64,000 nucleotides of DNA from an uncultured Clostridia bacterium (GTDB lineage Bacteria > Bacillota > Clostridia > Lachnospirales > CAG-274). Position 1 is the stretch's first letter; each line of letters starts with the position of its first letter. A model generated the notes under the pieces. The model searched no databases. It was not told the origin of the DNA and saw only the letters and a program-made list of their open reading frames with translations. Below are positions 1-64,000 of the stretch, piece after piece. The DNA is taken from NCBI GenBank assembly GCA_947630475.1, contig CANRHR010000003.1, forward strand, positions 62,001 to 126,000. Reading direction: 5' to 3'. The position numbers and the translations under genes are program-made.

Positions 1-11
1 ATTTTCACATC

Positions 12-19
12 CCTCCTTT
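12..19 (-). promoter_or_regulatory. Ribosome binding site of a leftward gene starting at or beyond the window edge
   Basis: Read on the minus strand, AAAGGAGG lies 11 bases from the window edge. A start codon at the usual spacing would fall at or just outside the edge, so the coding sequence cannot be seen. An ATG at 10-8 is too close to be a likely start. Confidence 0.35.
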
Positions 20-110
20 GGGGACAATCCTCAGATGAACAAAGCTTGCTAAAAGAAGAAAACTATCTTAAATTATAATTATAAAAACATAAAAACAAAA
101 AAACAAAATT

Positions 111-297
111 TCAGACTGTCAAAAAACCCTGCTTTGAACAAGTAACTTAAAGCGTCGCAGACTTATAATCCGCAGGCGAAATTCACTTGCGCCGAGGAAA
201 ACAGCGAGTTTCAAGGGATTTTTAATCCCGATGGAATGAGCTGTTTATACATCTGTTTTTTTCTCGAAAAAGTCCAAATGGACTTTTTCGACACTCA
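111..297 (-). repeat. L element, copy A (structured interspersed repeat, about 187 bp)
   Basis: This is one of four copies of the same repeat and the only one on the minus strand. Read on the minus strand it has a 12-bp perfect hairpin (TCGAAAAAGTCC/GGACTTTTTCGA), an outer stem AAACAGC/GCTGTTT enclosing GGGATT-AAA-AATCCC, a 19-nt hairpin GGCG...CGCC, then the conserved block TCTGCGACGCTTTAAGT. The outer ends (TTGAGTGTC and GACAGTCTGA) form an imperfect inverted repeat. It contains no convincing ORF. With the R repeat at 345-400 it accounts for most of the gene-free first 450 bases. Confidence 0.85.
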
Positions 298-344
298 AAA
301 AATTTATCATTTTTCTTATTATTTTAAGGTTATCATAAATTTAA

Positions 345-400
345 ATCATCGTCAATGATATTTTAACAAGTAAGCACCCATCTCTTGTGGGTACTTACCG
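345..400 (-). repeat. R element (short interspersed repeat), copy R10
   Basis: On the minus strand it carries the R-family tail GCTTACTTGTTAAAATA next to a nested hairpin: outer arms GTAAG/CTTAC (370-374, 394-398) and inner arms ACCCA/TGGGT (376-380, 388-392). The hairpin lies just downstream of the small gene ending at 451 and could also act as its terminator. Confidence 0.6.
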
Positions 401-450
401 ATATCTTCAGTAAAAATACAGGCTCTCGCCAAAAGAAAATATTATTAATT

Positions 451-768
451 TCAAAGCTTAAATACAAGATATATCAAGAAGCAAATCATAACGGCACAAA
501 GAATTAAAACTGCATTTAAAATACTGTTCATTGTACAAGATTTTTTTTTGCTTCCAACTCTTTTTTCGGCAGTATTTTTTTTATATGAATAGGAAAAATC
601 GTGTTTTTTGTCACATCGGCTGTCAATATATCTTTTTATTATCTTTTCAGCCTCTTTAACCATATCCATAGGCATTTTTTTACAATTTTCATTTATAATA
701 AAAATCGCCTGTTCATACCAACCGGAATCTCTGCCGGATATTAAAATTACTTTTTTGTTATTTGACAT
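451..768 (-). CDS. Small C-terminally anchored membrane protein, unknown function
   Basis: This 105-residue protein has a soluble N-terminal part (about residues 1-50, with a W-Y-E-Q-A-I-F-I-I stretch), a lysine-rich middle, and one hydrophobic segment at about residues 81-103 that probably anchors it in the membrane with the N-terminus inside. An AAGGAAAA ribosome binding site precedes the ATG. The 58-residue gene at 814-990 lies 45 bp upstream on the same strand, so the two may be co-transcribed. I do not recognise the family and assign no function. Length, start and lysine-rich composition look like a real gene rather than a shadow frame. Confidence 0.6.
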   Translation of the reverse strand: MSNNKKVILISGRDSGWYEQAIFIINENCKKMPMDMVKEAEKIIKRYIDSRCDKKHDFSYSYKKNTAEKRVGSKKKSCTMNSILNAVLILCAVMICFLIYLVFKL

Positions 769-813
769 AATTATTTTCCTTTCTTACCTTTTGCCGTATT
801 ATTGCTTTAATTG

Positions 814-990
814 TCAATTAAGCTCCATTGCTTTTTCAAGCTTTCCTATTTCCGCCCTTGGAAAAACTCTTAAAAGAGCAATATACTGCTCCTTTGAAAG
901 ACCTTCCGATGTAAGATAAATATCAATTTTGCCGTCTGTGTCAGCATTTTCAAATCTTTTTTTAAGCTTTATAAAATCATTAACATCCAT
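814..990 (-). CDS. Small soluble protein of 58 residues, unknown function
   Basis: A short ORF reads MDVNDFIKLKKRFENA and ends KLEKAMELN. It has an AGGAGA ribosome binding site six bases before the ATG. The product is highly charged, with no signal peptide or membrane segment, and is probably mostly alpha-helical. It lies between the TauE/SafE half gene (stop at 1007) and the small membrane protein gene at 451-768, all on the minus strand, so a shared transcript is possible. I do not recognise the family. The good ribosome binding site and the operon-like position are the main support. Confidence 0.55.
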   Translation of the reverse strand: MDVNDFIKLKKRFENADTDGKIDIYLTSEGLSKEQYIALLRVFPRAEIGKLEKAMELN

Positions 991-1006
991 TTTATCATTC
1001 TCCTTT

Positions 1007-1396
1007 TTAGGTTGTTTTTGAACACTTGCTTCGTGATGATTCTTTCTTTTTAAAAATCTCGCTTAAACCCATTGCAATAAGAAAAAATCCAAAAAGCTTT
1101 TTTAATATGCCGTTATCTGTCATACCTGCCAAAATTGAACCGCATACAGCGCCTATAATGCCAAAAATAATAATTTTTTTTATAATTCTTTTTTCAACAT
1201 TGTTATTTTTAATATGAGTTATTAAAGCTATAATAGCAGTAGGTATAAAATATAAAAGATTTATATTTTGAGCAGCTTTTTGTTCATAATTAAGAAAAAT
1301 ACTCAAAGCAGGAATTAAAATTGTTCCTCCGCCGATGCCCATTCCGCTTATAATTCCTGATATAAGCCCTATTAAAAATAATATCAAAACATTCAT
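1007..1396 (-). CDS. TauE/SafE family permease, C-terminal half
   Basis: This 129-residue hydrophobic protein has the family's glycine-rich element near its N-terminus (SGMGIGGGTILIPAL) and about four membrane segments. Full TauE/SafE (DUF81) proteins are about 250 residues with two such repeats and export sulfite, sulfoacetate or related anions. Here the two repeats are separate genes: this start codon overlaps the stop of the upstream half by four bases (ATGA, 1393-1396), so the halves are probably translationally coupled and assemble together. A longer reading frame back to 1453 exists but would run into the upstream gene. The substrate cannot be deduced. Confidence 0.8.
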   Translation of the reverse strand: MNVLILFLIGLISGIISGMGIGGGTILIPALSIFLNYEQKAAQNINLLYFIPTAIIALITHIKNNNVEKRIIKKIIIFGIIGAVCGSILAGMTDNGILKKLFGFFLIAMGLSEIFKKKESSRSKCSKTT

Positions 1397-1749
1397 GTTA
1401 TCATCTTCACCGCCGCCAAAATCATAAAGCCGCCAAAAATTCTGTGAAGCCATATGCCGGATATTTTGCTTAAAAGCTTTGCGCCGATAAAACCGCCTGT
1501 CATGCCTCCTATACTTACAGCAATAACATCAGTCCATTTAACATAGCCGCTGCCAAGATATATAACAGCGCTTATTATGCACAGCGGCAAAATTACAGCT
1601 ATTGCCGTTGCATGGGCTTTATGCTCTTCTACGCCTAAAAATCTTTCAAGGCAGGGAACGACTATCGTTCCTCCTCCGGAGCCGAATAATCCGTTTAAAA
1701 ACCCTGTAACCGCTCCTATCGCAGCAGATATTAAAAAGCCAAAATTCAA
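1393..1749 (-). CDS. TauE/SafE family permease, N-terminal half
   Basis: This 118-residue membrane protein carries the first TauE/SafE repeat, with NGLFGSGGGTIVVPCL near residues 19-34 followed by further hydrophobic segments. The start appears to be TTG (MNFGFLIS), preceded by GGGGTGAT at good spacing. Its stop overlaps the start of the second half gene by four bases. Established knowledge: the family exports sulfur-containing or carboxylate anions across the cytoplasmic membrane. Inference: the two half-size proteins form one transporter. A one-gene ancestor split by mutation is less likely, because both halves have sensible starts. Confidence 0.8.
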   Translation of the reverse strand: MNFGFLISAAIGAVTGFLNGLFGSGGGTIVVPCLERFLGVEEHKAHATAIAVILPLCIISAVIYLGSGYVKWTDVIAVSIGGMTGGFIGAKLLSKISGIWLHRIFGGFMILAAVKMIT

Positions 1750-1777
1750 ACAAAATCACCCCATTATTTTTATCATA

Positions 1778-1861
1778 ATGATATTTCCGCTTACGCTGCG
1801 TAACCATAACCAACATTAAGCTAACCGTCTAAAGGGCGTTGGACTTACTTGTTGTTAAAAC
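1778..1861 (+). repeat. R element, copy R1
   Basis: It has the R-family head (ATGATATTTCCGCTTACGCT), a middle AACCAAC, and the tail GGACTTACTTGTTGTTAAAA. CCAAC/GTTGG can pair around the central hairpin. The repeat sits 29 bp upstream of the split TauE/SafE genes. The rest of the gap (1862-2072) is AT-rich; I see nothing else in it except the ribosome binding site of the truncated subtilase. Confidence 0.65.
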
Positions 1862-2072
1862 TGCCATAATTAATATTTTTAAACCTTAACAATGACATTG
1901 CCCTATGAATATATTTCCCTCAACAGTAAAATTTTATGCACACAGCTAAAAAAAATATATTCTGTATTTTTTAAGTCTAAATCTGTTGATATACAAATTA
2001 AAAAATTTTTTAAAGTATCACTATTTGATTTTTTATCATAAACTAAAAATAAAAAATAAAGGACTATGTTTT

Positions 2073-2519
2073 ATGAGTTTAAAAGAAGATAATAATTCAG
2101 ACTGTGATGAAAAAATACAAATTATAGTTGAATGCTCTCTTGACAAAGAAGCTGCCACACTTATAAATCAAATAGGAAAAATCAAGCGTTCTATATCCTG
2201 CATCAATGCCTATGTTGTTGAAATAAACAAAAATGACTTGGAAAAACTTAAAAATATTAAATGTCTTAGAGCGCTTTATAACAATACGCACATAACAGCT
2301 CAAATGAATAAAGCGAGAAAAACTGTAAATGCCGATTATGCCCAGCAAAAAGGTTTTAGCGGAAAAAACGTTACAATAGCAATACTTGATACCGGAATTG
2401 CTCCGTTAAATGATTTTGTATATCCAAAAAACAGAATCATTTGCTTTAAGGATTTTATAAACAATAAATCAGAGCCTTATGATGACAACGGGCACGGAAC
2501 CCACCTACGGTATAAATAA
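2073..2519 (+). pseudogene. Truncated subtilisin-like serine protease (S8 family), 5' part only
   Basis: The 148-residue reading frame begins MSLKEDNNSD after an AAAGGAC ribosome binding site. It has a prodomain-like region (about residues 15-75), then the start of an S8 catalytic domain with the aspartate motif AILDTGI (Asp106) and the histidine motif DDNGHGTH (His141). Four residues after the histidine motif the frame ends (LRYK, stop at 2517-2519). The oxyanion asparagine and catalytic serine regions, about two thirds of a normal subtilase, are absent, so the product cannot be a protease. The convergent gene at 2540-3268 is also cut short against the same spot, suggesting a deletion or a bad join near 2505-2540. 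Confidence 0.8.
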
Positions 2520-2539
2520 AAACAGCAAAATATGCCATA

Positions 2540-3268
2540 TCACAAACAGCGCAGATTAATACACCTCTTTTCGTCAAATAAATCATTTGAGCCTGCAAAA
2601 ACAGTATTTATTTTGTCTATTGAAGAATTTTTATAATCCAATTTTCTTCTGATTTTAGAATAGCTTATATATTCATATTTATTATCAGCATTTATAAAAC
2701 CTTTTTTAACGCCATCAAAGCCTGCTGCAACTCCTTTCAAACTTTCATCTGTGCTTTTTGGATATTTTTCTCTTATGCATTTGCAAAGCTTATCCAAATC
2801 TATAAAACCGCTTGCCTTGGCAATAGCCCCAATCATAACCATATTAATTTTTGTCTTAAGCTCTGTCGCTATTTTTAAAGCATCGATAACATAAAGTGTG
2901 CCCGCATACATTTTAATGCTGTCCCTTACCTTTTGAATGTCAGTTTGGCTTGTATTTACTATAACCGAAGTATTTTCATCAACTCCTGCCATAAGCATTT
3001 GCTTATCGGCAAGCCTATCATGAAAAATACAAAGTATATCAGGTTTTTCTATAGGCGAATTTATTTTTATTGGCAAATCATTTTTTGAATATCTTATAAA
3101 GCTTTTAACAGCAGCTCCTATTTTCTCCGATCCGCAGCCCGAAAAACTTGACGCATTAAAGCCAAGATAAAGAGCGCCACATTCTCCTAAAATTTTAGCC
3201 GCCAAATTTGCTCCAAGCCCGCCTATGCTTTCAAGCCTTATTTCAAAAAAATCATTTTTAAACTCCAT
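2540..3268 (-). CDS. 2-oxoacid:acceptor oxidoreductase gamma subunit, 3' end lost
   Basis: The 242-residue product starts at MEFKNDFFEIR after GGAGGG. Its first ~190 residues look like the gamma subunit/domain of pyruvate/2-oxoacid:ferredoxin oxidoreductases (GGLGANLAAKILGE near the N-terminus, then a Rossmann-like body). Such enzymes also need alpha, beta and ferredoxin subunits, none of which is present here. The last residues, FDEKRCINLRCL, look like the start of a 2[4Fe-4S] ferredoxin domain thrown out of frame: dropping one base after CIN would give C-A-V-C-D-M, restoring CxxCxxC. The remainder is missing where it meets the truncated subtilase. The protein is probably non-functional alone. 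Confidence 0.65.
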   Translation of the reverse strand: MEFKNDFFEIRLESIGGLGANLAAKILGECGALYLGFNASSFSGCGSEKIGAAVKSFIRYSKNDLPIKINSPIEKPDILCIFHDRLADKQMLMAGVDENTSVIVNTSQTDIQKVRDSIKMYAGTLYVIDALKIATELKTKINMVMIGAIAKASGFIDLDKLCKCIREKYPKSTDESLKGVAAGFDGVKKGFINADNKYEYISYSKIRRKLDYKNSSIDKINTVFAGSNDLFDEKRCINLRCL

Positions 3269-3389
3269 ATTATCCCTCCAAAAGGTTTTGCCGTTATTAT
3301 TTCTCAATAAATATAAAATATGCCTTATTTATAAAAATAATTTAACATAACCTTTACAAAATATAATTTAATATGGTAAATTAATATCA

Positions 3390-3421
3390 TATGAAAAAAG
3401 AATATTTAACTTTTTTCATAA
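3390..3421. promoter_or_regulatory. Perfect 11-bp inverted repeat upstream of the amino-acid ABC operon (possible operator)
   Basis: The arms TATGAAAAAAG and CTTTTTTCATA are separated by about nine bases and lie 30-60 bp upstream of the binding-protein start codon. A weak TTTACA-like -35 sits about 40 bp further upstream. The position suits an operator or a leader hairpin. No regulator can be named from sequence alone. Confidence 0.4.
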
Positions 3422-3450
3422 ATTATTAAATTTTATCGGAGGCAAAAATT

Positions 3451-4284
3451 ATGAAAAAATTATTAGCATTTGCAGTTTCGGCGATCATGCTTTTAAGCTT
3501 TGCCGGCTGCTCAAACAGCGCAGAAAAATCTAATAAAACTGAAGCCCAAACTCAGACGGCAGCACCAGAAACCGAAAGCAATGAAAACAACAAAACGACT
3601 GATAAAATTATAATCGGTCTTGATGAAAACTTTCCGCCAATGGGCTTTAGAGATGAGAACAACGAAATTACAGGCTTTGATGTTGATCTTGCAAAGGCAG
3701 CGGCTGAAAAAATGGGCGTTGAGGCTGAATTTCAGCCTATCAACTGGTCAAGCAAAGAACTTGAATTGGATTCCGGAAAAGTTGACCTTCTTTGGAATGG
3801 CCTTACAATAACCGATGAGCGAAGAGAAAATATGGAATTTACAAATCCTTATCTTGCCAATAAGCAGGTTATTATGGTTAAAAACGAATCCGAAATAACT
3901 TCAAAAGCAGATCTTGCAGGTAAAAATATAGGTATTCAAAAAGAGTCTTCAGCCGTTGATGCCGTAAATGCCGATCCTATAGCTTCTGAACTCAATTTAA
4001 ATGAATACGATGATAATATTTTGGCATTTACCGATCTCGAAATCGGAAGAGTTGACGCCGTTGTTGTTGATGAAATAGTAGCAAGATATTATATCAGCAC
4101 AAATGATACAGATTTTAAGCTGCTTGACGAAGACTTCGGCGATGAAGTATACGGCGTTGCGGCAAAGAAAGGAAACACTGAGCTTATAAACAAGCTTCAG
4201 GCTGCCCTTGACGAAATTAAAGATGACGGAACAGCCGCTGAAATTTCTCAAAAATGGTTTGGCGAAGATATTTATCTTCATTAA
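3451..4284 (+). CDS. Polar amino-acid ABC transporter, substrate-binding lipoprotein
   Basis: The 277-residue protein starts after GGAGG and has a lipoprotein signal peptide with lipobox LSFAGC (Cys20), then a Thr/Glu-rich linker and a family 3 solute-binding fold (GLDENFPPMGFRDENNEITGFDVDLAKAAAEKMG). It captures an amino acid outside the membrane and delivers it to the permease at 4376-5023, with energy from the ATPase at 5046-5789; the three genes form a complete operon. The sequence pattern resembles cystine/polar amino-acid binders, but the ligand cannot be fixed from sequence. It is the first operon gene and is probably expressed most, given the hairpin after it. Confidence 0.9.
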   Translation: MKKLLAFAVSAIMLLSFAGCSNSAEKSNKTEAQTQTAAPETESNENNKTTDKIIIGLDENFPPMGFRDENNEITGFDVDLAKAAAEKMGVEAEFQPINWSSKELELDSGKVDLLWNGLTITDERRENMEFTNPYLANKQVIMVKNESEITSKADLAGKNIGIQKESSAVDAVNADPIASELNLNEYDDNILAFTDLEIGRVDAVVVDEIVARYYISTNDTDFKLLDEDFGDEVYGVAAKKGNTELINKLQAALDEIKDDGTAAEISQKWFGEDIYLH

Positions 4285-4314
4285 ACAAACTTAAGCTCTC
4301 AGGGCTGTTATATT

Positions 4315-4349
4315 CCTGCCCCACCAAAATATTTACTTATCGGGGCAGG
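4315..4349 (+). terminator. Intra-operon hairpin between binding protein and permease
   Basis: CCTGCCCC (4315-4322) and GGGGCAGG (4342-4349) form an 8-bp GC-rich stem with a 19-nt loop and no T run. Such hairpins commonly stabilise or partly terminate transcripts so that the binding protein is made in excess over the membrane parts. Confidence 0.55.
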
Positions 4350-4375
4350 ATCCCCAATTATAAGGAGGCTCTTTA

Positions 4376-5023
4376 ATGGAACTAAAGCAATGGATAAGCC
4401 AAATGTCGATAGGCTCTCTTCTTACGCTTAAATTATTTTTTGCAACAATTTTTATTTCTCTTATTTTAGGCTTGGCTACAACATTTTTATACACAAGCAA
4501 AAACAAATACATAAGCAAAATAACAGGCTTTTACATTTTAATAATGAGAGGAACTCCGCTTCTTTTACAAATTTTCTTTGTATTTTTTGGCCTTCCCTAT
4601 CTTCCTTTTATAGGAAAATATCTTGTATTTGACAGATTCACTGCCGGGGCTGTCGCATTTATTTTAAATTATACCGCATATTATGCAGAAATATTTAGAG
4701 GCGGTCTTTTATCTATAGACAACGGTCAGTATGAGGCGGCAAAAGTTCTCGGTATGACTGCGCTGCAAACAAAATTTAAAATTATACTGCCCCAAATGTT
4801 TAGAGTATCTCTTCCGGCGATAAGCAATGAGGCTATTATATTGGTTAAGGATACGGCTTTAATAACAACGATAGGCTTAACCGATCTGCTTCAGGTAACA
4901 AAAACAATAGTAAACAGAACCACAAACATATCAGCCTTTGTTGTTGCGGCGCTTTTTTATCTTGTTATGAGTTATATTTTAACAATTTTCTTTAAGTTTT
5001 TAGAAAAGCGTTTTGCATATTAA
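4376..5023 (+). CDS. Polar amino-acid ABC transporter, permease
   Basis: A 215-residue integral membrane protein of the HisM/GlnP type with about five hydrophobic segments. The cytoplasmic EAA loop that contacts the ATPase is visible as GGLLSIDNGQYEAAKVLGM near residues 117-135. An AAGGAGG ribosome binding site precedes the ATG. Only one permease gene is present, so it probably works as a homodimer. It lies between the binding protein gene and the ATPase gene and shares their transcript; the ATPase start follows 22 bases after this stop. Confidence 0.9.
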   Translation: MELKQWISQMSIGSLLTLKLFFATIFISLILGLATTFLYTSKNKYISKITGFYILIMRGTPLLLQIFFVFFGLPYLPFIGKYLVFDRFTAGAVAFILNYTAYYAEIFRGGLLSIDNGQYEAAKVLGMTALQTKFKIILPQMFRVSLPAISNEAIILVKDTALITTIGLTDLLQVTKTIVNRTTNISAFVVAALFYLVMSYILTIFFKFLEKRFAY

Positions 5024-5045
5024 TCTTGAAAGGAAACAAATTAAG

Positions 5046-5789
5046 ATGAATATGATCGAGGTTAAAAATCTAAAAAAAAGCTTTGGTGATTTAGAGGTTT
5101 TAAAGGATATAAGCTTTGATGTAAAAAAGGGAGAGGTTATAGCTGCCTTAGGCCCAAGCGGCTCTGGGAAAAGCACTCTTCTGCGCTCATTGATAGAGCT
5201 TGAAAAAATAGACGGCGGAAGCATAATAATAGAAGGAAATTTCCTTTGCAAAGACGGTAAATATCCTCCTGAAAAAAAAATTGCCGCTATACGCTCAAAA
5301 ATGGGGATGGTTTTTCAGCATTTTAATCTTTTCCCTCATATGAGTGTAAAAGACAATCTTATTTGTGCGCCGCTTATGCAAAAGACTGCGCCAAAAAACG
5401 AACTTATTAAAAAATGCCAAGCACTGCTTGACAAGGTTGGTCTTATAGATAAAATAGATGCTGCTCCGTCAAGCCTTTCGGGCGGACAGAAACAAAGGGT
5501 AGCAATAGCAAGAGCTCTTATGCTCAATCCTGATATTCTTTTGTTTGATGAGCCTACATCCGCTCTTGACCCTGAGCTTACAAAAGAGGTTTTAAATGTA
5601 ATAAAGCAGCTTGCCGAAGACAAAATGACAATGATAATAGTCACCCACGAAATAGGATTTGCCTATGAAGCAGCCGATAAAATCCTATTTATGACAGATG
5701 GCTATATTTTAGATTATGATACACCGGAAAAAGTTTTAAAAAACAACTCAAACGAAAGAATAAATCAATTTTTAAATAATGTAATTTAA
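5046..5789 (+). CDS. Polar amino-acid ABC transporter, ATP-binding protein
   Basis: The 247-residue ATPase has Walker A GPSGSGKST (36-44), Q-loop region MGMVFQHFNLFPHMSV, signature LSGGQKQRVAIARAL, Walker B ILLFDEP and switch histidine THEIGFA, matching the GlnQ/HisP group. The start is set at ATG 5046 (MNMIEVKNLKKSFG) because AAAGGAAA lies nine bases upstream; the frame is open back to 5013 but that start lacks a site. It energises the permease at 4376-5023. Transcription probably ends at the hairpin just after it. Confidence 0.92.
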   Translation: MNMIEVKNLKKSFGDLEVLKDISFDVKKGEVIAALGPSGSGKSTLLRSLIELEKIDGGSIIIEGNFLCKDGKYPPEKKIAAIRSKMGMVFQHFNLFPHMSVKDNLICAPLMQKTAPKNELIKKCQALLDKVGLIDKIDAAPSSLSGGQKQRVAIARALMLNPDILLFDEPTSALDPELTKEVLNVIKQLAEDKMTMIIVTHEIGFAYEAADKILFMTDGYILDYDTPEKVLKNNSNERINQFLNNVI

Positions 5790-5799
5790 CAAAAGTTAA

Positions 5800-5830
5800 G
5801 TTTATTGACAGTCTGAAACTGTCAATAAAC
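5800..5830. terminator. Perfect 13-bp palindromic hairpin after the amino-acid ABC operon
   Basis: The arms GTTTATTGACAGT and ACTGTCAATAAAC are separated by CTGAA. The hairpin lies between the ABC operon and the convergent metallo-hydrolase gene and could terminate both. There is no strong T run. Its arms match the terminal sequence of the L elements (TTTATTGACAGTCTGA), so it may be a solo end or a remnant of that family. Confidence 0.55.
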
Positions 5831-5851
5831 CCTATTATTTTGCTTAATTTT

Positions 5852-6736
5852 TTATTTTGACCAAATAAATCTATTATCTTTAAATGAGGCAGTTATTTCG
5901 CCTTTATCCTTAAGCCATGAAAGATATGACTTTATTGTGCTGCCAACTAAAAAATACTGTTCAAAATTCATTGTCAAAGAATAATAATCAAAAATTTTTT
6001 TAAGAAGATCTTCAAAACACATAGGTTCTTTTAATATTGCCTGTATTTTTTCAGAAATTTCATAAACCTTTTCCCTGTTAAGCTCCACCAAAGCTTTTAA
6101 AGTTTCTAAGCTGTCGCAAACTTCAGCATGGGAGGGAACAAAAAACGATGCATCAATATTCTCAACTCTATCTAATGTTTCAAGATATTGTTCTATATCA
6201 TAAATAAAAGAGATATGATATTTTTTAATTATATTCTCACCTAAAACACAATCTGCAATAAAGGCAACATTATCCGGTGTACATATGCCTATCATATCAA
6301 AAAAATGACCCTTTAACGGTATAGGCTTCAATTCCTTTGGAAAATCTTCATCTGAAATATCAACAGCATTACTTTTTTCAGCAAGAAAAAATTTATGTTT
6401 TAAATCCTTAAACGGAAATCCACCATATAAAAATGATGATTCTAAAATAGGATAATTTATAAACGCCGTTTCAATACCGCAGGAAAATATTTTACAGCCC
6501 GTTTGGTTCTGCAAATATTTGTTTCCTCCTATATGGTCTGCATTGGAATGAGTATTTATTATTCCCTTTAAATCCCAATTTTTTTCATCTAATATTTTTT
6601 TAATTTTTCTGCCAACCTGCTTATCATTTCCGCTGTCTATCAAATAAACCTCGTTGTCATTTACCCTATATATGCCTATTTTGGACGGACAATTTATATA
6701 ATAACTGTTTTTTCCCGCTTGTATTAACTCAAACAA
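5852..6736 (-). CDS. Metallo-beta-lactamase fold hydrolase, variant metal motif
   Basis: A 294-residue cytoplasmic protein with an MBL-fold core. The usual HxHxDH metal motif reads H-S-N-A-D-H (His63, Asn65, Asp67, His68), followed by GG. Further family positions appear as LKGHFFDMIG, FIADCV and the late PSHAEV. One metal-binding histidine is thus replaced by asparagine. The C-terminal ~80 residues look like a helical winged-helix-type extension. Its start lies 32 bp downstream of the response regulator's stop, so it may be the last gene of the kinase/regulator operon. The substrate is unknown. Confidence 0.75.
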   Translation of the reverse strand: MFELIQAGKNSYYINCPSKIGIYRVNDNEVYLIDSGNDKQVGRKIKKILDEKNWDLKGIINTHSNADHIGGNKYLQNQTGCKIFSCGIETAFINYPILESSFLYGGFPFKDLKHKFFLAEKSNAVDISDEDFPKELKPIPLKGHFFDMIGICTPDNVAFIADCVLGENIIKKYHISFIYDIEQYLETLDRVENIDASFFVPSHAEVCDSLETLKALVELNREKVYEISEKIQAILKEPMCFEDLLKKIFDYYSLTMNFEQYFLVGSTIKSYLSWLKDKGEITASFKDNRFIWSK

Positions 6737-6768
6737 TTTTCTCTCCCCTTATACACAGATTTGGTTTT

Positions 6769-7152
6769 TTATTTGCCGCCTCTTTTCTTATCTATAAAAA
6801 ATTGATTTATTTTTACAAGCAGATCTTCCATTCTGTAAGGCTTAAGAACATAACCTATTACTCCATCAAGGCTCAATATTTTAAGTATTTTTTCTTTGTC
6901 GTTTACAGCTGTCAAAAATAAAACCGGATATTTTTTGTCGGGATATTGTTTTCTTATTTTATCAAACACCTGAAATCCGTCCATTCCCGGCATAAGCACA
7001 TCTAAAATTATTAAATCAGGCTCACTAAACTCAAGCCTTTGAAGCGCTTGAGTTCCTGATTTAACCAATGTAAGCTTATACTTATCCATCATAGCATTTT
7101 TTATATTCATAAGATTTATAGAAACATCATCAACAACCAATATTTCTTTCAT
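6769..7152 (-). CDS. Single-domain response regulator (CheY-like)
   Basis: A 127-residue stand-alone receiver domain: acidic pair ILVVDD, phospho-acceptor Asp51 in LIILDVLMPGMDG, switch residues in FLTAVND and lysine in VLKPYR. There is no output domain. I place the start at ATG 7152 (MKEILVVDD); a GTG two codons earlier is nearer the GGAGGATAA site and cannot be excluded. It lies 54 bp downstream of the hybrid kinase at 7207-9939 and is the natural acceptor for that kinase's HPt domain. How it signals onward (protein binding, or acting on the neighbouring hydrolase) is not visible. Confidence 0.88.
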   Translation of the reverse strand: MKEILVVDDVSINLMNIKNAMMDKYKLTLVKSGTQALQRLEFSEPDLIILDVLMPGMDGFQVFDKIRKQYPDKKYPVLFLTAVNDKEKILKILSLDGVIGYVLKPYRMEDLLVKINQFFIDKKRGGK

Positions 7153-7206
7153 AAACACTTATCCTCCCAAATCAGCCAAAAATTTTTATTTCAAGACTGA
7201 ATTTTA

Positions 7207-9939
7207 TTAAAGTAAAGCTTCTGCCTTATCATAATCAAAATTTTCAACATATTCCAAAACCTTTATTAATATTGCAGAGCTTTTTTTATCTAACCTAATT
7301 GTTTTGATTTCCGAAAGCAAATCATCAACTCTCAAAGAATCAATTTCATGTATAGCTTGCTTAAGCTGTGCCATAAGATCATTAATCTCATCTTTCTCAA
7401 CTATCTTGCTGCCATTTCTAAATTCTTCCTCCTTATCGGGATATGCTTTTTGAATTTTTATTATAACTGTATTTACCATACCTGCAAGAATAAATATATT
7501 ATCATCTATAAACTGTACATCTTCGTTATTGCCTGCCTTTTCAAGCAAAGCCGCAAGTTCGCTTATTTCAATTGCTCCTATGCTTTTTGATGAGCCTTTA
7601 ATACCATGTACTTTTATTACAAACTCTTTAAAAAATCCCTGCTTATAGGCATCAATCATTTCATTTAATATCTGAGATGTTGTTTTTGCGTAACTCTTTA
7701 ATATATTGATATAATCCTTGGCAGTTCCGCCGCAGTATTCAATACCTATGCCTATATCAAGATACTTAATTTTTTCCGCCTCAACAAGCAACTCTTTGCT
7801 TGCATTATCCATTTTTGCCTCAGGCTTGCTCTTTATTTGCTTTTCCTTCGGTATCCATTTATGCATTATATTATAAAGCTTAACGCTCTCTATCGGCTTG
7901 GCAAGAAAATCATTCATTCCGGCATTTAAAAACATCTCTTTAACGCCCGATATAGCATTGGCTGTAAGCGCTATAATAGGAACATTTTTGCAGTAATCGT
8001 CATCAATGCTTCTTATAACCTTTGTTGTATCAACGCCGTCCATAATAGGCATCATATGATCCATAAAAATCAAATCATAATTTTTATTTTCCTTTACCAG
8101 ATTAACAGCATCCTCCCCTGATATTGCCGTTGTTACATTAACCATATATTTAAGCAGAAAGCCTTCTATAACGCTAAGATTTACGGCATTGTCGTCAACC
8201 ACCAATATTCTGGCATCCGGCGCTTGAAAGACAGACATTTTCTTTAATATTGTTTTTTTGCTTTTATTTATACTGCTGTTTAATACGCCGGCAATCGATG
8301 TTATAAATATAGGCTTTCTGAGTATTGTTTCGTTATCCAACACATTAACCTTAACAAAATCATTTCTATCCTCAAGCAGAACAAACTTAACCTTAGGATA
8401 ATTTTTGGCACAGCCTTTAACAACGGCAAAAGCTGTTTTAAATTCGTAAAAAATATGAGTGTATTCATCGGCATTTTTAAGCTTATCGTTAAAGGTGTTT
8501 AAATCATAACATCTGACTATAGATACCCCCATATTTTCAATAGAATCTGCAATTGAATCCACCGTAAAACTTCTTGAATCATAAATAAGAATTTTATACT
8601 TTTCGGGATTTTCTATAGAAACAATCCTCTCTGATTTTTCTATTGTTTGGGGAATATATACAGTAAGTGTAGTACCTCCGCCGTAAACGCTTTTTACAGT
8701 TATTTCACCGCCCATAAGCCCTACCAATCTTTTTGTAATTGCAAGCCCTAAACCGGTACCCATAGTATTTCTGTTTCTTCTTGTATCAACCTGTTCAAAT
8801 TCATTAAAAATCAGACCCAAGTCTTCATCCTTTATTCCTACTCCCGTATCGATAGCCTCAAATTTAACCATTATATCGCCGTGGCCAATATTTTCAAAAT
8901 CCACATTAAGCTTTACATATCCATCGGAAGTAAATTTTGTTGCATTTCCCAAAATATTTATAAGTATCTGTTTAATTCTTATTTCATCGCCTATAAGCAT
9001 AGATGGCATTTGTGAATTTACATTTACAAGAAGTTCTATAGGCTTTTCTCCGATTTTGCTGTCTACAATTATAACAGCGTCGTTAAGCACAGATGCCACA
9101 TCATATTTAGAGTTAATAATTTCCATTTTTCCGGAATCTATTTTGGAAAAATCCAATATATCATTTAAGAGCGTAAGCAGAGTTTCCGAAGATGAATTTA
9201 TAACCCTAACCTTTTCGTAAACCTTTGGCGACATTTCATCTTCAACAAGCATAAGCTCGCTCATGCCCATAATAGCATTCATAGGCGTACGAATCTCATG
9301 GCTCATATTTGCCAAAAAATCCGATTTTGCTCTAACAGCCTTTTTTATCTCCTGATTTTTCTTTTCAAGGTCATTTAAAAGCAGACTGTTGTTTCTGTAA
9401 AAATATAACAAACAGGCGCAAATAATAGCAAGAGAAATAAAAACATTAAAAGTAAAAAAAACATCCTGCATAACCTCACTCATATAATAAGTGGGGACAG
9501 CGTCTTTATATCTTATGTTAAGATATATATACTCAACAAGGCAGATAGTAAGAAAAAACGGCTTATACCAACTTAATTTAGCCCCAACATCATAGAAAAA
9601 TGTAAGCACTAAAAACGTTGCTATCAAATAATATTGAGTACCCAAACTAAGGCCCAAATAATGTATGCTTATCATAAGCTTTATTAAAATGGTAAAAAAA
9701 AGCACATAAAGTGATCTGTTCCAATATTTTATACCTTTTTGAACAAAATTAATGCATACAAAAGCAACAAAGGCAAAAATCACATCTATAACCGAAATTC
9801 TGTAAAAACGAAGATGCCAAAAAATAAATGCATATCCAACATAAAATATAAAACAAATAATATTTATAAAAAAAATCGGAACATAATACTTTTTATTATC
9901 TGCATTTACAAAATCCGGTAATCTAAAAAAGCCTTTCAT
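7207..9939 (-). CDS. Membrane hybrid sensor histidine kinase with receiver and HPt domains
   Basis: A 910-residue kinase starting at ATG 9939 (MKGFFRLPDF) after GAGGGTGA. In order: about six membrane segments (20-185), a coiled linker, HisKA with phospho-His214 in NMSHEIRTPMNAI, HATPase with N box NATK and GTGLGLAITKRLVGLMGG, a receiver-like region at about 447-560 lacking the normal acidic pocket, a true receiver with Asp627 (LIFMDHMMPIMDG), and an HPt domain with His778 (KVHGIKGSSKSIG). This is an internal four-step phosphorelay ending on HPt, probably passing phosphate to the regulator at 6769-7152. The signal is probably sensed in or at the membrane. Bases 9940-10212 upstream hold no gene. 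Confidence 0.9.
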   Translation of the reverse strand: MKGFFRLPDFVNADNKKYYVPIFFINIICFIFYVGYAFIFWHLRFYRISVIDVIFAFVAFVCINFVQKGIKYWNRSLYVLFFTILIKLMISIHYLGLSLGTQYYLIATFLVLTFFYDVGAKLSWYKPFFLTICLVEYIYLNIRYKDAVPTYYMSEVMQDVFFTFNVFISLAIICACLLYFYRNNSLLLNDLEKKNQEIKKAVRAKSDFLANMSHEIRTPMNAIMGMSELMLVEDEMSPKVYEKVRVINSSSETLLTLLNDILDFSKIDSGKMEIINSKYDVASVLNDAVIIVDSKIGEKPIELLVNVNSQMPSMLIGDEIRIKQILINILGNATKFTSDGYVKLNVDFENIGHGDIMVKFEAIDTGVGIKDEDLGLIFNEFEQVDTRRNRNTMGTGLGLAITKRLVGLMGGEITVKSVYGGGTTLTVYIPQTIEKSERIVSIENPEKYKILIYDSRSFTVDSIADSIENMGVSIVRCYDLNTFNDKLKNADEYTHIFYEFKTAFAVVKGCAKNYPKVKFVLLEDRNDFVKVNVLDNETILRKPIFITSIAGVLNSSINKSKKTILKKMSVFQAPDARILVVDDNAVNLSVIEGFLLKYMVNVTTAISGEDAVNLVKENKNYDLIFMDHMMPIMDGVDTTKVIRSIDDDYCKNVPIIALTANAISGVKEMFLNAGMNDFLAKPIESVKLYNIMHKWIPKEKQIKSKPEAKMDNASKELLVEAEKIKYLDIGIGIEYCGGTAKDYINILKSYAKTTSQILNEMIDAYKQGFFKEFVIKVHGIKGSSKSIGAIEISELAALLEKAGNNEDVQFIDDNIFILAGMVNTVIIKIQKAYPDKEEEFRNGSKIVEKDEINDLMAQLKQAIHEIDSLRVDDLLSEIKTIRLDKKSSAILIKVLEYVENFDYDKAEALL

Positions 9940-10212
9940 AGCTTCACCCTCTAACAATAAAAAAATATCACAAAACCTACTCAAATCAAACTTTATTCAT
10001 ATATATTATATATCAAAATGCCAATTTTTCAATAACTTTTAAGAAAGTTTTTTAAAATATTGCCATATAAATTCTTTTGTTATTTTGTCTGCAAAATTTA
10101 ACTTTTTTAATTTGTTAAAATTATTTCTTAAAATCAGAGTTTAGTTATAAATTAATTGGGTATAGTTAGTATATCGGAATTTTAAAATATTGTTAATTAA
10201 GGAGTGATGGTT

Positions 10213-11883
10213 TTGGAAATAATAAGCTTTATTTTAATTATATCTCAATTATTTTTTACAGTTATAGCCGCAATGTATTTTTATTTAACGCTAAAATCGC
10301 AATACGGATCAAAACCCGCAAAAAAGCCCGAGTACAAAAAAGAAGCCCAGCGTCTTTATAAAATGAGATGCGTAAGATTAACCGAGCCGTTATCCGAAAA
10401 AACAAGGCCGGAAGAAATTAATCAGATAATAGGTCAGGATAAGGGAATTAAAGCATTGAGAGCTGCATTATGCGGAGAAAATCCTCAGCATATTTTAATT
10501 TACGGCCCTCCCGGAGTAGGCAAAACAGCCGCCGCCAGATTAATTCTTGAGGAAGCCAAAAACAACAAAAAATCTCCTTTTAAATCAAACGCAAAATTTG
10601 TTGAATTAGATGCAACAACGCTTCAGTTCGATGAAAGAAGCATAGCCGACCCATTGATAGGCTCTGTTCATGATCCCATATATCAGGGCGCAGGATCATT
10701 CGGATCTGCCGGAATACCTCAGCCTAAAGAAGGAGCTGTAACAAAAGCCCACGGAGGCGTGTTGTTTATAGATGAAATAGGTGAGTTGCATCCTATCCAA
10801 ATGAACAAGCTTCTTAAAGTTTTGGAGGACAGAAAAGTTTTTTTTACAAGCTCATATTATAACAGTGATGACAAAAACATACCCGGATATATAAAAGATA
10901 TTTTTGAATGTGGTCTTCCTGCCGATTTTAGGCTTATAGGAGCAACAACAAGATCTCCCGAAGAAATTCCGCCGGCGCTTAGAAGCCGCTGCACGGAAAT
11001 ATATTTCGATTCGCTTAATGAAGATGAAATTGAACTTATAGGAGAAAATGCCTGCGCAAACTTAGGCGTCAACTTTGAAAACGGCGTGCTTAATACCCTG
11101 TCAAAATATTGCTCAAACGGAAGAAGCGCCGTTAATTTAATACAAGCCGCATATTCATATGCCGAAAATGAAAATAGATTTTTTATAAAAAAAGCTGATC
11201 TGGAACAGGCAATACAAATGAGCAGACTCATACCAAAATATATAAAAAAAATAAATGCTTCTCCCGAAATAGGATATGTAAATGCTTTGGGTGTTTCGGG
11301 CTTTGAAGGAATTATGCTGGGGCTTGAAGCGTATGTAAAAAAAGCTTCCCCAAATGAAGAATCCGTTATTAAAATAACAGGGGTTGCCAATGAGCAGATT
11401 ATAAAAAACAAAAACGGAAGCATAAAAAGAAAAAGTACCGTTCGTGAATCAGTTGAAAATGCTCTGACGCTCATAAACGCCATAACGTCAATTGATTATA
11501 AAGATTATAATATACATTTAAATTTTCCCGGTGCAATACCCATTGACGGGCCATCTGCAGGCGCGGCAATTTTTACGGCATTATATTCTTCATTTTTTGA
11601 TCTTTATATAGACAACAAAACAGCCATAACAGGAGAAATAAGCATAAAAGGAAATATTCTGCCCGTAGGAGGAATAAAAGAAAAGCTTGATGCCGCAGCG
11701 CAGGCAGGAATAAAAACCGTTATAATGCCAAAATCAAATATGCAGGAAAACTTTAATAAGACAAACATTAACATAATACCTGTTGAAAACATAAACCAAC
11801 TTATCGAAGCCGTTTTTGAGCAGCAAATTTTCAACAATTCAAATATCGGTCTTTCTTCGGATTCCTTTCTGGATTTAGCATAG
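10213..11883 (+). CDS. lonB: ATP-dependent protease LonB
   Basis: A protein of about 556 residues with one N-terminal membrane segment, an AAA+ ATPase (Walker A GPPGVGKTAAARL, Walker B LFIDEIGEL) and a Lon-type protease domain with Ser/Lys dyad motifs GPSAGAA and GGIKEKLDAA. It lacks the long Lon N-terminal domain, as in Bacillus LonB, a membrane-associated protease linked to sporulation. I favour the TTG start at 10213 because AAGGAG ends eight bases before it; ATG 10207 and GTG 10204 lie too close to that site. It is monocistronic and convergent with polC, with an R-type hairpin between them. Confidence 0.92.
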   Translation: MEIISFILIISQLFFTVIAAMYFYLTLKSQYGSKPAKKPEYKKEAQRLYKMRCVRLTEPLSEKTRPEEINQIIGQDKGIKALRAALCGENPQHILIYGPPGVGKTAAARLILEEAKNNKKSPFKSNAKFVELDATTLQFDERSIADPLIGSVHDPIYQGAGSFGSAGIPQPKEGAVTKAHGGVLFIDEIGELHPIQMNKLLKVLEDRKVFFTSSYYNSDDKNIPGYIKDIFECGLPADFRLIGATTRSPEEIPPALRSRCTEIYFDSLNEDEIELIGENACANLGVNFENGVLNTLSKYCSNGRSAVNLIQAAYSYAENENRFFIKKADLEQAIQMSRLIPKYIKKINASPEIGYVNALGVSGFEGIMLGLEAYVKKASPNEESVIKITGVANEQIIKNKNGSIKRKSTVRESVENALTLINAITSIDYKDYNIHLNFPGAIPIDGPSAGAAIFTALYSSFFDLYIDNKTAITGEISIKGNILPVGGIKEKLDAAAQAGIKTVIMPKSNMQENFNKTNINIIPVENINQLIEAVFEQQIFNNSNIGLSSDSFLDLA

Positions 11884-11891
11884 AATAAATA

Positions 11892-11948
11892 TTGACAGTC
11901 TGCCCACCGCCTAAAAGGTGGTGGGACTTACTTAGTCGGTTAAAATAA
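11892..11948 (+). repeat. R element tail with strong hairpin between lonB and polC, copy R2
   Basis: It begins with ATTGACAGTCTG, the same bases that end the L elements, then forms a 9-bp stem CCCACCGCC/GGTGGTGGG (11903-11911, 11917-11925, one G-T pair, loop TAAAA), then carries the R tail GGACTTACTTAGTCGGTTAAAATAA. The hairpin probably serves as a terminator for both convergent genes. The end of the repeat overlaps the last codons of polC. Confidence 0.6.
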
Positions 11949-14900
11949 TGTAAGCTGATTTGTTTCCGGTATACCGTCCAAAACGCCGTTTTGTTTTAAA
12001 AGCATTGTAACTGTTTTGCTTACATCGGTTCTGTTTCTAAATTCCTCTATGGTTTCAAATTCTCCGTCTTTTCTTGCTTCAATAATACTTAAAGCCGCAT
12101 TTTCTCCAAGTCCCTGAACAGTGCACAACGGAGGAAGCAAACCATCCGGCAAAACCTTAAATTTAACTGAATCTGATTCATACAAATCCATTTTTACAAA
12201 TTTTAATCCTCTTGCATAAAGCTCATTAACAAGCTCCAGCATTGTAAGCATGGATTTATCCCTTGCGGAAGCTTCTTTACCCATATTTTTTATTTCCCTA
12301 AGCTTTTGCTTAACCTTTTCTCTGCCAAAACACATTATACTGTAGTCAAAATCTTCCACTTTAACAGAAAAACAAGCCGCATAAAATGCATAAGGATAAT
12401 TTATTTTAAAATAACCTATCCTAAAAGTATTTGTAACATATGCAACAGCATGACCTTTAGGAAACATATATTTTATCTTTTTGCATGAATCTATATACCA
12501 CTGAGGAACATCTTTATCACGCATAGCCGCTTCAAATTCCGGGGTTAATCCTTTTCCTTTTCTTACGGATTCCATTATTGAAAATGCCGTTTTATTTTCA
12601 AGCCCCTTTAAAATCAAGTATACCATTATATCATCTCTTGTAGGGATAACATCCTTTAAGGTACATATTCCATTGTTTATAAGCTCCTGAGCATTTCCGT
12701 TCCAAACATCAGTTCCGTGAGAAAGCCCTGATATTTTAACCAGATCCGAAAATGTAGACGGCTGAGTTTCAATTAGCATTTGCCTTACAAAATTCGTGCC
12801 AAACTCGGGAAGCCCTAACGAGCCGGTATTACATTCTATATCTTCTTCACTCAAACCCAAGGCTTTTGGCGATGTAAATAATGATAATGTAGCTTTATCA
12901 TTCATAGGTGTTAAAAGAGGATCGAAGCCTGTTATATCATAAAACATTCTCAGCATTGTAGGAACATCATGCCCCAGCATATCAAGCTTTAAAAGATTAT
13001 CATGAATAGAATGAAAATCATAATGTGTTGTTTTAACTATAGAATCAAAATCATTTGCAGGTCGCTGAACAGGCGTAAAATTATAGATAGAATTATCACT
13101 AGGAACAACAATAAGTCCTCCCGGGTGCTGCCCCGTTGTGCGTTTAACCCCTACGCAGCCCATGGCAAGCCTGCGCATTTCGGCGGAATGCATGGTAATA
13201 TTTCTTTGCTCACAATATTTTTTTACATATCCAAACGCAGTTTTATCCTGCAATGTAGAAACTGTTCCCGCCTTAAATACATGACCGTCGCCAAAAAGAG
13301 TTTCACAGTATCTGTGAGCCTTAAGCTGATATTCTCCCGAGAAATTAAGATCAATATCAGGCTCTTTATCGCCGTTAAAACCAAGAAAAGTTTCAAAGGG
13401 TATTGCTTGTCCGTCTTTTTTAAGATCTGCGCCACATATAGGGCATTTTTTATCGGGAAGATCAAAGCCGGAATTTCCGGCAACCGCTTTAACTTCATCT
13501 GATTCAAAATCTGAATATTTGCATTTTGGGCATACGTAATGGGGATCAAGAGGATTAACCTCGGTTATTCCTGCCATAGTTGCAACAAAAGATGAGCCTA
13601 CGGAGCCTCTTGAACCAACTATATACCCATTTTCGTTTGAATTTTTAACAAGCTTTTGCGCTATAACATACAAAACCGCAAATCCGTTGTTTATTATCGA
13701 ATTAAGCTCTTTAGTAAGTCTTTCTTCTATATTGGGCGGCAAAGGATCTCCATATATGGATTTAGCCTTTTGCGTTGTGGTTTGGGTAAGTATATTTTCG
13801 GCATTATCCATTTTTGGCGGGAATGTACCTTTGGGAATCGGTCTGATATCTTCAATCAAATCAGCTATAAAGTTTGTGTTTTCAACAACAACCTCATAAG
13901 CCTTTTTTTCGCCAAGATAACTAAATTCTTCAAGCATTTCCTCTGTTGTTCTGTAAAACAAAGGCGCTTGATTATCAACATCCTTAAATCCATCTCCTGT
14001 CTGAACAATTCTTCTAAACATTTCATCTTCCGGATCCAAAAAATGACAATCGCAGGTTGCGGCGACCTTTTTATTATATTTTTCACCAAGCTCTATTATA
14101 GCTTTGTTAAGCTCTATAAGCTTTTCTTCGCTGTCAACACTTTTGCCGTTTTTGCTCTCGTTATTAATCATAAAACGATTGTTTCCCAATGGCTGAATTT
14201 CCAGATAATCATAAAAATCAACAATTTCTTTTATTGTTTCGGGCGGCTGATTTTCATAAAGCGCCGTATATAACTCTCCGGCTTCACAGGCAGAGCCTAA
14301 AATAAGCCCTTCTCTAAATTTCATAAGCTCACTTTTAGGTATCTTTGGGCGCCTTAAAAAATAATCGATATGTGCCTTTGAAATAAGCTCATAAAGGTTT
14401 CTTAAGCCTTTCATATTTTTTACAAGAATAATCGCATGATAATACTTTTTAATCATTCTTTTATCTATAGTTTCTGAAAATAAAGTATTTATTTGTTCGA
14501 GTTTTTCAATGCCTTTTTCTTTTAAAATATCAATACACTTTATAAATATCTCAGCCGTAGCCTCGGCATCTTCAACAGCTCTGTGATGATTTTCAAGGCT
14601 TATATCAAGCCTTTCACAAACAGTATCCAGCTTATGATTCTTAAGCTGAGGAAAAAGAGTTCGTGAAAGCTCAAGGGTATCCAAAACAGTATTTTCAACA
14701 ATAATATTATTCTTAATTGCCCAATGCCTTATAAAGCCCATATCAAACCCGGCATTATGAGCGACCAAAGCGGCGCTGCCGCAAAATTCAAAAAACTTAG
14801 GCATAACCTGCGCTTCATCTTCGGCATCCTTAAGCATATCATCAGTTATGCCTGTAAGCTTAATAATTTTTTCCGGCAAATTAATATGAGGATTTATAAA

Positions 14901-16250
14901 AACCGAAAATCTATCCTTAATTTTATTATTTTTTATCTTAACTGCTCCGATTTCAATAATTTTGTCACTTTCTTTTTTAAGGCCGGTTGTTTCAATATCA
15001 AAAACAACAAACTCACTGTTAAAATCCTGACCTTGGGCATTTTTCACAACCGAGCCCAAATCATCAACCAAATAAGCTTCACAGCCATAAAGTATTTTAA
15101 CGCCTGCCTTTTCACCGACATTCATCGCCTCGGGAAACGCTTGAACAACACCATGGTCGGTTATTGCTATTGCTCTATGTCCCCATTTTTTGGCTCTGTT
15201 TATGTAATCCTTAGCGCTTGTTATGCCATCCATCATACTCATTTGAGTATGCAGATGAAGCTCTACTCTCTTAACTGGCGCATTATCCATTCTTATTTCC
15301 GGCTCTTTTGCTCTGCATATTTCACTGGCCATAACAAGAGTTTCTTTTGCATATTCATCATAAATAACTTTTCCTTTTATCCTTACAAAGCTACCCTCTT
15401 TAACAAGATCTTCATATTTTTGGGCATATTCATCGGGATCGGTAAAAAATTTAAAGCTTATAGAATCACTTTTATCCGTTATATCAACCTTTAAGATATA
15501 ATTTCCTTTTTTGGTAGAAGTTACATCTCTTAAAAGCACCCTGCCCTCAAGTATAACCTCTTTGCCCTCAATCGCAGAATCTGCTATCTTGGTTGGCTTT
15601 TCATCTATTTCGGCTACTTTAAGCTTAACTCTTTTTCTCCTTACCGGCACAGATGTCTGCTCCTGAGGCTGAGAATGGCGAATTTGATTTTTGGAATATT
15701 CAGCGGCTTTTAAAATAATATCCTGCATTTGCTCTTTTGTAGGCTCATTGCTTACAGAGCTTTTATGCTCTTTAAAAATAACGTTTATTTTTTCATTAAA
15801 ACGCTGTTTTACAGCATTTTCTATAAAAGAATCTATCTTTTTTGCTTTAAATAAGAATGAGCTTTGATTATTTAAATTAATTATTAGATTATTTTCCTTA
15901 AGCTCCCACAACGATTCGCTTATAACAGAAAAGCAAACAGGGCTTAAAGCTTCAATAGCATTAACAATATTATCCCAATATTTTTCAATCTTACCTTTTA
16001 AATCAGATTCTATTATATAGCTTAAATTTATATCGACGTTTTTTAAATAAGGAAAACTGTTTTTTATATCATTCTCAAAATCGATCAAGCATCTTTCGTT
16101 AATAATTTTATTATGACAAAGAAAAATTTTCATTCTTTTATCATTTCTGTTAACACTTATATTAGATACTTCGGTATTCCCCAATACACTTTTAACATTT
16201 GCCGAAAGATCTATTCTCCCAAAAACTTCGGAAAAAACTTTTCTTCCCAT
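11940..16250 (-). CDS. polC: DNA polymerase III alpha subunit, Gram-positive type (PolC)
   Basis: A 1436-residue replicative polymerase starting at ATG 16250 (MGRKVFSEVFG) after AAGGGGA. Visible in order: an N-terminal region, an OB fold (about 225-320), a PHP domain (HLHTQMSMMDG) interrupted by a DnaQ-like 3'-5' exonuclease (FVVFDIETTGL, later HHRAVEDAEAT), a four-cysteine zinc site (CPKCKYSDF ... CPICGADL) and the polymerase core (KEPDIDLNFSG, FKAGTVSTLQDK). This is the leading-strand polymerase of low-GC Gram-positives and is essential. It is the last gene of the dxr-rseP-ispG-polC block, starting 13 bp after ispG. Confidence 0.97.
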   Translation of the reverse strand: MGRKVFSEVFGRIDLSANVKSVLGNTEVSNISVNRNDKRMKIFLCHNKIINERCLIDFENDIKNSFPYLKNVDINLSYIIESDLKGKIEKYWDNIVNAIEALSPVCFSVISESLWELKENNLIINLNNQSSFLFKAKKIDSFIENAVKQRFNEKINVIFKEHKSSVSNEPTKEQMQDIILKAAEYSKNQIRHSQPQEQTSVPVRRKRVKLKVAEIDEKPTKIADSAIEGKEVILEGRVLLRDVTSTKKGNYILKVDITDKSDSISFKFFTDPDEYAQKYEDLVKEGSFVRIKGKVIYDEYAKETLVMASEICRAKEPEIRMDNAPVKRVELHLHTQMSMMDGITSAKDYINRAKKWGHRAIAITDHGVVQAFPEAMNVGEKAGVKILYGCEAYLVDDLGSVVKNAQGQDFNSEFVVFDIETTGLKKESDKIIEIGAVKIKNNKIKDRFSVFINPHINLPEKIIKLTGITDDMLKDAEDEAQVMPKFFEFCGSAALVAHNAGFDMGFIRHWAIKNNIIVENTVLDTLELSRTLFPQLKNHKLDTVCERLDISLENHHRAVEDAEATAEIFIKCIDILKEKGIEKLEQINTLFSETIDKRMIKKYYHAIILVKNMKGLRNLYELISKAHIDYFLRRPKIPKSELMKFREGLILGSACEAGELYTALYENQPPETIKEIVDFYDYLEIQPLGNNRFMINNESKNGKSVDSEEKLIELNKAIIELGEKYNKKVAATCDCHFLDPEDEMFRRIVQTGDGFKDVDNQAPLFYRTTEEMLEEFSYLGEKKAYEVVVENTNFIADLIEDIRPIPKGTFPPKMDNAENILTQTTTQKAKSIYGDPLPPNIEERLTKELNSIINNGFAVLYVIAQKLVKNSNENGYIVGSRGSVGSSFVATMAGITEVNPLDPHYVCPKCKYSDFESDEVKAVAGNSGFDLPDKKCPICGADLKKDGQAIPFETFLGFNGDKEPDIDLNFSGEYQLKAHRYCETLFGDGHVFKAGTVSTLQDKTAFGYVKKYCEQRNITMHSAEMRRLAMGCVGVKRTTGQHPGGLIVVPSDNSIYNFTPVQRPANDFDSIVKTTHYDFHSIHDNLLKLDMLGHDVPTMLRMFYDITGFDPLLTPMNDKATLSLFTSPKALGLSEEDIECNTGSLGLPEFGTNFVRQMLIETQPSTFSDLVKISGLSHGTDVWNGNAQELINNGICTLKDVIPTRDDIMVYLILKGLENKTAFSIMESVRKGKGLTPEFEAAMRDKDVPQWYIDSCKKIKYMFPKGHAVAYVTNTFRIGYFKINYPYAFYAACFSVKVEDFDYSIMCFGREKVKQKLREIKNMGKEASARDKSMLTMLELVNELYARGLKFVKMDLYESDSVKFKVLPDGLLPPLCTVQGLGENAALSIIEARKDGEFETIEEFRNRTDVSKTVTMLLKQNGVLDGIPETNQLTLF

Positions 16251-16262
16251 CAAAACATCCCC

Positions 16263-17324
16263 TTAAAGCAGTTCTATCTCTTTCATAAGCTCATCTATAA
16301 GTTCACTTTCTCTGCATTTTTTAAGTATGGCTCCCTTTTTAAATATAAGCCCATAGCCCTTTCCTCCGGCTATTCCTATGTCGGCCTCCTTTGCCTCTCC
16401 CGGTCCGTTTACGGCGCAGCCCATAACCGCCACCTTAATTTCTTTATCAACGTTTGCAAGCATACTCTCAACTTTTTTGGCAATATCTATAAGATTAATT
16501 TCTGTTCTTCCGCAGGTCGGACAAGATATAAAATCAACTCCAAATTTTCTAAGACCCATACTTTTTAAAATTTCTCTTGCCGTCTTAACCTCTTCGACAG
16601 GATCGCCTGTAAGTGAAACCCTTATTGTATCACCTATCCCCATCGCCAAAATTGTCCCTATTCCAACAGCGGATTTTATAGAGCCTGTCCAAACAGTTCC
16701 CGATTCCGTTATTCCTAAATGAAGCGGATAATCTGTTTCTTTTGATAACATATTGTATGCTTCAATGCAAAACGGAACGTTTGATGCCTTTATAGATACA
16801 ACAATATCATAAAAATCAAACTTTTCCAATATTCTTATATGCCTTAATGCGCTTTCAACAAGCCCTTGTGCAGTTACAGAGCCGTATTTTTGAAGTATAT
16901 CCTTTTCGAGGGAGCCTGAATTTACGCCTATTCTGATAGGAATATTCTTTGATTTTGCCATATCGACAACAGCCTTTATCCTATCTTCACTTCCGATATT
17001 TCCCGGATTTATTCTAAGCTTGTCAACACCGTTTTCCATTACCTTAAGAGCAAGCCTGTAATCAAAATGTATATCGGCAACAAGAGGGATATTTATTTGC
17101 TTTTTTATCTCTGAAACAGCTTCGGCCGCTTTCATATCGGCAACCGCTACCCTTACTATTTCACAGCCTGCCGCCTCAAGAGCCTTAATTTGATTAACGG
17201 TTGAAAAAACGTCTCTTGTATCGGTATTACACATCGACTGAACTGCAATAGGGTTATTTCCTCCGATTTTAACCGAACCTATAGAAATTTCTTTTGTTTT
17301 TCTCCTTTTTATAAAGTTTTCCAT
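16263..17324 (-). CDS. ispG: 4-hydroxy-3-methylbut-2-en-1-yl diphosphate synthase (IspG/GcpE)
   Basis: A 353-residue iron-sulfur enzyme of the MEP isoprenoid pathway. It converts 2-C-methyl-erythritol 2,4-cyclodiphosphate to HMBPP. The start is ATG 17324 ([16 protein letters not shown]) with an AGGAGG site; a longer frame upstream lacks support. It has the TIM-barrel signature [11 protein letters not shown] and the C-terminal cluster ligands CPTCGRTE and GCAVNGPGE. The IspD/F/H steps are not in this window. It lies between rseP and polC in an order common in Clostridia, giving two MEP genes (with dxr) in one operon. Confidence 0.96.
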
Positions 17325-17359
17325 AAATTTTCCCTCCTGTATACCAACAACCATCGGTC

Positions 17360-18427
17360 TTAGCCAAATATTTTTATAACATCATTAAAAGCAACAGCTA
17401 TGCCCAAAACAGCAATAAGCGCAAAACCTATCAAATGAATTATACCCTCTTTTTCGGGAGGAATAGGTCTTCTTCTAAAAGCTTCGATAATAAAAAACAA
17501 AAATCTTCCTCCATCCAGAGCAGGGATAGGAAGCAGATTCATAACGCCAAGATTTGCGCTTAATATGCCGGTTATGCTTGCCATGCTCAAAAGAACCGTT
17601 TTTATACCCTCGGTTTTTGCCTCATTATAGACATTTCCAACTTCACTGGTCAAGCCTATGGGGCCCGAAACGGCATCCATATCAAGCTTAGCCGTAACAA
17701 GCTGAATCAATCCCGAAACAGTAACCTTTATCATAAAAGGCACATACCAAAAACCATTTTGAATACTTTCAAAAAAACTCGCTTTTTCGTATCCCTCTAT
17801 ATTCTTTCCAAAAAACGGAAGCTTATTTTGGCACATCACGCCCATAATATAATATTTACCGCCTGCTTTATCGCTAATCTGCGTTGGGGTAACAACAACA
17901 GTTTTAACACCCTTAGAATTTTTAGCTTTAACTGTAATATCTCCTCCCTTAAAATTTCCCATAAAATAATCCAAATCAGAATAAATATGGATAGGGCTGT
18001 CGTTGAGCTTTATTATTTTGTCATTTTCTCTAAGCCCCGCAGCATAAGCCGGACTGTTTTCGCTAAAGCCGATAATTTTTGTTGTTGCCATAGGCACAAA
18101 CATAGCAAACACGGCAAAAATAATAAAAGCCAAAAGAAAATTCATAAAAGGCCCGGCCAAAACAATAATAATTCTTTTAACTAACGAAACATTTTGAAAA
18201 CAATCGGGATCATCCGCCTCTTCTCCTTTCATTCGGCAAAATCCTCCCAACGGAATTATCCTTAAAGAATACAATACCCCGTTTTTGTTAAACGAAATAA
18301 CCTTTGGCCCCATACCAACGGCAAATTCCACAATGCCGACACCACATTTTTTTGCGGCGTAAAAATGCCCAAATTCATGAATTATAACTATAATTCCAAA
18401 TATAATCAACGTTATAAAAATAGACAT
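17360..18427 (-). CDS. rseP: Site-2 (RIP) zinc metalloprotease RseP
   Basis: A 355-residue membrane protease. The zinc motif HEFGH lies at residues 17-21 inside the first membrane helix, a PDZ domain occupies about residues 110-190, and the second catalytic element is [12 protein letters not shown]. It cleaves membrane-bound substrates (anti-sigma factors, signal peptide remnants) within the bilayer. In Clostridia and Bacillus the gene travels with dxr and ispG, as here. The start follows AGAGGTGA. Confidence 0.94.
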
Positions 18428-18502
18428 ACTTCACCTCTGTTAATGATATTTGTACTCTGCTTAAGCTATCTTTTAATGGTTTCAACAAATTTTTATTATA
18501 TT

Positions 18503-19651
18503 TTATCTGTGTGATAAAATATCATCAATATAAAGTCTTCCCCATTTATCAGCCGCCAAAACATCATCAAGATCATAATTATATTTTACATTATATTCCC
18601 TCATGGCTTGCTTTATAAGCTTAGGAATATCGTTAAATTCAATTTTTTCATCAATAAAGGCGTAAACCGCCCTTTCATTTGCCGCATTCATTACAGCCGG
18701 CATAGTTCCTCCTGTTTTTATTGCATCATATGCCAAATTAAGGCAGGCAAAAAGATCGGTTTCAGGCTTTTCAAAAGTCAGATTGTTTCTTATCAAAAAA
18801 TCAATCTTCGGAAAATTGTTTTTTAATCTTTTGGGGTATGTCAAAGCATACTGTATAGGAAGCCTCATATCAGGCTCGCCAAGCTGAGCGATAACCGCTC
18901 CATCCTCAAACTCAACCATAGAATGTATAACGCTTTGCGGATGAATTAAAACCTCAATTTGTGATATTTCAACATCAAAAAGCCATTTTGCTTCTATTAT
19001 CTCCAGTCCTTTATTCATAAGAGTAGCCGAATCTATCGTAATTTTTTTGCCCATACTCCAATTAGGGTGTTTAAGAGCATCGCATGGCTTAATTCCTTCC
19101 AAGCTTTTATAACCCCTGAAAGGCCCTCCTGATGCCGTAAGCAGAATTTTCTTTATTTTGTTTTCTTCATTTCCTCTTATGCATTGAAAAACAGCAGAAT
19201 GTTCACTGTCAACAGGATATATATTTACATTATTTTCTTTAATTTCACGCATAATAAGCTCACCGGCACTTACAAGCGTTTCTTTATTTGCAAGAGCTAT
19301 ATTTTTACCGCTTCTTACAGCAGCCGCTGTGGGCTTTAAGCCTATATTGCCGACAACCGAATTTATAACGGTATCCGCTTCATCGTATGAGGCTGCGTTA
19401 ACAAGGCCATCCATACCGCTTTCAACCCTGATATCCATATCGGAAAGTCTTTTTTTAAGCTCATAAGCTTTTTCTTCATCCATTAAAACAGCAAGCTTAG
19501 GCTTAAATTCTCTTACCTGTTTTTCAAACAAATCAATATTTTTATTTGCCGTCATCGCCAAAATTTTAACATCATCAAGACCTCTTACAACATCAAGACT
19601 CTGGGTACCTATAGAGCCTGTCGAGCCCAAAATTGAAATTTTTTTAGCCAA
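18503..19651 (-). CDS. dxr: 1-deoxy-D-xylulose 5-phosphate reductoisomerase
   Basis: A 382-residue NADPH enzyme catalysing the committed step of the MEP pathway (DXP to MEP). It has the N-terminal nucleotide-binding motif ILGSTGSIGTQSLDV, the catalytic region with PVDSEHSA and SGGPFRG, and NWSMGKKITIDSATLMNKGLE. I choose TTG 19651 (MAKKISILGSTGSIG) because AAGGAG lies eight bases before it, whereas the ATG at 19672 overlaps that site. It heads the dxr-rseP-ispG-polC block. The uppS and cdsA genes often found just upstream are absent; rsmI is there instead. Confidence 0.96.
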   Translation of the reverse strand: MAKKISILGSTGSIGTQSLDVVRGLDDVKILAMTANKNIDLFEKQVREFKPKLAVLMDEEKAYELKKRLSDMDIRVESGMDGLVNAASYDEADTVINSVVGNIGLKPTAAAVRSGKNIALANKETLVSAGELIMREIKENNVNIYPVDSEHSAVFQCIRGNEENKIKKILLTASGGPFRGYKSLEGIKPCDALKHPNWSMGKKITIDSATLMNKGLEIIEAKWLFDVEISQIEVLIHPQSVIHSMVEFEDGAVIAQLGEPDMRLPIQYALTYPKRLKNNFPKIDFLIRNNLTFEKPETDLFACLNLAYDAIKTGGTMPAVMNAANERAVYAFIDEKIEFNDIPKLIKQAMREYNVKYNYDLDDVLAADKWGRLYIDDILSHR

Positions 19652-19708
19652 TTGAATTTCTCTCCTTTCCATACAAATATCAAACAGCCTTTAATTTTAT
19701 CCCAAGGC

Positions 19709-20551
19709 TCAATTTTTGTTTAATATACTGTAGACTTCTCTTTTGCTTATTCCTCTGTCTTTTGCAACCAATTTCATAGCCTGCTTATAATCTTTGCCAT
19801 CATTTAAATATTTATTGTAGTGCTCTTCTACAGTTAAGGCTTCAAACATACTTTTCTTTTTTTCAAATATCTCCTTTTGTGATATTCCCTCCAAAACCAA
19901 AACAAATTCTCCTTTTGGCTCATTTTCTTTAAAATAAGCTATGATATCCGAAAGCTTGCCTCTGTTTACCGCTTCATACTTTTTGGTAAGCTCTCTTACA
20001 ACGGCAATATTCCTTTGCCCAAGGTTGTCGTAAATTTCCTCAAGCGTTGCAATAAGACGATGCGGAGCTTCATAAATAACTATAGTCCTTATTTCGTTTT
20101 TAAGCCTTTCAAAAACTTCCGAGCGCTGCTTTTTTATGTTTGGAATAAAACCCTCAAAACAATACGAAGAGCAGCTTAAGCCCGACAAAACCAAAGCTGT
20201 CACAACCGCCGTTGCGCCGGGTATTACGGTTACTTTTATATTGTTTTCATAGCACAGCCTTATAAGATCTTCTCCCGGGTCTGAAATGCCCGGCATACCT
20301 GCATCTGTAACCAATGCAATATTTTTTCCCTCTTTAAGAAGTCTTATAAGTTTTTCTCCCTTTTGGGCTTTATTATGCTCATGGTAGCTTGTCAGTGGTG
20401 TTTTTATATTAAAGTGATTAATAAGCTTTACGCTTTGGCGAGTATCCTCGGCAGCAATTATATCTGCTTCTCTAAGTATTCTAAGCGCTCTTAAGGTTAT
20501 ATCCTCAAGATTTCCTATAGGTGTTGCGCAAACATATAATATTCCGCTCAT
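19709..20551 (-). CDS. rsmI: 16S rRNA (cytidine1402-2'-O)-methyltransferase RsmI
   Basis: A 280-residue SAM-dependent enzyme that 2'-O-methylates C1402 in the ribosomal decoding centre. Family motifs are present: LYVCATPIGNLEDITLRALRIL, AEDTR, LVTDAGMPGISDPGEDL and VIPGATAVVTALVLSGL. ATG 20551 (MSGILYVCATPIG) follows GAGGGG; an in-frame ATG at 20563 overlaps the stop of the upstream methyltransferase gene. It is the last gene of the tmk-to-rsmI block, an order typical of Firmicutes. Confidence 0.95.
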   Translation of the reverse strand: MSGILYVCATPIGNLEDITLRALRILREADIIAAEDTRQSVKLINHFNIKTPLTSYHEHNKAQKGEKLIRLLKEGKNIALVTDAGMPGISDPGEDLIRLCYENNIKVTVIPGATAVVTALVLSGLSCSSYCFEGFIPNIKKQRSEVFERLKNEIRTIVIYEAPHRLIATLEEIYDNLGQRNIAVVRELTKKYEAVNRGKLSDIIAYFKENEPKGEFVLVLEGISQKEIFEKKKSMFEALTVEEHYNKYLNDGKDYKQAMKLVAKDRGISKREVYSILNKN

Positions 20552-20562
20552 AAAACCCCTCA

Positions 20563-21315
20563 TTACTTATAATAAATATCATAAACCTCTTTTGTATAAA
20601 CTCCCGATTCTTTATATATGTAAAGCGGCGGAAGAACCTTTAGCATTGGCTTTGCACATTTAGAGCTTTCAATTAATACCATATTCGGTTCTTTATCTGC
20701 AAAGGGATGCACAAAGCGAATTCTTTTAGGCTCAAGATTATTTTTTCTTAATGCACAAAAAATATCCGCCAGCCTGTGAGGGCGATGCACCATATAAAAT
20801 CTGCCGCCAAATTTAAGCATTTTTGATGCCGCCTCGGAAATATCATTTATATTGACAAAAATCTCATGTCTTGCTATAGCCTTTGGGCTGTAATCATTAA
20901 CAAGCCCTCCGCCTTCATTCATATACGGCGGATTTGAAGTAACAACATCAAATTCACTGTTTTTAAAAATATCGGAAACATTTTTTATGTCGCAGCAAAT
21001 AGCCTTAACCTTATCTTCCAAGCCGTTAAGCTTAATGCTTTTTTGCGCAAGCTTAATACTGTCCTGTTGAATATCTATGCCAATAAATTTTTTGCCATTT
21101 GTTTTAGCTTCCAAAAGAATAGGGATCACACCATTGCCTGTACCAAGATCAAGCATTGTTTCACCTTTTTTTACAACAGAAAAAGCTGTAAGCAAAACCG
21201 CATCCATTCCAAAACAAAACATTTTTGGGTTTTGAATTATTTTATAACCGTTTCTGTTAAGGTTATCTACTCTTTCATTATCATCAATTAAAACATCATT
21301 AATTAATTTAGCCAT
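20563..21315 (-). CDS. tRNA1(Val) adenine-37 N6-methyltransferase-like protein (TrmN6/YabB)
   Basis: A 250-residue class I SAM methyltransferase with the cofactor motif DLGTGNGVIPILL and the N6-adenine active site TSNPPYM. In Bacillus the yabB gene lies between yaaT/ricT and rsmI as here. The E. coli homologue methylates A37 of tRNA-Val; the substrate of the Firmicute protein is less certain. The ATG at 21315 overlaps the TGA of ricT by one base, implying translational coupling. Confidence 0.88.
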   Translation of the reverse strand: MAKLINDVLIDDNERVDNLNRNGYKIIQNPKMFCFGMDAVLLTAFSVVKKGETMLDLGTGNGVIPILLEAKTNGKKFIGIDIQQDSIKLAQKSIKLNGLEDKVKAICCDIKNVSDIFKNSEFDVVTSNPPYMNEGGGLVNDYSPKAIARHEIFVNINDISEAASKMLKFGGRFYMVHRPHRLADIFCALRKNNLEPKRIRFVHPFADKEPNMVLIESSKCAKPMLKVLPPLYIYKESGVYTKEVYDIYYK

Positions 21316-22187
21316 CAATCCAAAATATCCTTTAATTCATCTTTGTCAATATATTCTTCTTTAATCTTTTTTCTTTTTATAATCTCAACTTCGGATACAT
21401 TAAAAAACCCTATATTAGGCGTATCGATAGGCTTTTTTCTTGTTGCTGCCTTAACTATTTGTCTTAAAACATTAACCGAAAGAACCTCGCCTTCGCCTTG
21501 AGGAGTTCTTATAATATCACCCTCTCTGGGCAAATTTTTATTAAGCTGCTCATAGGTTTCCTCTTCATATTTAAGACAGCACATAAGCCTTCCGCACACG
21601 CCGGAAATTTTTGTCGGATTAAGCGATAAATTTTGATCCTTTGCCATTTTTATGGAAACAGGCTGAAAATCGCCCAAAAAAGTTGCGCAGCAAAGCGGCC
21701 TGCCGCATATGCCTATGCCATTTAACATTTTGGCTTCATCTCTTACACCTATCTGTCTTAATTCAATTCTTGTTCTGAAAATAGAGGCAAGCTCTTTTAC
21801 AAGCTCTCTGAAATCCACTCTGCCATCAGCGGTAAAATAAAAAATTATTTTATTTAAATCAAACGTAAATTCAACATCAATAAGCTTCATCATAAGTTTA
21901 TGCTTTGCTATTTTTTCAAGACAAATATTAAATGCCTCTTTTTCTCTTTCTTTATTCAATCTTGCTTTTGCCATATCCTCTTCGGAAGCTATCCTGATAA
22001 CCTTCTTAAGGGGCTGAACAATACTTTCGTCAGATACTTCTCTGTTGCCTATCTCAACTCTGCCAAATTCAATCCCTCTTGCCGTTTCAACAATAACTGC
22101 GCTTCCTTTTTCAATTACATTATCACCCGGATCAAAATAATAAATCTTACCTGCCTTTTTAAATCTTACGCCAACAATGCAAATCAT
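21315..22187 (-). CDS. ricT: PSP1-domain protein RicT/YaaT
   Basis: A 290-residue cytoplasmic protein with a PSP1 domain and the cysteine pairs GRPLCCATF and GRLMCCLKY that are characteristic of the family. In Bacillus subtilis RicT forms the Fe-S-containing Ric (Y) complex with RicA and RicF, which promotes RNase Y-dependent mRNA maturation, sporulation and competence. The partners are not in this window. The gene starts after AAAGGAG one base downstream of the holB stop, in the standard tmk-yaaR-holB-ricT order. Confidence 0.93.
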   Translation of the reverse strand: MICIVGVRFKKAGKIYYFDPGDNVIEKGSAVIVETARGIEFGRVEIGNREVSDESIVQPLKKVIRIASEEDMAKARLNKEREKEAFNICLEKIAKHKLMMKLIDVEFTFDLNKIIFYFTADGRVDFRELVKELASIFRTRIELRQIGVRDEAKMLNGIGICGRPLCCATFLGDFQPVSIKMAKDQNLSLNPTKISGVCGRLMCCLKYEEETYEQLNKNLPREGDIIRTPQGEGEVLSVNVLRQIVKAATRKKPIDTPNIGFFNVSEVEIIKRKKIKEEYIDKDELKDILD

Positions 22188-22188
22188 A

Positions 22189-23169
22189 TTATTTCTCCTT
22201 TAGCTTTAGAAATAAAACCTCCATAGTCATTTGAAAGTTACTGTTTGACTTAAACTGCCTTTTTGCATCCAAAACAGCTTCGTATCTTTTTACAAGCCTG
22301 TCTAAATCATCATTGGAGGCTATTTTTTTTATTTGTTCAAGCTTATCCTTTTGTATAATATATTTATCATTATTAAAACATTTATAAATAACAGAATCTC
22401 TGTAAAGCATAACAAAAATATCAAGAAAGCTTTGAATATTTTCTTTAAATTTATCAGCTTCACCAACTGCATTAAACATACCCACAAGATCACGCTCTTT
22501 AAGAGAACACAATATTGAAGCCGCCGTATCTCTCAGCTCTTTAAAATCTTCACTTTTGCTCATTTCAACAGCTTTGCCCAAACTTCCTTGGCTGCAGCCT
22601 GAAAAAGCTTCAGCTTCATCAGGCGAAATATTTTCATTTTCAATCAAATAATTTTTTATTTGGTTAAATTTTAAGGGCTTAAGTTTATAAATAACACACC
22701 TTGACAAAACTGTTGTGAGAAGAGCCGAACTGTTATTTGAAAGAAGTATAAAAACCGCATAATGAGGAGGCTCCTCAAGGGTTTTTAAAAGAGCGTTTTG
22801 TGCAGGAACAGTCATTAATTCAGCATTTTCAACAATAAATATTTTATATTCATAAAGATACGGCTTCAAGTCTATATTTTTTCCTATTTGCTCTCTTATT
22901 TCATCAATGCCCAAGCTTTTCTTGGCGCTCTTAACATAAATAACATCCGGATTATTGCCGTTGTCAAATGAAAGGCAGCTTCCGCAGTGTCCGCAGCCAT
23001 TTTTTTCACTGCACAAAATTGCCTTTGCAAATGTTTTTGCCAAAAGCATCTTACCCATCCCCTCAGGCGCATCAAATATATAAGCGTGAGGGATTCTTCT
23101 GCTGAAAGCCGCCGATTTTAAATTAAATATTATTTTTTCATTGCCTAAAATATCATCAAAGCAATACAT
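22189..23169 (-). CDS. holB: DNA polymerase III delta' subunit
   Basis: A 326-residue clamp-loader subunit with an AAA+ fold: DAPEGMGKMLLAKTFA in the P-loop region, a four-cysteine zinc module CSEKNGCGHCGSC, DEIREQIG, and sensor region LLSNNSSALLTTVLSRC. With tau/gamma and delta it loads the sliding clamp for the PolC holoenzyme. The start follows AGGTGAT. The gene is embedded between yaaR and ricT with gaps of 7 bp and 1 bp, so it is co-transcribed with tmk and ricT. Confidence 0.94.
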   Translation of the reverse strand: MYCFDDILGNEKIIFNLKSAAFSRRIPHAYIFDAPEGMGKMLLAKTFAKAILCSEKNGCGHCGSCLSFDNGNNPDVIYVKSAKKSLGIDEIREQIGKNIDLKPYLYEYKIFIVENAELMTVPAQNALLKTLEEPPHYAVFILLSNNSSALLTTVLSRCVIYKLKPLKFNQIKNYLIENENISPDEAEAFSGCSQGSLGKAVEMSKSEDFKELRDTAASILCSLKERDLVGMFNAVGEADKFKENIQSFLDIFVMLYRDSVIYKCFNNDKYIIQKDKLEQIKKIASNDDLDRLVKRYEAVLDAKRQFKSNSNFQMTMEVLFLKLKEK

Positions 23170-23176
23170 ATATCAC

Positions 23177-23617
23177 CTAAATAATAATGTCTAACAAAAG
23201 CCCGCGTATCTCATCTGTTTTATCCAAAATTGCGATATGATTTTTTTCGCTTTTAAGGAGCTCCTGAGCAAGGTCGTCTAAATCCTTGTTAACAAGCTTA
23301 ACTATGCCGTAAACTCTGTGTCTGCCTCTTCTGTCAAGAAAATTTTCTCTTGAAAATTCATGACTGTTTGAAACAACCTCATTCATAAATTCCGTAATAA
23401 GGCTTCGATATTTTTTCATATCTTTAATATCCATATGATCGGCAAGCTTTTTGCCTTGGACAGTTATATCATCAATCAGAGCATGCAGCTTATCCATCAA
23501 TGCATCATTTTCAGCCTTATTAAGGCTAAACTGAAATTCGGAGCTGCTTTCTGTTTTTTCTGTTTTATTAATTGGAGTTAAATTTTCAATTCTAAGATCG
23601 GAAATTTTTAAATCCAT
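23177..23617 (-). CDS. yaaR: YaaR family protein (DUF327), unknown function
   Basis: A 146-residue, mostly helical, charged cytoplasmic protein without membrane segments. Length, position between tmk and holB, and the motif region [23 protein letters not shown] match the YaaR/DUF327 family, whose role is unknown. The ATG follows AAAGGAG and lies inside the 3' end of tmk (26-bp overlap). Confidence 0.85.
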
Positions 23618-24251
23618 TTTTAAAACTCCTTTCTTTTATTAATTTTTCGATATAGTCTGCAATTTCACAGGCTATTTCATCAATATCCCTGTTTGCGTCA
23701 ATAACCTTTATTCTGTCTTTGTTTTGCTCTGCCAGAGCCATATAGCCTTTAAAAACTCTTTTGTGAAAGTTTAGCTCAGATGATTCTATCCTGTCAAGCT
23801 CCTGCTGATTTTTTTTTCTGTTTATTCCTATATCGGGAGGAAGTGTCAAAAGAAAAGTAATATCGGGAACAATACCGTTTACTGCATATTTGTTTATATC
23901 ATTTATAATATTCTCTCCGATGCCTCTTGCATAGCCCTGATAAACAACGGATGAATCTAAAAATCTTTCACATACAACGACATTTCCTTCCATAAGCATA
24001 GGGGCTATAACCTCATTTACAAGCTGCGCCCTTGCGGCTGCATAAAGCAAAGCTTCAGTCATTTTATTCATTTTATCATTTTCTTTAGAGATAATAATTT
24101 CTCTTATTTTTTCACTTATTTGGTTTCCGCCCGGCTCTCTCGTACAAATCACCTCAAAGCCCTTATTTTTAAGAAGATTTGCCAAAAGGGCGGCTTGTGT
24201 CGATTTGCCTGTGCCGTCTGAGCCTTCAAAAGTAATAAACAATCCTGACAT
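23592..24251 (-). CDS. tmk: Thymidylate kinase
   Basis: A 219-residue enzyme phosphorylating dTMP to dTDP. It has the P-loop [12 protein letters not shown], the DRX-type motif [13 protein letters not shown], the R-E-P-G-G element in TREPGG and a LID region [12 protein letters not shown]. The start is set at ATG 24251 ([10 protein letters not shown]) after GGGTGAT. It is the first gene of the leftward tmk-rsmI block. The 376 bases upstream hold an R repeat, an L repeat and their flanking hairpins but no gene. Confidence 0.95.
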
Positions 24252-24280
24252 TTTATCACCCATCTAATTTTATTAATTCA

Positions 24281-24345
24281 ATGATACTGTCCGCTTATGC
24301 TGTATATTCATAACCAACGCTAAAACTTACTTATTGGCAAAAACA
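24281..24345 (+). repeat. R element, copy R3, directly upstream of L copy B
   Basis: It has the head ATGATACTGTCCGCTTATGCT, the middle ATAACCAACGCTAAA and the tail ACTTACTTATTGGCAAAA. The tail runs within seven bases of a hairpin that abuts L copy B, so R and L form one composite unit here. The gap 24252-24627 contains only these repeats and a small hairpin. Confidence 0.6.
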
Positions 24346-24351
24346 GCGAGT

Positions 24352-24579
24352 GCCATCCAAAAAGGATGGCTCTGAGTGTCGAAAAAGTCCAAGCGGACTT
24401 TTTCGAGAGAAAACAGATGTATAAACAGCTCATTCCATCGGGATTAAAAATCCCTTGAAACTCGCTGTTTTCCTCGGCGCAAGTGAATTTCGCCTGCGGA
24501 TTATAGGTCTGCGACGCTTTAAGTTACTTGTTCAAAGTAGGGGTTTGACAGTCCGTACCAACCTAAAAAGGATGGCTCT
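24352..24579 (+). repeat. Hairpin direct repeats flanking L copy B
   Basis: On the left, GCCATCC/GGATGGC forms a perfect hairpin with loop AAAAA (24352-24370), immediately followed by the L element. On the right, at 24558-24579, the same segment recurs as an imperfect hairpin. The exact shared core is 15 bp (AAAAAGGATGGCTCT, 24359-24373 and 24565-24579). The right copy continues with TAATATCGAAA, which resembles the L start GAGTGTCGAAA, so it may be the beginning of a second, decayed L copy. Confidence 0.7.
24371..24555 (+). repeat. L element, copy B (about 185 bp)
   Basis: It has the same domains as copy A in the plus orientation: 5' end TCTGAGTGTC, 12-bp hairpin with loop AAGC, AAACAGC/GCTGTTT stem enclosing GGGATT-AAA-AATCCC, 19-nt hairpin GGCG...CGCC, conserved TCTGCGACGCTTTAAGT and 3' end TTTGACAGTCCG. 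No protein is encoded. It lies between the divergently placed ends of tmk (5' side) and a hybrid kinase (3' side). Confidence 0.85.
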
Positions 24580-24591
24580 TAATATCGAAAC

Positions 24592-24605
24592 GGCTTTAAA
24601 AAGCC
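24592..24605 (-). terminator. Short hairpin after the hybrid kinase gene
   Basis: GGCTTT and AAAGCC pair across two bases, 23 bp downstream of the kinase stop codon as read on the minus strand. It is short and followed by only a few T residues, so it is a weak terminator candidate. Confidence 0.35.
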
Positions 24606-24627
24606 TTAAAATTTGATTTTTCAATTT

Positions 24628-27180
24628 TTATGTCAAATATTTCTGCAAAGCATTCATAAGCTCTTTAACATCTATAGGCTTTGCTATATGAGCATTCATA
24701 CCACATTCCAAACATCTTTGGATATCATCAGAAAATGCATCGGCAGTCATTGCGATAATAGGAAGTTCTTTATCTGCTCTGCTTAATGCACGTATATTCT
24801 TTGCGGAATCATACCCATTCATAACAGGCATTCTTATATCCATAAGTATAGCATCATAATAACCAAGATCGGACTGCAAAAATTTATCCAAACATTCTTT
24901 GCCGTTTACCGCTCTTTCAACCTCCAAGCCAACAGAAGTAAGAATTTCATTTGCAATTTCAAAATTTAAATCTATATCTTCTGCCAAAAGGATCTTTCTG
25001 CCCGAAAGATTGATTTCTTCATTTTTATTTTCTTCTTGTCTGCCTGTATTGTTATTTTCATCGCTAAATTTACTTAAGCAGTAATATAAAGTAGATTTAA
25101 ACAAAGGCTTTAATATAAATCCCTCTATTCCAACCCCAAGAGCCTCGTCTTCAATATCGCTCCAATCATAAGCGGATATTAAAAATATAGGTATTTTTTT
25201 ATCAACAGACTTTTGGATTTCTTTTATAACCTCTATTCCGTTCATATTAGGCATTTTCCAATCTACAAGAACAAATTTGTAATCATTCCTTTTATTGTTC
25301 TGCATCTGAACCATTCTTACAGCTTCCATGCCATCGGTAGTCCATTCGGCGTTTATACCAAGCTCTTTAAGGTTAAAAACAGCGCTCTTGCAAAGCTCTT
25401 CATTGTCATCTACTATCAAAACATTCCACGGCGGAAGCTTCATTTCCGCCTCTTTTACGGCTGCTTTTGCAAAATCAAGGGTAACGTGCATTTCTGTGCC
25501 TTTGTTTTGTTCGCTCTTAATATCTATGGTTCCGCCCATAAGATCTATAATACATTTTGTTATAGCCATTCCCAAGCCCGTTCCGGAAATATTCATTACC
25601 TGTTCTGTATTCTCTCTTGCAAAGGATTCAAAAATTCTTTTTTGAAATTCCTCGGACATTCCTATTCCTGTATCCTTTACAATAAAATGAGTTCTGACAT
25701 AATTATCACCCAAAACAGAAGGCTCCTGATAAATAGTTACATCAATTCTTCCCCCTTCGGGCGTAAATTTAACGGCATTTGACAATATGTTTAAAAGCAC
25801 CTGATTAAGCCTTACACTGTCACAGCAAACCTCTTCATTTGAGATTTTATGGATAAAGATATCAAAAAACTGCTTTTTCTGCTTCACCTGCGGCTGCATA
25901 ATATTTACAATATTTTCCACTAATTCTTTAAGAGATATTTGGCTTACATTTAAAGACATTTTTCCGCTTTCTATCTTAGACATATCCAAAACATCATTAA
26001 TAAGACTAAGCAAATGCATACTCGATTGTTTTACTTTTATAAGACAATCGTTTACTCTCTCGGAATTATCTATATTCTTAAGGGCTATCTCTGTCATACC
26101 TACTATTGCATTCATAGGCGTTCGTATATCGTGGCTCATGCTTGAAAGGAACTCGCTTTTTGCCATATTTGCCCTTATTGCCTCCTGCCTTAAATTTTCT
26201 TTATCTATTATCATTTTGCTTGATATTTTAAAATATCTTACAAAAATAATAGAAATAATAAGCAGCAAAATAAGTATTGAGCTTAACATAACAATAATAT
26301 TAAATCTGTTTACTTTTCTTATTTCATAATCAAAGTCACTGTCAGTCATGACAGTTACAAAATACCAATCCGAATTTTCCGAAATTTGAGAGCAGTAAAT
26401 ATATCTGTGATCATTTTCCCCATCAAGTATTGTAGAATAATCTTGATTTTCAGCCATAGAATTTTTAAGCTCACTTATATATTCTTCCACTTCATCGGGG
26501 TTAAACTCATACTGCACCCTTACAAATTCAAAATAATTGCTGAAATTTTCATTTTCTTTATTTTTTATTACAAAGCTTCCGTCTTTTGCAATAATATTGG
26601 AGTATGTCATTGAATTTTGTTCATCCAAATACAAAGACGAATTAAGATAAGTCATCGGAACGCCGGCAAACAATGCGGTGCATTCGCTGCCGTCTTCCAT
26701 AATATAATTAATGCTTTTGCCGAGCAGGAGAATCCTTTCACCTTTTTCGTCAACAGCCCTTGCGATAATATTTCCCTTTTCATCTAGAAAATCTTTTATT
26801 TTGTAATCACTTATAAAATCCAGCCTTTTGCCGTAAATCGATACATACTTGCCCTCTTTTGTATAAACCCCGACACAGGAAAAATTCCTAACCTCAGTAT
26901 TTTTTATCAACGTTTGAAGAGCATCGGCGTCCAACACTTTACTTTCGGAAGGAAGCCTCTTTATAATCGCATTAACCTGAGCCATTCTAACCCCAACAAC
27001 AGAAATAAACTTTTGATTTAACTGTGTGTTAATCTCATTCATGTATATTTCGCTGACTTCTGTAATGGATTCACTTGTCTTATTGTTCATATATAAAGTC
27101 AGGCTGACAAGCACTATTATGCAAGATATAAGCATAAAGGCAAAGCTGGACCACAAAAATTTTTTTACAACCTTTTCCAT
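24628..27180 (-). CDS. Membrane hybrid sensor histidine kinase with two receiver domains
   Basis: An 850-residue protein starting at ATG 27180 (MEKVVKKFLW), nine bases after AAAGGA. It has a membrane helix (9-30), a ~260-residue external sensor region of double-Cache appearance, a second helix (about 295-315), HisKA with His350 (SSMSHDIRTPMNAIVG), HATPase (N box NAVK, GTGLGMAITK), a receiver with Asp640 (FVLVDWKMPNMNG) and a receiver with Asp781 (AILMDIRMPVMNG). It lacks an HPt domain; a stand-alone HPt is encoded at 28461-28811. The external ligand is unknown. Confidence 0.92.
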   Translation of the reverse strand: MEKVVKKFLWSSFAFMLISCIIVLVSLTLYMNNKTSESITEVSEIYMNEINTQLNQKFISVVGVRMAQVNAIIKRLPSESKVLDADALQTLIKNTEVRNFSCVGVYTKEGKYVSIYGKRLDFISDYKIKDFLDEKGNIIARAVDEKGERILLLGKSINYIMEDGSECTALFAGVPMTYLNSSLYLDEQNSMTYSNIIAKDGSFVIKNKENENFSNYFEFVRVQYEFNPDEVEEYISELKNSMAENQDYSTILDGENDHRYIYCSQISENSDWYFVTVMTDSDFDYEIRKVNRFNIIVMLSSILILLLIISIIFVRYFKISSKMIIDKENLRQEAIRANMAKSEFLSSMSHDIRTPMNAIVGMTEIALKNIDNSERVNDCLIKVKQSSMHLLSLINDVLDMSKIESGKMSLNVSQISLKELVENIVNIMQPQVKQKKQFFDIFIHKISNEEVCCDSVRLNQVLLNILSNAVKFTPEGGRIDVTIYQEPSVLGDNYVRTHFIVKDTGIGMSEEFQKRIFESFARENTEQVMNISGTGLGMAITKCIIDLMGGTIDIKSEQNKGTEMHVTLDFAKAAVKEAEMKLPPWNVLIVDDNEELCKSAVFNLKELGINAEWTTDGMEAVRMVQMQNNKRNDYKFVLVDWKMPNMNGIEVIKEIQKSVDKKIPIFLISAYDWSDIEDEALGVGIEGFILKPLFKSTLYYCLSKFSDENNNTGRQEENKNEEINLSGRKILLAEDIDLNFEIANEILTSVGLEVERAVNGKECLDKFLQSDLGYYDAILMDIRMPVMNGYDSAKNIRALSRADKELPIIAMTADAFSDDIQRCLECGMNAHIAKPIDVKELMNALQKYLT

Positions 27181-27215
27181 TATCATAATTCCTTTCAGAT
27201 GTAATGTATAATGAA

Positions 27216-27302
27216 AACCAATTACTAACAAGTAAGCTTGCCTCTTGTGAGGCAGCTGTTTATCGTTGGTTATAAGTACATACGTAAGCGGAGTACGAAT
27301 TT
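27216..27302 (-). repeat. R element, copy R4, upstream of the hybrid kinase
   Basis: On the minus strand this is one of the best R copies: head TTCGTACTCCGCTTACG, middle TATAACCAACGATAA, hairpin GCCTC/GAGGC, tail GCTTACTTGTTAGTAATTGG. AACCAA near the head side and TTGG at the tail side can also pair. It lies between the kinase start and the receiver/HD-GYP-like gene, so it could sit in the kinase mRNA leader. Confidence 0.7.
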
Positions 27303-27395
27303 GACTCGATTAAGCATAGCATCAAGATACCGTTATTGCCGACATTTCAAAAATCAGCGGCAAAAATCGTATTATATGCATTGCCTGAAAATTTT

Positions 27396-28427
27396 TTAGG
27401 TTTTGGCATTATAGTACATAGAAATATTAAATTTACTGCTTGAGAGCAAAGAGAAAATCTCCGGATTAACAGCCCCCACATCTTGACTTAATTCAGATAT
27501 AACAAAATCAAACTGCTTTCCGCTGTGTTCTCTGTATCTGAAAAATAAATTATCAAACTCATGCACAAGTATGCACATCTGGCTGTATGCCGAAAGCTTT
27601 TCTCCCGGGATTTTATAAGGATATCCCTTTCCGTCAAACCTTTCATGATGGTGCGTACATATATCCGTGCAAACCTGCACAAAATATTCGCAATGAGCAG
27701 AGCGATTAAGCTTTATAATTTCAGCTCCAAGATATGTATGGCTTTGATATAATGAATCTCCCATTGTTTCATCTCTTTTTGTCGCTCTGTATATAGAATT
27801 GCTTGGAATAAGCATATAACCTATATCGGCAAAATAAGCAGCATTGCTTATAATCTCTATTTGCGCCCTTTCAAATTCTATACCTGCCGTAATAACCGAA
27901 TATTTGCTTAAAAGTATTTTCATCAAATCCGTCATACGGGCATAATGAGTATGATCTTCTCCTAAATTTACAAGATATTTTTTATATACAGCCTTAAGAT
28001 CATTTATGTATATATTTGTATATTTTATATCGTCCTCAGTTAATTTATGTTTAATTACAACGCCCAGCTTTGACTTTATCCTTGTTAAAACCATATCTCT
28101 TTCAAAAGGCTTTCCTATAAACTCCGATATATTAAACTGAGCCGCTCTTTCTATATTTACCTTTGTTGCCTCTGCCGTAATAAGAAAAACAGGTATGTTA
28201 TTTATACCGTTTTCCTGCATAATACTAAGAACGCCGAATCCGTCAATAACAGGCATCGAAACATCAAGCAAAATTGCATCGATATCCTCTGTTTTTTTAA
28301 GTATTATCTCGAGAGCAACATACCCGTTTTCGGCTTCAATTAAATCAAACTCGTCACAAAGTATGCTTTTTAACAACATTCTGTCTATTTCCGAGTCATC
28401 AACAATTAACAATTTTTTTTCTGCCAT
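27396..28427 (-). CDS. Response regulator with degenerate HD-GYP output domain
   Basis: A 343-residue protein: a receiver (1-125, LLIVDDSE, phospho-acceptor Asp55 in AILLDVSMPVIDGFG, lysine in IGKPFE) joined to an HD-GYP-like domain (about 155-330). The later motifs are recognisable (HTYLGAEII, CTHHHERFDGKGYP, CILVHEFDNL), but the founding HD pair reads A-D (YFADIGY) where active c-di-GMP phosphodiesterases have H-D. The enzyme may be inactive or altered and act as a binding or scaffold module. It starts 33 bp after the HPt gene, implying one phosphorelay operon. Confidence 0.87.
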   Translation of the reverse strand: MAEKKLLIVDDSEIDRMLLKSILCDEFDLIEAENGYVALEIILKKTEDIDAILLDVSMPVIDGFGVLSIMQENGINNIPVFLITAEATKVNIERAAQFNISEFIGKPFERDMVLTRIKSKLGVVIKHKLTEDDIKYTNIYINDLKAVYKKYLVNLGEDHTHYARMTDLMKILLSKYSVITAGIEFERAQIEIISNAAYFADIGYMLIPSNSIYRATKRDETMGDSLYQSHTYLGAEIIKLNRSAHCEYFVQVCTDICTHHHERFDGKGYPYKIPGEKLSAYSQMCILVHEFDNLFFRYREHSGKQFDFVISELSQDVGAVNPEIFSLLSSSKFNISMYYNAKT

Positions 28428-28460
28428 ATTATATTTCTCCTTATATTGTGACTTGCTGAA

Positions 28461-28811
28461 TTATTTATATTTATCTATGCACCTCATTATTTCTTCCTGA
28501 ACGGGAATAACCTTTATTAAAATTTCTCTTGCCTCTTCCGGTTTGTCTTCACGCAAAAGCGCTACTATATCGGTATATGCCTCATAAATAGGCGTAAGTG
28601 ACAAATTTCCGGATGTACCCTTTATAGCATGGGCAGCTTCTATTACCTGCCCATAATCGTTGCCGTCAAAATTAGGATCGATAACCGATTTTTGCATTGA
28701 TTTTGTAAAAAGACCAAGCATTCTCTCATATAAAGCGGAATTATTGTTAAAGCGATTTAATCCTTCGTCAATATTTGCGCCCAAAGCCCTTAAATCATCA
28801 AGTAAACTCAT
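28461..28811 (-). CDS. Histidine phosphotransfer (HPt) domain protein
   Basis: A 116-residue, all-helical stand-alone HPt protein with the phosphoryl site His61 in EAAHAIKGTSGNLSL. It would shuttle phosphate between receiver domains in a multistep relay. The hybrid kinase at 24628-27180 ends in receivers and lacks HPt, and the adjacent regulator at 27396-28427 has a receiver, so this protein is the likely link between them. The start follows AGAAAGGAT. Confidence 0.88.
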   Translation of the reverse strand: MSLLDDLRALGANIDEGLNRFNNNSALYERMLGLFTKSMQKSVIDPNFDGNDYGQVIEAAHAIKGTSGNLSLTPIYEAYTDIVALLREDKPEEAREILIKVIPVQEEIMRCIDKYK

Positions 28812-28871
28812 AAAAAATCATATCCTTTCTAAATAATAAGCCAAATATTCGCATTGTTCAATTAATCATAT

Positions 28872-29879
28872 TTATTTTCTAAGTGCATTATCTTTTGTTT
28901 CTTCCCATCTTATGGCATCAATAATCGCATCTTCTACCGTATGTTCAGCCTTCCAGCCAATAGTTTTTTCGGCAAGCAAAGCATTTGCATAAGAGCCACC
29001 TATATCGCCCGGGCGCCTGTCGCCATATACAATTTTAATTTTTTCCCCCGTAATATTTTCAAAGGCAAAAATAAATTCCATTACCGTTACTCCTATGCCT
29101 GAGCCTATATTAAGGACAAGAAAATTTTTATTTTCATCATCTGTTTTTTCAAACGCCGTATCAAAATTTTCAACAGCCTTAACGTTTGCCAAAGCAACAT
29201 CCCATATATGGACATAATCCCTCATACAAGTGCCATCTCTCGTACCCCAATCGTTGCCGGAAATCACAAATGAAGATAACTCCCCTTCAAAAATTCTTAA
29301 AAGATTGCCTATTATATTTTTAAAACTTTTGCCGTTAAAGCCGCAGCGTGATTTAGGGTCGGCGCCAATCGGATTGAAATATCTCAGAGCAATGCATTTC
29401 ATGCCGTAAGCATCACAAAAATCCTTTAAAATCATTTCGGATATAAATTTTGTTCTTGCAAATGGGCTTCTGGGATTAACCGGAGATCTTTCCGTAACCA
29501 TAAAACCCGGAACATCATCATAAATTGAGGCTGAAGAAGCAAATATAATTTTTTTGCATCCGGCATCTCTTAAATTTTTAAAAAGCTCCATACTTTTTAC
29601 AACATTTGAAGAATAAAATTCATATGGCTTAACAACAGAAGCTGAAACAGCCGATCTTTCAGCGCAATGGATAACAATCTTTATATCGCCGTGCTGTGAA
29701 AAAATATGCTCTATAAGCTTTTTATCTGAAATATCACCTTGATAAAAACGACGATCTTGTATTTCATTGCCGCTTGCTTTTGACATATCCAAAACAATCG
29801 GAGTATGCCCATTATCCTCAAGAGCATAACAGATAGTACTTCCAAGATAACCTGCTCCGCCGGTAACCAATATTTTCAT
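28872..29879 (-). CDS. UDP-glucose 4-epimerase-like SDR protein with Tyr-to-Phe at the active site
   Basis: A 335-residue extended short-chain dehydrogenase/reductase. It has the NAD motif TGGAGYLGS, a typical ASSASIYD serine region, and GalE-like segments (LRYFNPIGADP, RDGTCMRDYVHIWDVA, NIGSGIGVTVMEF, GDRRPGDIGGSYA). In GalE the catalytic pair is YxxxK; here it reads F-A-R-T-K (Phe140, Lys144), so the catalytic tyrosine is missing. Overall similarity favours UDP-galactose/UDP-glucose interconversion or a related sugar epimerase, but activity is uncertain. The gene is transcribed towards the HPt gene 60 bp away. Confidence 0.78.
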   Translation of the reverse strand: MKILVTGGAGYLGSTICYALEDNGHTPIVLDMSKASGNEIQDRRFYQGDISDKKLIEHIFSQHGDIKIVIHCAERSAVSASVVKPYEFYSSNVVKSMELFKNLRDAGCKKIIFASSASIYDDVPGFMVTERSPVNPRSPFARTKFISEMILKDFCDAYGMKCIALRYFNPIGADPKSRCGFNGKSFKNIIGNLLRIFEGELSSFVISGNDWGTRDGTCMRDYVHIWDVALANVKAVENFDTAFEKTDDENKNFLVLNIGSGIGVTVMEFIFAFENITGEKIKIVYGDRRPGDIGGSYANALLAEKTIGWKAEHTVEDAIIDAIRWEETKDNALRK

Positions 29880-29919
29880 TTTTGCACCTTCAATCCTTTA
29901 AGTCTTTAAATTTTCGAGT

Positions 29920-30040
29920 ATAAAGATTACAAACTGTCAACAAAGCTCTTTTTGCCGAAATTTACAGTTGAGATTTGTTTCCGATAAGAAAAATGCAGCA
30001 AAATTATTTCAATCGGATTTTTCGACAGTATAAGATTATT
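29920..30040. repeat. Short decayed inverted-repeat element with flanking near-duplications
   Basis: ACTGTC (29933-29938) and GACAGT (30024-30029) face each other, and the right end GGATTTTTCGACAGT resembles one end of the L elements. TATAAAGATTA on the left and TATAAGATTA on the right resemble a target duplication with one indel. The rest of the gap 29880-30261 is AT-rich and otherwise contains only the promoter of the ABC-F gene. Confidence 0.5.
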
Positions 30041-30209
30041 TGTATTTTTCCACTAATATCATTTTAATTTAAAATACTATAAATTTCAAGACGTAAATTA
30101 ATATAATTATTTGCAATAAAAATTTTATATCAAAAAACAACGCTTATTTTAAACAATAAATATAATCAAATACATTTTCATATATTATCAATCTTTTTTT
30201 GTTTTCTTA

Positions 30210-30237
30210 TTGACTTTTTTTGTAAAAAACGTATATT
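30210..30237 (+). promoter_or_regulatory. Sigma-A type promoter of the ABC-F gene
   Basis: TTGACT (30210-30215) and TATATT (30232-30237) are separated by 16 bases, about 25 bp upstream of the start codon. The predicted leader would be very short, so I see no room for an attenuator as found before some antibiotic-responsive ABC-F genes. Confidence 0.65.
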
Positions 30238-30261
30238 ATGTGTTTGAAAGGAGAAATTAAA

Positions 30262-32157
30262 ATGATACTTTCATGCAGCGGCATAACAAAAGCATTTAAC
30301 GCAGAGCCTGTTATAAACGATATTTCCTTTGGGATAGAAAAAAAAGAAAAGGCGGCGGTTATCGGCGTAAACGGAGCCGGAAAATCAACTCTTTTTAAAA
30401 TAATTGCAGGTGAAATAACTCCGGAAAGCGGTGAGATAACAATTGCCAAAAATATAAAAATAGGCTATTTTTCTCAAAATCTTGAGATTGACTCTCAAAA
30501 ATCAATCTATGACGAATTATTATCTGTATTTGAGCCTATAATAAAGCTTGAAAACGAGATAAGAAATCTTGAAGTTGAAATGTCGGCTCTTAAAGGACAG
30601 GAGCTGGACAACGCAATGAAAAAATATACAATCCTGTCATCCGATTTGGAAGATAAAAACGCATACGAATATAAAAGCCGATTAAAAGCAGTTATAAAAG
30701 GCTTAGGTTTTTGCGAAGAGGAATCTCAAAAATCCATAGATAATCTTTCCGGCGGTGAAAAAACAAGGGTTGCTTTAGGCAAACTTCTGCTGTCAAATCC
30801 TGATATACTTCTGCTTGATGAACCTACAAATCATCTTGATATAGAATCAATAAATTGGCTTGAAGACTTTTTAAGGGCATACAAGGGAAGTGTTTTAATT
30901 ATCTCTCATGACCGTTATTTTCTCGATAAAATAGTAACAAAAATTATGGAAATAGAAAATAAAAAGCTTTTTATTTATAACGGAAACTACACATATTATT
31001 ACAACAAAAAGCAAAAGGACAGAGAGGTTCAGCTTAAGCATTATATTTCTCAGCAAAAAGAAATAGCAAAACAGCAGGAATCTATACAAAAGCTTCGTTC
31101 GTTTAACAGGGAAAAATCTATTAAAAGAGCCGAAAGCAAAGAAAAACAACTAAAAAAAATCATTCTTGAAGATAAACCCGAAAATCTTCCGGATTCGATG
31201 CGTTTAGCTCTTAAGCCTAAGTTTGAAAGCGGAAACGATGTATTAAGCGTAAAAGAGCTTGCAAAAAGCTTTGACGGAAATATTCTTTTTAAAAACGTTT
31301 CGTTTGAGATAAAAAAAGGAGAGAAAATAGCGCTTATAGGCCCTAACGGAACGGGCAAAACAACTATTTTTAAAATAATACTCGGCTCTCTCAGCCAAGA
31401 CAGCGGCAGCATAAAGCTTGGAACCGGGGTTAGCGTCGGATACTATGACCAAGAGCACGCCTGTCTTGATAACGATAAAACTATATTTGATGAAATCTCC
31501 GATTCATTTCCAAGCCTTACAACACTCGAGATAAGAAATGCTCTTGCCGCATTTGTTTTTACAAGTGATGATGTTTTTAAGAGCATATCGGCATTAAGCG
31601 GAGGTGAAAAAGGACGAGTTGCTCTTGCAAAAATTATGCTTTCAAAAGCTAATTTTCTGATTTTGGACGAGCCTACAAATCATCTTGATATAAATTCAAA
31701 AGAAATATTGGAGTCTGCTCTTAGAAATTATGAGGGAACCTGCCTTTATATATCTCATGATCGTTATTTTATAAACAATACCGCAAATAAAATAATTGAG
31801 CTTACAAACAATGGCTGTGTACTTTATTTAGGAAATTACGATTATTATACAGAAAAAAAACAGCTTGAGCTGCAAACAGAACCCAATATTGCAGCCAAGC
31901 AGGAAACTCAATCAAAAATAGACAGAAAAAAGCAAAAACAAGAGCAGTCTGAGCAAAGAAAAAGAAAATCAAAAATAGAAAAAACAGAAAATAAAATTAT
32001 TGAATGTGAAGAAAAAATAGAGGCTTTAAACAACGAGCTTTTAAAAGAAGAAATTTATACAAGCCCAATTCTTTCGAAACAATATTTTGATGAAAAAACA
32101 GCTCTTGAAGAAGCTCTTCTTTTGTTATACGAAAAATGGGAAGAGCTTAACGGCTAG
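30262..32157 (+). CDS. ABC-F family ribosome-associated ATPase
   Basis: A 631-residue soluble protein with two ABC ATPase domains and no membrane segments. The first has GVNGAGKST, LSGGEKTRVALG and DEPTNHLD; the second has GPNGTGKTT, LSGGEKGRVALA and DEPTNHLD. A charged linker (about 245-300) and a lysine/glutamate-rich coiled C-terminus (about 535-610) follow. ABC-F proteins act on the ribosomal E site as translation factors or give antibiotic protection; the long C-terminal coiled coil resembles the Uup/YdiF type. ATG 30262 follows AAAGGAG. The stop codon lies inside a palindrome duplicated on either side of L copy C. Confidence 0.92.
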   Translation: MILSCSGITKAFNAEPVINDISFGIEKKEKAAVIGVNGAGKSTLFKIIAGEITPESGEITIAKNIKIGYFSQNLEIDSQKSIYDELLSVFEPIIKLENEIRNLEVEMSALKGQELDNAMKKYTILSSDLEDKNAYEYKSRLKAVIKGLGFCEEESQKSIDNLSGGEKTRVALGKLLLSNPDILLLDEPTNHLDIESINWLEDFLRAYKGSVLIISHDRYFLDKIVTKIMEIENKKLFIYNGNYTYYYNKKQKDREVQLKHYISQQKEIAKQQESIQKLRSFNREKSIKRAESKEKQLKKIILEDKPENLPDSMRLALKPKFESGNDVLSVKELAKSFDGNILFKNVSFEIKKGEKIALIGPNGTGKTTIFKIILGSLSQDSGSIKLGTGVSVGYYDQEHACLDNDKTIFDEISDSFPSLTTLEIRNALAAFVFTSDDVFKSISALSGGEKGRVALAKIMLSKANFLILDEPTNHLDINSKEILESALRNYEGTCLYISHDRYFINNTANKIIELTNNGCVLYLGNYDYYTEKKQLELQTEPNIAAKQETQSKIDRKKQKQEQSEQRKRKSKIEKTENKIIECEEKIEALNNELLKEEIYTSPILSKQYFDEKTALEEALLLLYEKWEELNG

Positions 32158-32168
32158 CCGTTAAGCTC
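32143..32168 (+). repeat. 26-bp perfect palindrome at the end of the ABC-F gene, left of L copy C
   Basis: The palindrome spans the last four codons and the TAG stop of the ABC-F gene and abuts L copy C. Its first 22 bp recur exactly at 32352-32373 on the other side of L, where the hairpin is followed by a T run. The right copy looks like the original terminator and the left one like a duplication made when L inserted. Confidence 0.8.
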
Positions 32169-32352
32169 TGAGTATCGAAAAAGTCCAAGTGGACTTTTTC
32201 GAGAGGAAACAGAAGTATAAAAGGTTCGTTCCATCGGGATTAAAAATCCCTTGAAACTCACCTTTTTCCTCGGACAGGCAAAGCTCGTCCTGCGGATTTT
32301 AGTCTGCGACGCTTTAAGTTACTTGGTTAAAATAAGGTTTATTGACAGTCTG
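32167..32352 (+). repeat. L element, copy C (about 186 bp)
   Basis: The 5' end is TCTGAGTATC and the 3' end TTTATTGACAGTCTG. The first hairpin is identical to copies A and B except in the loop. The outer stem is AAAAGGT/ACCTTTT in place of AAACAGC/GCTGTTT: three paired changes that keep the helix. The 19-nt hairpin reads GGAC...GTCC instead of GGCG...CGCC, again with paired changes. The block TCTGCGACGCTTTAAGT is unchanged. It separates the ABC-F gene from its apparent terminator. Confidence 0.87.
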
Positions 32353-32382
32353 AGCTTAACGGCTAGCCGTTAAACTCTTTTT
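32352..32382 (+). terminator. Intrinsic terminator (right copy of the palindrome)
   Basis: A hairpin with arms GAGCTTAACGG/CCGTTAAACTC (one mismatch) is followed by TTTTT. It most likely terminated the ABC-F transcript before L copy C was inserted. It also overlaps the 3' edge of the convergent spoIVB gene. Confidence 0.7.
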
Positions 32383-32384
32383 AT

Positions 32385-33695
32385 TTATTGCAAAATATTG
32401 TTTTCCTGCTTTATCATATTTTCTATAAATATTGCATAGCCCTTGTCAGGCTCGTTTACAAAAACATGGGTCACAGCTCCTATAAGCTTTCCATCCTGAA
32501 GAATAGGACTGCCACTCATGCCTTGTACAATTCCATTGGTTTTATTTAAAAGCTCTTTATCCGTTATTTTTATAACCATGGATTTTGAAGAATTTACGCT
32601 GTATCTGTTTATATTTATAATTTCGGCGCTATATCTTTTGCTTTCATTTCCGTCAACGCATGATATTATCTCTGCGCTTCCCTCTCTAACCTGAGAGCTT
32701 AACGCTATAGGAACGGCAGCCGAATTTAAATCGGATGTATCTTTTATTTTTCCGTATATTCCAAAACGAGTATTTGAGTAAACCTCTCCAATTATTTTAT
32801 TTTTGTCTATATTGCCTAAAAGCTCTCCCGGGCTTCCTTTCTCTCCCTTTTTTATGTCATAGATTTCTGAATTCATTATTTTGCCGTTTTTTACACTCAT
32901 AAGCTCCGCCGTATCCACATCTGTAATTCCATGTCCCAATGCTCCGAAGGTAAGAGTTTTGGGGTTATAATATGTTAATGTTCCTACTCCCTGAGTGCTG
33001 TCCCTTACCCACACTCCTATTTTGTTTTCTCCATCGCTTACTTTAACAACAGGCACTTTTTTTTCTGATATTTGGTTATCTCTTTTTATTGTCAGCTTAA
33101 TAAACGCAGCTCTACATTCATTTATCGCCATTATAAGATCTTCTTTATTCTCTGTAATTTTTTCATCCGCCTTTAATATAAGATCGCCTGCTTTCAAAAT
33201 ATTTTCACTGCTGTCTATGTTTTTACCGTCTGCGTTCTTAACTGTGCCTGTTCCCAAAACCATAATGCCGTCTGTATTTATTCTTACACCTATAGTCTTT
33301 CCGCATGGCACTGCCTTTATATCCGGCAAAACAGATAAATTTACCTCTTTAACAGGTATTCCCAAAAACCTAAGACTTATTTTAGCCGTTCCCTCCTGCT
33401 GTGCCGTAAGAGAAAATGGCTTTATCAAATTTATTTTATCATAATTTCCGATGCGCTTATTATTCAAATTTATACACGCTTTATCGGCTGAAAGTATAAC
33501 TGCCTGAGCCGGAATATTAAATTCAAACCTTTCTTCTTTTCCGGCTATAATATTTATCTCGCCCGGAAGCATTAAAAGCTTTAACAAATTTAATATTAAA
33601 ATTAACGCAAATGAAAATAATATAATATAAAACCGAAAATTTTTTTTGGGTAAAATCAAATAAGCTGAAAACAACAGCTTTAATCTTTTAAACAT
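32385..33695 (-). CDS. spoIVB: SpoIVB peptidase (sporulation signalling serine protease)
   Basis: A 436-residue protein with one N-terminal membrane segment, a PDZ-like region (about 150-215) and an S55 peptidase domain with the histidine motif ALGHGITDVDT and the serine motif GIVQGMSGSPILQDGKLIGAVTHV. In Bacillus SpoIVB is made in the forespore under sigma-G, secreted into the intermembrane space, and cleaves SpoIVFA to trigger pro-sigma-K processing. ATG 33695 is nine bases from GGAAGTG; a GTG four codons earlier touches that site. SpoIIM or Spo0A genes that may neighbour it are absent. The gene is a strong marker of endospore formation. Confidence 0.93.
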   Translation of the reverse strand: MFKRLKLLFSAYLILPKKNFRFYIILFSFALILILNLLKLLMLPGEINIIAGKEERFEFNIPAQAVILSADKACINLNNKRIGNYDKINLIKPFSLTAQQEGTAKISLRFLGIPVKEVNLSVLPDIKAVPCGKTIGVRINTDGIMVLGTGTVKNADGKNIDSSENILKAGDLILKADEKITENKEDLIMAINECRAAFIKLTIKRDNQISEKKVPVVKVSDGENKIGVWVRDSTQGVGTLTYYNPKTLTFGALGHGITDVDTAELMSVKNGKIMNSEIYDIKKGEKGSPGELLGNIDKNKIIGEVYSNTRFGIYGKIKDTSDLNSAAVPIALSSQVREGSAEIISCVDGNESKRYSAEIININRYSVNSSKSMVIKITDKELLNKTNGIVQGMSGSPILQDGKLIGAVTHVFVNEPDKGYAIFIENMIKQENNILQ

Positions 33696-33879
33696 TTTAA
33701 TTTTCACTTCCTTTTATCAAATAAAAAGACTAACATTAATTTGCCCTATGCCTAAAAAAATTAATCAGCAATTTATTTACAAAATTTTTGAGTATATGAG
33801 TTTGATTTGCAAAAGCCGCAAAAAAGAATTGATTTAAAATATAATATGGAGTAAAATTAAGTATAAGGATAATAAGTTT

Positions 33880-33907
33880 TTGACAATATACAAAAATTTG
33901 GTAAAAT
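33880..33907 (+). promoter_or_regulatory. Sigma-A type promoter upstream of the stalk-domain protein
   Basis: TTGACA (33880-33885) and TAAAAT (33902-33907) are separated by 16 bases, about 150 bp before the start codon. A second TATAAT-like box near 33975 lacks a good -35 partner. The gap 33696-34053 has no gene and is otherwise AT-rich. Confidence 0.5.
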
Positions 33908-34053
33908 TGCACAAAAAAATACAATTAAAAAAATTTATTTTAAAAAATATTTTAAAAATATCTGTTTTTATAGTATAATGTAAATACCAAAATAAATTTA
34001 AGATTATATCTCTTTAATAAAACAACGAGTTCTGCAATAAAAAGGAGATTTTT

Positions 34054-35070
34054 ATGTATAAAAAATTATGCTTCTGCATTCATAATCTGCTTTTAAGCAT
34101 TTTAATATATTTTAAATCAGGCTTTATATTACATGAAAAAAGCCGTATATCTGATGTCAAGCCTTCTCGCAGCATTATTTTTAATTTTGCCGCATTGGGT
34201 CTTTCTTTCTGCCTTACATCAGGAGTTTATGCAGCTCCTTGGGTAAATTTAAAGCTTAATTATGATTATTCGTCACATAATTACAATGCCGAAGCGGTTT
34301 ACATAAAAACAAACGGCATAGAGCTTAATGATCTTGAAATGCCGCCTATTATTATGAATAATTTTACTCTCGTGCCGGCAAGGGAGATCCTTGAAGCATT
34401 AGGCGCTGTGGTAGACTGGAAAAAAGAAACCGAAGAGCTTTTTATCGCATACGAAGACGACATAGCAATAATTAAAATAAACTCTTCACAAGCTAACTGC
34501 AACGGCGTAATAAAAGAAATGCCTGTTCCCTTTAAACTGATAAACAACAAAACAATGGTTCCTGTAAGATTTATTTCCGAAGCCTTTGGTTTTGAGGTAA
34601 ATTGGGTAAACGATGAGAGGACAATTTACATAAACAGCCCCCAAAAAATTGAATCTGAGCCAAATTATAACACAGAAAATAAAGATGTTTCCGTAGGAAT
34701 CATCGGAGGAGCCGATGGGCCTACTTCAATTTATTTAAATTCCAATGATTCTCTTGCTGAAATAAGCTTTGGCGATGATTTTTATTATGACAGAAATATG
34801 AGAAGTCTTATTATTTCATCCTCTTTTATCGAAAAGGATTCGATATCCGAGCTTGCGGATAATACGCTTAAAAAGCATTATTTTACGGCTGATTTTAAAC
34901 CCGATTCAAGTTTCCAAAACGGCCGCTGCACAGTAAACGATGAAAATATAGCAAGTATCGATTTTATTAACGACAACGGAAAAATAATTATATGCTTTAA
35001 CGAAAAAAATTCTGTTAATTATAAGGTTTATGAAGAAGGAGATAATATCTGTATTAAACCTTTTACATAA
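34054..35070 (+). CDS. Exported protein with copper amine oxidase N-terminal (stalk) domain
   Basis: A 338-residue protein with two hydrophobic N-terminal segments (5-22 and 41-60, the latter ending VYAAPW like a signal peptide cleavage site). It has a stalk/CuAO-N domain (about 83-195) with paired motifs NFTLVPAREILEALGAVVDW and NKTMVPVRFISEAFGFEVNW, a short linker, and a C-terminal beta-rich region resembling an AMIN domain. Such proteins are cell-surface parts in Clostridia, often attached to amidases. The linker carries GIIGGADGPTSI (215-226), a motif best known from the beta subunit of sodium-pumping decarboxylases. No catalytic domain is present. Confidence 0.75.
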   Translation: MYKKLCFCIHNLLLSILIYFKSGFILHEKSRISDVKPSRSIIFNFAALGLSFCLTSGVYAAPWVNLKLNYDYSSHNYNAEAVYIKTNGIELNDLEMPPIIMNNFTLVPAREILEALGAVVDWKKETEELFIAYEDDIAIIKINSSQANCNGVIKEMPVPFKLINNKTMVPVRFISEAFGFEVNWVNDERTIYINSPQKIESEPNYNTENKDVSVGIIGGADGPTSIYLNSNDSLAEISFGDDFYYDRNMRSLIISSSFIEKDSISELADNTLKKHYFTADFKPDSSFQNGRCTVNDENIASIDFINDNGKIIICFNEKNSVNYKVYEEGDNICIKPFT

Positions 35071-35096
35071 AAAATTAATACATCTAAAAAACATAC

Positions 35097-35127
35097 AAAA
35101 AGACAGCGTCATATTTTGCTGTTTTTT
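35097..35127 (+). terminator. Intrinsic terminator after the stalk-domain gene
   Basis: ACAGC (35103-35107) pairs with GCTGT (35118-35122), flanked by an A run on the left and a six-T run on the right that extend the stem. It sits 27 bp after the stop codon. Confidence 0.6.
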
Positions 35128-35207
35128 ACTGCTGATAAATTTTATTACTTATTTTTGCTGAATTTATATAACCTTGCTTTTAAGGGTTATGGAGGTGGAA
35201 TATTTAT

Positions 35208-36236
35208 ATGGCAAGAATAGTGGTTGCTTCATACCAAAACGAATTAAGACAACTTCTGCAAAGAGGTATAACCGGCTTAACTGTTAAAACAGCCTATAAT
35301 ATAGTTGAAGCTTCGGCAAACTTTCGCCAAGGTGATATGAATGTCCTTATTTTTGACCTTGACAGCGGCTCCGGAGCAACAAGGTACCTTGACAGACTTA
35401 CAAAAGAATATAACCTTTTGGTTATTTTAACAGGCTCTGATACCAAAAAAGCTATGGACTTCGTCCGCAAGGGCTACGAAGAATTTATTATAAAGCCCGA
35501 TGATTACAAAAACATAAGATATACAAACGAATTTGTTTTGAGTATAGTTCAAAGAATAAAAACCGTTCTTTCGGAAAAATATAAAAAAGTTGAAACAAAA
35601 AAATCTCCCTACGGAAAATACAGTTCATTTGCCACAAAAGATTTTTCAAGCAAATTTTCCAATAAAGACGGAGAATTTGTTATAGCCATTGCCTCGTCAA
35701 CAGGCGGCACCGAAGCTCTTCCGAGAATTTTAACAAAACTTCCGGAGGATATGCCTCCTATTCTCATAGTTCAGCATTTTCCTCCCAATTTTGCAAGATA
35801 TTTTTGCCAAAGGATAAATAAACTGTGCAAGGTTAACGTTAAGGTTGCCGACAGCTTTGAATATATTTCAAGAGGCAATGTATATATGGCGGATGGAGAA
35901 AGTCATATGGTTTTAAAAAGAAAAGACGGTCGTCTTGTTGTAGAAAAAACCGAGGGCGTAAGAGTAAACGGAGTTATGCCGTCTGCTGATATATTATTTC
36001 ACTCCATTGCAGATATCATGAAAGATAAAGCAATAGGAATTGTTATGACAGGAATGGGCTGTGACGGAGCCAAAGGTCTTTATTCCATGAAAGCATCCGG
36101 CGCAAGGACAATCGCTCAGGATAAGGAAACAAGCATTATTTTTGGTATGGCTAAGGTTTCAAAGGATATAGGCGCCGTAGATGAACTTGTAGCTCTTGAT
36201 GACATTGCCTCAAGACTTGTTGCTTTATCAAAATAA
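35208..36236 (+). CDS. cheB: CheB-type protein-glutamate methylesterase with degenerate receiver
   Basis: A 342-residue protein. The C-terminal CheB domain (about 155-340) has the full catalytic triad: Ser164 in ASSTGGTEAL, His190 in VQHFPPNF and Asp286 in TGMGCDGAKG. It should remove methyl groups from, or deamidate, chemoreceptor glutamates. The N-terminal ~110 residues resemble a receiver with a possible acceptor Asp50 (VLIFDLDS) and lysine in IIKPDD, but the acidic pair at the strand 1 end reads A-S. No other chemotaxis gene is adjacent. The start follows GGAGGTGG. Confidence 0.88.
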   Translation: MARIVVASYQNELRQLLQRGITGLTVKTAYNIVEASANFRQGDMNVLIFDLDSGSGATRYLDRLTKEYNLLVILTGSDTKKAMDFVRKGYEEFIIKPDDYKNIRYTNEFVLSIVQRIKTVLSEKYKKVETKKSPYGKYSSFATKDFSSKFSNKDGEFVIAIASSTGGTEALPRILTKLPEDMPPILIVQHFPPNFARYFCQRINKLCKVNVKVADSFEYISRGNVYMADGESHMVLKRKDGRLVVEKTEGVRVNGVMPSADILFHSIADIMKDKAIGIVMTGMGCDGAKGLYSMKASGARTIAQDKETSIIFGMAKVSKDIGAVDELVALDDIASRLVALSK

Positions 36237-36253
36237 AACAAATAAGTCGGGAA

Positions 36254-36298
36254 AATCTGAAAACTCATGCTTGTATATTTCAAGACAGCTTTCAGATT
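36254..36298. terminator. Long-loop inverted repeat between convergent cheB and kinase genes
   Basis: AATCTGAAA (36254-36262) and TTTCAGATT (36290-36298) pair, with GGG and CCC just outside. The loop is 27 bases and there is no clear T run. It is positioned to serve as a bidirectional terminator. Confidence 0.4.
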
Positions 36299-36312
36299 AT
36301 CCCTGTGCCGCC

Positions 36313-37059
36313 CTACTGATAATCTATAATATCAATCCATTTCATAAGAAAATCCCTTTCATTATCATTCCCTTTAGAAAGCCTTGCAGCCGCAGCTATA
36401 GGAAGCCATTGCTGAACATATTGTTTAGCCGTATCGCTTTTTTTGCAAAACAAATCTATATATAGCTGTGCCGCTTCGGTATCACCCTCAAGATTAAAAA
36501 GAAGATAGGTGGTAGCGGCATCAGAGCTTGCATTTCCTTGTGATGCATGGGACCAATCCAAAATATATGCGCTACCTTCAACGCCTATTATAATATTTGT
36601 AGGGTTATAATCTCCATGGCAAACCTTTTTATGCTTAGGCATACTCTCAAGCCTTGTATGAAGCTCATATCTTGTGGTTGCATCCAAATCAGCCGCACTT
36701 ATTTTTTCATTCATTTTATCTTTAAGCTTATTAAGCCCGTAAGCTGTTTTTGAATGCATCTGAAGCTGAATTTCAACAAATTTTTCAATATATTTATCCA
36801 AATTTTCTCTATCCTCTTTTATCATCGAAGCCAAAGTTCTGCCCTCTATAAATGTAGAGGTGATAGCCCATTTCCCATCTATTTTGGAAACCTCCAAAAT
36901 TTTGGGAATGTTTAATCCGGTCTGCTCAACTCTTGCCTGATTAAGCGCCTCATTAAGTATATCAGCTTTTGAGTATTCACTGTCAAACACCTTAACTGCC
37001 GTATCACCAACCCTATAGATCTTTTTGCCCGGTCTTTGGGCTATAATATTATTTTCCAT
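36313..37059 (-). CDS. Aminoglycoside phosphotransferase-fold kinase, substrate unknown
   Basis: A 248-residue protein with the APH/choline kinase fold: catalytic loop CHGDYNPTNIII and metal-binding YILDWSHASQGN. ATG 37059 follows GGGAG by eight bases. The N-lobe reads KKIYRVGDTAVKVF with a probable nucleotide-binding lysine. Family members phosphorylate aminoglycosides, choline, homoserine or protein targets; this sequence resembles uncharacterised Clostridial members more than resistance enzymes. It lies 17 bp after adhE on the same strand and is probably co-transcribed with it. Confidence 0.8.
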   Translation of the reverse strand: MENNIIAQRPGKKIYRVGDTAVKVFDSEYSKADILNEALNQARVEQTGLNIPKILEVSKIDGKWAITSTFIEGRTLASMIKEDRENLDKYIEKFVEIQLQMHSKTAYGLNKLKDKMNEKISAADLDATTRYELHTRLESMPKHKKVCHGDYNPTNIIIGVEGSAYILDWSHASQGNASSDAATTYLLFNLEGDTEAAQLYIDLFCKKSDTAKQYVQQWLPIAAAARLSKGNDNERDFLMKWIDIIDYQ

Positions 37060-37076
37060 AATCAATTCTCCCTTAA

Positions 37077-39692
37077 TTATTCGCCATAATATGCCTTAAG
37101 ATATATCTGCTTTATTTCTTCAAGCATAGGATACCTTGGGTTTTCCCCTGTACACTGGTCATCAAACGCCAGATTTGTCATTTCATCCAATGAATTAAGA
37201 AAATCCTCTTCTGTAATGCCGTAATCTCTTATCGTTTTTTTAATCCCTATTTTATTTTTAAGTTTTTCAATCTCTCCGATAAGCAATTCCAATGTCTGCC
37301 AATCGTTTTCTCCTTTTATTGAACAAAATTCAGCACATTCGGCATATCTTTCCAAGGTGTGAGGATATTGATACTGAGAAAACGTACCCATCTTATGTGG
37401 TTTATCCGAAGCATTAAATCTCATAACCTCAGTTATAAGCAGAGCATTTGCTATGCCATGTGGAAGATGGTGAAACGAGCCAAGCTTATGCGCCATAGAA
37501 TGGCACAATCCCAAAAAAGCATTGGCAAAAGCAATACCCGCTATTGTTGATGCATCAGCCATTTTTTCTCTTGCATGCATATCAGCCGCACCATTTTCAT
37601 AAGCTGCAGGCAGATATTTAAATATATTTTTCACTGCAATTAACGCCAATCCATCGGTATAATCGCTTGCCATTAAAGAAACATATGCCTCCAAGGCGTG
37701 TGTAAGAGCATCTATACCCGAAGCGGCGGTAAGCTCTTTAGGCTGATTCTTCATATTATCCACATCGATTATTGCCATATTCGGCAAAAGCTCATAATCG
37801 GCAAGAGGATATTTAAGAGATGAGCTTTCATCTGTTATAACTGCAAAGGGAGTAACCTCGGAGCCTGTTCCCGAAGAAGTTGGTATGGCTACAAAATAAG
37901 CCTTTTTGCCCATAGAAGGAAATGAATAAATTCTCTTTCTTATATCCATAAATCTCATTGCCATATCAAGGAAATCTGCATCAGGATGCTCATATAAAAC
38001 CCACATAATTTTTGCAGCGTCCATTGCAGAACCTCCTCCTATTGCTATAATAACATCAGGCTCAAAATCCGACATAGCCTTTGCCCCCTCTTTTGCGCTG
38101 CCAAGAGTAGGATCCGGAGAAACATTATAAAAACAGTTGTATTTTATACCCATCTCATTAAGCTTATCCGTAACAGGCTTTGTATATTCATTATCATATA
38201 AAAATTTGTCTGTTACTATAAATGCTTTTTTCTTATTTAATACCGTTTTAAGCTCATTAAGAGCAATAGGCATACAGCCTTTTTTAAAATAAATTTTTTG
38301 GGGTGTTCTTAACCAAAGCATATTTTCTCTCCTATGAGCAACTGTTTTTATATTAAGAAGATGCTTTACGCCAACGTTGTCTGAAACCGAATTTCCTCCC
38401 CAAGAGCCACAGCCTAGGGTTAAAGACGGATCAAGATTAAAGTTGTACAAATCCCCTATTCCCCCTTGAGATGAAGGAGTATTTATAAGTATTCGGCAGG
38501 TTTTCATAGCCTCTTCATATTTGTTCAGCTTTTCAGTTTCATTCGTGTTTATATAAATTGACGAGGTATGTCCATAACCTCCGTCATGAACAAGCTGTTC
38601 TGATTTTTTTACTGCTTCATCAAAGCTTTTCGCTCTGTACATTGCTAAAACAGGCGAAAGCTTTTCATGAGCAAGCTCCTCGGAGGCATCGGCTCTTTCA
38701 ACCTCCGCTATCAATATCTTAGTATCACCGCTTACGTTAATTCCCGCCATTGAAGCGATTTTAAAAGCGCTTTGTCCTACAATTTTCGCATTTAAGGCTC
38801 CGTTTATAATAATTGTTTTTCTAAGCTTGTCGGTTTCATCGGGAGTAAGAAAATAACAGCCTCTTTTTATAAATTCATTTTTTACTTCATCATAAATATT
38901 TTCTAAAACCGTTACAGATTGTTCACAAGCACATATCATGCCGTTATCAAATGTTTTTGAATGTATTATCGATGAAACCGCCATTTTTATATCGGCGCTT
39001 TCATCGATAATAACAGGCGTATTTCCTGCCCCCACACCAAGAGCGGGCTTGCCGGATGAATATGCCGACTTTACCATGCCCGGGCCGCCTGTTGCCAAAA
39101 TAATATCCGAATTTTTCATAACCAAATCTGTAAGCTCCAAAGACGGTTCATCTATCCAGCCTATGATTCCATCGGGCGCACCTGCTTCAACCGCCGCCTT
39201 AAGAAGAATCTTTGCGGCTTCAATTGTAGAATTTTTTGCTCTTGGATGAGGGCTTATAATAATTGCGTTTCTTGTTTTTAATGCTATAAGTATTTTAAAT
39301 ATTGTTGTAGATGTTGGATTAGTGGTAGGTATGACAGCGGAAATAAGACCTATCGGCTCTGCAATCTTTTTTGTTCCATATGAAGAATTTTCTTCAATCA
39401 CTCCACAGGTTAGAGTATTCTTATATTTATTGTAAATATACTCTGAGGCATAATGGTTTTTAATCGCTTTATCCTCAATAATACCCATAGATGTTTCTTC
39501 AACAGCCATTCTTGCAAGAGGTATCCTCTGTTTATTTGCGGCTGAAGCAGCGGCAAAGAAAATTTTGTCAACCTGCTGTTGGCTGAATTTTGCAAAATCT
39601 TTTTGGATTTTTTTCATATTCTCCATTTTTTCAATCAAAGCATTAGGATTGTCAATAAAATCTGTTTTAACTTCTCTGCTGCCATTATCCAT
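37077..39692 (-). CDS. adhE: Bifunctional acetaldehyde-CoA/alcohol dehydrogenase
   Basis: An 871-residue fermentative enzyme. The N-terminal aldehyde dehydrogenase part (about 15-440) has catalytic cysteine in NGMICACEQS; the C-terminal iron-dependent alcohol dehydrogenase part (about 455-870) has IGGGSAMDAAK, GTGSEVTPFAV and metal ligands in HSMAHKLG and HHLPHGIANA. It reduces acetyl-CoA via acetaldehyde to ethanol, regenerating two NAD+, and forms spirosome filaments in other bacteria. The start follows AAAGGAGAG. It lies 40 bp after the amidohydrolase gene, in a pepD-amidohydrolase-adhE-kinase run. Confidence 0.96.
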   Translation of the reverse strand: MDNGSREVKTDFIDNPNALIEKMENMKKIQKDFAKFSQQQVDKIFFAAASAANKQRIPLARMAVEETSMGIIEDKAIKNHYASEYIYNKYKNTLTCGVIEENSSYGTKKIAEPIGLISAVIPTTNPTSTTIFKILIALKTRNAIIISPHPRAKNSTIEAAKILLKAAVEAGAPDGIIGWIDEPSLELTDLVMKNSDIILATGGPGMVKSAYSSGKPALGVGAGNTPVIIDESADIKMAVSSIIHSKTFDNGMICACEQSVTVLENIYDEVKNEFIKRGCYFLTPDETDKLRKTIIINGALNAKIVGQSAFKIASMAGINVSGDTKILIAEVERADASEELAHEKLSPVLAMYRAKSFDEAVKKSEQLVHDGGYGHTSSIYINTNETEKLNKYEEAMKTCRILINTPSSQGGIGDLYNFNLDPSLTLGCGSWGGNSVSDNVGVKHLLNIKTVAHRRENMLWLRTPQKIYFKKGCMPIALNELKTVLNKKKAFIVTDKFLYDNEYTKPVTDKLNEMGIKYNCFYNVSPDPTLGSAKEGAKAMSDFEPDVIIAIGGGSAMDAAKIMWVLYEHPDADFLDMAMRFMDIRKRIYSFPSMGKKAYFVAIPTSSGTGSEVTPFAVITDESSSLKYPLADYELLPNMAIIDVDNMKNQPKELTAASGIDALTHALEAYVSLMASDYTDGLALIAVKNIFKYLPAAYENGAADMHAREKMADASTIAGIAFANAFLGLCHSMAHKLGSFHHLPHGIANALLITEVMRFNASDKPHKMGTFSQYQYPHTLERYAECAEFCSIKGENDWQTLELLIGEIEKLKNKIGIKKTIRDYGITEEDFLNSLDEMTNLAFDDQCTGENPRYPMLEEIKQIYLKAYYGE

Positions 39693-39732
39693 ATAAATTC
39701 TCTCCTTTTAAACATAATGATCGAGAATTTCC

Positions 39733-40506
39733 CTAAATTTTCAAAATCCTTTTTGCATTGGCATAAAAAATATTTTCATAATCCTTATCTTTCAGTTTTT
39801 CAAACAAAACGGCATTCACATACATAGCCGGATTGCAGATGGGATAATCCGTGCCAAAAAGAAAACGCTCGCTTCCTACTTGTTTAACTCCGTAAGCAAT
39901 CAAGCCATATCTAAAAATACCTGTTCCGCTGAAATCAAGATAATAGTTATCATATTTTTTAATTCTGTCAATATGCCTTAAAAACGCCTCTTTATCCATA
40001 GGATGAGCGGCAATAAATTTTATATCGGGAAATCTTTTAAGTGCTTCTTCAATGCTTTCTTCCTTTTGAGTATGAAGACTTACAACCATATCGAGCCTGT
40101 TTATTTCTTCATAAATTAATTCCATTTTTTCATCATAATAATTTTCCCAGCCCATAAAATAAGGTACAAGCTCTCCTACAAGCTTAACGCCTGCCTCTTT
40201 CATTCTTCTAAGCTCCGATACAGACTGCTGTACAAAATTAGGATGAATATGAATCCCCGGTATATAAAAATCTCCAAATAAATTTTTCAACTTCAGCGCT
40301 TCATCGTTAAGGGCTTTTACTTCATCAAAACTGTTTGCTTTTATTCTTTCAATAACGCTTCCGCAGGCATAATCTATGCCTGCCCTTTTTAAATCATCTT
40401 TTATATCCGAATATTCATTTACAGTATCATCATAAAAACATACATTTCTGCTTTTTTTAATAAATGGGTGAATATGAAAATCAATAACTTCAATTCCTTT
40501 TATCAT
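39733..40506 (-). CDS. Amidohydrolase family metal-dependent hydrolase
   Basis: A 257-residue TIM-barrel protein with metal motif DFHIHPF at the first strand, then GIHIHPNF, LHTQKEE, AAHPMDKEAF and GTDYP, the usual ligand positions of the amidohydrolase_2 family. Such proteins hydrolyse or decarboxylate small cyclic substrates; the specific substrate cannot be told. It starts after AGGAGAA, 38 bp downstream of pepD, and precedes adhE, so the three may share a promoter although a metabolic link is not obvious. Confidence 0.82.
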   Translation of the reverse strand: MIKGIEVIDFHIHPFIKKSRNVCFYDDTVNEYSDIKDDLKRAGIDYACGSVIERIKANSFDEVKALNDEALKLKNLFGDFYIPGIHIHPNFVQQSVSELRRMKEAGVKLVGELVPYFMGWENYYDEKMELIYEEINRLDMVVSLHTQKEESIEEALKRFPDIKFIAAHPMDKEAFLRHIDRIKKYDNYYLDFSGTGIFRYGLIAYGVKQVGSERFLFGTDYPICNPAMYVNAVLFEKLKDKDYENIFYANAKRILKI

Positions 40507-40544
40507 AATTATTTTCTCCTGTTTTATATATAAAATACTATTTT

Positions 40545-41999
40545 TTATTTATTTGAATAAGATTTTAAAAATTCAACCAAAAGTTTCCAAGTTCTTTCAA
40601 CGGAAGATATGCTCATTCTTTCTTTAACAGTGTGAATATCATAAAGATTAGGTCCAAATGACAGCATATCCATATCGGGAAGCTTTTTTGCAAAAATTCC
40701 ACATTCAAGCCCCGCATGAACAATATCTATAACCGGCTCTGTATTAAATAATTTTTTATAGATATCAGTCATTTTGTCCCTTAGAGGAGAATTTTTCCTA
40801 AACTCCCAAGCCGGATAATCCCCTTTAAAGCTAAATTCAGCCCCTGCCAATTCACTTAAAGCCTTAATCTGATCAAGAATATAATATTTTTTGCTTGCAA
40901 TTGAGCTTCTTACAGAGCAGATAACAGATACACAATCATTAACTGTTTTTATTATTCCTATATTATCGGAGCTTTCCGGAAGATTTTCAATATCTGTGCT
41001 TAAGCTCTGCACTCCATTGGGAACAGAAAGCATAAACTTTAAAATATTTTGAAAATCACAATCAGAAAACACTGAATTTAAACTTTCTTGCTTTTCTGTT
41101 GATATAAATACGCCATTATCCGAATTTTTCAGTTCATTTTTAACTTTTTCTTCAAATCGTTTTATACATTCGGCAGCTATGGCTTCTTCACTTTTGTCTA
41201 TGCCTATTACCGCCCAAGACATTTCGGCAATTGCATTATCCTTAGCACCTCCGGATATCGAATTAAGCTTAAGTTTAACATTTTTATTTAATTCGTTAAC
41301 AGTTCTTGCTAAAATTTTTATGGCATTTCCTCTTTCTTTATCTATATCTATGCCGGAATGACCTCCCTTAAGGCCTCCAACGGTTATTTTAAAAAATAAA
41401 AGACTTTCATCAGGCTTTTCAAGCTTTACTTTAAATTTTGTTTCTGTTTTTAATCCTCCGGCGCAGCCTTGTGTAAATACCCCTTCCTGCTCGGAGTCTA
41501 TATTCAAAAGCGTCCTGCCCTCAAGAAGTGAAGCATCGAATGCATTTGCTCCGTTCATGCCGACTTCTTCATCAACAGTAATCAATACTTCTATTGGAGG
41601 GTGTTCTATTTCATCACTGTCTAAAACCGCAAGAGCCATAGCCACGGCAATACCGTCATCACCTCCAAGGCTTGTTCCGTCAGCCATTATAAAATCACCG
41701 TCATATATCAATTTAATTGGATCTGTGTCAAAATTATGTTTAGAATCTATATTTTTAACACAAACCATATCCATATGACCTTGCAGAACAACAGCAGGAA
41801 ATTTTTCAAAGCCCGGCGAAGCCGGCTTTTTTATAAGCACATTCATAGCATTATCTTGATGATAGTATAAGCCTCTTTCTTTAGCAAAGCTTACAAGGAA
41901 ATCACTTATCTGTTTTTCATTTCCGCTTGAGCGTGGAATTTGACTGATTTTTTCAAAAAAATAAAAAACAGATTCACAGCTTGTGTTTTTAATATTCAT
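40545..41999 (-). CDS. pepD: Beta-Ala-His/aminoacyl-histidine dipeptidase (PepD, M20 family)
   Basis: A 484-residue cytoplasmic dizinc dipeptidase. Metal and catalytic motifs are visible: LQGHMDMV (His, Asp), GTSLGGDDGIA (bridging Asp), TVDEEVGMNGA (catalytic Glu and metal Glu), NIDSEQEG and HAGLECGIF near the end; the lid domain carries KGGHSGIDI. It hydrolyses Xaa-His and other dipeptides, providing amino acids. The start follows AAGGAG. It is probably the first gene of the leftward run that ends with the kinase gene at 36313. Confidence 0.94.
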   Translation of the reverse strand: MNIKNTSCESVFYFFEKISQIPRSSGNEKQISDFLVSFAKERGLYYHQDNAMNVLIKKPASPGFEKFPAVVLQGHMDMVCVKNIDSKHNFDTDPIKLIYDGDFIMADGTSLGGDDGIAVAMALAVLDSDEIEHPPIEVLITVDEEVGMNGANAFDASLLEGRTLLNIDSEQEGVFTQGCAGGLKTETKFKVKLEKPDESLLFFKITVGGLKGGHSGIDIDKERGNAIKILARTVNELNKNVKLKLNSISGGAKDNAIAEMSWAVIGIDKSEEAIAAECIKRFEEKVKNELKNSDNGVFISTEKQESLNSVFSDCDFQNILKFMLSVPNGVQSLSTDIENLPESSDNIGIIKTVNDCVSVICSVRSSIASKKYYILDQIKALSELAGAEFSFKGDYPAWEFRKNSPLRDKMTDIYKKLFNTEPVIDIVHAGLECGIFAKKLPDMDMLSFGPNLYDIHTVKERMSISSVERTWKLLVEFLKSYSNK

Positions 42000-42037
42000 A
42001 ATATCAATCTCCTTAAATATTAATACTTTTTATTATA

Positions 42038-42065
42038 ACAAAATCGGACGTTTTTAACGCCCGAT
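42038..42065 (-). terminator. Intrinsic terminator after the UPF0210 gene
   Basis: Read on the minus strand, ATCGGGCGTT and AACGTCCGAT pair across AAA with one G-U wobble; TTTTG follows. The wobble pairs only in the minus-strand transcript (the plus strand would have A-C), which fixes the orientation. It also lies in the promoter region of pepD. Confidence 0.65.
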
Positions 42066-42121
42066 TAATATATTCAATGATATTTTCTCAGCTTACTCTT
42101 ATTACCTGTCAAATTATTGCC

Positions 42122-43474
42122 TTAATTTTTAAAGCTGTGAATAGGCGCCGGAATACGACCTCCCCTTTTAATAAATGCATCACAGCCATATCTGTTTACG
42201 GGCATTATCGGAGCATATCCCAAAAGACCTCCAAATTCTACTCTATCGCCAACCTCCTTGCCAATAACGGGTATGATCCTTACTGCTGTTGTTTTATTAT
42301 TTACCATACCTATTGCCATTTCATCTGCAATAATGCCCGATATGGTTTCTGCGCTTACATCACCCGCAACGGCAATCATATCAAGACCAACAGAGCATAC
42401 GCAAGTCATAGCCTCAAGCTTTTCAAGGCTGAGCGCTCCGCACTGAGCAGCTTCAATCATGCCGTGATCCTCGCTTACGGGAATAAATGCTCCGCTTAAT
42501 CCTCCTACATATGATGACGCCATAACGCCGCCTTTTTTTACGTTGTCATTAAGTATGGCAAGCGCTGCCGTTGTACCGGGCGCACCTGCCTGTTCAAGCC
42601 CCATTTCGTTAAAAATTTCGGCTATGCTGTCGCCTACGGCAGGGGTCGGCGCAAGTGACAAATCAATAATTCCAAACGGCACACCCAGCCTTTTTGAAGC
42701 CTCCTGAGCCACAAGCTGACCTACTCTTGTTATCTTAAAGGCAGTTCTTTTAACTGTTTCGCAAAGGGTTTCAAAGTCTGCTCCCCTTACCGTTTCAAGA
42801 GCCCTTTTAACAACGCCTGGCCCGCTTACGCCTACGTTTATAACCATATCGGCTTCCCCTACGCCATGAAAAGCCCCTGCCATAAACGGATTATCTTCCA
42901 CTGCATTGCAAAAAACAACAAACTTTGCGCACGCCATAGAGTTATTATCCTTGGTTAAAAACGCCATCTCTTTTATCAGCTCTCCCATCTGCTTAACGGC
43001 ATCCATATTTATACCGTTTCTTGTAGAGCCTACATTAACAGACGAACATACTCTCTCGGTTTTGCTAAGCGCCTCCGGAATACTTCTTAAAAGATTTTTA
43101 TCTGCTTTTGTGAAGCCCTTTTGAACCAAAGCTGAATATCCGCCTATAAAATTTACCCCAACTTCTGATGCCGCTTTATCGAGAGTTTCGGCAATTTTGA
43201 CAAAATCTGTTACATTTCCGCCTATTAAACTTATTGGTGTTACTGATATTCTTTTATTAACAATGGGAACCCCCAGCTCTTTTGAAATATCCTGCCCAAC
43301 CTTAACAAGATTTTGTGAATTTTTTGTTATCTTATCATAAATTTTATCATTAAGCTTTTTGCTGTCGGAATCAACACAATCAAGCAGGCTTATCCCCATT
43401 GTAATTGTACGCACATCAAGATTAGCCTCTTGTATCATTTTGTTGGTTTCAACAACCTCGTATCTTGAAATCAT
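42122..43474 (-). CDS. UPF0210 (DUF711) PFL-family protein
   Basis: A 450-residue protein that shares a distant pyruvate formate-lyase-like fold by family annotation but lacks known activity. It is glycine/alanine-rich with conserved-looking stretches ([60 protein letters not shown]). ATG 43474 ([14 protein letters not shown]) follows AAGGAAAAG; a frame extension upstream lacks a site. It is paired with the ACT-domain gene at 43592-43861, as is usual in Firmicutes, but here an R repeat separates them. The function is unknown; a regulatory or amino-acid-linked role is often guessed from the ACT partner. Confidence 0.9.
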
Positions 43475-43502
43475 AGCTTTTCCTTTCCTTATATTCATTG
43501 TA

Positions 43503-43585
43503 AATGATATTATTCCGCTTACGCTGCGTGCGCATTAATCAGCGGTAATTAACAATCGCCTAATAGATGTTGGCTTAATTGTCGA
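43503..43585 (+). repeat. R element, copy R5, inside the ACT-UPF0210 gene pair
   Basis: It has the head ATGATATTATTCCGCTTACGCTGCG, a GCCTAATAG loop core flanked by weak complementary arms, and the tail GGCTTAATTGTCG. It occupies nearly all of the 117-bp gap between two genes that are normally tightly linked, suggesting it inserted into an operon. Confidence 0.6.
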
Positions 43586-43591
43586 AATATC

Positions 43592-43861
43592 TCAAATTCT
43601 ATGCATACTGTTAAAAATATCTTCCCTCTGAAGCCTTATATCAACGCCGATATCTTTGCCAAGCTTTTTAAGCGACTCGGAATGTTCTGTAAATTTATGT
43701 GACGAATCCGTAATATCAACTACCATCATCATATTAAAATAACCCGAAACAATAGTTTGTGATATATCAAGAATATTTATATTTTCTTCAGCAAGAAAAG
43801 TGCATACCTTAGCAATAATTCCTACCTGATCTTTACCCAAAACGGTTATAATGCCCTTCAT
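43592..43861 (-). CDS. ACT domain protein (UPF0237)
   Basis: An 89-residue single ACT domain starting at ATG 43861 (MKGIITVLGKDQVGIIAKV) after AGGAGGTC. ACT domains bind amino acids and regulate partners, usually as dimers. The family co-occurs with the UPF0210 protein encoded just downstream (42122-43474), and both were probably one transcript. The ligand is unknown. The longer frame upstream to 43909 has no ribosome binding site. Confidence 0.9.
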   Translation of the reverse strand: MKGIITVLGKDQVGIIAKVCTFLAEENINILDISQTIVSGYFNMMMVVDITDSSHKFTEHSESLKKLGKDIGVDIRLQREDIFNSMHRI

Positions 43862-44080
43862 TATATGACCTCCTGTTACTTGCAAAATATTTATTTTATA
43901 TTCTATCATACGAATTGTTAATTTTCAAACCTTTGTTTCTCTTTATGTATAATATTATTATCTCAACACATAATATTATTGAGGCAGTTATAAAAAATTA
44001 ATATTTTCTCTTGAAATTAACTTGACTTTTTATTATAATTATATCAAAAGAAAGCTTAAATTTTAATAACTGCTTAATAT

Positions 44081-44271
44081 TTCCTGAAATGTTCGTTTAC
44101 CTTTGTTTTTGAACCTACATTACTTGCATGGGATGCTTATATTCTAAAGAATATGTCAGGCCCCAATCTAATTCCCTTTGGGCAGGGGAAGACAGAGTTC
44201 TTTTATGCGGCGACCCACCTATCTTTTGATAGGCGTCAAGAAAAGGGACCGGCATTTCGGGTTTTTATTTT
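44081..44271 (+). ncRNA. ssrS: 6S RNA (RNA polymerase regulator)
   Basis: The terminal stem CCTGAAATG (44083-44091) and CATTTCGGG (44253-44261, one G-U pair) matches the 6S closing stem, including the conserved ATGTTCG after the 5' arm and GGCAT before the 3' arm; a T run follows. Inside are GAACCTACAT, ATTCT/AGAAT pairs, the GGCCCC/GGGGAAG region and GGCGACCCACCT, consistent with a long imperfect hairpin with a central bubble and total length of about 185 nt. 6S RNA binds sigma-A RNA polymerase by mimicking open promoter DNA in stationary phase. No ORF covers it. It converges on hydE, whose stop codon lies at its terminator. Confidence 0.82.
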
Positions 44272-45312
44272 TTATTCCTCACTGTAATCACCTCTTTGTT
44301 CCACTATCTCACAGCCTATCGATTTCACTCTGTTCCTAAGGCACATATTACATTCCGCCGCTTCATCAGATGTACATATTTTATTATCATAAAGAGAATA
44401 TTTTTTTCTTACACTAACAGGGGATAAATTAGGCATCAAAACATTTGCTCCCGCTAAAATTCCCTTTTCTCTTCCCATTGGATCCAGAGTTGCCAAAGCC
44501 GTTGTAGCAGGCAATAAAACCCTAGGCATCATTATTCTTAATATAGATAATAAAAATAATGTAAGCTCAGCGCTTCCGTTTTTAAATTCCGAAAAAATCG
44601 TATCTTTATGTGAAATAAAAGGCCCTATGCCTATCATATGAGGTTTAAGCTCTTTTATAAATTCAATATCTTCAGCTATGTTTTCAAAGCTTTGATAAGG
44701 TGAGCCAACCATAAATCCACAGCCTGTCTGATATCCTATTTCCTTTAAATTATAAAGACATTTTTTCCTGTTTTCCAAGCTCATATCTTTAGGGTGAAGC
44801 ATTTTATAGTGATTAGGGTCAGCCGTTTCGTGCCTTAAAAGATACCTGTCTGCTCCTGCGTTAAAATATGCCAAATAAGATTCATAGCTTTTTTCGCCTA
44901 TGGATAAAGTAACGGCGCAGTCATCATATTTTTCCTTTATTGAATATACCAAATCTTCAATATCTCTGTCGCTGTAAAAATTATCTTCTCCGCCCTGAAG
45001 AACAAAACTCCTAAAGCCAAAGCTATAACCTTGTTTGCAGCATTCCAAAATTTCCTGCTTTGTAAGTCTGTATCTCTGCGCATTTTTGTTGCTTTTATTT
45101 ATGCCGCAGTAATAGCAGCCATTTTTACAATAATTTGTAAACTCAATTAATCCTCTTATATAAATCTTGTTTCCAAAATTATTATTTCTTATCTCAGAAG
45201 CTTTATCAGCCAAAATCTTATCAATCGAAATATCTCGATTTTTAAGCAGATAAATCATTTCATCTTTTTCAATGCTCTTATTTTCTATAAGCTTATTTAC
45301 AATATTTAACAA
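44272..45312 (-). CDS. hydE: [FeFe]-hydrogenase maturation radical SAM enzyme HydE
   Basis: A protein of about 346 residues with radical SAM cluster motif CKNGCYYCGINKSN, QGGEDNFYSD, ADRYLLRHETADPNHYKMLHP, GFMVGSPYQSFENI and GIGPFISHKDT, closely following HydE proteins. HydE acts with HydG and HydF to assemble the diiron subcluster of [FeFe]-hydrogenase, implying hydrogen production. HydF, HydG and the hydrogenase are not in the window. I suggest TTG 45312 (MLNIVNKLIENKSI), nine bases after TTGGAG; a start at 45345 is also possible but lacks a site. An R repeat lies immediately upstream. Confidence 0.9.
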   Translation of the reverse strand: MLNIVNKLIENKSIEKDEMIYLLKNRDISIDKILADKASEIRNNNFGNKIYIRGLIEFTNYCKNGCYYCGINKSNKNAQRYRLTKQEILECCKQGYSFGFRSFVLQGGEDNFYSDRDIEDLVYSIKEKYDDCAVTLSIGEKSYESYLAYFNAGADRYLLRHETADPNHYKMLHPKDMSLENRKKCLYNLKEIGYQTGCGFMVGSPYQSFENIAEDIEFIKELKPHMIGIGPFISHKDTIFSEFKNGSAELTLFLLSILRIMMPRVLLPATTALATLDPMGREKGILAGANVLMPNLSPVSVRKKYSLYDNKICTSDEAAECNMCLRNRVKSIGCEIVEQRGDYSEE

Positions 45313-45343
45313 TATTATCAACTCCAAGTTAATTATAATCACC

Positions 45344-45410
45344 AATAATATCCGTACTCCGCTTACGCTATGTATTGATACGATTTAAAAGAAGCGGCTT
45401 AATTATCAAA
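45344..45410 (+). repeat. R element, copy R6, upstream of hydE
   Basis: The head AATAATATCCGTACTCCGCT and TTACGCTATGT match R4 and R9 closely; the tail GCGGCTTAATTATC is like R5. The hairpin part is degenerate. The gap 45313-45696 holds this repeat plus the promoter and operator of the glutathione peroxidase gene. Confidence 0.6.
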
Positions 45411-45553
45411 TTTGCCTTTTTGTATATTATATCAAATACAATCATTTTTTCAAGGAATAATCATAAACAATGATATTAGTTAATTATAATATTGTCATGC
45501 GCTTTCTATGTACTCTGTCTTAATGACAAAAATTTTCTTTGTTAATTAACCTC

Positions 45554-45582
45554 TTGACAAAAGGAAAATAAATACTTATAAT
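45554..45582 (+). promoter_or_regulatory. Consensus sigma-A promoter of the glutathione peroxidase gene
   Basis: TTGACA (45554-45559) and TATAAT (45577-45582) with a 17-bp spacer are a perfect match to the vegetative promoter consensus, 115 bp upstream of the start codon. Such a strong promoter is usually held in check by a repressor, consistent with the overlapping palindrome. Confidence 0.85.
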
Positions 45583-45603
45583 TAAATTGTATTCAATTTA
45601 ATT
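45580..45603. promoter_or_regulatory. Perfect palindrome overlapping the -10 box (possible MarR/OhrR-type operator)
   Basis: AATTAAATTG and CAATTTAATT are exact inverted repeats around TATT and begin inside the TATAAT box, covering the transcription start. The AT-rich AAATTG/CAATTT core resembles operators of MarR-family organic-peroxide sensors (OhrR boxes). No such regulator gene lies nearby, so the assignment is an inference. Confidence 0.55.
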
Positions 45604-45696
45604 TAACTTAATTTAATTAATCATCCCCTTACAGTGGGTATTTGCTGTTTAGCATATCGTTGTTGTCATCATTAATTATTGTTTGGAGGTATAATT

Positions 45697-46239
45697 ATGA
45701 GTATTTACGATTTTAAAGTAAAAACACAAGACGGCAAAGAAATTTCTCTTTCCGATTACAAAGGCAAAATTCTTCTTATCGTCAATACGGCGACAGGCTG
45801 CGGCTTCACTCCTCAGTATGACGAGCTTCAGGATTTATACGAAGCCTACAGTGATAAAGGGCTGGAAATATTGGATTTTCCCTGCAATCAATTTGGAGAG
45901 CAGGCTCCCGGCAGTGATTCGCAGATTCACTCATTCTGTACAGGACGTTACGGCATTACATTTCCTCAATTTTCAAAAGTAGAGGTAAACGGCGACAATG
46001 CCTCAGAGCTTTTCAAATGGCTGACGTCAAACACCAATTTTGAAGGCTTTGGCTCAAGCCCTATGGCAGTAAGGCTTGATAAAATATTAAAGCAGATGGA
46101 TGAAAATTATCAAAACAGCAGCTCTATAAAATGGAATTTTACCAAATTCTTAATTGACAGAAACGGCAGTCTTATCTCACGCTTTGAGCCTACCGAAGAA
46201 ATAAAAAATATTGAAGAAAAAATAAAAGAACTTCTGTAA
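45697..46239 (+). CDS. Glutathione peroxidase family thiol peroxidase
   Basis: A 180-residue thioredoxin-fold peroxidase with the peroxidatic cysteine in NTATGCGFTPQY, then FPCNQFGEQAPG and KWNFTKFLIDRNG, the usual Gpx signature blocks. A cysteine codon is used, not UGA. In anaerobes without glutathione these enzymes usually take electrons from thioredoxin. ATG 45697 (MSIYDFKVKTQDGK) follows TTTGGAGG. It is a single-gene unit with a consensus promoter, a palindromic operator candidate and an intrinsic terminator, suggesting peroxide-inducible defence. Confidence 0.92.
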   Translation: MSIYDFKVKTQDGKEISLSDYKGKILLIVNTATGCGFTPQYDELQDLYEAYSDKGLEILDFPCNQFGEQAPGSDSQIHSFCTGRYGITFPQFSKVEVNGDNASELFKWLTSNTNFEGFGSSPMAVRLDKILKQMDENYQNSSSIKWNFTKFLIDRNGSLISRFEPTEEIKNIEEKIKELL

Positions 46240-46280
46240 ATTTTATAAAAAAGTATAACAAAAATTTTTAATACTTAAGA

Positions 46281-46318
46281 CAGCCGCCCTTAAATAAAAA
46301 GGTTCGGCTGCCTTTTTT
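46281..46318 (+). terminator. Intrinsic terminator after glutathione peroxidase
   Basis: CAGCCG (46281-46286) pairs with CGGCTG (46305-46310), supported by CCTT/AAGG inside; CCTTTTTT follows. It is placed between two convergent genes. Confidence 0.8.
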
Positions 46319-46331
46319 ACATAAATCAGCT

Positions 46332-46760
46332 TTAATCACAGCCACATTCACTGTTTTTTACGCAAAGCAGCAGCTCTGCAAATGATCCCAAAGTAAGGAT
46401 AAATGAAAATGCCCATAATCCAACTATAATAGCTGAATAAATATCCGCTGTGGTAAGAGTTGATACAATAGCGGCTAATGATATTATTACGGTTGCTATT
46501 ATGCCAAATAAAAGTATACCAAAATTTACACATAAACAATTATACTGTATATTTGTCATATCCGAAGGTATAACAAATGTTTTTACAGCAAGCACAATTA
46601 AAAAAATTACAGCTAAAGCCAAGCCTATTGCGATAATCACCTTAATAAGAACAAAGCTTAGTGAATAAAACAAAAACCCTACCGCAATACCGGCAATTAT
46701 GCTTAAAAATATTATTACAAATTGAGATAATTCAATCCTGCAATTTCTGCATCCATTCAT
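46332..46760 (-). CDS. Small membrane protein with cysteine-rich termini, unknown function
   Basis: A 142-residue protein starting at ATG 46760 (MNGCRNCRIELSQF) after AAAGGAGGTG. It has about four hydrophobic segments (roughly 10-32, 35-60, 75-100, 108-132), a CxxC pair at residues 4-7 and a cysteine-bearing end CVKNSECGCD. If both ends are on the same side the cysteines could bind a metal or form disulfides. I do not recognise the family. It faces the glutathione peroxidase gene across a terminator and has its own direction of transcription; the clean start supports a real gene. Confidence 0.65.
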   Translation of the reverse strand: MNGCRNCRIELSQFVIIFLSIIAGIAVGFLFYSLSFVLIKVIIAIGLALAVIFLIVLAVKTFVIPSDMTNIQYNCLCVNFGILLFGIIATVIISLAAIVSTLTTADIYSAIIVGLWAFSFILTLGSFAELLLCVKNSECGCD

Positions 46761-46877
46761 TTTTTTCACCTCCTTTGCTTGTACCTCTTGTATAATATTC
46801 AGTACCAAATGTTATGTTACGCTTTTTATAATTTTTAGATTGGCATAATCTCAAAATTTCAGTTAAAATTTTGAGAT

Positions 46878-46940
46878 TCATACTACATTTACGCTGTCCA
46901 AAATCAACAGTAAATGACTTACTTATCGGTTAAAATAAAG
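46878..46940 (+). repeat. R element, copy R7, before the ABC exporter promoter
   Basis: The head is shortened (CATACTACATTTACGCTG), the middle reads AAATCAACAGTAAA, and the tail GACTTACTTATCGGTTAAAATAA is a near-perfect family match. It ends directly at the -35 box of the exporter promoter, so the repeat and the promoter touch. Confidence 0.65.
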
Positions 46941-46969
46941 TTGTAACGGCTTTTTCTATGTTATATAAT
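46941..46969 (+). promoter_or_regulatory. Sigma-A type promoter of the ABC exporter operon
   Basis: TTGTAA (46941-46946) and TATAAT (46964-46969) are separated by 17 bp, 33 bp upstream of the first start codon. The leader is too short for a riboswitch. Confidence 0.75.
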
Positions 46970-47001
46970 AAAAATATCAAAAATTATCAGGAGGTGCGGC
47001 A

Positions 47002-48738
47002 ATGATAAAAACCTTATCGGCGTGTATAAAAGAGTTTAAAAGAGATTCTCTTCTTGCTCCGTTTTTTGTTGTACTTGAAGTTATTATGGAGGTCATAATT
47101 CCATTTCTTATGACCAAAATAATAGATAACGGAGTAAACAACGGAAATATTAAATACGTCTGCTGCCTTGGCATTTTTATGGCGTTTATCGCATTTCTTT
47201 CGCTTTGCTTCGGAGCATTGGCAGGCAAATATGCAGCCTCTGCATCAACAGGATTCTGCCGTAATGTAAGAAAAGCTATGTTCGACAATATTCAAAATTT
47301 TTCATTCTCAAATATCGATAAATTTTCAACAGCAGGTCTTGTAACAAGGCTTACAATCGATGTCACAAATCTTCAAAACGCTTATCAGATGATTATAAGA
47401 ATGTGTACAAGAGCCCCTATTATGCTTATAGCGGCAATGTTTATGGCTTTTAGCATAAATATGGAGCTTTCGCTTGTTTATGTTGCGGCTATAATATTCC
47501 TTTCACTTGTGCTGGGTTTTGTTATATCAAGAGCATTTCCTGCGTTTAAGCAGGTATTTAAAAAATATGACGATTTAAATGCAAGTGTTCAGGAAAACAT
47601 AACGGCAATAAGAGTGGTTAAAGCATATGTAAGAGAAAATTACGAAATAGATAAATTTAACTCGGCAAACACCGGTCTTTACAATTTATTTATCAGGGCT
47701 GAGAACCTTGTTATTTTAAATATGCCGGTTATGATGTTTACAATGTACTTTTGTATTCTGCTTATATCATGGCTCGGAGCAGGCAAAATATTTAATGCAG
47801 AGCTGACAACAGGAGAGCTTATGAGTATGTTTACATATATCATGAACATACTTATGTCACTTATGATGATATCTATGGTTTTTGTTATGATAACAATGGC
47901 AAAATCCTCCGCAGAAAGAGTTGCAGAGGTTATTAATGAAAAATCCGACTTAAAAAATACACTCTCTCCTATTATGAACATCAAAGACGGCTCTGTAGAA
48001 TTTAAAAACGTAAGCTTTAAATATAAAGAAAAAAGTGAAAATTTTGTTTTAAAAGATATAAGCTTTAAAATTAACTCCGGTGAAACAATAGGAATAATCG
48101 GAGCGACAGGAAGCGCAAAATCTTCTCTCGTAAATCTTATACCAAGGCTTTACGATGTTAATGAAGGAGAAGTTACAGTAGGCGGAATAAATGTTAAAGA
48201 TTATGATCTTCAAGCCTTAAGAAATTCGGTTTCAATGGTTCTGCAAAAAAACATTCTTTTTTCAGGCTCAATAAAAGACAATCTGCGCTGGGGCGATAAA
48301 AATGCCGATGAAGAACAAATGCTCAAGGTATGCAGACTTGCTCAGGCTGATTCTTTTATACAATCATTCTCCGATAAATACGATACATTTATCGAACAGG
48401 GCGGCTCAAATGTATCTGGAGGACAAAAACAAAGGCTTTGTATTGCAAGGGCTCTTCTTAAAAAGCCTAAAATACTTATCCTTGATGACTCAACAAGCGC
48501 TGTCGACACAAAAACAGACAGCCTTATAAGAAAGGCATTTAAAGAAGAAATACCCGATACAACAAAAATTATAATTTCTCAAAGAATCTCTTCCGTTCAA
48601 GACGCAGATAAAATAATTGTTTTAAATGACGGAAAAATAGAAGCTATGGGTACTCACGATGAACTTTTAAAAATTAATGAGATCTATCGTGAAATTTATC
48701 TTTCCCAAACCAAAGGAGGCGATGATAATGAAAAATAG
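47002..48738 (+). CDS. Heterodimeric ABC exporter, subunit with degenerate ATP site
   Basis: A 578-residue half-transporter: six membrane helices (about 15-300) then an ABC ATPase. Walker A reads GATGSAKS (367-374), with Ala where most have Gly before the lysine; signature NVSGGQKQRL is intact; Walker B ends ILILDDSTSAVD, with Asp in place of the catalytic Glu. Such a degenerate site is typical of one partner in heterodimeric exporters like TM287/288. The partner follows with an 11-bp overlap. Substrates of this group include drugs, lipids and peptides; none can be assigned. Confidence 0.92.
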   Translation: MIKTLSACIKEFKRDSLLAPFFVVLEVIMEVIIPFLMTKIIDNGVNNGNIKYVCCLGIFMAFIAFLSLCFGALAGKYAASASTGFCRNVRKAMFDNIQNFSFSNIDKFSTAGLVTRLTIDVTNLQNAYQMIIRMCTRAPIMLIAAMFMAFSINMELSLVYVAAIIFLSLVLGFVISRAFPAFKQVFKKYDDLNASVQENITAIRVVKAYVRENYEIDKFNSANTGLYNLFIRAENLVILNMPVMMFTMYFCILLISWLGAGKIFNAELTTGELMSMFTYIMNILMSLMMISMVFVMITMAKSSAERVAEVINEKSDLKNTLSPIMNIKDGSVEFKNVSFKYKEKSENFVLKDISFKINSGETIGIIGATGSAKSSLVNLIPRLYDVNEGEVTVGGINVKDYDLQALRNSVSMVLQKNILFSGSIKDNLRWGDKNADEEQMLKVCRLAQADSFIQSFSDKYDTFIEQGGSNVSGGQKQRLCIARALLKKPKILILDDSTSAVDTKTDSLIRKAFKEEIPDTTKIIISQRISSVQDADKIIVLNDGKIEAMGTHDELLKINEIYREIYLSQTKGGDDNEK

Positions 48739-50617
48739 CAAATTGACAAAACCGGAAAAGCCAAAAGAAATTATGAAAAGGCTTATTTCCTATGTTTTTA
48801 AAAGTTATAAATATCATTGCCTGTTGGTTATGATACTTATTATAATTAATTCTGTTACAAGTGTTATGGGAACAATGTTTATGAAAAGTCTTATAGATTT
48901 GTATATTCTCCCGTTTTTAAAACAGGAAAATCCCGATATGAGCATACTTTTAAGAGCAATATTAAAAATGGGAGGAATTTACCTCATAGGGATTTTTTGC
49001 GTTTGGCTTTATAATAAAATTATGATTTATGTTTCTCAAGGCACTCTAAAAAAAATAAGAAACGAATTATTCGAACATATGCAAAAACTTCCTATAAAAT
49101 ACTTTGATACTCATGCCCATGGCGATATAATGAGTATATATACAAATGATACCGATACGCTAAGACAAATGATAAGCCAAAGTATTCCTCAGATATTTTC
49201 ATCTTCAGTAATGATAATAAGCGTACTTATATCAATGATAATTTTAAACATCCCTCTTACAATTTTAACCTTGGCTATGGTTTTTGTAATGCTTTTCGCC
49301 TCAAAAAAAATAGGCTCAAAAAGCGGCTCTTATTTTTCTCAGCAGCAAAAAAACTTAGGAAAGCTTAACGGCTTTATAGAAGAAATGATGCAAGGACAAA
49401 AGGTTATAAAGGTTTTCTGCCATGAAGATGAAACAACAAAAAAATTCGACGAGCTTAACAATAATCTGTTTGAAAGCTCAAGCAGAGCAAATACCTATGC
49501 AAATATTCTTATGCCTATTATGGCAAACCTTGGCAATATAAGCTTTGTTTTAACGGTATCATTCGGATCACTGCTTGCTATATTCAATTTTGGAGGATTC
49601 AGCTTGGGCGGTCTTGCTTCATTTATGCAGTTTAACCGATCATTCAATATGCCTATATCACAAACCTCTATGCAGCTTAATGCAATAGTTATGGCTTTGG
49701 CAGGCGCCGACAGAATATTCAACTTCCTAGATGAAGAATTTGAAACCGATGACGGATATGTTGAGCTTGTAAACGCAAATACAGACAAAAAAACAGGTGA
49801 AATAACAGAAAGCCCCGAACGTACGGGAACATGGGCTTGGAAGCATTACCACAAAGACAGTAATACAACAACATACAAAAAGCTTGAGGGCGAGGTTGTA
49901 TTTGACCATGTTGATTTTGGCTATAACAGTGATAAAATAATTCTCCACGATATAGAAATTCATGCAATGCCCGGAGAAAAAATAGCCTTTGTAGGCGCTA
50001 CCGGAGCAGGAAAAACAACAATAACAAACCTTATAAACAGATTTTATGATATTCAAGACGGCAAAATAAGATACGATGGAATTAACATAAATAAGATTAA
50101 AAAAGCCGATTTAAGAAAATCCCTTGGCATTGTCCTTCAGGATACTCATCTTTTTACCGGCACTGTAATGGAAAACATAAGATACGGAAGACTTGACGCC
50201 ACAGACAGTGAAGTTTTTGACGCAGCCAAGCTTGCCAATGCAGATACATTTATCTGTCGTCTTCCTGACGGCTACAACACTATGCTTACAGGCGACGGAG
50301 CAAATCTTTCGCAAGGGCAGCGCCAGCTTTTGGCAATAGCCAGAGCTGCCATAGCAAATCCTCCTGTTTTGATACTTGATGAGGCAACATCAAGCATAGA
50401 TACTCGAACGGAAAAAATAGTTCAGGAAGGAATGGATAAGCTCATGGAAGGCAGAACCGTATTTGTTATAGCGCACAGACTTTCAACAATAAAAAATTCA
50501 AATGTTATAATGGTTTTGGATAACGGAAGAATTATTGAAAAAGGCAGCCATAACGAGCTTATAAAAAACAAAGGAATATATTATCAGCTATATACCGGTA
50601 TGCTTGAAAATAATTAG
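48728..50617 (+). CDS. Heterodimeric ABC exporter, catalytic partner subunit
   Basis: A 629-residue half-transporter starting at ATG 48728 (MKNSKLTKPEKPKEI) after AAAGGAGG, overlapping the end of the first subunit gene. It has six membrane helices (about 35-330), a family-typical insert before the ATPase (about 345-395, with TGTWAWKHY), canonical Walker A GATGAGKTT, signature LSQGQRQLL and Walker B VLILDEATSSID with the catalytic Glu. It should form the one competent hydrolysis site with its degenerate partner. The pair is co-transcribed from the promoter at 46941-46969. Confidence 0.93.
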   Translation: MKNSKLTKPEKPKEIMKRLISYVFKSYKYHCLLVMILIIINSVTSVMGTMFMKSLIDLYILPFLKQENPDMSILLRAILKMGGIYLIGIFCVWLYNKIMIYVSQGTLKKIRNELFEHMQKLPIKYFDTHAHGDIMSIYTNDTDTLRQMISQSIPQIFSSSVMIISVLISMIILNIPLTILTLAMVFVMLFASKKIGSKSGSYFSQQQKNLGKLNGFIEEMMQGQKVIKVFCHEDETTKKFDELNNNLFESSSRANTYANILMPIMANLGNISFVLTVSFGSLLAIFNFGGFSLGGLASFMQFNRSFNMPISQTSMQLNAIVMALAGADRIFNFLDEEFETDDGYVELVNANTDKKTGEITESPERTGTWAWKHYHKDSNTTTYKKLEGEVVFDHVDFGYNSDKIILHDIEIHAMPGEKIAFVGATGAGKTTITNLINRFYDIQDGKIRYDGININKIKKADLRKSLGIVLQDTHLFTGTVMENIRYGRLDATDSEVFDAAKLANADTFICRLPDGYNTMLTGDGANLSQGQRQLLAIARAAIANPPVLILDEATSSIDTRTEKIVQEGMDKLMEGRTVFVIAHRLSTIKNSNVIMVLDNGRIIEKGSHNELIKNKGIYYQLYTGMLENN

Positions 50618-50689
50618 AAATAATCGGCATATTCACCCTTTTCTGTTTTTTTCATACCATAAATTATATAAAATGCTTCGGAGGCAGCT

Positions 50690-52058
50690 ATGAGTAAATT
50701 TATGGTAAAAGGAGGTTATTCCCTCTTTGGCGAAATTAATATAAATGGGGCAAAAAATGCCGCTCTTCCAATATTATGCGCATCTATACTAAACAAAGGA
50801 ACAACAACATTAAACAATATTCCAAAGCTTTCAGATACAAAAACCGCTGTGGATATACTTAAAGCGCTTGGCTGCAAAATAACTGAGTTTGATAAAACTT
50901 TAGTCATAGATTCCACTTCTATTACATCCTGTAAAGTTCCTACCGAGCTTATGAGCAAAATGCGCTGTTCTATAATATTTCTTGGCGCTCTGACAGCTCG
51001 CTTGGGCGAAGCTGAAATAGCATATCCGGGTGGCTGCTGTCTTGGCAGCCGCCCTATAGATTTGCATTTAAAAGCGCTTAAAAAGCTTGGTGTTGAAATA
51101 TCCGAAAAAAACGGCATAATAAAGTCAAAATCCGTTAATCCCATAGGCGGTAAAATAACTCTTTCCTTTCCAAGCGTGGGCGCAACGCAAAATTCTATAC
51201 TGGCGGCTGTTTGTGCAAACGGCTTAACAAATATCAAAAATGCGGCAAAAGAGCCTGAAGTTACAGATCTTTGCTGTTTTTTAAATAAAATGGGCGCTGA
51301 TATAGATTATTCAGATAAAGATGAAATAAAAATAACCGGCCCCTGTCAATTTCATGATTGTGAATACAGTATAATATCCGACAGAATAGAAGCCGGAACA
51401 TATATGTGCGCTGTGGCTTCAACAGGAGGTGATGTCGCTTTAAACAATATAAATCCAAATTATATACAGTCTTTAAGCGATATACTTAAACAGATGGGCT
51501 GTGATATTACAGCCTTAAAAAACGGAATCCGCATAAAATCATCAAAAAATCTTAAAGCCGTATCCAATATTGAAACAGGACCTTATCCTTTGTTTCCTAC
51601 CGATATGCAGGCTCAGCTTATGGCAGTTATGGCATCTGCATATCGGTAGGAAACAAAGGATAAGGTCCTGTTTCAATATTGAAACAGGACCTTATCCTTT
51701 GTTTCCTACCGATATGCAGGCTCAGCTTATGGCAGTTATGGCATCTGCAAACGGCAAAAGTCGAATAATAGAAAAAATTTTTGAATCCAGAAATCGTCAC
51801 GCTTACGAATTAAATAAAATGGGCGCAAATATAGAGGTGACAAACGGAAATGAATTTAATGTAGCAGGTGTATCCAAGCTGTTTCCTGCCGATGTATCCG
51901 CCTACGACTTAAGAGGCGGCGCCGCAATGATAGTTGCCGCTTTGGGCTGTGACGGATTAAGCTCTATATCAGGCGCAGAGCATATTCTTAGGGGATATGA
52001 AAATATAGATAAAAATATAAATTCGCTTGGCGGCAATATGTATTATACACAATGCTAA
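50690..52058 (+). pseudogene. murA: UDP-N-acetylglucosamine 1-carboxyvinyltransferase (MurA), interrupted by a 109-bp fold-back duplication
   Basis: MurA transfers enolpyruvate to UDP-GlcNAc, the first committed step of peptidoglycan synthesis. The reading frame begins MSKFMVKGGYSLFGEIN after GGAGGC, has NGAKNAALPIL and the catalytic Cys116 in YPGGCCLGSRPIDLHL, and then stops at 51649 (ASAYR). Downstream, frame shifted, the rest continues (NGKSRIIEKIFESRNRHAYELNKMGA) to 52058. Removing bases 51641-51749 rejoins the two parts into one normal 419-residue MurA. As read, the product lacks its last third. Firmicutes often have two MurA genes, so loss may be tolerated; an assembly or amplification artefact is equally possible. 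Confidence 0.9.
51566..51749. repeat. Fold-back duplication inside murA
   Basis: A 75-bp segment (51566-51640) is repeated directly at 51675-51749. Between them, 51641-51680 is an exact 40-base inverted copy of 51566-51605, overlapping the second direct copy at the palindrome AATATT. All copies are identical. This is the footprint of a strand-switching (template-switch) event or of a chimeric read. Confidence 0.95.
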
Positions 52059-52092
52059 AAGTCAGTTTGAAAAATTTGATATTAAACTATTT

Positions 52093-52127
52093 TTTGAAAC
52101 CTTTTTCTATCGTAAAAAGGTTTCAAA
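52093..52127 (+). terminator. 14-bp perfect hairpin after murA
   Basis: TTTGAAACCTTTTT (52093-52106) pairs with AAAAAGGTTTCAAA (52114-52127) around a 7-nt loop. No T run follows immediately, so termination strength is uncertain. The remainder of the gap to 52240 shows nothing I recognise. Confidence 0.5.
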
Positions 52128-52239
52128 CTTAAAAAATACTTTTTGAGAGTTATCGTGGCTGCCCATACACTCTGTCGATAAAATAATTTTTTGCTTTGCA
52201 GTGTTTTTTTAAAAAATCAGAGCTGCTTGATTAAAAGTA

Positions 52240-53604
52240 TTAAATCTGTACTTTCTTGAATCTTTTCATAAAATTAATATACATAACCATAAGAGATATT
52301 GCCGTAACAACCCAACTTATTGGATAAACGCTCATAAGCGCATCGTATGTGCCCCATATAGGAAATACGCAATATACCCATAATATCCTTATACCGCATA
52401 CGCCCATAAAAGTTGCCACAGCAGGCATAAGAGAATAGCCATACCCACGCATACTTCCCGACATAGTTTCCATTATGGAATTAACAAATTCGGGGATTAC
52501 TATGTAAAACAAACGTATCATTCCCATACTTATAATTATATCACTGTTTGCGGAAATGTCTTTGTTTATAAAAATTCGCAAAAGACTGCGTCCGAATATA
52601 AGTATAGGCGCAGATGCCGCCAACGCTGCGGCAATATTTAGCAAAAGTCCGATTCTTGTTACTTTTCTGCATCTTTCGATATTGCCTGCGCCGTAATTTT
52701 GCCCTATAAACGTAGTACAGGACTGACCGAAAGAATTTATTATATAATATACAAATATTTCAATGTTGAATGCAGCCGATGATGCCGCCATAATATCCGA
52801 ACCAAGGCTGTTTACCGCAGACTGTACGCAAAGATTGGATATTGAAAACACCATGCCCTGAAGTCCTGCCGGAAGTCCTATTTTTACAATTGATTTGAGT
52901 ATGCTGCTGTGTATTCTTATTTTTTTGATCTCAATTCTTATGGCATCTTTTCTTTTAACAAGAAAAACAAAAAGCAATGCCGAACTTATAAGGTTTGATA
53001 TAACGGTTGCCGCCGCAACGCCGTTTACCGTCATTTTCAGCACACACACGAAAAACAGGTTTAAAATCACATTGCAAACTCCCGAAACCGTAAGACAAAT
53101 AAGAGGTATTTGGGTATTCCCCTGACTTCGGAATATTGCCGACTCAAAGTTATACAAAAATATAACAGGCATACCCAACAGATAAACCCTTAAATATAAA
53201 AGTGCCATAGGATAAACATTGTCGGGTACGGAAAGCAGATTTAAAAGAGGCGCAGCTATTATCTCGCCGAAAATGGTCAAAATTATACCGCTTAAAAGAG
53301 CGAACAGCACAGAAGTATGTACAGATTTTTCTATACCCTGTAAATCTTTCTGTCCTGTAAATTTCGATATTACAACATTTGCCCCAAGAGATATACCCAC
53401 AAAAGCATTTACGAGAAGTCCTATAACAGGGCTGTTGCTGCCAACTGCAGCCATTGCCTCACTTCCGCAGTACTGACCTATAACGGCTATATCCGCAGCA
53501 TTGAAAAGCTGCTGAAGTATACCCGTAGCAGCAAGGGGAACAGCAAAATAAAGCATTTTATCCGCTATACTGCCGTTTATCATATCCATATTTATCTTTC
53601 TCAT
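52240..53604 (-). CDS. MATE family efflux transporter
   Basis: A 454-residue integral membrane protein with about twelve helices arranged as two six-helix repeats. The N-terminal MATE signature region (MLYFAVPLAATGILQQLFNAADIAVIGQ) and the repeat-two start (SSILKSIVKIGLPAGLQGMVFSISNLCVQ) are visible. MATE proteins exchange sodium or protons for drugs or metabolites. It is monocistronic on the minus strand and faces murA. The substrate is unknown; the plain N-terminus matches the common Clostridial MatE group rather than NorM. Confidence 0.9.
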   Translation of the reverse strand: MRKINMDMINGSIADKMLYFAVPLAATGILQQLFNAADIAVIGQYCGSEAMAAVGSNSPVIGLLVNAFVGISLGANVVISKFTGQKDLQGIEKSVHTSVLFALLSGIILTIFGEIIAAPLLNLLSVPDNVYPMALLYLRVYLLGMPVIFLYNFESAIFRSQGNTQIPLICLTVSGVCNVILNLFFVCVLKMTVNGVAAATVISNLISSALLFVFLVKRKDAIRIEIKKIRIHSSILKSIVKIGLPAGLQGMVFSISNLCVQSAVNSLGSDIMAASSAAFNIEIFVYYIINSFGQSCTTFIGQNYGAGNIERCRKVTRIGLLLNIAAALAASAPILIFGRSLLRIFINKDISANSDIIISMGMIRLFYIVIPEFVNSIMETMSGSMRGYGYSLMPAVATFMGVCGIRILWVYCVFPIWGTYDALMSVYPISWVVTAISLMVMYINFMKRFKKVQI

Positions 53605-53804
53605 TTTAATACATCTTCTTTCTGTGTCTGTATTAACAATTCCGGTTTTTCAAATCAAAGATATTTTACTCCACGAAAACATTTTTGTATATACCTTCGG
53701 GAATCCAATAAAATACTGAAATAAACCAAACCATGTGTATCATCTGAAAAGCATAGAATCAGTACCTAACAACTACTAAATGTACTTTATTAAAACCAAA
53801 GGGA

Positions 53805-54055
53805 ATGAAAAAAAATTTGGTAATATTTGGATTGGAAAACGGAGAATACATATTTAACGAAACAGACCGGAAAGGATTTCATTTTTTAAAGGTATCGCCG
53901 AATTATCCGGAATAGATCCAACCAAACTAAGCATTGACGAATTAAAAAAATTGTTTGCGAAGCTTTTTAATATCGATAAATTAAAAGATTTTATTTTAAA
54001 TTTTTCGAATCTTAATAAAGATAAATTTAAAAAGCTATATTGGCAATTTTATTAA
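53805..54055 (+). pseudogene. Small ORF apparently broken by a one-base change in a T run
   Basis: Frame one reads MKKNLVIFGLENGEYIFNETDRKGFH and soon hits a stop (53913-53915). From about 53880 another frame reads FFKGIAELSGIDPTKLSIDEL and on to DKFKKLYWQFY, stop 54053-54055. Adding one T to the six-T run at 53882-53887 joins both into a single 83-residue product, mostly helical and lysine-rich in its second half. I do not recognise it. The upstream site AAAGGGA is too close to the ATG to be ideal. The rest of the gap 53605-54176 holds only an R repeat. Confidence 0.45.
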
Positions 54056-54113
54056 AGATATTATAAGCAGTGATTTTTTCAATAAAAGAATTTAGCGTAA
54101 GATTAAACTTTTT

Positions 54114-54170
54114 TAACCAATCGGTAAGCCCACCGCCTAATAGGCGAGGACTTACTTGGTTTAAAATTTT
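54114..54170 (+). repeat. R element, copy R8, downstream of groEL
   Basis: It contains AACCAATCGGTAAG, then the hairpin CGCCTA/TAGGCG with outer arms GTAAG/CTTAC, then the tail GGACTTACTTGGTTTAAAAT. The family head is missing. AACCAA and TTGGTT can pair as the outermost stem, making the whole unit palindromic. It may double as the groESL terminator. Confidence 0.65.
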
Positions 54171-54176
54171 TATTTA

Positions 54177-55808
<1,632 letters not shown>

Positions 55809-55868
55809 CTAATAATTATGTTATAATTTATTTTATTATAATTTTATTTATATAAGTTTACGCTTATT

Positions 55869-56153
55869 TTACTCAACTATTGCAAGAATATCGCTTTCCT
55901 TAACAACAATAAGCTCTTCACCATCAACCTTAACTTCTGTTCCGGCATATTTTGAATATATAACTCTATCATTAACCTTAACCTGCATAGGAACAGTTTT
56001 TCCGTCTGCAATCGCTCCGGGGCCAACTGCAATAACCACAGCTTCCTGCGGCTTTTCTTTTGCTTGGCTTGTTAAAATAATTCCGCCCTTTGTTTTTTCT
56101 TCCGCCTCAACCTGTTTAATAACTACTCTGTCAGCTAATGGTTTAAGTTTCAT
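55869..56153 (-). CDS. groES: Co-chaperonin GroES (Hsp10)
   Basis: A 94-residue co-chaperonin: MKLKPLADRVVIKQVEAEEKTKGGIILT (including the mobile loop that binds GroEL), VIAVGPGAI, VKVNDRVIYSKYAGTEV. It caps the GroEL ring as a heptamer. It is the first gene of the groESL operon, with AAGGAGG before the ATG and a CIRCE element 52 bp upstream of the start. Confidence 0.98.
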   Translation of the reverse strand: MKLKPLADRVVIKQVEAEEKTKGGIILTSQAKEKPQEAVVIAVGPGAIADGKTVPMQVKVNDRVIYSKYAGTEVKVDGEELIVVKESDILAIVE

Positions 56154-56204
56154 TCTTTATTTCCTCCTTAACAAAATATATGTCAATTAATTATTTTTTG
56201 TTTG

Positions 56205-56231
56205 TTAGCACTCATTAAAGCTGAGTGCTAA
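56205..56231. promoter_or_regulatory. CIRCE element (HrcA operator) of groESL
   Basis: TTAGCACTC, nine bases, GAGTGCTAA: an exact match to the CIRCE inverted repeat. The heat-shock repressor HrcA binds it, so groESL is expected to be induced when unfolded proteins accumulate. hrcA itself is not in the window. Confidence 0.97.
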
Positions 56232-56242
56232 TCACAAGATAT

Positions 56243-56271
56243 ATATTAGTTTAACCCATAAATATTTGCAA
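56243..56271 (-). promoter_or_regulatory. Sigma-A promoter of groESL
   Basis: On the minus strand, TTGCAA (56271-56266) and TAATAT (56248-56243) are 17 bp apart and directly upstream of CIRCE, the standard arrangement for HrcA-controlled operons. Confidence 0.8.
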
Positions 56272-56354
56272 TACTCTAAAGCTTTAAAAATTATTCATTT
56301 TAGGTTAATTATTCCGTATTTGTTTTTATTTTCTTTAATTTTCTTTAATTTTTA

Positions 56355-56738
56355 TTAGTTTTCTTTGTTTTTCGCTTTTTCCATAAATTTTTGGCTGTCA
56401 ATAATAAATCTTTCGTGTATACCTTCTCCTATACAGCCTGCTTTATCATATGCTTTAACCTCAAAAACCAATCTTTTTCTGTCAATCTCCACAAGCTTTG
56501 ATTCACATACAACCTCCATGCCCATAGGAGTTGCCGAAGTATGCTTAACATTTATCAATGTTCCTACGGTTGACTGACCATCCTGCAAAAATTTCGATAC
56601 ACTTTTATAAGCGGTATTTTCCATAAGAGCAATCATACATGGCGTAGCATAAACATAAAGCTCACCGCTTCCCATTGCTTTTGCCGTCATATCCTCTGTT
56701 ACTGTAACAGTTTCTCTGCCTGTTATACCAATTTCCAT
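56355..56738 (-). CDS. FlK-like hot-dog thioesterase family protein
   Basis: A 127-residue single hot-dog-fold protein with the fluoroacetyl-CoA thioesterase (FlK)-type pattern: TPCMIALMENTAY (Thr and Glu positions), KHTSATPMGMEV (His) and GEGIHERFIID. FlK hydrolyses fluoroacetyl-CoA; widespread Clostridial relatives act on unknown acyl-CoAs, so a general acyl-CoA thioesterase is the safer call. The start follows GAAAGGAG. It stands alone between groES and ligA, with no operon partner that would indicate a substrate. Confidence 0.85.
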   Translation of the reverse strand: MEIGITGRETVTVTEDMTAKAMGSGELYVYATPCMIALMENTAYKSVSKFLQDGQSTVGTLINVKHTSATPMGMEVVCESKLVEIDRKRLVFEVKAYDKAGCIGEGIHERFIIDSQKFMEKAKNKEN

Positions 56739-56825
56739 AATTTTTCTCCTTTCAAAAAACTTTTTTTAGATGATAATTTATCGACTGAGCAAAACCCAGC
56801 CTATAAATAATCTTAATGCATTAAC

Positions 56826-58775
56826 TTATGTTGATTTCATATCAATAAATTCCTGTTCGGTTATAATCGGAATACCAAGCTGCTTAGCCTTTTTATTTTT
56901 TGATGAATCGGAATTTATATCATTATTTATAAGATAATTTGTTTTGGAAGAAACAGAGCCTGTAACTTTTCCGCCCAATGACTCTATATCCTCCTTAAGC
57001 TCCTTTCGGTTTTTATATACAAAAACATCTCCCGTAATAACAAAATTTACTTTATCAAAAATTTTTAAAGTTAAATCATCTTCAAAGCTTTCCTTTTCAA
57101 TATTTAAAATACTAAGTGTTTTATTAAACAGCCTTAAATTTTCCTCCATCAAAAAATAATGCTTTATGCTGTGTGATATTACCTCTCCAAAGCCTTCAAT
57201 TTCAGATAATTCAGACTCATCTGCGCAAATTATTTTGTTAATGTCATTTTTGTAAAAGCTGCATAAAAGCTTTGCATTGCTGAGCCCCACATGATTAATG
57301 CCAAGGGCATAAATAAAATTGGCAAGCTTTACCTTTTTTGATTTTTCTATAGCTGAAATCAAATTATTATATGATTTTTCTCCATAGCCCATCATATTAA
57401 TAATTTCCTCTTTATAGACGCTAAGATTAAAAACATCGTAATAATTTAATAAAAAACCTTTTTCAACAAATTTTTCTATTCCTGCCTCTGATAAACCGTC
57501 AATATTCATAGCATCTCTCGAAGCAAAATGAGTAATACTTTTTATACGCTGAGCCTTACAGTTAGGATTTGTACATTTTAAAGCTTTTCCGTCCCTAAGG
57601 CTTATTATTTCCGTATCAGCGCCGCAAACACCGCAATGCTCAGGAATTTCAGCAGTATTGCTTTTAGTCAAATTGCTTTCAACCTGCGGAATAATCATAT
57701 TGGCTTTATAAACCAAAATTTTGTCGCCAATGCCAAGCTTTAAGCCTTCAACTATGCTAACATTATGAAGACTTGCCCTGTTTACGGTGGTTCCCTCAAG
57801 CTCAACGCTGTCAAAAACAGCTATAGGATTGATAAGCCCTGTTCTTGATGTGTTCCATATAATTTCTCTTAAGGTAGTTTCCGCTTTTTCATCCGCCCAT
57901 TTAAATGCAATCGAATCTCTTGGAAATTTTGATGTTGCACCCAAAGAACGGCTGTAGGAAATACTGTCATATGTCAAAACAAGACCATCTGTGGCAAAAG
58001 CATTATCCTTAATCTTGCTTTCAAATCTCATAACAGCTTCTTCCATATCTTCAGCCCTGACTATCATATTTTCAACAACATCAAAACCAAGGGATTCCAG
58101 CCATTTTAGCTGATTTGATTTTAAGTCGTCAAAATCCATATCCTCGGCGCTGAGCATTGAAAAAGCCAAAAACATAACGTTCCTTTTTTCGGCAATCTCG
58201 CTGTTAAGCTGTCTTACAGTACCGCTGCAAAGGTTTCTCGGATTTTTATATCTTTCATTTTCATCAAGTCTTTCATTTATTCTTTCAAAATCTTTAAAAG
58301 AAATTACCGCCTCTCCTCTTATTGTCAAATCACCCTTATAACTGATTTTTAAAGGAATGTTTTTAAACACCCTTGCATTATGAGTTATATCTTCTCCTAT
58401 TTCACCGTTTCCTCTTGTTACAGCCTGAAAAAGCTCTCCGTTTTTATAAGTCAGCACAATTGTCAATCCATCCATTTTATAAGAAAGACATACATTTTTA
58501 TCGCCCGCAAATTCCTTAAGCTTTGAAATATCCTTTGTTTTATCGAGAGAAAGCATTTTTGATTCGTGAACAACCTTATTAAGCTCACTTAAAACAGTAA
58601 AGCCTACATTTATGGTTGGGCTGTCCGAAAAAACAATGCCCTTTTCTTCTTCCAGCTTCACAAGCTCATCATAAAGCTTATCATATTCGTGATCCGACAT
58701 AATTTCTCTGTCTTGCTGATAATATGCCTTTGAAGCCTTATTCAGCAAATCAATCAATTCTTTCATTCTTTCCAT
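56826..58775 (-). CDS. ligA: NAD+-dependent DNA ligase
   Basis: A 649-residue ligase sealing nicks in replication and repair. In order: NMN-binding domain Ia (AYYQQDREIMSDHEYDKLYDEL), adenylation domain with nucleophile Lys100 in YKMDG, OB fold, a four-cysteine zinc finger (CGVCGADTE ... CTNPNCKAQ), helix-hairpin-helix repeats (about 430-555) and a C-terminal BRCT domain (about 575-645, NFVITGDVFVYKNRKELKEDIES). All ligase motifs look intact. The start at MERMKELIDLL follows AGAGGTAA. It is probably monocistronic. Confidence 0.97.
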   Translation of the reverse strand: MERMKELIDLLNKASKAYYQQDREIMSDHEYDKLYDELVKLEEEKGIVFSDSPTINVGFTVLSELNKVVHESKMLSLDKTKDISKLKEFAGDKNVCLSYKMDGLTIVLTYKNGELFQAVTRGNGEIGEDITHNARVFKNIPLKISYKGDLTIRGEAVISFKDFERINERLDENERYKNPRNLCSGTVRQLNSEIAEKRNVMFLAFSMLSAEDMDFDDLKSNQLKWLESLGFDVVENMIVRAEDMEEAVMRFESKIKDNAFATDGLVLTYDSISYSRSLGATSKFPRDSIAFKWADEKAETTLREIIWNTSRTGLINPIAVFDSVELEGTTVNRASLHNVSIVEGLKLGIGDKILVYKANMIIPQVESNLTKSNTAEIPEHCGVCGADTEIISLRDGKALKCTNPNCKAQRIKSITHFASRDAMNIDGLSEAGIEKFVEKGFLLNYYDVFNLSVYKEEIINMMGYGEKSYNNLISAIEKSKKVKLANFIYALGINHVGLSNAKLLCSFYKNDINKIICADESELSEIEGFGEVISHSIKHYFLMEENLRLFNKTLSILNIEKESFEDDLTLKIFDKVNFVITGDVFVYKNRKELKEDIESLGGKVTGSVSSKTNYLINNDINSDSSKNKKAKQLGIPIITEQEFIDMKST

Positions 58776-58854
58776 CTGTATTACCTCTTATTTTAAATAT
58801 ATCACTTGCTTATATTATTTTTCTGTGATTATAAAAATTTATTCTATATATAAA

Positions 58855-58877
58855 AAGCGCTGTTTAAAACAGCGCTT
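58855..58877 (-). terminator. Intrinsic terminator of the mbl-flagellar operon
   Basis: The arms AAGCGCTGTTT and AAACAGCGCTT are perfectly complementary around one base. In the minus-strand transcript the stem is followed by TTTTA, placing it 40 bp after the last flagellar gene. Confidence 0.75.
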
Positions 58878-58916
58878 AATATCAAAAAAAGCAGGGTACA
58901 AGCATTTCCTTATGCT

Positions 58917-59306
58917 TTATTGCTCATTATTAATATCATTTGGTTTTATAACATTAGCGGAGAGCTGTTTATAAAGCATTTGCGCCAAACCTATACCATT
59001 TCCGCCTTCTGCCGCCTTTTTTGCATACTCTTCATCAAGCATATCCTGAAACATTTTTTCGGCATTGCTTTTAGGCAAAAAGCTGTCATCCGAGTTAACT
59101 GTGCTGCGCATACTGCTAAGCATCATTTTAATAAAATAGCTTTCAAACTCAACGCAGGCTTTTTTTAATTTAGCCTCATCGCCCTGTTCCTGAGCCTTAT
59201 TCAAAGCATCTTCAAAACTTTCACTTTGAATATTGTTGTTTTTATAAGCCCCCAGCATATCATAATCATATCCGCTTGATAAAGCATCCAAACCGTTTAA
59301 ATCCAT
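58917..59306 (-). CDS. flgJ: FlgJ-type flagellar rod assembly protein (rod-binding domain only)
   Basis: A 129-residue protein equivalent to the N-terminal domain of FlgJ, with the conserved rod-binding pattern LKKACVEFESYFIKMMLSSMR, a methionine-rich segment and GGNGIGLAQMLYKQL near the end. Proteobacterial FlgJ has an added muramidase domain that is absent here, as is usual in Firmicutes. It helps rod subunits assemble across the cell wall. It is the last gene of the mbl-flgF-flgG-flgJ operon, starting 30 bp after flgG with GGGAG. Confidence 0.85.
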   Translation of the reverse strand: MDLNGLDALSSGYDYDMLGAYKNNNIQSESFEDALNKAQEQGDEAKLKKACVEFESYFIKMMLSSMRSTVNSDDSFLPKSNAEKMFQDMLDEEYAKKAAEGGNGIGLAQMLYKQLSANVIKPNDINNEQ

Positions 59307-59336
59307 AAAATCAACTCCCTATATGTTTAATTAAGA

Positions 59337-60176
59337 TTAACTTTTAAGATTATTGGCAATCTGAAGCATATCATCGGATGTTATAATAGCCTTGGAATTA
59401 AGCTCAAAAGCACGCTGTGCAACAATCATATCAACCATTTCTTCAGCCACGTTAACATTGGACATTTCAAGGCATTTTTGCATAATTCTTGAATAAGATC
59501 CCAAATCTCCGTCGATCTCAGCAAGAGGCTCACCGGAAGCAAGAGTTTCTTTGTAAAAATTTCCTCCTACAGATTCAAGCCCCTGCACATTAGGGAACTG
59601 AACCAAACCTATAGGATTATCCAAATAAATAAACTCGCCATCTTCACTGTCTGGGTCGGGGTATGATATCAAACCGCTTGCATCAACACTGATTTGAGAT
59701 GTTGGAATATTTGCAGGAATAACAATAGGTTCTCCCTCAGAATCAAGCACTCTGTATCCATCAGATGTAACAAGCGTCGCTTCATCGTCTGTGATGCTTA
59801 ATTTAAAGCTTCCGTCACGGGTATAAACCGTTTCTTCAACACCAAGCATATCATTGCTTCTGTCAACTACAAAAAATCCATCACCCTCGATAAGAAAATC
59901 AAGGGGATTATTTGTTGTTTCCGCATTTCCCTGTGTAAAAATCTTTGTGGTAGCAGACGGCCTTACGCCAAGCCCTACCTGAAGATTAACGGGCCTGCCG
60001 TTGTCGGCTTCGTCTAAAGTGGCTCTCTGCATTGTTTGGTATAAAAGTGTTTGAAACTCAAGTCTGTCTTTTTTATAACCGGTAGTATAAACATTTGCCA
60101 GATTATTCGCTATAGTATCAATATGAAGCTGCTGTGCAGTCATTCCGGACGCTGCTGTCCATAAAGAACGCATCAT
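59337..60176 (-). CDS. flgG: Flagellar basal-body rod protein FlgG (FlhP-like)
   Basis: A 279-residue axial protein: N-terminal rod motif LWTAASGMTAQQLHIDTIANNLANVYTTG, central beta domain (LIEGDGFFVV) and C-terminal helix EEMVDMIVAQRAFELNSKAI typical of the FlgE/F/G family. It is exported by the flagellar type III apparatus and forms the distal rod. Length is close to the usual ~260. It follows flgF by 20 bp; GGGGGT precedes the first ATG. Confidence 0.93.
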   Translation of the reverse strand: MMRSLWTAASGMTAQQLHIDTIANNLANVYTTGYKKDRLEFQTLLYQTMQRATLDEADNGRPVNLQVGLGVRPSATTKIFTQGNAETTNNPLDFLIEGDGFFVVDRSNDMLGVEETVYTRDGSFKLSITDDEATLVTSDGYRVLDSEGEPIVIPANIPTSQISVDASGLISYPDPDSEDGEFIYLDNPIGLVQFPNVQGLESVGGNFYKETLASGEPLAEIDGDLGSYSRIMQKCLEMSNVNVAEEMVDMIVAQRAFELNSKAIITSDDMLQIANNLKS

Positions 60177-60196
60177 AATAAATTACCCCCTAAAAA

Positions 60197-60982
60197 TTAA
60201 GCTGTTGTTGTTTTTCTTCCCAAATCGTTAACCGCTCTTTGAAGAGTTGAATCACTTATCTGAAGCATTTTTTGATTAGCCTCATACACTCTTGAAAGAG
60301 TAATCATTTTAACCATTTCTTCCACAGAGTTTACATTTGATCTTTCCTTATAGCCCTGCATTATTCTGCCTGAAAATTCTGTAACATTGCTTTCATCTAT
60401 TGTATCATAAAGATTATCTCCGTATTTTCTCAGAGAATCTTTATTTTCAACATCAATTATCTTAAATCTGTCTATGTATTCGTTGTTAACGTATATCTCC
60501 CCTGCCTGATTAATGGATATTTCACCGTTTGGCAGTGTAATAATACCATTTTCACCTACAACAACATTTCCCCCCGTCGTAAGCAAAGTACCGTTCTTGC
60601 CTAAGGTAAAGGATCCGTCCCTTGTATACTTTTCGCTTGAGTTTCCGTCATTGTCATTAACCAATACGGAAAAAAAGCCATCGCCTTCTATTGCCAAATC
60701 AAGGGACTCCCCTGTATGCTCAAAAGAACCGTCTGAAAAATCGGTATGAACACTGTTTACAAAAACGCCAAGGCTCATTCTTCCAACCTGATTATCATGC
60801 TTGATAAGCTCATATTTAGGGTCATCAAGCCTTCTTGCAAGCTCTTTGGAAAAAGCCTGAGTAACCGAAACATCTTTTTTAAATCCTGCTGTATCGGCAT
60901 TTGCTATATTATTTGTAACAACATCCATATTATTCATCTGAGTCATCATTCCGACAGCAGACGTATACAATCCTCTTATCAA
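60197..60982 (-). CDS. flgF: Flagellar hook-basal body protein FlgF/FlgG-type (FlhO-like)
   Basis: A 261-residue rod protein with the N-terminal LYTSAVGMMTQMNNMDVVTNNIANADTAG motif, IEGDGFFSV and the C-terminal SVEEMVKMITLSRVYEANQKMLQ. Together with FlgG it builds the rod; Bacillus calls this pair FlhO/FlhP. The start is TTG at 60982; its AGGAGG lies in the last codons of mbl (AGG AGG TAG), so translation is coupled. Distinguishing FlgF from FlgG in Firmicutes is partly by gene order. Confidence 0.88.
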   Translation of the reverse strand: MIRGLYTSAVGMMTQMNNMDVVTNNIANADTAGFKKDVSVTQAFSKELARRLDDPKYELIKHDNQVGRMSLGVFVNSVHTDFSDGSFEHTGESLDLAIEGDGFFSVLVNDNDGNSSEKYTRDGSFTLGKNGTLLTTGGNVVVGENGIITLPNGEISINQAGEIYVNNEYIDRFKIIDVENKDSLRKYGDNLYDTIDESNVTEFSGRIMQGYKERSNVNSVEEMVKMITLSRVYEANQKMLQISDSTLQRAVNDLGRKTTTA

Positions 60983-60987
60983 GGCGA

Positions 60988-61983
60988 CTACCTCCTCTGT
61001 TTTTTACTTGTAATATATTCTATAAATTTGCCCGTTCCTATTGCAACACACGAAACCGCATCGTCGGCTATAACTACATTAATTCCCGTTCTGTCCTTTA
61101 TAAGCATATCCAAGCCATATAAAAGACTTCCCCCGCCTGTCATTACAATTCCTCTTTCGTATATATCGGAAGCAAGCTCCGGAGGAGTTTTTTCAAGCAC
61201 AGAACGAACAGCATCAACTATACTTGTAACAGAATCCAAAAGAGCATCGTACATTTCATCCGAAGTAACCTTAATAACCATAGGAAGCCCTGTTATAAGG
61301 TTTCTTCCTTTAATTTCCATTTCAACCTTAGATGTTCTTTCAAACGCAGTGCCAACATTTATTTTAAGCTGCTCGGCGCTTTTTTCACCTATAAGCATAT
61401 TATGATTTTTTCTCATATATCTTACAATAGAATCGTCAAAATTATCTCCTGCCACCTTTAAAGATGTGCTTACAACAGTACTGCCTAGGGATATAACAGC
61501 CACATCTGTTGTGCCGCCTCCAATATCTACAATCATACTTCCGCATGGCCTTGATATATCTATCCCCGAGCCTATTGCTGCCGCAATTGGCTCTTCAATT
61601 ATATAAACCTGTCTGGCACCCGCCTGTCTGGCGGCATCTTCAACAGCCTTTTGCTCAACCCCCGTCACGGCGCTTGGAACACACACCGCTATTCTCGGTT
61701 TTCTTACAAGACGATGACCGACAGCTTTTTCTATAAAATATCGAATCATTTTTTCCGTCACTTCATAATCGGAAATAACGCCTCCCCTTAAGGGCCTTAT
61801 TGCAACAATATTTGATGGTGTTTTGCCAAGCATACGCTTTGCATCTTCTCCTACAGCCAATATACTGTTTGTATTTTTATCAATAGCGACAACCGAAGGT
61901 TCTTTTAAAACAATCCCCTCGCCCTTTATATAAACCAAAACACTGGCGGTACCCAGATCTATACCAATATCAGCACCCAACAT
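60988..61983 (-). CDS. mbl: MreB-family actin homologue, Mbl
   Basis: A 331-residue actin-like ATPase: phosphate 1 GADIGIDLGTASVLVY, connect 1, phosphate 2 MIVDIGGGTTDVAVISLG and adenosine motif VMTGGGSLLYGLD. It polymerises under the membrane and guides lateral wall synthesis. Position immediately upstream of flgF/flgG copies the Bacillus mbl-flhO-flhP order, favouring Mbl over MreB proper, which usually lies with mreC/mreD. ATG 61983 follows AAAGGAG by nine bases. It heads the operon that runs to flgJ. Confidence 0.9.
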   Translation of the reverse strand: MLGADIGIDLGTASVLVYIKGEGIVLKEPSVVAIDKNTNSILAVGEDAKRMLGKTPSNIVAIRPLRGGVISDYEVTEKMIRYFIEKAVGHRLVRKPRIAVCVPSAVTGVEQKAVEDAARQAGARQVYIIEEPIAAAIGSGIDISRPCGSMIVDIGGGTTDVAVISLGSTVVSTSLKVAGDNFDDSIVRYMRKNHNMLIGEKSAEQLKINVGTAFERTSKVEMEIKGRNLITGLPMVIKVTSDEMYDALLDSVTSIVDAVRSVLEKTPPELASDIYERGIVMTGGGSLLYGLDMLIKDRTGINVVIADDAVSCVAIGTGKFIEYITSKKQRR

Positions 61984-62102
61984 AAACAACTGCTCCTTTA
62001 TAACAAAAATATACAGTATGCCTGATAAAATCGACGCACCATAATATTATTATACATAATAAACAGAGAAATATCAAAGCTTTTTTTACAAATATATAAA
62101 TT

Positions 62103-62145
62103 CAATGATATTCGTACTCCTCTATGCCAATTACTAATAACCGAC
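62103..62145 (+). repeat. R element head, copy R9, directly before L copy D
   Basis: ATGATATTCGTACTCC, TCTATGCC, ATTACTAATAACC match the R head. It runs straight into a hairpin GGCTT/AAGCC (62146-62161) and then L copy D, the same R-hairpin-L order as at 24281-24555. The gap 61984-62340 contains only these repeats. Confidence 0.6.
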
Positions 62146-62161
62146 GGCTTCTTACAAAGCC

Positions 62162-62330
62162 TCTGAATGTCTAAAAAGTCCATTTGGACTTTTTAGAGGG
62201 GAAAACATAGGTATAAACAGTTCATTCCATCGGGGCTAAAAGCCCCTTGAAACTTGCTGCTTTCCTCGGCGGAAATGAATTCCGCCTGTGGATCAAAAAT
62301 CTGCGACGCTTTAAGTCAGTTAAACCAACA
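62162..62330 (+). repeat. L element, copy D (most diverged)
   Basis: Compared with copies A-C: first hairpin TCTAAAAAGTCC/GGACTTTTTAGA (paired G-C to T-A change), third stem GGGGCT-AAA-AGCCCC (two paired changes), and the 19-nt hairpin GGCGGAA/TTCCGCC now perfect over seven pairs. The block TCTGCGACGCTTTAAGT is intact, but the 3' TTGACAGTCTG end is missing. The copy has decayed in sequence while keeping its fold. Confidence 0.85.
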
Positions 62331-62340
62331 AAATAAATTT

Positions 62341-63333
62341 TTAGGCTGAGCCGAAGATTTTTTCATAAAGGCTGACAGCAAATCTGTCGGTCATACCTGC
62401 TATATAATCACAAACAACCCTATCCTTGCTTTCACCGTTTAAATACATATTTTTAAACTGATTCGGCATTTTTTCAAAATTAAACATATAGTAATCAAAA
62501 AGACAACCCAAATATTTTCCGTAAACATCTTTTTCAAGCTCAAGCATTTCACCTGCATAAACATTTTTAAAAAGGTATTCTCTAAGCTTATACATAACAT
62601 CTTTAACCTCATTATCCATAACTATGTCATTTAAGCCATAACTGTTTTTTATGATATTTCTTATTAAAAAATCAATGCGTCTTCTGCCGTTGTCGCCAAG
62701 CAGCTTTATGCAGTCTTTCGGAAGATCATTATCCGTAATTATTCCAGCCCTGACTGCATCGTCTATATCATGATTTATGTACGCTATTTTATCCGAAATT
62801 TGGACTATTTTTCCTTCCAATGTTTTTGGCATTGAATTTCCTCTGTGGTTTAATATGCCATCCAAAACCTCATAACAAAGATTTAAGCCTTTTCCCTCTT
62901 TTTCAATTTTTTCAACAACTCTTACACTTTGTTCATTATGACGAAAGCCCTCCGGCATTTTTTCATTTAAGTCATTTTCACCAAGATGACCAAACGGCGT
63001 ATGGCCTAAATCATGACCAAGCGATATCGCTTCGGTAAGATCCTCGTTAAGCCTCAATGCCCTTGCTATTGTCCTTGAAATTTGAGAAACCTCCAAAGTA
63101 TGGGTTAATCTTGTCCTGTAATGATCTCCTTCCGGGGAAATAAAAACCTGTGTTTTATGCATAAGTCTTCTGAATGCTTTACTGTGAATAATTCTATCTC
63201 TGTCTCTTTGGAAGCAGGTTCTTATATTGCATGGTTCTTCCGGTCTTTTTCTGCCTTTTGAATATCTGCTTTTTACTGCAAATTCAGATAGATTATTTAT
63301 TTCTAAATCTTCTTCGTATATTCTGATGTCCAT
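62341..63333 (-). CDS. dgt: Deoxyguanosinetriphosphate triphosphohydrolase-like protein (dGTPase)
   Basis: A 330-residue HD-domain hydrolase with RDRIIHSKAFRRLMHKTQVF, HTLEVSQISRTIARALRL, the metal pair in SLGHDLGHTPFGHLGE and YINHDIDDA. Family members cleave dNTPs to deoxynucleoside and triphosphate; Firmicute versions may be activated by dNTPs. ATG 63333 (MDIRIYEEDLEI) follows TTTTGGAGGG. It lies downstream of the MltG-like membrane protein with a 64-bp gap. Confidence 0.9.
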   Translation of the reverse strand: MDIRIYEEDLEINNLSEFAVKSRYSKGRKRPEEPCNIRTCFQRDRDRIIHSKAFRRLMHKTQVFISPEGDHYRTRLTHTLEVSQISRTIARALRLNEDLTEAISLGHDLGHTPFGHLGENDLNEKMPEGFRHNEQSVRVVEKIEKEGKGLNLCYEVLDGILNHRGNSMPKTLEGKIVQISDKIAYINHDIDDAVRAGIITDNDLPKDCIKLLGDNGRRRIDFLIRNIIKNSYGLNDIVMDNEVKDVMYKLREYLFKNVYAGEMLELEKDVYGKYLGCLFDYYMFNFEKMPNQFKNMYLNGESKDRVVCDYIAGMTDRFAVSLYEKIFGSA

Positions 63334-63397
63334 TTTTCCCTCCAAAATCAAAACAGAGAAGCCTGTCAAGAGGGCTTCTCTGTTAATCTTACAATGT

Positions 63398-63961
63398 CTA
63401 TCTAACTATTATATTGATTATATCATCATAATCAGAACCTTTGGGAATATCAAACTCTCCTGTCAAAACCTTTGTGCTGTATTTATTGCTGATAAGATAA
63501 TTTTTAAAATCTTCAGCATCTTCAATCAAGCCTTTTTTTTGAAGATCAGAACTTACATTTTCCGCCATTGCTCCCGGCTTAATTGTAAAATGGATCATCT
63601 CTTCGTCATTTTCATTATAGCTTTTATCTTGATCTTGAATAATATCCTCTTCATTCTGATTACGCCTGTCGGTCAAATCAACCGTATTGTCATCATAATT
63701 GTCCTCCGATGGCTCGGTATCTTTCAAATCAGGCTCATCTTCCTTATCTGCATCTTTTTTGCTTGGCAGATCCGTATAAAAAATCATGCCTAATTCTTTT
63801 GCTCTTTCTATAATCTCATCATCGGACATTTCAACGGCTTCTGCTTGATTTTGGCTTTCAATCTTAGCTTTATTAACCTCAATTCTTATTAAAACAAGAC
63901 ATAGTAATGAAACAAAGGCAATCCCAAGCCCCAATCCAAAGGAAAAGCTTTTTAAGCTCAT
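63398..63961 (-). CDS. Membrane protein with MltG-like LysM-type subdomain, no transglycosylase domain
   Basis: A 187-residue protein with one N-terminal membrane helix (about 6-25), a long acidic, probably disordered linker (about 45-115, rich in Asp/Glu/Asn), and a C-terminal ~75 residues (HFTIKPGAMAENVSSDLQKKGLIEDAEDF ... FDIPKGSDYDDIINIIV) resembling the LysM-like subdomain of the endolytic transglycosylase MltG/YceG. The catalytic domain is absent. It may bind peptidoglycan or sit near the division or elongation machinery; this is an inference. The start follows AAGGTGA. Confidence 0.7.
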   Translation of the reverse strand: MSLKSFSFGLGLGIAFVSLLCLVLIRIEVNKAKIESQNQAEAVEMSDDEIIERAKELGMIFYTDLPSKKDADKEDEPDLKDTEPSEDNYDDNTVDLTDRRNQNEEDIIQDQDKSYNENDEEMIHFTIKPGAMAENVSSDLQKKGLIEDAEDFKNYLISNKYSTKVLTGEFDIPKGSDYDDIINIIVR

Positions 63962-63965
63962 AAAA

Positions 63966-64000
63966 TCACCTTCCCTTTCCCAGCTCGGAAATAAGCTTAA
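63966..64000 (-). CDS. 3' end of a gene entering from the right edge
   Basis: On the minus strand the last codons read KLISELGKGR followed by TGA at 63968-63966. The stop lies four bases before the start of the MltG-like gene, with that gene's ribosome binding site in these codons, as expected for a tight operon. Too little is visible to identify the protein. Confidence 0.4.
   Translation of the reverse strand, partial: KLISELGKGR

Follow-up and report, generated by a model that had tools for sequence, protein, structure and literature searches.

Repeat L is most probably a non-autonomous DNA transposon, a family of MITEs which is moved in trans by a DDE transposase of the IS1182 family and whose hairpins are kept palindromic largely at the DNA level. 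Four copies had been recognised in a preliminary description of the window, the whole stretch of 64,000 nucleotides that was analysed, and all four were recovered at the same places and on the same strands as matches to a covariance model. The stems they share and the paired differences named between them are present. Their number, on the other hand, was largely underestimated, as the covariance-model search found at least 82 full-model matches in the 2.18 Mb Clostridia genome to which the window belongs, where BLAST alone found 40 copies. Similarly, a block described as invariant, TCTGCGACGCTTTAAGT, is so in these four copies, whereas elsewhere in the genome GCCTGCGGCGC variants occur. The absence of an open reading frame was borne out by an ORF check: none of more than 53 amino acids overlaps copy B, and the element thus carries no transposase gene of its own. 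The features in the window are the following.

112 to 297, minus strand: copy A, with no clear target-site duplication; model match 148-253 (minus)
24352 to 24373, plus strand: left target-site duplication of copy B, a terminator-type hairpin GCCATCCAAAAAGGATGGC followed by TCT, forming a direct repeat with 24557-24579
24374 to 24555, plus strand: copy B, about 182 bp; model match 24416-24521 (plus)
24379 to 24406, plus strand: hairpin P1 of copy B, TCGAAAAAGTCC/GGACTTTTTCGA, adjoining the left terminal inverted repeat; among the copies its loop is found in either orientation
24416 to 24521, plus strand: inner core of copy B (P2, P3, P5), covariance model R1
24541 to 24555, plus strand: right terminal inverted repeat of copy B, TTTGACAGTCCG
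24557 to 24579, plus strand: right target-site duplication of copy B, diverged
32143 to 32169, plus strand: left target-site duplication of copy C, hairpin GAGCTTAACGGCTAGCCGTTAAGCTCT
32170 to 32351, plus strand: copy C, 182 bp; model match 32212-32316 (plus)
32352 to 32378, plus strand: right target-site duplication of copy C, 26 of 27 positions identical to the left one
62162 to 62330, plus strand: copy D, with a decayed 3' end; model match 62208-62313 (plus)

Copy C sits between the convergent ORFs 30238-32157 (plus) and 32385-33707 (minus), and copy D is flanked by two minus-strand ORFs. Isolated ends were also seen in the window. At 5801-5829, between two convergent ORFs, two element ends stand back to back (TTTATTGACAGTCTGAAACTGTCAATAAA) with no element between them, perhaps the remnant of two abutting insertions. 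A further end resembling the terminal inverted repeat lies at 11888-11902 (plus) with a hairpin (CCCACCGCC...GGTGGTGGG) after it, and another at 29930-29944 (minus) belongs to a strongly decayed element. At positions 93-140 of locus L082 one element copy is directly followed by the P1 hairpin of another in a tandem or nested arrangement.

The terminal inverted repeats (TIRs) of the element are CAGACTGTC/GACAGTCTG. Copies end in TTTATTGACAGTCTG, the genome consensus of the right TIR, which at up to two mismatches occurs 91 times in the genome as compared to 5 times for a control with reversed letters. The start of the element is a degenerate inverted repeat, (C)TGAGTGTCGAA and in some copies CAGACTGTCGAA; the left end of the L copies is likewise degenerate (GAGTGTCG). 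Direct repeats of 17-39 bp surround the copies, consist of whole intrinsic-terminator hairpins and are different at each site. Such a flanking repeat was found at 58 of 143 elements and at 4 of 689 control positions, many element copies having no recognisable duplication. When the two flanks were rejoined by a script to yield the empty site, 55 of 63 sites formed hairpins that exceeded the 99th percentile of shuffles; in most cases a run of A precedes and a run of T follows the hairpin, as in intrinsic terminators. Gene pairs around the elements are convergent in 37 and divergent in 12 cases. The orientation of the element is moderately biased with respect to the terminator T-run (35 to 15, p 0.007) and to genes (43 to 26, p 0.05), biases too moderate for a strict orientation rule. 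That the length of the duplication is set by the length of the hairpin was considered and dropped, the correlation being only weak (rho 0.27). In both TIRs of the element, as in those of IS1182, an outward-facing TTGACA is found, a -35 promoter hexamer, and insertions could therefore drive neighbouring genes.

A candidate for the helper was found at locus L122, an IS of 1.5 kb with the ends CAGTCTGTC...GACAGACTG, which encodes a protein of 475 amino acids belonging to the IS1182 family of transposases (NF033551, E 1e-124, above the cut-off). On the reverse strand of this locus (1872-3700) one hairpin is present three times in identical form, with a 240-bp element between the first two and the IS1182 copy between the last two; element and IS share their target, which indicates that a duplicated hairpin can be used again. 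Other IS1182 copies across the bacterial family have the same ends, abut hairpins and carry a subterminal hairpin of the AAAAAAGTCC type which resembles P1 in the element. The complete genome of Chakrabartyella piscis BP5G contains 11 intact IS1182 transposases without stop codons together with 26 element copies, and all five ISs read in it have CAGACTGTC/GACAGTCTG ends and exact hairpin duplications. Transposase and elements also occur together in genomes G003, G005 and G021, while no IS1182 transposase was detected in the window's own assembly of 48 contigs. An IS1202-type element was considered as well and was dropped in favour of IS1182 once the helper had been found; IS1202-type elements have target duplications of 24-29 bp. 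Antisense control of the IS1182 transposase by the element was likewise rejected, because no complementarity beyond the TIR was seen, the longest match being the TIR itself in C. piscis and 8-9 nt in G005.

To the ends, duplications and helper found in these genomes a mechanism can be fitted. The transposase would recognise the shared ends CAGACTGTC...GACAGTCTG, and in a joining step that we infer the element would be attached at the base of a DNA hairpin, in most cases the intrinsic terminator of a gene. The whole hairpin would thereby be duplicated on both sides of the element. In this way the terminators of neighbouring genes would be kept, which plausibly allows the element to pile up to at least 80 copies. 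A static palindromic repeat of the REP or BIME type, spread by recombination rather than transposition, would also be intergenic, rich in hairpins and high in copy number, and the recurrence of hairpins as cassettes would suit it. It is nevertheless very unlikely, since transposition is needed to explain flanking duplications that vary between sites and TIRs that the element has in common with an IS.

The preliminary description had left two readings open, a structured non-coding RNA on a non-autonomous mobile element or RNA-only copies of a guide RNA of the HEARO-like kind. The mobile element with conserved stems is supported by the TIRs and by hairpin target duplications which match IS1182. 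The guide RNA of a TnpB, IscB or IsrB system shares with the repeat little else than a repeated, structured, intergenic element without an ORF and is extremely improbable. In the comparison with Rfam, HEARO included, which the preliminary description had proposed, copy B gave no match even at E<=10, and the cores of 18 related loci gave none at the gathering score. The TnpB-type domain PF07282 is absent from the genome of the window, the control search of other genomes being positive. IS200/IS605-type elements are not known to have TIRs with long hairpin target duplications, both of which are present here along with the IS1182 helper.

The consensus structure of the element comprises the hairpins P1, P2a-c, P3, P5 and P6, and the pairing is strongly supported. 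Across 56 copies 94% of the 46 proposed pairs are standard, and pairing falls to about 53% when the partner is slid by one base (37-54% over all control slides). Twenty of the 46 pairs have changed on both sides as compared to 10.7 in column shuffles, so that covariation exceeds chance. A structure model of 105 positions built from a single subfamily matches other, divergent subfamilies over its full length and reaches into another bacterial family. Across subfamilies both sides have changed in 25 of 29 pairs, as counted on an alignment that was fitted to the structure. With a tree-based null the wide alignment yielded eight significantly covarying column pairs, six of them structural; a tree-based test resembling R-scape on the MAFFT alignment A2 of close copies, which has low power, yielded none. 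A large insert of several hairpins (GCAACTTTGC...GGTTGCAAACC) recurs within P3 of the core in four loci (L133, L176, L185, L190), where it enlarges this hairpin.

Paired changes of this kind had been taken in the preliminary description as a sign of selection on an RNA structure. Selection on a folded RNA would be expected to leave more G.U intermediates than A.C mismatches and a better fold on one strand than on the other. As a control from the same clade 6S RNA was used, sampled across 30 genomes in the window's own bacterial family; the window itself contains one at 44078-44267 (plus; RF00013, 59.8 bits), its sole Rfam match at gathering level, and a second, weaker 6S-like match lies at C1:127835-128016 of the genome. 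In 6S RNA changes from Watson-Crick pairs to G.U and to A.C stand at 37:5. The element gave 30:37 in 56 close copies and 26:32 in 100 diverse copies, differing from 6S with Fisher p values of about 5e-6 and 8e-6, respectively. Old copies decay neutrally, so that G.U and A.C even out on terminal branches, and it is there that private double transversions fall, such as the change from G-C to T-A reported for copy D. On internal branches, where counts are small, the ratios were 4:6 and 6:10 for the element against 19:3 for 6S. The forward strand folds better in 29 of 30 6S RNAs but in only 20 of 56 element copies, i.e. the two strands of the element fold equally well. Another finding was that 14 of 26 distinct non-palindromic P1 loops also occur as their reverse complement, where 1.2 were expected and six was the maximum in 2000 shuffles. 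Homogenisation of arms together with inversion of loops has been published as the signature of template switching between the arms of inverted repeats (PMC8604942), which makes a DNA-level origin of the paired changes in P1 well supported. None of 65 forms of the P3 loop was inverted; template switching is thus seen for P1 only, and an oriented constraint acts on P3. For P2, P3 and P5 the wobble test agrees with change at the DNA level, a conclusion less firm than for P1. The attribution of the paired mutations to RNA selection accordingly fails against the 6S control. Both arms would instead change together largely at the DNA level, whether by template switching, by the exchange of cassettes of hairpins or by selection acting alike on both strands, and selection of one RNA strand would not be what maintains the palindromes.

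A plain MITE does not explain everything, because the inner core is kept between bacterial families and was not found inside the IS1182 ISs. Within the window's family the element was matched in 32 of 48 genomes, which represent 10 of the 11 genera sampled; genus g7 gave none in its eight genomes. Of 393 genomes drawn from across the class, no more than three matched at E<=1e-6, and one of them (G040) is from another family of the order. This genome was found by BLAST and lacks the last block of the core: its loci L061-L064 hold a variant with P2 and P3 kept and the GTCTGCGACGC block replaced by a different hairpin. A pattern scan of named genomes added many gut Clostridia MAGs and the complete C. 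piscis genome. The core, CCTCG-hairpin-CTGCGGAT-nnn-GTCTGCGACGC, recurs across genera and in C. piscis, its conservation in the named genomes being partly by construction because these were fetched with the pattern CTGCGGAT...GTCTGCGACGC. The same distribution is seen for the inner loop of P2, GTTCC/GAAAC or GTGCC/GACAC around a C.A mismatch.

The core is therefore conserved beyond the needs of a MITE. Probably it would either help mobilisation in trans or be an RNA cargo. That P2, P3 and P5 form a functional, structured non-coding RNA which travels on an IS1182-type MITE and is selected at the RNA level is possible, though on the unlikely side. The reach of the one-subfamily model, the changes on both sides in most pairs, the structural share of the covarying column pairs, the conserved C.A mismatch and unpaired blocks, the single orientation of P3 loops and the absence of the core from IS1182 itself all speak for it. 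It is opposed by the missing preference for G.U, internal branches included, by the equal folding of both strands, by the lack of an Rfam match, and by alignments that were either fitted to the structure (A5, A6) or, as the low-powered A2, free of significant pairs. A speculative and unlikely extension is that the MITE has carried the core into 11 or more genera of gut Clostridia and set it beside the duplicated terminators of dozens of genes, the core being a structured RNA with a function or a nucleic-acid structure that is symmetric between strands; if true, it would give the host or the element a genome-wide regulator of 3' ends.

For the preferred reading, a MITE family with hairpins kept largely at the DNA level, the consequence is that RNA selection does not necessarily follow from paired mutations among the copies of a repeat. 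A 6S control from the same clade, the count of G.U versus A.C and the count of inverted loops can tell RNA selection from DNA-level change, and this concerns any survey in which covariation within repeats is used to call structured RNAs. The mechanism is testable in C. piscis, a cultivated host with a complete genome in which helper and element occur together.

Among known systems the IS1182 ISs are closest. ISCbo5 of Clostridium sits in terminator hairpins (PMC3098183), and IS1272 is a published member of the family which targets them (PMC4923244, PMC5678879). The present element has the same kind of target and shares its ends with the local IS1182 copies but is without a transposase. IS1272 is reported to delete or replace the hairpin, whereas here the whole hairpin is duplicated. 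In the model published for IS1272 (PMC5678879) one branch leads to a duplicated stem-loop. This outcome, which has not been observed for IS1272 itself, is the one shown by the present element, which offers a clean record, in many copies, of hairpin-targeted transposition with duplication of the target hairpin.

An IS1182-related MITE, MITEPye1, is described from Paracoccus yeei (PMC11578231). It is non-autonomous and intergenic, has IS1182-like TIRs and direct repeats and folds into stem-loops, much like the present element; it has 1-3 copies per chromosome as compared to at least 80 here, and in the parts of that description consulted no multi-hairpin core conserved across genera is reported. 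Folded, MITE-like repeats of bacteria such as Correia/NEMIS, CIR, RPE and RU have been reviewed (PMC2229807). They are likewise short, repeated, intergenic and foldable but differ in ends and helper, and the paired changes of the present element, set against these, have been tested with a 6S RNA control and found not to be RNA-like. Homogenisation of quasipalindrome arms and inversion of spacers by template switching (PMC8604942, PMC7202029) resemble the joint change of arms and the inverted loops of hairpin P1; described there for coding or mutator loci, template switching would here act inside a transposon family.
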